This document shows positions 1-20,013 of a DNA stretch of 20,013 nt, one piece after another; position 1 is the first letter of the stretch, and each line of letters starts with the position of its first letter. The DNA comes from Gammaproteobacteria bacterium (lineage in GTDB: Bacteria > Pseudomonadota > Gammaproteobacteria > Steroidobacterales > GCA-2729495): positions 1-20,013 of the forward strand of contig JAKLLP010000006.1 in the NCBI GenBank assembly GCA_023150055.1, given 5' to 3'. The notes under the pieces are model-generated. The model worked only from the letters and a program-made list of their open reading frames with translations, did no database searches and had not been told where the DNA came from. A program made the position numbers and the translations under genes.

Positions 1-51
1 CCGAGCGCCGGCCCGGGGGAACCCGCGACGGTCGTCTGTGACAAGCCATAG
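1..51 (+). CDS. Possible C-terminal end of an upstream gene (partial)
   Basis: Frame 1 is open from the left edge to a TAG at 49-51 and would encode about 16 residues ending in ATVVCDKP. It lies 48 bases before the DoxX gene. DoxX proteins of this type often end operons with DUF2282/DUF692/DUF2063 (bufferin-type) genes, so a co-directional neighbour is expected here. Nothing in 16 residues identifies the family, and frame 3 is also open to position 42. This is a weak call. Confidence 0.2.
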   Translation, partial: PSAGPGEPATVVCDKP

Positions 52-99
52 CCGCGAACGACCAGGCAGCCGGCACTGAATGTTTTCAAGGAGACCACC

Positions 100-534
100 A
101 TGGGAATACTGGCAGACACCCTGGGCCCGGCGGGACGCGTGAGCCGGATGCTCGGCCAGCTCGAACCGCTGTTTGCCCTCGGCACGCGGCTGTGGGTGAG
201 CTGGCAGTTCTTCAAATCGGGCCTGCTCAAGATCCAGAGCTGGGACTCGACCCTGTTCCTGTTTGAAGAAGAGTACCGGGTGCCGCTGCTCTCACCGGTT
301 GCCGCCGCCGAACTGGTCTTTCCGGCGCTGCTCGCACTCGGGCTGCTCGGCCCGCTCGGCGCCATCGGGCTCTCGGCGGTCAACCTGCTCGCCGTGGTGG
401 CCTATGCGCACGTCCTGCTCGCCGAGGGCTTCGAAGCAGCTGTCGCCCAGCACTACCTCTGGGGCTTCATGCTCGCCTACCTCGTCGTCCACGGTAACGG
501 GCCGCTCGCCCTCGACCGCCTGCTGCCAAAGTAG
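100..534 (+). CDS. DoxX family membrane protein
   Basis: The 144-residue product is a small polytopic inner-membrane protein of the DoxX family. Seen in sequence: an N-terminal amphipathic stretch, then the family-typical segment ALGTRLWVSWQFFKSGLLKI (residues about 27-46). A loop with WDSTLFLFEEEYRVPLL follows, then three further hydrophobic segments (about 66-87, 88-108 and 117-133), giving four membrane spans. The ATG at 100 is preceded by AAGGAGACCACC, a strong ribosome binding site. DoxX proteins with the FKSGLxKI / FExEYxVPLL pattern commonly sit last in operons with DUF2282, DUF692 (MNIO) and DUF2063 genes involved in metal-binding peptide production. Those genes would lie off the left edge, so this context is inference. 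The biochemical role of such DoxX proteins is not established. Length is normal for the family. Confidence 0.85.
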   Translation: MGILADTLGPAGRVSRMLGQLEPLFALGTRLWVSWQFFKSGLLKIQSWDSTLFLFEEEYRVPLLSPVAAAELVFPALLALGLLGPLGAIGLSAVNLLAVVAYAHVLLAEGFEAAVAQHYLWGFMLAYLVVHGNGPLALDRLLPK

Positions 535-540
535 GGTGCC

Positions 541-612
541 CTACTCCAGAAAACCCGCCTCGCGCTGCTTGCGCACGGCGAGGACAAGCACGACATCCTC
601 GGCAGCCAGCCA
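541..612 (-). pseudogene. C-terminal scrap of a ParE/RelE-like toxin
   Basis: On the minus strand the frame ending at the stop in 541-543 reads EDVVLVLAVRKQREAGFLE, resembling the last strand and tail of ParE/RelE-superfamily toxins (typically a DVVxILAVRHxRE-type ending). The frame is broken by a stop about 27 codons upstream, so no complete toxin exists. It converges on the DoxX gene, with only 6 bases between the two stops. A 7-bp inverted repeat (AGTAGGG/CCCTACT, 530-545) spans them. The rest of the 535-844 gap shows no other gene. The identification rests on a short stretch and is tentative. Confidence 0.35.
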
Positions 613-844
613 GGGAGGCGCTCAACCTCTCGCGGCTCGACCTCCGCCGTTCGCAGCGACCGGTTACACTCCCCCCGATCGGGCAGTTCAACCGTTCCCT
701 CACCAGGCGACCAGCGCCGGAGCGGGTTGCGGGTAGACCGCCGGTCGGCTCGCTACACGGCTGCCAGTCACGGCGCTGTCGGCGGCAAACGGCTGCGGAC
801 GTCGGGCACCCCGATAACCTGGCCTGACGGCAACGGAGGCTCAT

Positions 845-1756
845 ATGCAGAGATCAGTCGTTTCGGTTTGTGTGCTGCTCGTGCTCGGCGTGGCATCCGT
901 CCCGTCGTGGGGCGCCGAGATCCAGGACCATCCGGCCGTCACTCGCTATCCCGGATCCATACCCACCAGCCGGAAGGACGACGGCCAGGGCGCCTACACG
1001 CTGGTGGTGGGGGTGGACCCGGCCGCCAAGACCGACGAAACCGCCTTGCAGACGCTGGTCGTGGAAGGCATCGTCACGCGGCTCGCCTACGAGAATCCGC
1101 GGGAGAAATCAGCCTACGAAATCTTCACCAATTACCGGGAGGGACTGGCCGCTGGCGGGTTCGAGATCCTGTTCGCCTGCGAAACGAGCGCCTGTGGGCC
1201 GTCCTATGCATCGAGCCGATGGGGCCGTGTCACCGGGCTGCGCTACACCTCGCCGGACCAGCGCTACGTGGCGGCCAGGTCCGAGCGGAACGGCAAGATC
1301 GTCTACGTAGCCGCTCTCGTGGCCAAGCTGCGCCATCAAGTCGAGGTGGTGGAGGTGGCGGAGATGGAACGCGGCCTGGTCACCGCGAAGGCGCTGGGCG
1401 ACGGCCTGCTGCTCGAAGGCCGGGCCGTGCTCGACGGCCTGTACTTCGACACCGACAAAGCGACGTTGACGGCGCAAAGCACGCCGGCGCTGGCGGTCAT
1501 CGCCCGCTTCCTGCAGGACCGCCCGAATCTGAAGGTCTACATCGTAGGACACACCGATTCGACTGGCGGCTTCGACCACAACATGCAGCTGTCGAAAAAT
1601 CGCGCGGCCGCGGTCGTGGACGCCCTCGCCCGCGACCACGGCGTCGACCGCCGCCGCCTGGCTGCGCACGGCGTCGGACCGCTTTCACCGTCCCGCTCGA
1701 ACAAGGGCGACGAAGGCAGGGCCGGGAACCGGCGGGTCGAGATGGTGGAGCAGTAG
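845..1756 (+). CDS. Secreted OmpA-C-terminal-domain protein with DUF4892-like N-terminal region
   Basis: The 303-residue protein starts at an ATG with CGGAGG 7 bases upstream. Residues 1-24 form a Sec signal peptide (hydrophobic VCVLLVLGVASV, AxA-like cleavage near WGA/E). Residues about 28-190 resemble the DUF4892 region that accompanies OmpA domains (HPAVTRYPGS near the N-terminus, a YREGLAAGGFEILFAC segment). Residues about 195-303 are an OmpA/MotB peptidoglycan-binding domain: LDGLYFDTDKATL, then GHTDSTGG and NMQLSKNRAAAV (residues 235-256), and a terminal NRRVEM. These carry the Asp and Arg that bind diaminopimelate in this fold. A role in anchoring an envelope component to peptidoglycan is expected. 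No lipobox Cys is seen at the signal-peptide end, so it is probably a soluble periplasmic or non-lipidated envelope protein. Isolated gene; no operon partner is visible. Confidence 0.85.
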   Translation: MQRSVVSVCVLLVLGVASVPSWGAEIQDHPAVTRYPGSIPTSRKDDGQGAYTLVVGVDPAAKTDETALQTLVVEGIVTRLAYENPREKSAYEIFTNYREGLAAGGFEILFACETSACGPSYASSRWGRVTGLRYTSPDQRYVAARSERNGKIVYVAALVAKLRHQVEVVEVAEMERGLVTAKALGDGLLLEGRAVLDGLYFDTDKATLTAQSTPALAVIARFLQDRPNLKVYIVGHTDSTGGFDHNMQLSKNRAAAVVDALARDHGVDRRRLAAHGVGPLSPSRSNKGDEGRAGNRRVEMVEQ

Positions 1757-1768
1757 CAATTCGGATCC

Positions 1769-2002
1769 GTGCCGCGGAGAAAGGCGCCGCGTTATACTGA
1801 CGCCATCAACGAACCTCTCCATCCGGCGCATCTCGAGGCGTTGAAGCGCACCAGTCCGGCGGCCAAGCTCGCACAGGTCGCCGCGCTATACGAAGCAGGC
1901 ATTCGCCTGCGCATGGCGGGACTGCGCATGACCCATCCCGATTGGACCGACGCACAGCGAGAGTTGGAAGCACGCCGCTCGCTGCGCCATGCCGGCACCT
2001 GA
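1769..2002 (+). CDS. Small helical protein paired with a nucleotidyltransferase-like gene
   Basis: This 77-residue reading frame begins at GTG 1769; a later TTG near 1840 is an alternative start. It contains LHPAHLEALKRTSPAAKLAQVAALYEAGIRLRMAGLRMTHPDWTDAQ, ending AGT. That pattern (a 'KL..a..L...gi.lr.aglr..hPdws..q' helix pair) belongs to a family of small unnamed proteins. They are typically encoded just upstream of, and overlapping, nucleotidyltransferase-like genes. Here the next start (1989) overlaps its stop by 14 bases, as expected for a translationally coupled pair. Whether such pairs are toxin-antitoxin or other defence modules is not settled. A TATACT at 1793-1798 lies inside the 5' part of the frame and could instead be a -10 element, which would argue for a later start. 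Confidence 0.55.
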   Translation: MPRRKAPRYTDAINEPLHPAHLEALKRTSPAAKLAQVAALYEAGIRLRMAGLRMTHPDWTDAQRELEARRSLRHAGT

Positions 2003-2110
2003 ACTGTTCCAGCCGTTTCTGGGACCGCTCGAACGCCTGGGGTTCAGCTATTGCATCACCGGATCCGTAGCGGCGAGCGTGTACGGTGAACCGCGTCTGA
2101 CGGCCGACAA
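1989..2110 (+). pseudogene. Truncated nucleotidyltransferase-like gene
   Basis: From ATG 1989 the frame reads PELFQPFLGPLERLGFSYCITGSVAASVYGEPRLTAD, the typical N-terminus of small nucleotidyltransferase-fold proteins (DUF6036/MNT-like). The motif GSVAASVYGEPRLTAD is normally followed by IDIV or similar, carrying the catalytic Asp pair. Directly after the Asp the sequence changes to an Arg/Pro/Cys-rich run with no resemblance to the family, and it continues to a stop at 2309 inside the convergent yadH gene. I infer a deletion or rearrangement near 2105-2112 that removed the catalytic core. The remainder (2111-2232) could not be identified. The partner gene (1769-2002) survives, suggesting the module is dead. 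Confidence 0.6.
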
Positions 2111-2232
2111 TCGGCGAAGCCCGATTTGTGCATGGCGTTGCCGGTGGCATCCACAGCGACGATGGCCGGCATGTCCTTCCGTAAACCCTGGCGGATGCAG
2201 CGCCAGGAGCATGTCGAACCGGCAAGCAGCCG

Positions 2233-3006
2233 TCAGGTCCGGATGCCGGTCCCGCGCCCGATCATCACCAGGCAGATCGCAAACAGCACGGCCGCAAAAC
2301 CGAGGATGACTGCGTAGGCGACGCCGAGATCGACATCCGAGACCCCGAGCATCCCGTAGCGGAAGGCGTTGACCATGTAGAGGATGGGATTCAGCAGGGA
2401 GAGCTGCCGCGCGAACTCGGGCAGCAGCGCCACCGAGTAGAACACCCCGCCGAGGTAGCTCAGGGGCGCCAGCACGAAGGAGGGAATGATCGAGACATCG
2501 TCGAAATTCTTCGCCAGGATCGCGTTGATCAGCCCGCCGAGCGAGAACACGAACGCCGTTAGAACGATCACCGATACGGTCACCAGGACGTTGGCGACCT
2601 GCAGGCGCGTGAAGAAGAGCGCCACCACCGTGACCGCCGCAGCGACCGCCAGCCCGCGCACGACACCACCGAGCGTGTGCCCGAGCACGATCACCCAGTT
2701 GGCCATCGGCGCTACCAGCATCTCCTCCAGGTGACGTTGCATCTTCGCCGAGAAGAACGACGAGACCACGTTGCCGTAGGAATTGGTGATGAGCTGCATC
2801 ATGATCAGCCCCGGCGCGATGAACTGGGCATAGTCGACGCCGCCCATCTGCCCGACCCGGCGGCCGATGATGTTGCCGAAGATCAGGAAATACAGCGCGG
2901 TGGTAATCGCCGGCGGCAGTATGGTCTGCAGCCAGATGCGGAAGACCCGGTTGCACTCCTTGCGCACCAGGGTGGCGAGCGCGACAGCCTGCGTGCGCGC
3001 ACTCAT
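2233..3006 (-). CDS. yadH: ABC-2 type transporter permease, YadH-like
   Basis: The 257-residue inner-membrane permease closely follows the pattern of E. coli YadH. Seen: RIWLQTILPPAITTALYFLIFGNIIGRR near the N-terminus, FIAPGLIMMQLITNSYGNVVSSFF, RHLEEMLVAPMANWVIVLG, and FDDVSIIPSFVLAPLSYLGG, ending in GRGTGIRT. Six hydrophobic segments fit the ABC-2 membrane domain. Its ATG (3004-3006) overlaps the yadG stop (3003-3005) as ATGA, so the two are translationally coupled and form one exporter. The substrate of YadGH-type transporters is not established. The gene converges on the broken nucleotidyltransferase to its left. Confidence 0.93.
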   Translation of the reverse strand: MSARTQAVALATLVRKECNRVFRIWLQTILPPAITTALYFLIFGNIIGRRVGQMGGVDYAQFIAPGLIMMQLITNSYGNVVSSFFSAKMQRHLEEMLVAPMANWVIVLGHTLGGVVRGLAVAAAVTVVALFFTRLQVANVLVTVSVIVLTAFVFSLGGLINAILAKNFDDVSIIPSFVLAPLSYLGGVFYSVALLPEFARQLSLLNPILYMVNAFRYGMLGVSDVDLGVAYAVILGFAAVLFAICLVMIGRGTGIRT

Positions 3007-3935
3007 CGCTGCCCGTCCGTGGGCGGCTCGCGCGCAGTCAGCCGCAGGAAGAGCTCTTCCAGCCGATTGGCCTTGTTGCGCATGCTGATGACCTGGATGC
3101 CGGCCGCCGTCAGCGCGGCAAAGACGCCGTTGAGGTCCTGTTGCCGCGTGACCACAACCTCGATCTCGTGGTCGCCGACGAGGCTGACCTCGTACCCGGC
3201 CAGTCGTGGCGCCGCGCCGAGCGGCTCCCTGAGGCTCAGCACGAAGATCTCGGCATGGAGCTTGCGCAGCACGTTCGACATGCGGTCCCGTTCGATGATC
3301 CGGCCGTGATCGATGATGGCGACCTGACGGCAGAGGTTCTCGGCTTCCTCGAGGTAATGCGTGGTGAGGATGATCGTGGTGCCACTGCGATTGATCTCGC
3401 GCAGGAACTGCCACATCGAGCGGCGAATCTCGATATCCACGCCCGCGGTCGGTTCGTCGAGGACCAGCAGCCGCGGCTCGTGCATCAGCGCGCGGGCGAT
3501 CATCAGCCGCCGCTTCATCCCGCCGGACAGGCTGCGGCCGCTGTCGCGGCGCCGGTCCCAGAGCTGCAGCTGCTTCAGGCACGTTTCCGCCCGCTGCGCG
3601 GCCTGCCGCCTGGTCATGCCGTAAAAGCCGGCCTGCGTCGTGACGATGTTCTCCACGGAGTCCCAGTAGTTGATATTGAGCTCCTGCGGCACCACGCCGA
3701 TGCAGGACTTCGCCGCCGCCAGCTCGGTATCGATGCTGTGGCCAAAGACGCGGACCTCGCCGGAGGTCTTGTTGATCAGCGAAGTAACGATGCCGATCAG
3801 CGTGGTCTTGCCGGCCCCGTTGGGGCCGAGCAGCGCGAAGAAATCCCCCTCCGGAACGTCGAGATCCAGGCCACGAAGTGCCTGCACGCCGTTGGGATAG
3901 GTCTTGACGAGATTGCGGACAGCGAGCGCTGACAT
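3003..3935 (-). CDS. yadG: ABC transporter ATP-binding protein, YadG-like
   Basis: The 310-residue ATPase is encoded upstream of, and overlapping, yadH. The full set of ABC motifs is visible: Walker A GPNGAGKT (about residues 39-46), Q-loop VVPQELN, signature LSGGMKRR, Walker B LLVLDEPTAGVD, and H-loop TTHYLEEAE. The C-terminal ~80 residues are the extra domain typical of DrrA/NodI/YadG-type exporters. Length matches E. coli YadG (about 308). The start chosen is ATG 3935 (MSALAVRNLVKTYPNG). The frame is open further upstream, but that part is Arg/Ser/Trp-rich and not family-like. Shine-Dalgarno complementarity is weak. It lies 52 bases downstream of the FlhD-like gene on the same strand and could be co-transcribed with it. 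Confidence 0.93.
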   Translation of the reverse strand: MSALAVRNLVKTYPNGVQALRGLDLDVPEGDFFALLGPNGAGKTTLIGIVTSLINKTSGEVRVFGHSIDTELAAAKSCIGVVPQELNINYWDSVENIVTTQAGFYGMTRRQAAQRAETCLKQLQLWDRRRDSGRSLSGGMKRRLMIARALMHEPRLLVLDEPTAGVDIEIRRSMWQFLREINRSGTTIILTTHYLEEAENLCRQVAIIDHGRIIERDRMSNVLRKLHAEIFVLSLREPLGAAPRLAGYEVSLVGDHEIEVVVTRQQDLNGVFAALTAAGIQVISMRNKANRLEELFLRLTAREPPTDGQR

Positions 3936-3987
3936 CGCGCGCCATTGTGCATATCGGCGCTCCCGGCGCCAACGACTTTGCGGAACC

Positions 3988-4587
3988 TCACGCCAGGGCC
4001 TGCCGATGCCGCATCGCCAGCTCCGCGGAGGCGAGGTGGATCGCCGTGAGACGCGCCAGCTGGAGCCGCCCGGAGTGGCCATCCCGGGCGGCGGTGACGA
4101 GATCGGGCCAGAACCTCACCCGGGTGTGGAAGCGCGCTTCGAGCAGCTGCAACGCCTGCCCGGCCGTGGCGCAGACCTCGCGGAAGCTGCCCAGCCCGGC
4201 CGGGCCACGGGTGGAATCGCCGGCACACAACGACGCACGCAGGGGGTCGCAGCGCGACAGGTGCCACACGTGACCGAGCAGGGTGGCGGCAAAGAGCTGC
4301 GCGCTGGCAACCCACGCGCTGTCGATCACGGGCGGCGCCTCGGCCACCCCGCACCAGCGCCTCTCGCGCGCGCCCTCCACGCGAAATCCGACGAGCAGGC
4401 ACGGCGTCGCTGCAATGGCCTCGAGCCCGACCCCCGGCAACCGGCGCAGTCCGTCGAGAACCGCCGCGTCCAGGCCGAAGGCGCGGCGCTGACCGAGCTC
4501 CCGCGCTTGCACCGCAAGCGCGAGGAACGCCAGGTTGAGGTCGCGAATCTCGGCGAAGAACTGCGTATCCGGTGCTTCAGGTTGCAT
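3988..4587 (-). CDS. FlhD-like transcriptional regulator with C-terminal extension
   Basis: The product has 199 residues. Residues about 10-70 resemble the core of FlhD: FFAEIRDLNLAFLALAVQA matches the FlhD helix pattern (I.DiNLsYLlLAQ). The following segment AFGLDAAVLDGLRRLPGVGLE..AATPCLLVGFRVE follows the FlhD order (MFRLGI..e....L..L.l.q...LA.t..LvC.FRf). FlhD is about 116 residues, so the 128-residue remainder (71-199) is an extension I cannot assign; it carries Cys residues and several hydrophobic helices. FlhD normally partners FlhC as the FlhD4C2 flagellar master activator. Here a FlhC-like gene is divergently encoded 134 bases away, which supports the call. The start ATG 4587 has GGGGGAG upstream. 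The FlhD similarity is seen by eye and needs a profile search; no other family was recognised. Confidence 0.6.
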   Translation of the reverse strand: MQPEAPDTQFFAEIRDLNLAFLALAVQARELGQRRAFGLDAAVLDGLRRLPGVGLEAIAATPCLLVGFRVEGARERRWCGVAEAPPVIDSAWVASAQLFAATLLGHVWHLSRCDPLRASLCAGDSTRGPAGLGSFREVCATAGQALQLLEARFHTRVRFWPDLVTAARDGHSGRLQLARLTAIHLASAELAMRHRQALA

Positions 4588-4620
4588 TGTCGACTCCCCC
4601 GGGTTCCCCGATGTCGTTTT

Positions 4621-4626
4621 AGTATA
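4621..4626 (-). promoter_or_regulatory. Candidate -10 element for the FlhD-like gene
   Basis: Read on the minus strand this is TATACT, a good sigma70 -10 hexamer, 34 bases upstream of the FlhD-like start. The 36-bp palindrome begins one base further upstream and would occupy the -35/spacer region. That is a typical place for an operator. No good -35 hexamer is seen, consistent with an activator-dependent or repressed promoter. Inference from position and sequence only. Confidence 0.4.
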
Positions 4627-4627
4627 T

Positions 4628-4663
4628 TTGCCATATATGGGAAAATTTTCCCATATATGGCAA
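4628..4663. promoter_or_regulatory. Perfect 36-bp AT-rich palindrome between divergent FlhD/FlhC-like genes
   Basis: The 36 bases read identically on both strands. The architecture is TTG, then CCATATATGG, then GAAAATTTTC, then CCATATATGG, then CAA. Each 10-bp block is itself a palindrome, so there are three nested dyads. It is a strong AT-rich island in a high-GC window and lies in the 134-bp space between two divergent starts. A terminator is unlikely, because no transcript would end there. A dimeric or tetrameric regulator binding two CCATATATGG sites 20 bp centre to centre (two helical turns) is the simplest reading. Autoregulation by the adjacent gene products is plausible but not shown. 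Confidence 0.75.
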
Positions 4664-4689
4664 GTAAACTGCTAAAAATGACATAAAAA

Positions 4690-4703
4690 GCCAATTTCTT
4701 GGC
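4690..4703 (+). promoter_or_regulatory. Small inverted repeat just upstream of the FlhC-like RBS
   Basis: GCCAA-TTTC-TTGGC forms a 5-bp stem with a 4-base loop. It lies six bases before the GGGAGGAAATACG ribosome binding site and start of the FlhC-like gene. Flanking AAAA and TTTT runs could lengthen the stem with one bulge. It may influence mRNA leader folding, or be a further protein-binding half-site; the sequence alone does not distinguish these. Confidence 0.35.
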
Positions 4704-4721
4704 ATTTTGGGAGGAAATACG

Positions 4722-5294
4722 ATGCGCGTAACCGACCACCGCTACCGGACCGAAATCGACCGGTTCAATCTTGCCGTGCGCATGATCGGCCACGAGGCCC
4801 GCACTGGAACGATCCGCGCCTGCACCGGTTTCAGCGAGGATCGCATTCGCAAGATCTACAACTACTATTTCCGCACCGGTGACGGCACGGTGGTGCGCCG
4901 CCGGCGCGGCAAGTCGCCGACGCGCATCCGCCATTTCGTGGACTCCACCGCGCGTCAGCTGGAAGCCTCGCTGCTGGCAGGACTCTTCGTGCTCTGCGCG
5001 GCCGCGCAGGTCAGCGCCGAGGGCCGCGTGGAACGCCCGGGCGGCGCCGATCGGGTCGCGCTCGGCGAACGTGTCTGCCAGGCATTCGAGGCCTACCGCA
5101 ACCTGTTTCCGGAGCCGCGGCTGTCGTTCGAGTGGGCGTGGAACCTGTACCACGCGCTGGCGGACAGCCATGACCTGTACCTCGCGCAGTGCGAGATCTG
5201 CGGCGGGCGCTACGTCCAGGACGCCTACGCGCTCGACTACGGCCGCTGCCCGTTCTGCGAAATGAAGGATTACCGGGGTACGGCCCAGATCTGA
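4722..5294 (+). CDS. FlhC-like zinc-binding transcriptional regulator
   Basis: This 190-residue protein is of FlhC length (about 192). The N-terminal helical region has RFNLAVRMIGHEARTGTIRACTGFSEDRIRKIYNYYF (residues 14-50), which follows the FlhC pattern of an ITLGAR-type helix and an LSRGRLIKLYKE-type helix-turn-helix. The C-terminal part has FEAYRNLFPEPRLSFEWAWNL (122-142), then four cysteines in CEICGG (C157, C160) and CPFC (C176, C179). These match the zinc site CxxCGG...CxxC of E. coli FlhC. ATG 4722 is chosen because GGGAGG sits 7 bases upstream; the frame opens five codons earlier at a TTG inside that RBS. It is divergent to the FlhD-like gene, unlike the flhDC operon of enterics. DNA-binding function is inferred. 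Confidence 0.85.
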   Translation: MRVTDHRYRTEIDRFNLAVRMIGHEARTGTIRACTGFSEDRIRKIYNYYFRTGDGTVVRRRRGKSPTRIRHFVDSTARQLEASLLAGLFVLCAAAQVSAEGRVERPGGADRVALGERVCQAFEAYRNLFPEPRLSFEWAWNLYHALADSHDLYLAQCEICGGRYVQDAYALDYGRCPFCEMKDYRGTAQI

Positions 5295-5348
5295 CGGCGC
5301 CCGCGTACGGCGCTACTCTTGGCGCTGTCACCGACCGGGACGAACGTC

Positions 5349-6302
5349 ATGCGGGACACGGCCGTCTTTTTCTCGGGCGCCTATATCGAGCGCAACACCC
5401 TGCTGCGGCATGACCCGGCGGCCGTCGCCGCAGCGTGGGCCGCGCCGGATACGCGTTTCCTGCCGGTCTGGCAGGCGCAGCCGCTCATCCGCGATGGCGC
5501 CGCCGCCCGCCTCACGCGCGCGGAACTCGGCGCGCGGCTGCCGGAGCAGGCCGCGGCCATCTACCTCGGTGTCGAGTCCGGCCGACACCTGTTCGCCGTC
5601 GCCCTCGAGGACCGTGATGCGCCGCCCGGCCCCGGCGAGTTCGGCGGCCTGCGCGACCTGGTCAGCCGCGTCAGCGCCGCGGATGCGGGGCTCCTCGCCT
5701 ACGCCCGCGCGATGGTCACCTGGCATCGTCATCACCGGCATTGCGGCGTGTGCGGCGCGCCGACGCGGGCCGAGGATGCCGGTTTCGTGCTCGTGTGCAG
5801 CAGCACGAATTGCGGGCACCGGAGCTTCCCGCGGCTCGATCCGGCGATCATCGTGCTGGTGCACCACGACCAGCACTGCCTCCTCGGACGCCAGCCCACC
5901 TGGCCGTCCGACCGCTTCTCTACCCTGGCCGGCTTCGCCGAGCCCGGCGAGGCGCTCGAGGACGCGGTGCGGCGCGAGGTGCGCGAGGAGACCGACGTCG
6001 CCATCACCCACTGCCGTTACCGGGCGTCCCAGCCCTGGCCGTTCCCGGCATCCCTCATGATCGGGTTTCATGCCATGGCCACCCACCGCGAGATACGGCT
6101 GAACGACGGCGAACTCGCCGAAGCGCGCTGGTTTACCCGGGAAGAACTGGGTAGCGGCACGATCGTGCTGCCGCCCCGCGCTTCGGTCGCCTACCGGCTC
6201 ATCGAAGACTGGTTCGACAGCGTGCCGGGACCGGGCCTCGCGACCCTGCACCGTGACGGCGAGTTCCTGCGCCGCCCGGAGCAGCCGCCGGACGCGCGCT
6301 GA
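5349..6302 (+). CDS. nudC: NADH pyrophosphatase / NAD-cap hydrolase NudC
   Basis: The 317-residue product is a Nudix hydrolase of the NudC group, which cleaves NAD(H) and NAD-capped RNA 5' ends to NMN(H) plus AMP or 5'-monophosphate RNA. Seen: a zinc ribbon with CGVCG and, after about 16 residues, CSSTNCG; then FPRLDPAIIVLV. The Nudix box follows as GFAEPGE...RREVREETDV, and then the NudC-specific SQPWPFPASLMIGFHA. The usual Gly near the end of the Nudix box (REUxEExGU) is Asp here (EETDV). Start ATG 5349 fits family length; the frame opens at a TTG 30 bases earlier. The gene follows the FlhC-like gene by 54 bases, and its TGA shares one base with the next ATG. Confidence 0.95.
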   Translation: MRDTAVFFSGAYIERNTLLRHDPAAVAAAWAAPDTRFLPVWQAQPLIRDGAAARLTRAELGARLPEQAAAIYLGVESGRHLFAVALEDRDAPPGPGEFGGLRDLVSRVSAADAGLLAYARAMVTWHRHHRHCGVCGAPTRAEDAGFVLVCSSTNCGHRSFPRLDPAIIVLVHHDQHCLLGRQPTWPSDRFSTLAGFAEPGEALEDAVRREVREETDVAITHCRYRASQPWPFPASLMIGFHAMATHREIRLNDGELAEARWFTREELGSGTIVLPPRASVAYRLIEDWFDSVPGPGLATLHRDGEFLRRPEQPPDAR

Positions 6303-7051
6303 TGTGCCTGGTCGCCGTCGCCTGGCGGGCGCACCCGCTGTATCCGCTGATCCTCGCCGGCAACCGCGACGAATTCCACGAGCGGCCCTCGGCGCCGGCA
6401 GCCTGGTGGGAGGATGCCGGCCACGTGCTCGGCGGCCGCGATCTCGTCGCCGGCGGCAGCTGGCTCGCGGTGAGCCGCAGCGGGCGCATCGCGGTGGTCA
6501 TCAACGATCCCCGCCGGCCGCCGGGACCGGAGCGCACTGCAAGTCGCGGCGCCCTGGTGCGTGACTTCGTGGCGGGCGACACGCCGAGCGGGCGCTTCCT
6601 CGATGCCGTGTCGGTCGCCGAGCAGCGCTATGCGGGCTTTCGCCTCGTGGTGGGCAACCGCCTGCAGCTGCGCGCCTTCGTGACCTCGCACGCGGGCGCG
6701 CCACGCCGCTGGACGCTGCGGCCGGGCGTCACGGTCTTCAGCAACTCGCCGCTCGACATGCCGTGGCCCAAGGTCGCCTACCTGGAGTCGGCGTTGAGCG
6801 GGCTCGCCGCGAGCCCCGGGCTCGAGCGCCAGATGCTGTTCGCGCTGCTGGCCCGGCGCGAACCGGTCGATGGCGAGGGCGACGGGCATCCGGCGGGGCG
6901 CACGCCGTTCGTCGTCGGTGCGCGCTACGGCACGCGCGCGAGCACTGTCATCCTCATGGGGAGCGATGGCCGCTGCGCCTTCGAGGAGCGGCGCTTCGGC
7001 GCCGCGGGACAACAGACCGGCGAGACGCGGGAAGAATTTGCGCTTGGCTGA
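6302..7051 (+). CDS. TANGO2/NRDE family protein
   Basis: The 249-residue protein begins MCLVAVAW and contains LAGNRDEFHERPSAPAAWW (residues 18-36), the defining NRDE motif with its conserved N-terminal Cys2. It continues with VLGGRDLVAGGSWLAVSRSG and a later VFSNSPLDMPWPKV, as in TANGO2 homologues. The Cys2 and NTN-hydrolase-like pattern suggest an amidohydrolase fold. The physiological substrate is not settled, and eukaryotic TANGO2 has been linked to lipid/heme or acyl-CoA handling. The start overlaps the nudC stop by one base (TGATG), so the two are translationally coupled. Length is normal. Confidence 0.9.
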   Translation: MCLVAVAWRAHPLYPLILAGNRDEFHERPSAPAAWWEDAGHVLGGRDLVAGGSWLAVSRSGRIAVVINDPRRPPGPERTASRGALVRDFVAGDTPSGRFLDAVSVAEQRYAGFRLVVGNRLQLRAFVTSHAGAPRRWTLRPGVTVFSNSPLDMPWPKVAYLESALSGLAASPGLERQMLFALLARREPVDGEGDGHPAGRTPFVVGARYGTRASTVILMGSDGRCAFEERRFGAAGQQTGETREEFALG

Positions 7052-7065
7052 ACCAGGAGCGTTTC

Positions 7066-7638
7066 ATGGGCAGGACTTTCGACCTTATCGACGAGCAGAT
7101 GGCCGCCTGGATCGGCGCGCAGCGGATGTTCTTCGTCGCGACCGCGCCGCTGGCTGCCGATGGCCTCGTCAATTGCTCGCCGAAGGGTCTCGATACGCTG
7201 CGCCTGCTCTCGCCGCGCAGCATCGCCTGGCTCGATCTCGGTGGCAGCGGCATCGAGACCGTTGCGCACCTGAAAGAGAACGGCCGGATCGTCATCATGT
7301 TCTGCGCCTTCGAGGGGCCGCCGCGCATTCTGCGCCTCCACGGTCGCGGCGAAGTCATCGAACGCCGCCATCCGGAGTTCGACGGGCTGCTGGCGCGCTT
7401 CCCGCCGGCGCCCGTATGCCGCGCCATCATCCGGGTGCAGGTCACGCGCATCGCCGACTCCTGCGGCTGGGGCGTGCCGCTGTACGGCTACCAGCGCCAG
7501 CGTGACGACATCGCCCGGGCGGTGTCGGGCAAGGACGCGGAGCAACTGATTGCGCAGGCCGAACGGCAGAACAGCCGCAGCATCGACGGCCTGCCAGGGC
7601 TCGATATAGAAGCGCTCCGGCGCGGACCTGCGCGCTGA
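7066..7638 (+). CDS. Pyridoxamine 5'-phosphate oxidase-fold family protein
   Basis: The 190-residue protein has the split-barrel flavin-binding fold of the PNPOx superfamily. Typical features seen are FFVATAPLAADGLVNCSPKGLDTLRLLSP, then AWLDLGGSGIETVAHLKENGRIVIMFCAFEGPPRILRLHGRGEVI, and IIRVQVTRIADSCGWGVPLYGY. This is the subgroup of about 190-residue PPOX proteins that probably bind FMN or a related cofactor, not canonical PdxH. ATG 7066 is preceded by AGGAGC. It starts 15 bases after the TANGO2 stop and probably ends the nudC operon. Substrate unknown. Confidence 0.85.
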   Translation: MGRTFDLIDEQMAAWIGAQRMFFVATAPLAADGLVNCSPKGLDTLRLLSPRSIAWLDLGGSGIETVAHLKENGRIVIMFCAFEGPPRILRLHGRGEVIERRHPEFDGLLARFPPAPVCRAIIRVQVTRIADSCGWGVPLYGYQRQRDDIARAVSGKDAEQLIAQAERQNSRSIDGLPGLDIEALRRGPAR

Positions 7639-7684
7639 CCGCGCCCGGGGCTTCATGGCGCCGCGGCCGTCCCGGTTGGCCGCT

Positions 7685-7845
7685 GTGGCGTTCCGCAAAT
7701 CGAGTTGACCGCCGGCGAGCGACGGACCGCCCGGAGGCGGGGGTCTCCGCCCAAAGCGAGTATCCATGAACGAGGGCGGGAGCGACGGCGGAGACCTCCC
7801 GCCGCAAGGGCGGTCATGGGTAGCGGGTTATTCGCGGAACGCCAC
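7685..7845. repeat. 161-bp imperfect palindromic element in the intergenic region before argR
   Basis: Outer arms GTGGCGTTCCGC (7685-7696) and GCGGAACGCCAC (7834-7845) are perfect inverse complements. Inner arms at 7736-7751 and 7787-7803 (GGTCTCCGCC / GGCGGAGACC plus flanks) match over 16 of 17 positions with one indel and a 35-base loop. Between the two arm pairs, TGACCGCC and GGCGGTCA also pair. The whole therefore folds as one long interrupted hairpin. No convincing protein is encoded here on either strand. It may be a MITE-like repeat, an end-of-operon structure, or an untranslated RNA. Confidence 0.6.
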
Positions 7846-7900
7846 GCCAGCGCCCTGCCGAACGCCGCGGCCCGGGGACGTCGGCGCACGAAAGACCATC

Positions 7901-7928
7901 TTGACTTCTGGCGCTGGATGAATATTAT
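7901..7928 (+). promoter_or_regulatory. Sigma70-type promoter of the arginine cluster
   Basis: TTGACT (7901-7906) and TATTAT (7923-7928) are separated by 16 bp. These are close to the consensus -35 and -10, and they lie just ahead of argR in a GC-rich background. Predicted transcription start is near 7935, leaving a leader of about 28 bases before the argR ATG. The -10 overlaps the candidate operator described next. Confidence 0.65.
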
Positions 7929-7954
7929 GCGCATCCGCTATTTGTTATGCGCAT
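7916..7954. promoter_or_regulatory. Candidate ArgR operator (tandem ATGCGCAT sites)
   Basis: TTATGCGCAT occurs at 7925-7934 and again at 7945-7954, a 20-bp period. ATGCGCAT is itself palindromic. The first copy also lies in a dyad GGATG...CATCC (7916-7936) that includes TGAAT, the left half of the enterobacterial ARG box. ARG boxes usually come as pairs about 21 bp apart, covering the promoter of regulated genes. The location over the -10 and start site of argR fits autoregulation by arginine-bound ArgR. Binding is inferred; the match to the known consensus is partial. Confidence 0.45.
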
Positions 7955-7962
7955 GAGGTGGA

Positions 7963-8436
7963 ATGCCGATCGCGAACGAAGCCATGCAGAAGCGCCAGCA
8001 GGCAATCCTCGCGATCCTGCGAAGCCGCCGCGTGGAGCGCCAGTCGGAGCTGGTACGCCTGCTGAAGGAGCGCGGTATCCGCGTGACCCAGTCGAGCGTC
8101 AGCCGCGACCTGCAGCAACTCGGTATCGCCAAGCTCGAGAGCGGCTATCGGCGGGTCGAACAACCGGACCCGGAAACGGACCGGGATGCGGCGTTGCTGG
8201 CCGAGTTCGTGCGCGACATCCGCGCGGCCGGCGGCAACCTGACCGTAGTGAAGACGGCCGAGGGAGCGGCGCAGCGCGTGGCGTTGTATCTCGACCGCAG
8301 CGGCTGGGCGGAGATCGTCGGCACGGTGTCCGGCGACGACACGATCTTCGTCGCCACGCGTAACGGCGGCGAGCAGAAACGATTGCTGGCACGGCTGCGC
8401 GCGCTGGTAGCGCACGCGGCACGGCCCGTTGAATAA
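7963..8436 (+). CDS. argR: Arginine repressor ArgR
   Basis: The 157-residue regulator has the winged-helix N-terminal domain of ArgR (AILRSRRVERQSELVRLLKERGIRVTQSSVSRDLQQLG, residues about 16-54). SVSRDL is the recognition helix. The C-terminal oligomerisation and arginine-binding domain shows TAEGAAQRVALYLD and GTVSGDDTIF (GDD at 124-126). ATG 7963 has GAGG 4 bases upstream, a tight spacing; ATG 7984 (MQKRQQ) is an alternative start. It is the first gene of the arginine cluster, 17 bases before argG, so it is probably co-transcribed and autoregulated. Confidence 0.95.
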   Translation: MPIANEAMQKRQQAILAILRSRRVERQSELVRLLKERGIRVTQSSVSRDLQQLGIAKLESGYRRVEQPDPETDRDAALLAEFVRDIRAAGGNLTVVKTAEGAAQRVALYLDRSGWAEIVGTVSGDDTIFVATRNGGEQKRLLARLRALVAHAARPVE

Positions 8437-8453
8437 GGGAAACAGGCGTCACG

Positions 8454-9680
8454 ATGAACACCCAGGACAACACTTCTCCCATCATTCTCGGCTTCTCCGG
8501 CGGGCTGGATACCTCCTTCTGCGTGCCCTGGATGAAGGAGCACTACGGGCGCCCCGTGGTGACGGTCACCATCAACACCGGCGGCATCGACACGGCGGCG
8601 GCAGCCGACCTCGAGCAGCGGGCCAGAAAACTCGGTGCCGCCGAGCACCTGATGATCGAGGCACGGGACGTGTTCTTCGACCGGGTGCTCAAGTACCTCA
8701 TCTTCGGCAACGTGCGGCGCGGGCACCTCTACCCGCTGTGCGTCGGCGCCGAGCGGGGCATCCAGGCGACACTGCTCGCGGAACTGGCGAAGGAGCGCGG
8801 CAGCACGACCGTCGCTCACGGCTGCACCGCCGCGGGCAACGACCAGGTGCGTTTCGAGGTCGCGCTGCGCACCTTGAACCCAGGGCTCGAAGTGCTGGCG
8901 CCGGTGCGCGACCAGGCGTTCGTGCGCAGCGAACAGCAGAAATATCTCGAGGACGGCGGCTTCCCGGTGCCCGCGCGGGGTTCCTCCTATTCCATCAACC
9001 GGGGGCTGTGGGGCGTGACCATCGGCGGGCGCGAGACGCTCGACTCCAGGGAGTCGATCCCGGAGAGCGCCTGGGTGCTCTCCGCCAACGCCTTCGAAAA
9101 GAACCTGCCGGCGAGCCGCCACACCATCGGCTTCAGCGCCGGCGTGCCGACCGCTCTCGACGGCAAGAGCCTCGGCGCGGTCGCCCTGATCGAGGAACTC
9201 GAGCGGATCGCCGGCCCCTACGGCATCGGCCGCGGCATCCACGTCGGCGACACCGTGCTCGGCACCAAGGGCCGGGTCGCCTTCGAGGCCCCGGCCGCCG
9301 AGGTGCTGCTCGTCGCCCATCGCGAACTGGAGAAGCTCACGCTCTCCGGCCTGCAGCAGCGGGTCAAGGACCAGGTCGCCACCCAGTACGGCGACTTCGT
9401 GCACGAGGGCAAGCAGCTCGACCCCGTCTGCCGCGACATCGAAGCGCTGCTCGCCTCCGCCCAGCAGCGGGTCACCGGCGAAGTGCGGCTGGTCTTCCGG
9501 CCGGGCAGCGTGTTCGTCGAGGGCGTGGTCTCGCCGCACTCGCTGATGGCGGCGACCAGGGGCGTCTACGGCGAGAAGGCCGGTGAGTGGACGCCGGCCG
9601 ACGCGCTCGGCTACTCGCGCATCCTCGCCCTGCCCGGCATCCTGCAGACCCGGGCCGCAGCCAAGGACAAGCCCCGGTGA
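8454..9680 (+). CDS. argG: Argininosuccinate synthase
   Basis: This enzyme joins citrulline and aspartate, with ATP to AMP+PPi, in the cytoplasm. The 408-residue product has the PP-loop ILGFSGGLDTSFC (residues 11-23), TINTGG, the HGCTAAGNDQVRFE segment and YSINRGLWGVTIGG, all of the ArgG family. The length matches the shorter ArgG type. In pathways using an acyl-ornithine transcarbamylase the citrulline must first be deacylated, and no deacylase is seen here. The TGA (9678-9680) overlaps the GTG start of the next gene as GTGA, indicating coupling. Confidence 0.95.
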   Translation: MNTQDNTSPIILGFSGGLDTSFCVPWMKEHYGRPVVTVTINTGGIDTAAAADLEQRARKLGAAEHLMIEARDVFFDRVLKYLIFGNVRRGHLYPLCVGAERGIQATLLAELAKERGSTTVAHGCTAAGNDQVRFEVALRTLNPGLEVLAPVRDQAFVRSEQQKYLEDGGFPVPARGSSYSINRGLWGVTIGGRETLDSRESIPESAWVLSANAFEKNLPASRHTIGFSAGVPTALDGKSLGAVALIEELERIAGPYGIGRGIHVGDTVLGTKGRVAFEAPAAEVLLVAHRELEKLTLSGLQQRVKDQVATQYGDFVHEGKQLDPVCRDIEALLASAQQRVTGEVRLVFRPGSVFVEGVVSPHSLMAATRGVYGEKAGEWTPADALGYSRILALPGILQTRAAAKDKPR

Positions 9681-10735
9681 AGACCGTCATCGCCGACAAG
9701 ATTGGCTCGGTGGCCCAGCACGCACACCTGTCGCGCGAGCTGCGGGTGAGCGCGGACATTCCCTGCGAGGAAGGCGTGCTCATCGCGGTGGAAATCCTCA
9801 ACAACAAGGGCACTTACAACACGCTCGAGCTGACCAGCGGCCGCCAGGCGCAGGTCAAGCGCGGCGATGTGATCGTCGGGGCGCTCGGCCATCGCAAGGC
9901 ATTGTTCGGCTACTCCGGGCACCTGCCGGAGAAAGTCGTCCCGGGCGATGTGCTGCAAGTCCTCAACATGGGCGGCGTCATCGGGGTCTGCGATTCCATC
10001 AACGCGAGCTTCGGGCAGCCGTTCGAGGCGCGGGTGCTCGGCGCCGTGCTCGACTTCCCCTACCTCGGCGAGCGCATCGGCGTGCCGGCCCGGGCCGGCG
10101 CGGAGAAACTCGATGCCGGGACCGCCCTCGACGCGCAGGGCGTGCCGGTGGTCGCGCTGGCCGGCACCTGCATGAATGCCGGCAAGACCGCGGCAGCCTG
10201 CGCGATCGTGAGCCGGCTGCGCCATCTCGGTTACACGGTCGATGCCTTCAAGTCGACCGGTGTGGCGCTCCGTCGCGACATCCTCGCGATGGAGGATGCG
10301 GGTGCCCGCAAGACCATGATCTTCACCGACCTCGGCGTGGTCTGCACGACGGCCGCGAACGGCCCCGCGGTGACCCGCACCATGATGACGCGGCTGGCCG
10401 CCGGCCGGCCGGACGTGATCGTCTTCGAACTCGGCGATGGCATCCTCGGCGCCTACGGCGTCGAGGCCATCCTGCGCGCGGCGGATATCCGCGCCGCACT
10501 CTCCTGCGTCGTGCTGTCGGCCAACGACCCGGTCGCAGCCTGGGGCGGCGTGGAGCTGCTGCGCCGGGAATTCGGCATCGAGCCCGGCGTGGTCACCGGA
10601 CCTGCCACGGACAACCAGGTCGGGCGCGACATCATTGCCGAGCGCAGCGGCGTGGCGGCCATCAACGCCGTCACGGACGCGAGCGCCCTCGGCGATGCGG
10701 TGGCCCGCTCGCTCGGCCTCGCGGTGACGGCATGA
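9677..10735 (+). CDS. P-loop protein of unknown function embedded in the arginine operon (DUF1611/DgcN-like C-terminal region)
   Basis: The 352-residue protein has two parts. Residues about 1-140 form a beta-rich domain (SRELRVSADIPCEEGVLIAV, LELTSGRQAQVKRGDVIVGALG, LPEKVVPGDVLQVLNMGG). Residues about 155-352 form a P-loop domain with Walker A GTCMNAGKT (163-171), then RHLGYTVDAFKSTGVALRRD and VIVFELGDGILGAYG. The GTxxxxGK layout and following 'G...a.f.aTG' pattern recall DUF1611 proteins. One DUF1611 protein, DgcN, has been described as a D-glutamate N-acetyltransferase. MobB/BioD-type P-loop proteins are an alternative. It overlaps argG (GTGA) and argC (ATGA) by four bases each, so it is firmly part of the operon. 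A role in acylation of glutamate, or another arginine-linked ATP-dependent step, is hypothesis only. Confidence 0.8.
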   Translation: MKTVIADKIGSVAQHAHLSRELRVSADIPCEEGVLIAVEILNNKGTYNTLELTSGRQAQVKRGDVIVGALGHRKALFGYSGHLPEKVVPGDVLQVLNMGGVIGVCDSINASFGQPFEARVLGAVLDFPYLGERIGVPARAGAEKLDAGTALDAQGVPVVALAGTCMNAGKTAAACAIVSRLRHLGYTVDAFKSTGVALRRDILAMEDAGARKTMIFTDLGVVCTTAANGPAVTRTMMTRLAAGRPDVIVFELGDGILGAYGVEAILRAADIRAALSCVVLSANDPVAAWGGVELLRREFGIEPGVVTGPATDNQVGRDIIAERSGVAAINAVTDASALGDAVARSLGLAVTA

Positions 10736-11790
10736 GCGCGCGCGTCCCCACCGTCATTCTCGGCGGCAGCGGCTACGTCGCCGGCGAGCTGCTGCGCCTG
10801 GTGCTCGGCCACCCGCAGCTGCGCCTCGCCGGGATCCTCTCGGAGAGCCAGGCCGGCGGGGCGGTCGCGCACGCCTTTCCGCATCTGCGCGCAACGCTCG
10901 GCGACCTGAAATTCAGCAACCGCGCGGAGATCATGGAGCTCGTCGGGCCCGGACGGCTGGCGCTGCTCTCGGCCGCCCCGCACGGCGCCAGCGCAGGGCT
11001 CCTCGCCGGCTTCATCAGCTGGGCGCGCGAGCGCGGCACCGAGCTCACCGTGGTCGACTGCTCGGCGGACTTTCGCTTCCCGACGGCCGGCGCCTACGAA
11101 GCCGTGTACAAGCACCCGCACGGGGCGCCGGAACTGCTCGACGCCTTCGCCTGCGCCCTGCCCGAGCACCTCGCGACGACCGACCGGCCGCACATCGGCC
11201 ATCCGGGCTGCTTTGCCACCGCGATGCTGCTCGCGGCCCTGCCGCTGCTCAGGCTCGACCTGGTCGAGGACGATCTTTTCGCCTGCGGCATCACCGGCAG
11301 CACCGGCGCCGGCCGCTCGCCGATCGCCACCACCCATCACCCGGAGCGGCACGCGAATCTCTTCGCCTACCAGCCCCTCGCCCACCGCCATGCACCGGAG
11401 GTCGCCGGCATCTGCGAACAGATCACCGGCCGGCGTCCGCAGCTGCACTTCGTGCCGCAGTCGGGCCCCTTCGCGCGCGGCATCCACATGACCGTGCAGG
11501 CGCGCCTGCGCCGCGCGCTCGGCGCGGATGCCTTGCGCAATGAACTGCAGGCGTTCTACCAGGGGAGCGAATTCGTCGCGGTGGTCGACGGCATGCCGCG
11601 GCTCAAGCACGTGGTCGGCAGCAATTACTGCGAGATCGGCGTGAGCGTCGACGCGGGCAGCGTCGCCGTCATGGTGGTGGAAGACAACCTGGTCAAGGGC
11701 GCGGCCGGCGGCGCCGTGCAGTGGCTGAACCGCAAGCTCGGGCTTGCCGACCACGAGGGGCTCACCGCGACCGCGGCGGGCTGGATGTGA
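10732..11790 (+). CDS. argC: N-acyl-gamma-glutamyl-phosphate reductase
   Basis: This is the NADPH-dependent reductase for the third step of arginine synthesis. The 352-residue product has VILGGSGYVAGELLRLVLGHP (Rossmann GxxGxxG-like), then VDCSADFRF. The catalytic cysteine lies in HPGCFATA (C160), followed by GITGSTGAGRSP, the ArgC loop. The conserved His in FVPQSGPFARGIHMT and the C-terminal KGAAGGAVQWLN are also seen. Its ATG overlaps the stop of the P-loop gene (ATGA). Acetyl versus succinyl preference cannot be read from this sequence. Confidence 0.95.
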   Translation: MSARVPTVILGGSGYVAGELLRLVLGHPQLRLAGILSESQAGGAVAHAFPHLRATLGDLKFSNRAEIMELVGPGRLALLSAAPHGASAGLLAGFISWARERGTELTVVDCSADFRFPTAGAYEAVYKHPHGAPELLDAFACALPEHLATTDRPHIGHPGCFATAMLLAALPLLRLDLVEDDLFACGITGSTGAGRSPIATTHHPERHANLFAYQPLAHRHAPEVAGICEQITGRRPQLHFVPQSGPFARGIHMTVQARLRRALGADALRNELQAFYQGSEFVAVVDGMPRLKHVVGSNYCEIGVSVDAGSVAVMVVEDNLVKGAAGGAVQWLNRKLGLADHEGLTATAAGWM

Positions 11791-11795
11791 ACGCC

Positions 11796-12950
11796 ATGAG
11801 CACGCCCGATACGGCCGTGAGCCACCTGCTCGACGTGTATCCCTACCTGCCCTTCCAGCCGGTCTCCGGCGAGGGCGTCTTCCTCAGCGATGGCAAGCGG
11901 CGGGTGATCGATTTCTATGGCGGCCATGCCGTGGCCGGCCTCGGCTATGCGCACCCGGACGTGCTGCGGACGCTCGCGGAACAGGCGCGCCAGCTGTTCT
12001 TCCAGAGCAACGCGGTGGCGCTGGCAGTGCGCGAAGAGGCGGCCCGCAAGCTGGTCGCGTTTGCGCCGCCAGGCCTCGACCGCGTGTTCTTCACCAACAG
12101 CGGCGCCGAGGCGAACGAGAACGCGCTGCGTATCGCCTGCCGGCTCACGGGCCGCACGAAAATCCTCGCCATGGAGCACGGCTTCCATGGCCGCACCGCC
12201 GCGGCCGCGGCGGTGACCTGGTCGTCGTCGGGGAAATGGTACGGCTTCCCGCGCACGCCGTTCGATGTCGACTTCATTCCGCGCAACGACCCGGACGCCG
12301 CGCGGCGGATGATCGACGCATCGGTCGGGGCGGTGATCCTCGAGCCCGTGCAGGGCCAGGCGGGGGCCGTGGCGCTCGATCCGGCGGTCATCAGGGCAAT
12401 CTCCGCCGCCTGCCGCGAGCACGGGGCGCTCCTCATTGCCGACGAGATCCAGAGCGGCATGGGCCGCTGCGGCGCGCCCTTTGCCATCGAACTGGCCGGC
12501 GCCGGGGTCGAGCCCGACATGCTCACGGCCGCGAAGTCGCTCGCCGCGGGCTTCCCCTGCGGGGCCCTGCTGATGCGGGAGGCGATCGCCGGGCAACTGA
12601 AGCACGGCGATCTCGGCACCACCTTCGGCGGCGGGCCGATCGCGAGCGCGCTCATCGCCACCGTCATCGACGTCATCGAGCGCGACCGGCTGATCGACAA
12701 CGTGCGCGCGCTCTCGCGGGAGATCGTCGACGCCATGCCCCTCGGCCCGGTCGAGAGCGTGCAGGGCGCAGGTTTCCTGCTCGGGCTGCGCTGCCGGCGC
12801 AGCGCGCGGGAGATGCTCTGCGAACTGCTCGACCGGGGGATCCTCGTCGGCACCAGTGCGGATGCGCATGTGATTCGCCTGCTGCCGCCGCTCATCCTCG
12901 AGCGCAGCCACGTCCACGACCTGCTCAACGCGCTTGCCGATATCCGCTGA
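11796..12950 (+). CDS. argD: N-acylornithine aminotransferase (class III PLP enzyme)
   Basis: The product has 384 residues from ATG 11796. Fold-type I class III aminotransferase features are visible: FYGGHAVAGLGYAHP, FTNSGAEANENALRIA, the HGFHGRT motif, VILEPVQGQAG, and LIADEIQSGMGRCG. The PLP-lysine is in TAAKSLAAGFPCG (K247), followed by TTFGGGP. It converts acyl-glutamate semialdehyde to acylornithine with glutamate as amino donor. A GTG at 11787 overlapping the argC stop as GTGA is an alternative start, in line with the coupling used elsewhere in this operon. Assignment to the arginine pathway rests on both sequence and position. Confidence 0.93.
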   Translation: MSTPDTAVSHLLDVYPYLPFQPVSGEGVFLSDGKRRVIDFYGGHAVAGLGYAHPDVLRTLAEQARQLFFQSNAVALAVREEAARKLVAFAPPGLDRVFFTNSGAEANENALRIACRLTGRTKILAMEHGFHGRTAAAAAVTWSSSGKWYGFPRTPFDVDFIPRNDPDAARRMIDASVGAVILEPVQGQAGAVALDPAVIRAISAACREHGALLIADEIQSGMGRCGAPFAIELAGAGVEPDMLTAAKSLAAGFPCGALLMREAIAGQLKHGDLGTTFGGGPIASALIATVIDVIERDRLIDNVRALSREIVDAMPLGPVESVQGAGFLLGLRCRRSAREMLCELLDRGILVGTSADAHVIRLLPPLILERSHVHDLLNALADIR

Positions 12951-13001
12951 GGCGGGCGCCGCACCAGTGACCAAACCCAGGAAAATCCCGAGGAATACGC
13001 A

Positions 13002-14015
13002 ATGGCATTGAAGGAATTCAACGACCTCGCCGACTTTTCGGCCGCGCAGGTGCAGGCCATGCTCGCGCTCGCCGCGCGCCTGCAACAACGGCCCGAGCCG
13101 CAGGCACTCGCCGGCAAGGTGCTGGCACTGCTGTTCCTGAGCCCGTCGCTGCGCACGCTGTCGTCGTTCCAGGCGGCGATGATGCGACTCGGCGGCGGCT
13201 CGTTCGTCATCTCGCCGGACATGTCCATCCATGGCCTGGAGACCCGCTCGGGCATCGTCATGGACGGCGTGGCCGCCGAGCACCTGCGCGAGGCGATCCC
13301 GGTGATTTCCTCCTACGGTGACGCGCTCGGCATCCGCGCGTTTGCGAACCGCGTGCGGCTCGAGGACGACCTCGCCGATACCGAGTACCGGGCCATGCGC
13401 GAGCTGGTCCGCATACCGCTCATCAACATGGAATCCGCGATCCAGCACCCGTGCCAGAGCCTCGCCGACTGGAAGACGATGGATGAACTCGGCGTGCCGA
13501 AGAACGGCGGCAAGTTCGTGCTCTCCTGGGCCTGGCACCCGAAGGCCTTGCCGCTCGCCGTGCCGTCCTCGACCCTGCACATGGCCGCCATGCGCGGCAT
13601 GGACGTCACCGTCGTGCGGCCCGACGGCTTCGCGCTGCCGCAGCCGATCATGGACAAGGCGCGCAAGGCAGCGGAGACCTCCGGCGGCACCGTGCGCGAG
13701 ACCAGCGACCGCAAGGAGGCGCTCGAGGGCGCCCACGTGATCTACGCGAAGGAATGGTCGTCCACGCGCCACTACGGCGACCGCGTGGCCGATGCCCGGC
13801 TGCGCGAGGACCTGCAGGACTGGCGGGTCGACGATCCCTGGTTCGCCACGGCCCGGCCCGATTGCCGGTTCATGCATTGCCTGCCGGTGCGCCGCGGCGT
13901 GGCCGTCACCGACCGTGTCCTCGACGGGCCGCGCAGCGTGGTGATCCACGAGGCGCAGAACCGGATGTGGGGCCAGATGGCCGTTCTCTACCAGATGCTG
14001 GGACCGGGAGCCTGA
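13002..14015 (+). CDS. argF': N-acylornithine transcarbamylase (succinylornithine-type suspected)
   Basis: The 337-residue enzyme carbamoylates acylornithine to acylcitrulline. It belongs to the AOTCase/SOTCase class, not classical OTCase, shown by LFLSPSLRT (carbamoyl-phosphate loop, 45-52), GIVMDGVAAEHL, INMESAIQHPCQSLADW, WAWHPKALPLAVPSS, and FMHCLPVRRG. Aligned by eye with the Xanthomonas campestris AOTCase, it runs without gaps through residue 94 and has Ala92 where that enzyme has Glu92. Bacteroides fragilis SOTCase has Pro there, and Glu92 to Ala, Pro, Ser or Val is known to switch specificity to succinylornithine. Other segments (EHLREAIPVISSYGD, FMHCLPVRRG) also resemble the Bacteroides enzyme more. 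His77 replaces the Trp and Leu53 the Arg of both reference enzymes. RBS CGAGGAA precedes ATG 13002. Confidence 0.9.
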   Translation: MALKEFNDLADFSAAQVQAMLALAARLQQRPEPQALAGKVLALLFLSPSLRTLSSFQAAMMRLGGGSFVISPDMSIHGLETRSGIVMDGVAAEHLREAIPVISSYGDALGIRAFANRVRLEDDLADTEYRAMRELVRIPLINMESAIQHPCQSLADWKTMDELGVPKNGGKFVLSWAWHPKALPLAVPSSTLHMAAMRGMDVTVVRPDGFALPQPIMDKARKAAETSGGTVRETSDRKEALEGAHVIYAKEWSSTRHYGDRVADARLREDLQDWRVDDPWFATARPDCRFMHCLPVRRGVAVTDRVLDGPRSVVIHEAQNRMWGQMAVLYQMLGPGA

Positions 14016-14017
14016 TC

Positions 14018-14953
14018 ATGCCGCAGAACCCACAAAACCGGGACATCGTCGTCGCAGCGCTGCGTCACGCGGCCCCCTATGTGCGCCTGTACCGGCGCAA
14101 GACCTTCGTCATCAAGGCGGGCGGCGAGGTGTTCGCCGACCAGGCCAGCACCCGGGCGCTGATCGAGCAGGTGGCGATCCTGCACCAGGTGGGCATCCGC
14201 ACGGTGCTGGTGCACGGCGGCGGGCCGCAGAACACGCGTCTTGCCGAGGCGCTCGGCGTCGAGACGCGCATCGTCGAGGGCCGGCGCGTCACCGACGAAC
14301 GCACGCTCGAGGTCGCCACCATGGTGCTCAACGGCCAGATCAACACGCAGATCGTCGCGGCCTGCCGCCAGCTCGACCTGCCGGCGATCGGCGTGAGCGG
14401 TGTCGATGTCGGCCTCATCCGCGCGCGCCGCCGGGCGCCGGTCACCGTGGCCGGTCACGCCGCGCCGGTCGATTACGGCTTCGTGGGCGACATCGAGCGC
14501 GTGGATACCGCCGTCCTCACCACCCAGCTCGAGAACGGGCTGCTGCCGGTGGTGAGCCCGCTCTCGGCGGATGCCAACGGCACGCTGCTCAACATCAACG
14601 CGGACACCGTGGCAGCGGCGCTCGCCTCGGCGCTCGGCGCCGCGAAACTGGTGCTCGCCACCAGCGCGCCCGGGATCCTCGAGGATCGCAATGATCCGGG
14701 TTCGCTCATCTCCTACGTCGATCTCGCCGGTCTCGAGAAGCTCAGGCTGACCGGCGCGCTCGCCGATGGCATGCTGCCCAAGGCGCGCGCCATCGAGGCG
14801 GCGATCCGCGGCGGGGTGGAACGGGTGCACGTGATCTCCTACAAGGTGCCCGACAGCCTGCTGCTGGAGATCTTCACCAACGAGGGCACCGGCACCCTGG
14901 TGGTGGACAACATCGCCCGGCTGTCGAAAGAGGAACAGTCACCGGCCGGGTAA
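14018..14953 (+). CDS. argB: N-acylglutamate kinase
   Basis: The 311-residue amino-acid kinase has FVIKAGGEVFAD (residues about 30-41), TVLVHGGGPQNTRLAEALGVETRIVEGRRVTDERTLE, the MVLNGQIN segment, SPLSADANGTLLNINADTVAAALA, and the C-terminal GGVERVHVISY. All are typical of ArgB, which phosphorylates the gamma-carboxyl of N-acylglutamate. The Xanthomonas homologue is a fusion with a GNAT acylglutamate synthase of about 440 residues. Here the protein ends shortly after the kinase domain, so no synthase is attached. It starts 3 bases after the transcarbamylase stop, within the operon. Confidence 0.94.
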   Translation: MPQNPQNRDIVVAALRHAAPYVRLYRRKTFVIKAGGEVFADQASTRALIEQVAILHQVGIRTVLVHGGGPQNTRLAEALGVETRIVEGRRVTDERTLEVATMVLNGQINTQIVAACRQLDLPAIGVSGVDVGLIRARRRAPVTVAGHAAPVDYGFVGDIERVDTAVLTTQLENGLLPVVSPLSADANGTLLNINADTVAAALASALGAAKLVLATSAPGILEDRNDPGSLISYVDLAGLEKLRLTGALADGMLPKARAIEAAIRGGVERVHVISYKVPDSLLLEIFTNEGTGTLVVDNIARLSKEEQSPAG

Positions 14954-15035
14954 AGCGGCTTTAGCCCCGATGCGCCGTGGGTTGCAGGTGGGGCTGATGC
15001 GTTGCAGGAGGGGCTTTAGCCCCGCTTCCCGACGG
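14954..15035. repeat. REP-like palindromic repeats between argB and argH
   Basis: The 105-bp gap holds AGCGGCTTTAGCCCCG (14954-14969), then GTTGCAGGTGGGGCT (14981-14995) and GTTGCAGGAGGGGCT (15001-15015). The latter continues into a perfect 14-bp hairpin GGGGCTTTAGCCCC (15010-15023), followed by GCTTCCCGACGGGGA. The 'GCAGGAG-GGGCTTTAGCCCC' layout is that of REP elements common in pseudomonads and xanthomonads. It may reduce argB-to-argH read-through or stabilise the 3' end of the upstream mRNA. Confidence 0.7.
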
Positions 15036-15058
15036 GGAAATCAACCGAGGCACGCTCA

Positions 15059-16243
15059 ATGAGCAGACTGTGGGAAAAAGGCGAGGAACTCGACGCGCGG
15101 GTGCTGCGCTACACCGCCGGTGAAGATCACCTGCTCGACGAACGCCTCGTGCCCTACGACGTGCGGGGCTCCATCGCGCACGCGACGATGCTGCACCAGC
15201 AGAAACTGCTCGGTGACGCGGATTTCGATGCGATCTGCGCAGGCCTGGAAGCGCTCGCGGTCGGTCACGCGGCCGGCGACTGGCACATCGGCCTCGAGGA
15301 CGAGGACGTGCACACCGCGCTCGAGCGGCGCCTCGTCGAGGCGGTCGGCGAAGCCGGCAAGCGCATCCACCTCGGCCGCTCCCGCAACGACCAGCTCCTC
15401 ACGGCGCTGCGGCTGTACCTGCTCGATGCCGGGCACAACCTCGAGCGGGCCGCGCGCGGCGTGGCCGACGCACTGGCCGCGCTCGGCCAGCGCGAGGCCG
15501 ACACCGCCCTGCCGGGTTACACCCACATGCAGCAGGCCATGCCGAGCTCGGTGCACCTGTGGGCGGACGGCTTCGCGGCCGAAATCCGCGATGACGCCGA
15601 CGGCATTGCCGCCGCCCGCCGCCGCGCCGACCGGAGCCCGCTCGGCAGCGCCGCCGGCTACGGCGTTCCCGGCCTGCCGATCGACCGTGACGCCACCCGC
15701 AGGCAGCTCGGCTTCGGCAGCGTCCACGAGCCGGTGACCGCCGTGCAGATCGCCCGCGGCAAAGCCGAAGCGACGCTCGTCTTCGAGCTGACCTTGCTGA
15801 TGCAGGACCTCGGCCGGCTCGCCGCCGACCTGCTCCTCTTCTATACGCAGGAGTTTGCCTACGTGCGGCTGCCGGTGAATATGACGACCGGTTCGTCGAT
15901 CATGCCGCAGAAGCGCAACCCGGACGTGCTGGAGCTGGTGCGCGGCGCGACGGCCACGCTGCAGGGCTCGCTGCTGGAGATCCTCGCGCTCCCGGCCAAG
16001 CTGCCGTCCGGCTACCAGCGCGACCTGCAACGCATGAAGGCGCCGCTGTTCCGCGCCATCGACATCACGGCGGAGAGCTGCGCCGTGATGGGCGCGCTCA
16101 TCGACGGCCTCGAGTTCCGGCCGGAGAACATCCGGCTCGACCCCGGCATCTACGCCGCCGGCCGCGCCAACCGGCTGGTGCTCGAGGAAGGCCTGAGCTT
16201 CCGCGAGGCCTATCGGCGGGTCGCGAAAGAACTCGAAAAGTAA
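15059..16243 (+). CDS. argH: Argininosuccinate lyase (short form)
   Basis: The last step of arginine synthesis, argininosuccinate to arginine plus fumarate. The 394-residue protein of the fumarase/aspartase superfamily has DEDVHTALERRL, HLGRSRNDQLLTALRLY, LPGYTHMQQAMPSS, and the catalytic serine loop TGSSIMPQKRNPDVLEL (G278-S280). Typical ArgH is about 450-470 residues. This one stops soon after GLSFREAYRRVAKELEK, so it lacks about 60 C-terminal residues. The core active site is intact, and reading past the TAA gives no ArgH-like tail, so I read it as a short variant, not a recent frameshift. RBS CCGAGG precedes ATG 15059. Separated from argB by REP-like repeats. Confidence 0.94.
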   Translation: MSRLWEKGEELDARVLRYTAGEDHLLDERLVPYDVRGSIAHATMLHQQKLLGDADFDAICAGLEALAVGHAAGDWHIGLEDEDVHTALERRLVEAVGEAGKRIHLGRSRNDQLLTALRLYLLDAGHNLERAARGVADALAALGQREADTALPGYTHMQQAMPSSVHLWADGFAAEIRDDADGIAAARRRADRSPLGSAAGYGVPGLPIDRDATRRQLGFGSVHEPVTAVQIARGKAEATLVFELTLLMQDLGRLAADLLLFYTQEFAYVRLPVNMTTGSSIMPQKRNPDVLELVRGATATLQGSLLEILALPAKLPSGYQRDLQRMKAPLFRAIDITAESCAVMGALIDGLEFRPENIRLDPGIYAAGRANRLVLEEGLSFREAYRRVAKELEK

Positions 16244-16836
16244 GGCCCGGCGCCTCCGGACTCCCCCTTGCAGCAAAAACTCGTTGAAGCGCATTTCGCT
16301 CAGCGAGCGCTGCGCCGGGCGCCACTGCCGTGGCGATTTGTCCGGTTCCTCCCCGCGGTGACACAGGAACTCGCGGCAGCTGAACAGCCGGATGACGGCC
16401 GCCATGCCTCGACCCCCGCAATTCGGCATGGGCCTTGCCCGGCACGGCGGGCAGGCGAGCGTCGCCGCACCTGCACCGACACAAACGCGGCTCTGAGTTT
16501 CCCGGCGAGCACGGGGTGCAGACTCGAGCGCGCAGCATCCCCCCTTAAAGGTGTCCCTTTTTAAAGGACACATTGACCACGATCAGTCTTTCGGAAGCGG
16601 ACACATCAAAAGTTATCGGGAGGGCCGGCTCGCAGCTCGCCGCTGGCGCAAGGACATGACCTTGCGCACCGGAACGAGCCAAACCTGGCACCTTCCTCAC
16701 ATTACCGGTATCGACAACCCGCTCTTCTCATAAAGAGAACAACCGCATGCGGTTCGGCGATGCGAAGAAGATGCTGGATGAAGTGATGGGAGCGCTGCAG
16801 GGGTAAGGTGCGGCGCCCCCGCTGCCACGGATCTGT
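16244..16836. other. Gene-poor interval after argH
   Basis: No frame on either strand here resembles a known protein. A 19-codon ATG frame at 16747-16806 (MRFGDAKKMLDEVMGALQG) ends the interval. The same frame is open upstream to about 16660 and may be the tail of a decayed gene, but I do not recognise it. The only clear structure is the inverted repeat at 16551-16571. Confidence 0.5.
16551..16571. repeat. Inverted repeat GTGTCC/GGACAC
   Basis: GTGTCC (16551-16556) and GGACAC (16566-16571) flank CTTTTTAAA. TTAAAGG occurs twice in the neighbourhood and GGACAC recurs near 16600. Its AT-rich loop and position in a gene-poor stretch suggest a terminator-like hairpin or the end of a lost mobile element; neither can be proven here. 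Confidence 0.4.
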
Positions 16837-18894
16837 TCAGGCTGCCCTTCGCCTGAGTCCGGCCACCAGGGCAAGGGCGGAGCCCAGCAGCAGCATCGCC
16901 GGGGGTACGGGAACGGGAGCGGAAGTCAGCACGAACGCCATCTGGCCGGAAGGCATGTCAGCAAGAAGGCCATAGCCCAAGATCGCCAGCCCATTGCTGG
17001 TCATCGCCACGGCATTGGCCAGCGAGACCCAGTCATCAAAACTCTCATCCACCAGCAAACTGAGATCATGCAAGCCATATTCCAGGGAGAACCAGAAGGC
17101 ACGATTGCCGAGCAGGGCACCGCTGCCATCGTAAGCCTCGTAGTAGCCGAGGATGTCACCCTCCTCACTGAGGTACTGGGCCAGGCTGAAGGCATAGCCG
17201 TCCAGGCGCTGCGACAGGGGATCCAGGACGACGGTCAATGTGCCGTCGTAAAGCCAGACTGTCTGGCCCAGGTCAACTCCGTTGCTCCCGTATCTTTTGG
17301 AGAAGCCGGCCACCTGCCCCGCGTTGTTCAGGTACTGCACTGCGCTGTACCGGTAGCCGTCTGTGCTCCTCGTGTGGGCGCCATCAGTCAGGCCGATGTC
17401 CGCCGTGCTGGCGCCATCGAACAGCCACGCGCTCTGGCCGAGGGCAGTTCCGCTATCGAAGCCACCGACGCTGTATCGATATGAAATGCCAGCTGCCTGT
17501 CCGGCTTCGTTGAACCGCCCTACCTCGCTGTGGCGGAATCCGTCCTGGTCCAGCGGATCAACTGTAATGCGCGTGTATTCGGCTGCGGTCAGCCCGACGT
17601 TGAGGGTGTTGCTGCCGTTATAAACCCAGGCGGTCTGCCCCAGGCTGGCACTACTTCCGGAAAAGCGGCTTGCGTAACCCGCAGCCTGCCCGGCCTCGTT
17701 GAAGAATGACACCGTGCTGACGCGGGTCCCGCTCCCTGTCGTGTGCTCGAAATCCGTCAGGCCGATATTCAGGGTGTCCGACCCGTCGTAGATCCACGAG
17801 GAGGTACCAATATAGGTACCACCAGCGCTGTAGCGGTATGCGGTACCTGCTACCTGCCCGGATTCATTCAGGAACAGTACGCTGCTATTCCGGTAGCCGT
17901 CCGTACTGCGGGTATGCTCGCTGTCCGTGAAGCCAATGTTCAGCGTGCCCGTGCCGTCGTAGAGCCACGCGGTCCGCCCGATGTCGGTGCCAGTGCCATC
18001 GTAGCGATTGGCAGACCCGGCGACCTGGCCCGCCTGGTTCAGGAACTGGGCGTCGCTGATGCGGGTTCCGTCGGTGCTCCGGGTATGTTCTGCGTCGGTC
18101 AGGCCCACGTTAAGGGTGCCCGAGCCGTCGAAAAGCCAGGCTGTGCGACCGACAAAGGCTCCACCCGCACCGTAGCGATTGGACGCTCCGGTCACCTGGC
18201 CGGCATCGTTCAGGAAGCGTGCCTTGAGGAAGCTCTCGCGGTAGCCGTCCGTGCTGCGGGTATGCTCCGCATCGGTCAGGCCTATGTTCAGCGTTGCTGT
18301 GCCGTTATAAAGCCATGCAGTACGGCCGAGGCCGCTCCCGCCCGCTGCATAGCGGTTGGCATCACCAGCCACATGGCCGGCTTCATTCATGCCCCAGATC
18401 CGGCTGAACCTGAAGCCGGTGCCAGAATTGGTGTGCTCTGCGTCGGTCAGCCCGACGTTGGTCGTCGCAGTGCCGTTATACAGCCAGGCGCTCTGGCCCA
18501 GGCTGGTATAGCCGGTTCCGTACCGTTGCGCCTCGCCTGCCACCTGCCCGGCCTGGTTGAAGTATCCGGTCAGGATCGAGCTGTTACGGTAACCGTCCAC
18601 CGCCCGGGTGTGTTCTGCGTCGATCATCCCGACGTTCACGGTCTGCGATCCGTCGTACACCCAGACTGTCTGGCCCAGGTTCAGCCCGGCACCGTAGCGG
18701 GTCGATCCGCCCACGGCCTGTCCTGATTCGTTGTAGAAGCTCCCGGCGCTCTGCCGACGACCGTCCTCCCGGGTATGTTCCGCATCGGTCATCCCGATGG
18801 CGCGAACGCTAAACGTGACCGGGGCGCTCACGCTGGCTGGGGGAATGAGAATGAGCAAAGCCAGGATGGCCAGAGGAGAAGTGCAATGAGTCAC
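16837..18894 (-). CDS. Secreted tandem-repeat protein with PEP/VPxPA-CTERM-like anchor
   Basis: The 685-residue protein starts at GTG 18894, with AGGGGG 5 bases upstream. Residues 1-24 are a signal peptide (SPLAILALLILIPPASVSA). Residues about 30-590 hold nine clear repeats of about 56-67 residues, plus a degenerate tenth. The unit pattern is GLTDAEHTRSTDGYR, then FLNxAGQVAG, a RYxxGG segment, LGQTAWLYDG and T-LN(V/I). This resembles HAF-type extracellular repeats. The C-terminus has VPVPPAMLLLG, a hydrophobic helix (LLLGSALALVAGL) and RRRAA, a CTERM-type sorting signal expected to be processed by an exosortase in exopolysaccharide-producing bacteria. No exosortase is present in the window. 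The stretch 18895-19204 upstream holds no other recognisable gene. Confidence 0.85.
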   Translation of the reverse strand: MTHCTSPLAILALLILIPPASVSAPVTFSVRAIGMTDAEHTREDGRRQSAGSFYNESGQAVGGSTRYGAGLNLGQTVWVYDGSQTVNVGMIDAEHTRAVDGYRNSSILTGYFNQAGQVAGEAQRYGTGYTSLGQSAWLYNGTATTNVGLTDAEHTNSGTGFRFSRIWGMNEAGHVAGDANRYAAGGSGLGRTAWLYNGTATLNIGLTDAEHTRSTDGYRESFLKARFLNDAGQVTGASNRYGAGGAFVGRTAWLFDGSGTLNVGLTDAEHTRSTDGTRISDAQFLNQAGQVAGSANRYDGTGTDIGRTAWLYDGTGTLNIGFTDSEHTRSTDGYRNSSVLFLNESGQVAGTAYRYSAGGTYIGTSSWIYDGSDTLNIGLTDFEHTTGSGTRVSTVSFFNEAGQAAGYASRFSGSSASLGQTAWVYNGSNTLNVGLTAAEYTRITVDPLDQDGFRHSEVGRFNEAGQAAGISYRYSVGGFDSGTALGQSAWLFDGASTADIGLTDGAHTRSTDGYRYSAVQYLNNAGQVAGFSKRYGSNGVDLGQTVWLYDGTLTVVLDPLSQRLDGYAFSLAQYLSEEGDILGYYEAYDGSGALLGNRAFWFSLEYGLHDLSLLVDESFDDWVSLANAVAMTSNGLAILGYGLLADMPSGQMAFVLTSAPVPVPPAMLLLGSALALVAGLRRRAA

Positions 18895-19204
18895 GGTGCC
18901 CCCTGAATTCTCGCTCCTCGGTAATGACCCAAGGCTGCCGTTTGATCACCTAGCGGCCCTTGTCGGCCTGACCTGAGCTTGCCTTTTCGATCATGCTACA
19001 CACCAGCAGAAACCGACGCCAGATCTGAGGACGGGGTTCGGCTAAGACGGATCGCTCTGGCGCAATCGCGAGGTGCCGCCAAATGATTGCTTTACATAAG
19101 ACTGGTTGGTGCTGATGGTACCGTGAATGCGCCTGGTCCCAGACGACTACTTTGTTGTTCCGTCGATGTCACACCGCCTTCAGTAGCGCAGGACTTAAAA
19201 GTCC

Positions 19205-19519
19205 GTGCATTTGATCATCGACAACTACGCCACCCACAAGCCCCCGAAGGTCACAACCTGGATGGCTCATCGTGCGCGCTTTCATGTGCACTTCACACCG
19301 ACGTGTGCCTCCTGGCTCAACCTGGTCGAGCGCTGGTTCGGCATCATCACGGAGCACGCTATCCGCGACGGTTCGTTCGCGAACGTGAAAACGCTCGTCA
19401 AGCGCATCGCTCAGTTCGTCGACCTCTACAATGCCCCCTCACGGCCTTTCGTATGGACCGCCACCGCCGATTCAATCCTCGCAAAGGTCGAACGACTTGC
19501 TCTACCCATCTCCGGGACA
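19205..19519 (+). pseudogene. 5'-truncated IS630-family transposase
   Basis: From 19205 the frame reads HLIIDNYATHKPPK, HFTPTCASWLNLVERWFGIITEHAIRDGSF and FVWTATADSILAKVERL. This is the C-terminal half of an IS630/Tc1-mariner DDE transposase. The second catalytic Asp (LIIDN) and the Glu (NLVERWF) are present with 35 residues between them. The N-terminal DNA-binding region and first Asp are missing. A TAA lies four codons upstream in frame, and the sequence before that is not transposase-like. The frame runs on past 19519 into unrelated sequence. A dead remnant that marks past insertion next to the repeat-protein gene. Confidence 0.85.
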
Positions 19520-19658
19520 CGACCGGCATGCCTCACCCACGCCTGCTCGGCCAGCCAGCGGCGCAACCCGGGGACGGGCCGAGTCCTACCCGCCGATTGC
19601 CGCGGCGACCCCGCAACTGGGCGAAAAACCAAAATTAAGGCCCCCGCCGGGCGTCCCG

Positions 19659-20013
19659 TCAGCCGGCCGCCAGCAGCTCCTGCATGGCGGCGAGCAGCTG
19701 ATCGACGTCGACCGGCTTGCTCAGCAGCCGCAACCGCGAGTCGCGCGCGATGTCCCTGGCGGACGAGGAGGTATCGCCGCTGATCAGGATCGCCGGCAGC
19801 TCCTGCCCGGCCAGCCGACGCAGCGTCGTGATCACGTCGAGGCCGGTATCGCCCGAGCCGAGGTGATAGTCGGTGACGAGGAGATCGAGCGCCGGCCCGC
19901 TGCTGTTGAATGCCTGCACCGCCTCGTCGAGCGAGGCGGCGGCAATGACGTCGAAACCCTCGACCGTCAGCAGCATGCGGGTCGCATCGCGCACGCCCAC
20001 ATCGTCCTCGACC
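19659..20013 (-). CDS. Receiver domain, C-terminal end of a response regulator or hybrid kinase (partial)
   Basis: The frame is open to the right edge of the window and encodes at least 117 residues. Seen: VEDDVGVRDATRMLL (acidic pocket), LLVTDYHLGSGDTG (phospho-acceptor Asp), PAILISGDTS (conserved Ser/Thr position), and LLSKPVDVDQLL (conserved Lys), giving a complete CheY-like domain that ends six residues after its last helix. Because the domain forms the C-terminus and the edge cuts into its start, the protein is probably a hybrid histidine kinase or a larger regulator, but a stand-alone receiver is possible. Confidence 0.85.
   Translation of the reverse strand, partial: VEDDVGVRDATRMLLTVEGFDVIAAASLDEAVQAFNSSGPALDLLVTDYHLGSGDTGLDVITTLRRLAGQELPAILISGDTSSSARDIARDSRLRLLSKPVDVDQLLAAMQELLAAG

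Follow-up and report, generated by a model that had tools for sequence, protein, structure and literature searches.

We propose that gene X, which encodes a 352-residue P-loop protein and is the sole uncharacterized gene of the arginine operon considered here, catalyzes the first committed step of arginine synthesis, its product most likely being N-succinyl-L-glutamate; we put the probability of this role at about 0.6. The proposal rests largely on elimination and neighborhood, namely, on the linkage of X to arginine genes, the absence of ArgA and ArgJ from the genomes that carry it, the residue signature of the carbamoyltransferase of the operon, and the predicted fold and conservation of X. 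From these data we infer its activity, its substrates, its use of ATP and all its catalytic roles.

Gene X within the arginine operon

The window, that is, the whole stretch of 20,013 nucleotides that was analyzed, is contig C484 of a 2.65 Mb genome assembled into 517 contigs and 73% complete. Its same-strand gene order is argR, argG, X, argC, argD, the carbamoyltransferase gene, argB and argH (Table 1). X starts with a GTG codon within the stop of argG (GTGA, 9677-9680) and ends with a TGA within the ATGA (10732-10735) at which argC starts, so that the overlap of four bases with each neighbor, claimed in an earlier note on this DNA, is indeed there. The GC3 of X is 0.90, as against 0.93 in argG and 0.92 in argC. 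Profile searches of Pfam and NCBIfam placed X in no family above cut-off, in agreement with the note's statement that it is no known arginine gene, and the GTxxxxGK P-loop read in it earlier was recovered as GTCMNAGKT.

Table 1. Features of the arginine operon and of gene X in the window
Feature	Positions	Strand	Remarks
argR, arginine repressor	7963..8436	+	both Pfam domains above cut-off; TIGR01529 117 bits, under its cut-off of 130
argG, argininosuccinate synthase	8454..9680	+	TIGR00032 284.6, cut-off 268.2
X, 352-aa P-loop protein, candidate N-succinylglutamate-forming enzyme	9677..10735	+	
N-terminal beta-rich part of X, about residues 1-152	9677..10132	+	strands between residues 2 and 126
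Walker A of X, GTCMNAGKT, residues 163-171	10163..10189	+	
K192 of X	10250..10252	+	invariant in 121 sequences
E251 of X	10427..10429	+	invariant in 121 sequences
argC, N-acylglutamyl-phosphate reductase	10732..11790	+	TIGR01850 281.6 bits, cut-off 233.6
argD, acylornithine aminotransferase	11796..12950	+	Aminotran_3 above cut-off; NCBIfam argD models under cut-off; start at 11787 (GTG) or 11796 (ATG)
Acylornithine carbamoyltransferase	13002..14015	+	residues A92, P184, A301 (X. campestris 92/185/302); succinyl-type
argB, acylglutamate kinase	14018..14953	+	amino-acid-kinase domain only, without GNAT domain
argH, argininosuccinate lyase, 394 aa	15059..16243	+	TIGR00838 293.9 bits, cut-off 279.5; C-terminally short, match spans 10-387 of 455

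Three protein searches gave 7203, 4805 and 5349 matches, with about 8000 candidates scored in each and sets that may overlap; the first of these figures, from the search with X itself, counts the candidates out of 8000 that scored at E <= 0.001, distant relatives included. The neighborhood was read in 85 loci, namely, the best 80 of the loci of 524 relatives in a collection of named genomes and five from a sample of the class (L094-L098); as L039 and L097, on contigs of equal length (947,273 bases), are probably one locus, the distinct loci probably number 84. The genes argG and argC are the nearest detected arginine genes on either side of X in 83 of the 85 loci. The exceptions are L047, where X lies between argR and argC and no argG was detected, and L096, which has argG and no argC nearby. 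With start codons guessed by script, overlap with X was seen for argG in 32 of the 79 loci where it could be measured, and for argC in 57 out of 78. Because its relatives are conserved in such numbers and its flanks are so constant, X is unlikely to be a chance reading frame.

X is found in many uncultured and a few cultured gammaproteobacteria; the 80-locus set includes the isolates Povalibacter uvarum, Peristeroidobacter agariperforans and Steroidobacter gossypii. Of the 40 genomes of the family to which the window belongs, 38 have a match to X, in one case a fragment, and in the class sample (232 genomes, its own included) there are 20 matches: 7 orthologues of at least 46% identity, again counting its own, and 13 relatives of 28-35%. 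The linkage to argG is kept in distant lineages. In Natronospira proteinivora (P0242, L095), the orthologue of which is 49% identical, the order is argD, carbamoyltransferase gene, argB, argH, argG and X, followed by argC about 570 bases on. One orthologue occurs in a Holophagaceae MAG (P0267). The 80 orthologues form one clade in the tree (support 0.96), separate from the 41 sampled relatives, and the relatives of 28-35% identity occupy other neighborhoods: an ABC-transporter-like ORF stands beside L091, L099-L103 and L107 (checked by profile in L091 only) and an M20-type ORF beside L088-L090 and L106 (checked in L088 and L089), with neither kind seen at L085, L086, L087, L104 and L105, and no arginine gene was matched near the relatives in L099-L107.

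The missing first step

Arginine synthesis is a textbook example of a pathway whose first step is carried out by unrelated enzymes. The window contains no recognized acylglutamate synthase, as the earlier note had claimed, its ArgB being limited to the kinase domain; X itself shows no amino-acid-kinase or GNAT domain and no match to PF01960. The window's own genome yielded no full-length ArgA and no ArgJ, an absence that, at 73% completeness, means little alone. A survey for ArgA and ArgJ, of the kind that the earlier note had proposed, covered 44 genomes, mostly MAGs: 30 of the 40 family genomes (most of the ten left out being less complete), 6 orthologue carriers of the class sample, 3 isolates and 5 comparison genomes with a distant X relative only. 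Neither full-length ArgA (TIGR01890 above cut-off, with amino-acid-kinase and GNAT domains) nor ArgJ (PF01960) was found in any of the first 39 genomes, of which 38 carry X, while all 5 comparison genomes have both. Similarly, ArgA scores above cut-off in 159 of the 232 genomes of the class sample and in none of its 7 X-carriers. In that sample, 66 genomes have neither ArgA nor X. The one genome of the first 39 that does not carry X (G031, 96% complete) also lacks ArgA and ArgJ, which counts against the proposed role. Judged from these searches, no enzyme of the ArgA or ArgJ type appears to acylate glutamate in the X-carriers.

A GNAT of the kinds that PF00583 and TIGR01890 recognize was considered as a hidden synthase and rejected. 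Four X-carriers have 2, 5, 7 and 11 matches to PF00583 (through which S-NAGS was covered in these four genomes), and the sole GNAT common to all four is RimI-like, as named by eye; in the genome with two (G012), one is this protein and the other has no orthologue among the matches of the other three. By eye, 3 of the 14 loci read (L003, L005 and L007) have a GNAT-like ORF after argH, and none was seen there in L001, L004, L006, the other loci read or the window. Part of the X-carriers show weak, GNAT-only matches to TIGR01890 (19-39 bits), and a GNAT match on contig C22 of the window's own genome looks by eye like a small GNAT of the ArsN2 type, with a gene for a MIP channel nearby. The step proposed for X is the same as that of ArgA, ArgJ and S-NAGS, the folds of which are, to our knowledge, unrelated to X. 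The earlier suggestion that X supplies the missing N-acylation of glutamate is thus partly supported, by the absence of ArgA and ArgJ from all 38 X-carriers, by the GNAT matches of the four genomes and by the argG linkage, and needs amending in three respects: the acyl group is probably succinyl, a dedicated deacylase of the ArgE type seems to be missing too in several carriers, and the likeness to DgcN is one of fold.

Evidence for succinylated intermediates

The carbamoyltransferase of the window is labeled by NCBIfam as N-acetylornithine carbamoyltransferase (337 bits, cut-off 288). According to a published review, the acetyl enzyme has Glu92, Asn185 and Lys302, and the succinyl enzyme has A/S/P/V/Q, P and V/I/E at these positions (PMC4581275); the first of them, position 92, is also used in the GapMind paper (PMC7311316). 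In the window enzyme these positions, numbered as in X. campestris, hold A, P and A. The X loci are related, so that the following counts do not represent independent events. At position 92, covered in 78 of the 85 loci, 75 enzymes have A, 2 have P and 1 has V; at position 185, all 77 that cover it have P; at position 302, 50 of 76 have A, 23 have V and 3 have E, and none has K. The alanine at position 302, in the window as elsewhere, falls outside the published V/I/E. Since the operon carbamoyltransferase carries residues of the published N-succinylornithine type at positions 92 and 185 and never the acetyl-type K at 302, the X operons probably run on succinylated rather than acetylated intermediates, a choice that the earlier note had left open. 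The same type of enzyme has E, N and K in three genomes of one family without X (G048, G172 and G258). Against the association stands G162, which has a succinyl-type A92 enzyme at a contig edge together with ArgA and no X match; its congener G250 gave no carbamoyltransferase match at E <= 1e-70, and the gene in G162 possibly lies on a stray contig. The X-carrier G173 has a second, divergent carbamoyltransferase (L191) with a gap at position 92.

Two known pathways invite comparison. In Bacteroidetes, arginine synthesis is succinylated, with BT3761 as the probable first enzyme, an N-succinylglutamate synthase (PMC7311316). The X operons resemble this SOTCase pathway in having a succinyl-type carbamoyltransferase and no detected ArgA or ArgJ, and differ from it in the proposed P-loop first step, in belonging to Gammaproteobacteria and in showing no desuccinylase gene in the operon; we take BT3761/Cabys_1732 to be a GNAT-type family. 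With the N-acetylcitrulline (AOTCase) pathway of Xanthomonas they share a homologue of the carbamoyltransferase and the greater part of the arginine genes, but the enzymes of X. campestris and three Xanthomonas-like ones have E92/N185/K302, and the fused NAGS-kinase and the M20 deacetylase of the Xanthomonas lineage are both missing from the X operon.

The deacylation step

ArgE of the Xanthomonas type (NF006439) was tried as the deacylase and rejected: among 26 genomes, namely, 25 X-carriers and G260, the highest score was 158 bits against a cut-off of 345, and several of the better matches (121-158 bits) came from genomes such as G268 and G014, which have ArgE homologues of another type (520 and 456 bits in PRK05111, cut-off 460, and both above the TIGR01892 cut-off). 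When 12 X-carriers were searched with PF01546 (M20), G012, which is 98% complete, had one match, the single-contig genomes G020 and G022 had two each, the second in a frame of about 1140 residues, and the rest had 2 to 6. Eight M20 proteins were scanned. Besides the two ArgE homologues, these comprised an amidohydrolase of G070 and DapE proteins of G020, G012, G022, G129 and G070 (427-544 bits in PRK13009, cut-off 284). Hence, going by these profiles, a dedicated deacylase of the ArgE type seems to be absent from several X-carriers, which leaves two pathway steps to fill. As DapE takes succinyl groups off succinyl-diaminopimelate, it may, by analogy, be the natural candidate desuccinylase for succinylcitrulline where no ArgE exists; in G268 and G014 it need not act, since ArgE homologues are present.

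Fold and motifs of X

The predicted model of X (pLDDT 95) consists of a beta-rich N-terminal part followed by a P-loop domain, and helices of at least four residues appear only after residue 170. Modeled alone, the N-terminal part reached a pLDDT of 62 with no confident fold match, and sequence searches of the PDB, whether started from X, from a relative or from the family profile, gave nothing at E < 0.05. In the model, the P-loop domain shares the fold of 2g0t, 2obn and 7xrj (DUF1611/DgcN), the family to which the earlier note had likened it; CTP synthase and dethiobiotin synthetase (BioD) proved equally close. X is 17-21% identical to the synthetase domain of CTP synthase and about 15% to BioD in structure comparisons, and differs from both in its extra N-terminal part; these are ATP-dependent ligases of pathways other than arginine synthesis. 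Residues G163, C165, M166, G169, K170 and T171 are invariant in 80 sequences, and K170, T171, K192 and E251 do not vary across 121. K192 aligns with the dethiobiotin synthetase lysine 22 residues past the P-loop lysine, and E251, by analogy, is likely to be the acid that serves Mg and the nucleotide, its role being presumably that of the acid in BioD/CTPS-like ligases. X thus combines a Walker A GKT, a second lysine after beta 2 and a conserved acid, as these ligases do.

The distant likeness to DUF1611 suggested earlier is borne out weakly at best. PF07755 matches 44 of the 80 orthologues at E <= 0.05 (best 1.5e-4) and one relative of about 33% identity above its cut-off (27.7 versus 25 bits), and UniRef labels two orthologues as DUF1611 (P0244 and P0247, one of them from Natronospira); X itself, however, gave no match up to E = 10, and MobB matches 48 of the 80 (best 4.2e-5). 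DUF1611_N was found neither in X nor among the nine families listed for the 80 orthologues, and hhalign of X against DUF1611/DgcN was weak, with a probability of 1.7%, and reached 8.4% for the 33%-identical relatives. The DUF1611/DgcN proteins examined have GTDxxxGK (including one GTDGAIGK pair) followed by M, R or K, and also xTGQTG, with R, L or another residue in place of K192. The corresponding motifs of X are GTCMNAGKT and KSTGVAL, so that X keeps a threonine after GK and a second lysine that these proteins do not have. On the features tested (PF07755, DUF1611_N, motifs), X would not count as a member of DUF1611, and the analogy with DgcN is one of modeled fold. DgcN (PF07755) is a D-glutamate N-acetyltransferase (EC 2.3.1.312), whereas L-glutamate is the expected substrate of X, which also differs in its beta-rich N-terminal part and in its place in an arginine operon. 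DgcN is discussed in PMC10845958 and PMC12363236; DUF1611 together with D-glutamate gave no match in the mostly open-access literature searched.

Proposed mechanism and alternatives

Because X keeps the threonine of GKT and the second lysine, which the DUF1611/DgcN proteins examined do not, the kinase or ligase activity that the earlier note offered as an alternative gains weight, and a ligase that joins succinate to glutamate at the expense of ATP seems to us likelier than an acyl-CoA transferase of the DgcN kind. Should the proposed role be right, dependence on ATP would be somewhat probable; for X overall it is tentative. In such an enzyme, K170 and T171 of Walker A together with the acidic D201, D207 and E251 would hold MgATP, which would phosphorylate succinate with the assistance of K192; the carboxylates would be bound by K8, K44, R56, R73 and R133, all of them basic and in the N-terminal part, and the amino group of glutamate would attack the succinyl phosphate. 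The succinylglutamate formed by X would pass through ArgB, ArgC and ArgD to succinylornithine, the carbamoyltransferase would convert this to succinylcitrulline, DapE, or ArgE where present, would release citrulline, and ArgG and ArgH would complete the route. It is a more speculative thought, and a doubtful one, that the P-loop family consists of succinate:L-glutamate ligases in a CoA-free pathway, where succinate released by DapE would be ligated again at the cost of one ATP per arginine; DapE would then be shared with lysine synthesis and the protecting group recycled onto glutamate.

X could also be a succinyl-CoA (or acetyl-CoA):L-glutamate N-acyltransferase resembling DgcN, its P-loop holding CoA instead of ATP. 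This would be a sub-case of the role proposed here and is possible, if rather questionable, given the contrast in motifs, the weak profile comparison and the lack of a DUF1611_N match. That X helps to assemble or regulate the arginine enzymes in a nucleotide-dependent way, while an unrecognized protein encoded elsewhere is the true synthase, strikes us as unlikely: X does weakly resemble MobB and the SIMIBI class, which has metallo-chaperones such as HypB, and its relatives of 28-35% identity sit in neighborhoods without arginine genes, but we know of no arginine enzyme that needs such a factor, and the presence of X where ArgA and ArgJ were not found would go unexplained.

The remaining readings draw on the position of X beside argG and on the second gap in the pathway. 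ArgJ closes an acyl cycle with acetylornithine, and a transacylase that passes the acyl group of N-acylcitrulline on to glutamate in a similar cycle would fill both steps at once; this would suit carriers without ArgA and ArgJ, G012 with no M20 protein beyond DapE, and a gene beside that of ArgG, an enzyme that uses citrulline. Such chemistry would, however, have no need of an intact ATP-type P-loop, a pure cycle would still require a starting synthase, DapE, which acts on a succinyl amide, is present, and two scanned carriers have ArgE homologues, so that we regard a transacylase as quite improbable. Still less credible is a deacylase that converts N-succinylcitrulline to citrulline while another enzyme acylates glutamate. 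The Xanthomonas acetylcitrulline deacetylase gene does lie near argG, which X adjoins, but the P-loop fold of X is common to ATP-dependent ligases, no metal-hydrolase motif was noticed in it, and DapE or ArgE is available in the scanned carriers.

Implications

No description of X was found in the literature searched, which was mostly open-access, with subscription papers largely outside. A succinylated route is known from Bacteroidetes; what would be new, if our proposal is true, is its occurrence in Gammaproteobacteria and a first-step enzyme of the P-loop type, unrelated to the GNAT and ArgJ types. This would explain the possible arginine prototrophy of gammaproteobacteria that have neither ArgA nor ArgJ, and the succinylated route would then reach Steroidobacter-like and Natronospira-like bacteria and, on the strength of a single orthologue, a Holophagaceae MAG. 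It would also provide functions to test for several thousand proteins that are mostly called hypothetical or DUF1611-like.

Distant relatives of X and additional carbamoyltransferases

Distant relatives of the P-loop protein X were found in further kinds of gene neighborhood (see table), among them beside M20 peptidase-type ORFs, where a moaB-like ORF (named by eye) also adjoins the relatives in L088-L090 and the relative in L088 exceeds the PF07755 cut-off, and beside ABC-transporter-like and hydrolase-like ORFs, where the relatives share ~30-35% identity with X. For the relative at L085:6430-7608, the sole adjacent ORF of these types is hydrolase-like.

Two additional carbamoyltransferases were found. 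The succinyl-type enzyme of L190 (68% identity to that of the window) is located at the edge of G162:C153, possibly a stray contig; genome G162 has ArgA and no X match. Genome G173 carries X and the operon carbamoyltransferase and, besides these, a second, divergent copy (L191, on G173:C5; 31% identity to the window's enzyme).

Features of the window and of related loci
Location	Strand	Feature	Basis
L088:5446-8294		X relative, neighboring M20 peptidase-type ORF
L089:5896-8415		same
L090:2988-6397		same
L106:6399-9246		same
L091:5888-7018		X relative adjoining ABC-transporter-like and hydrolase-like ORFs
L099:6394-7476		same
L101:6690-7748		same
L003:14760-15293		GNAT-like gene, 3' of argH
L005:14715-15245		same
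L007:14675-15247		same
window 5343-7638	+	Tandem NADH-pyrophosphatase-like Nudix, TANGO2-family and PNPOx proteins
window 15059-16243	+	ArgH, 394 residues	TIGR00838 alignment
window 16840-18894	-	685-residue repeat protein	ORF, sequence features
window 19205-19621	+	DDE_3 (IS630-type) transposase fragment, near contig end

Surroundings of argH

The 685-residue protein encoded on the opposite strand at window 16840-18894 consists of repeats of the type VGLTDAEHTRSTDGYR...FLNEAGQVAG, yielded no Pfam match at E<=0.001, and ends in VPVPP, a hydrophobic stretch and RRR, a terminus resembling a PEP-CTERM sorting signal.

The GNAT-like gene behind argH, followed by a polA-like ORF in L003 and L005, is restricted to part of the window's relatives and was not found in the window itself. 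The TIGR00838 alignment of the window's ArgH spans only positions 10-387 of 455. Since tblastn matches in the relatives show similar length coverage, argininosuccinate lyases of this group may normally be short at the C terminus.
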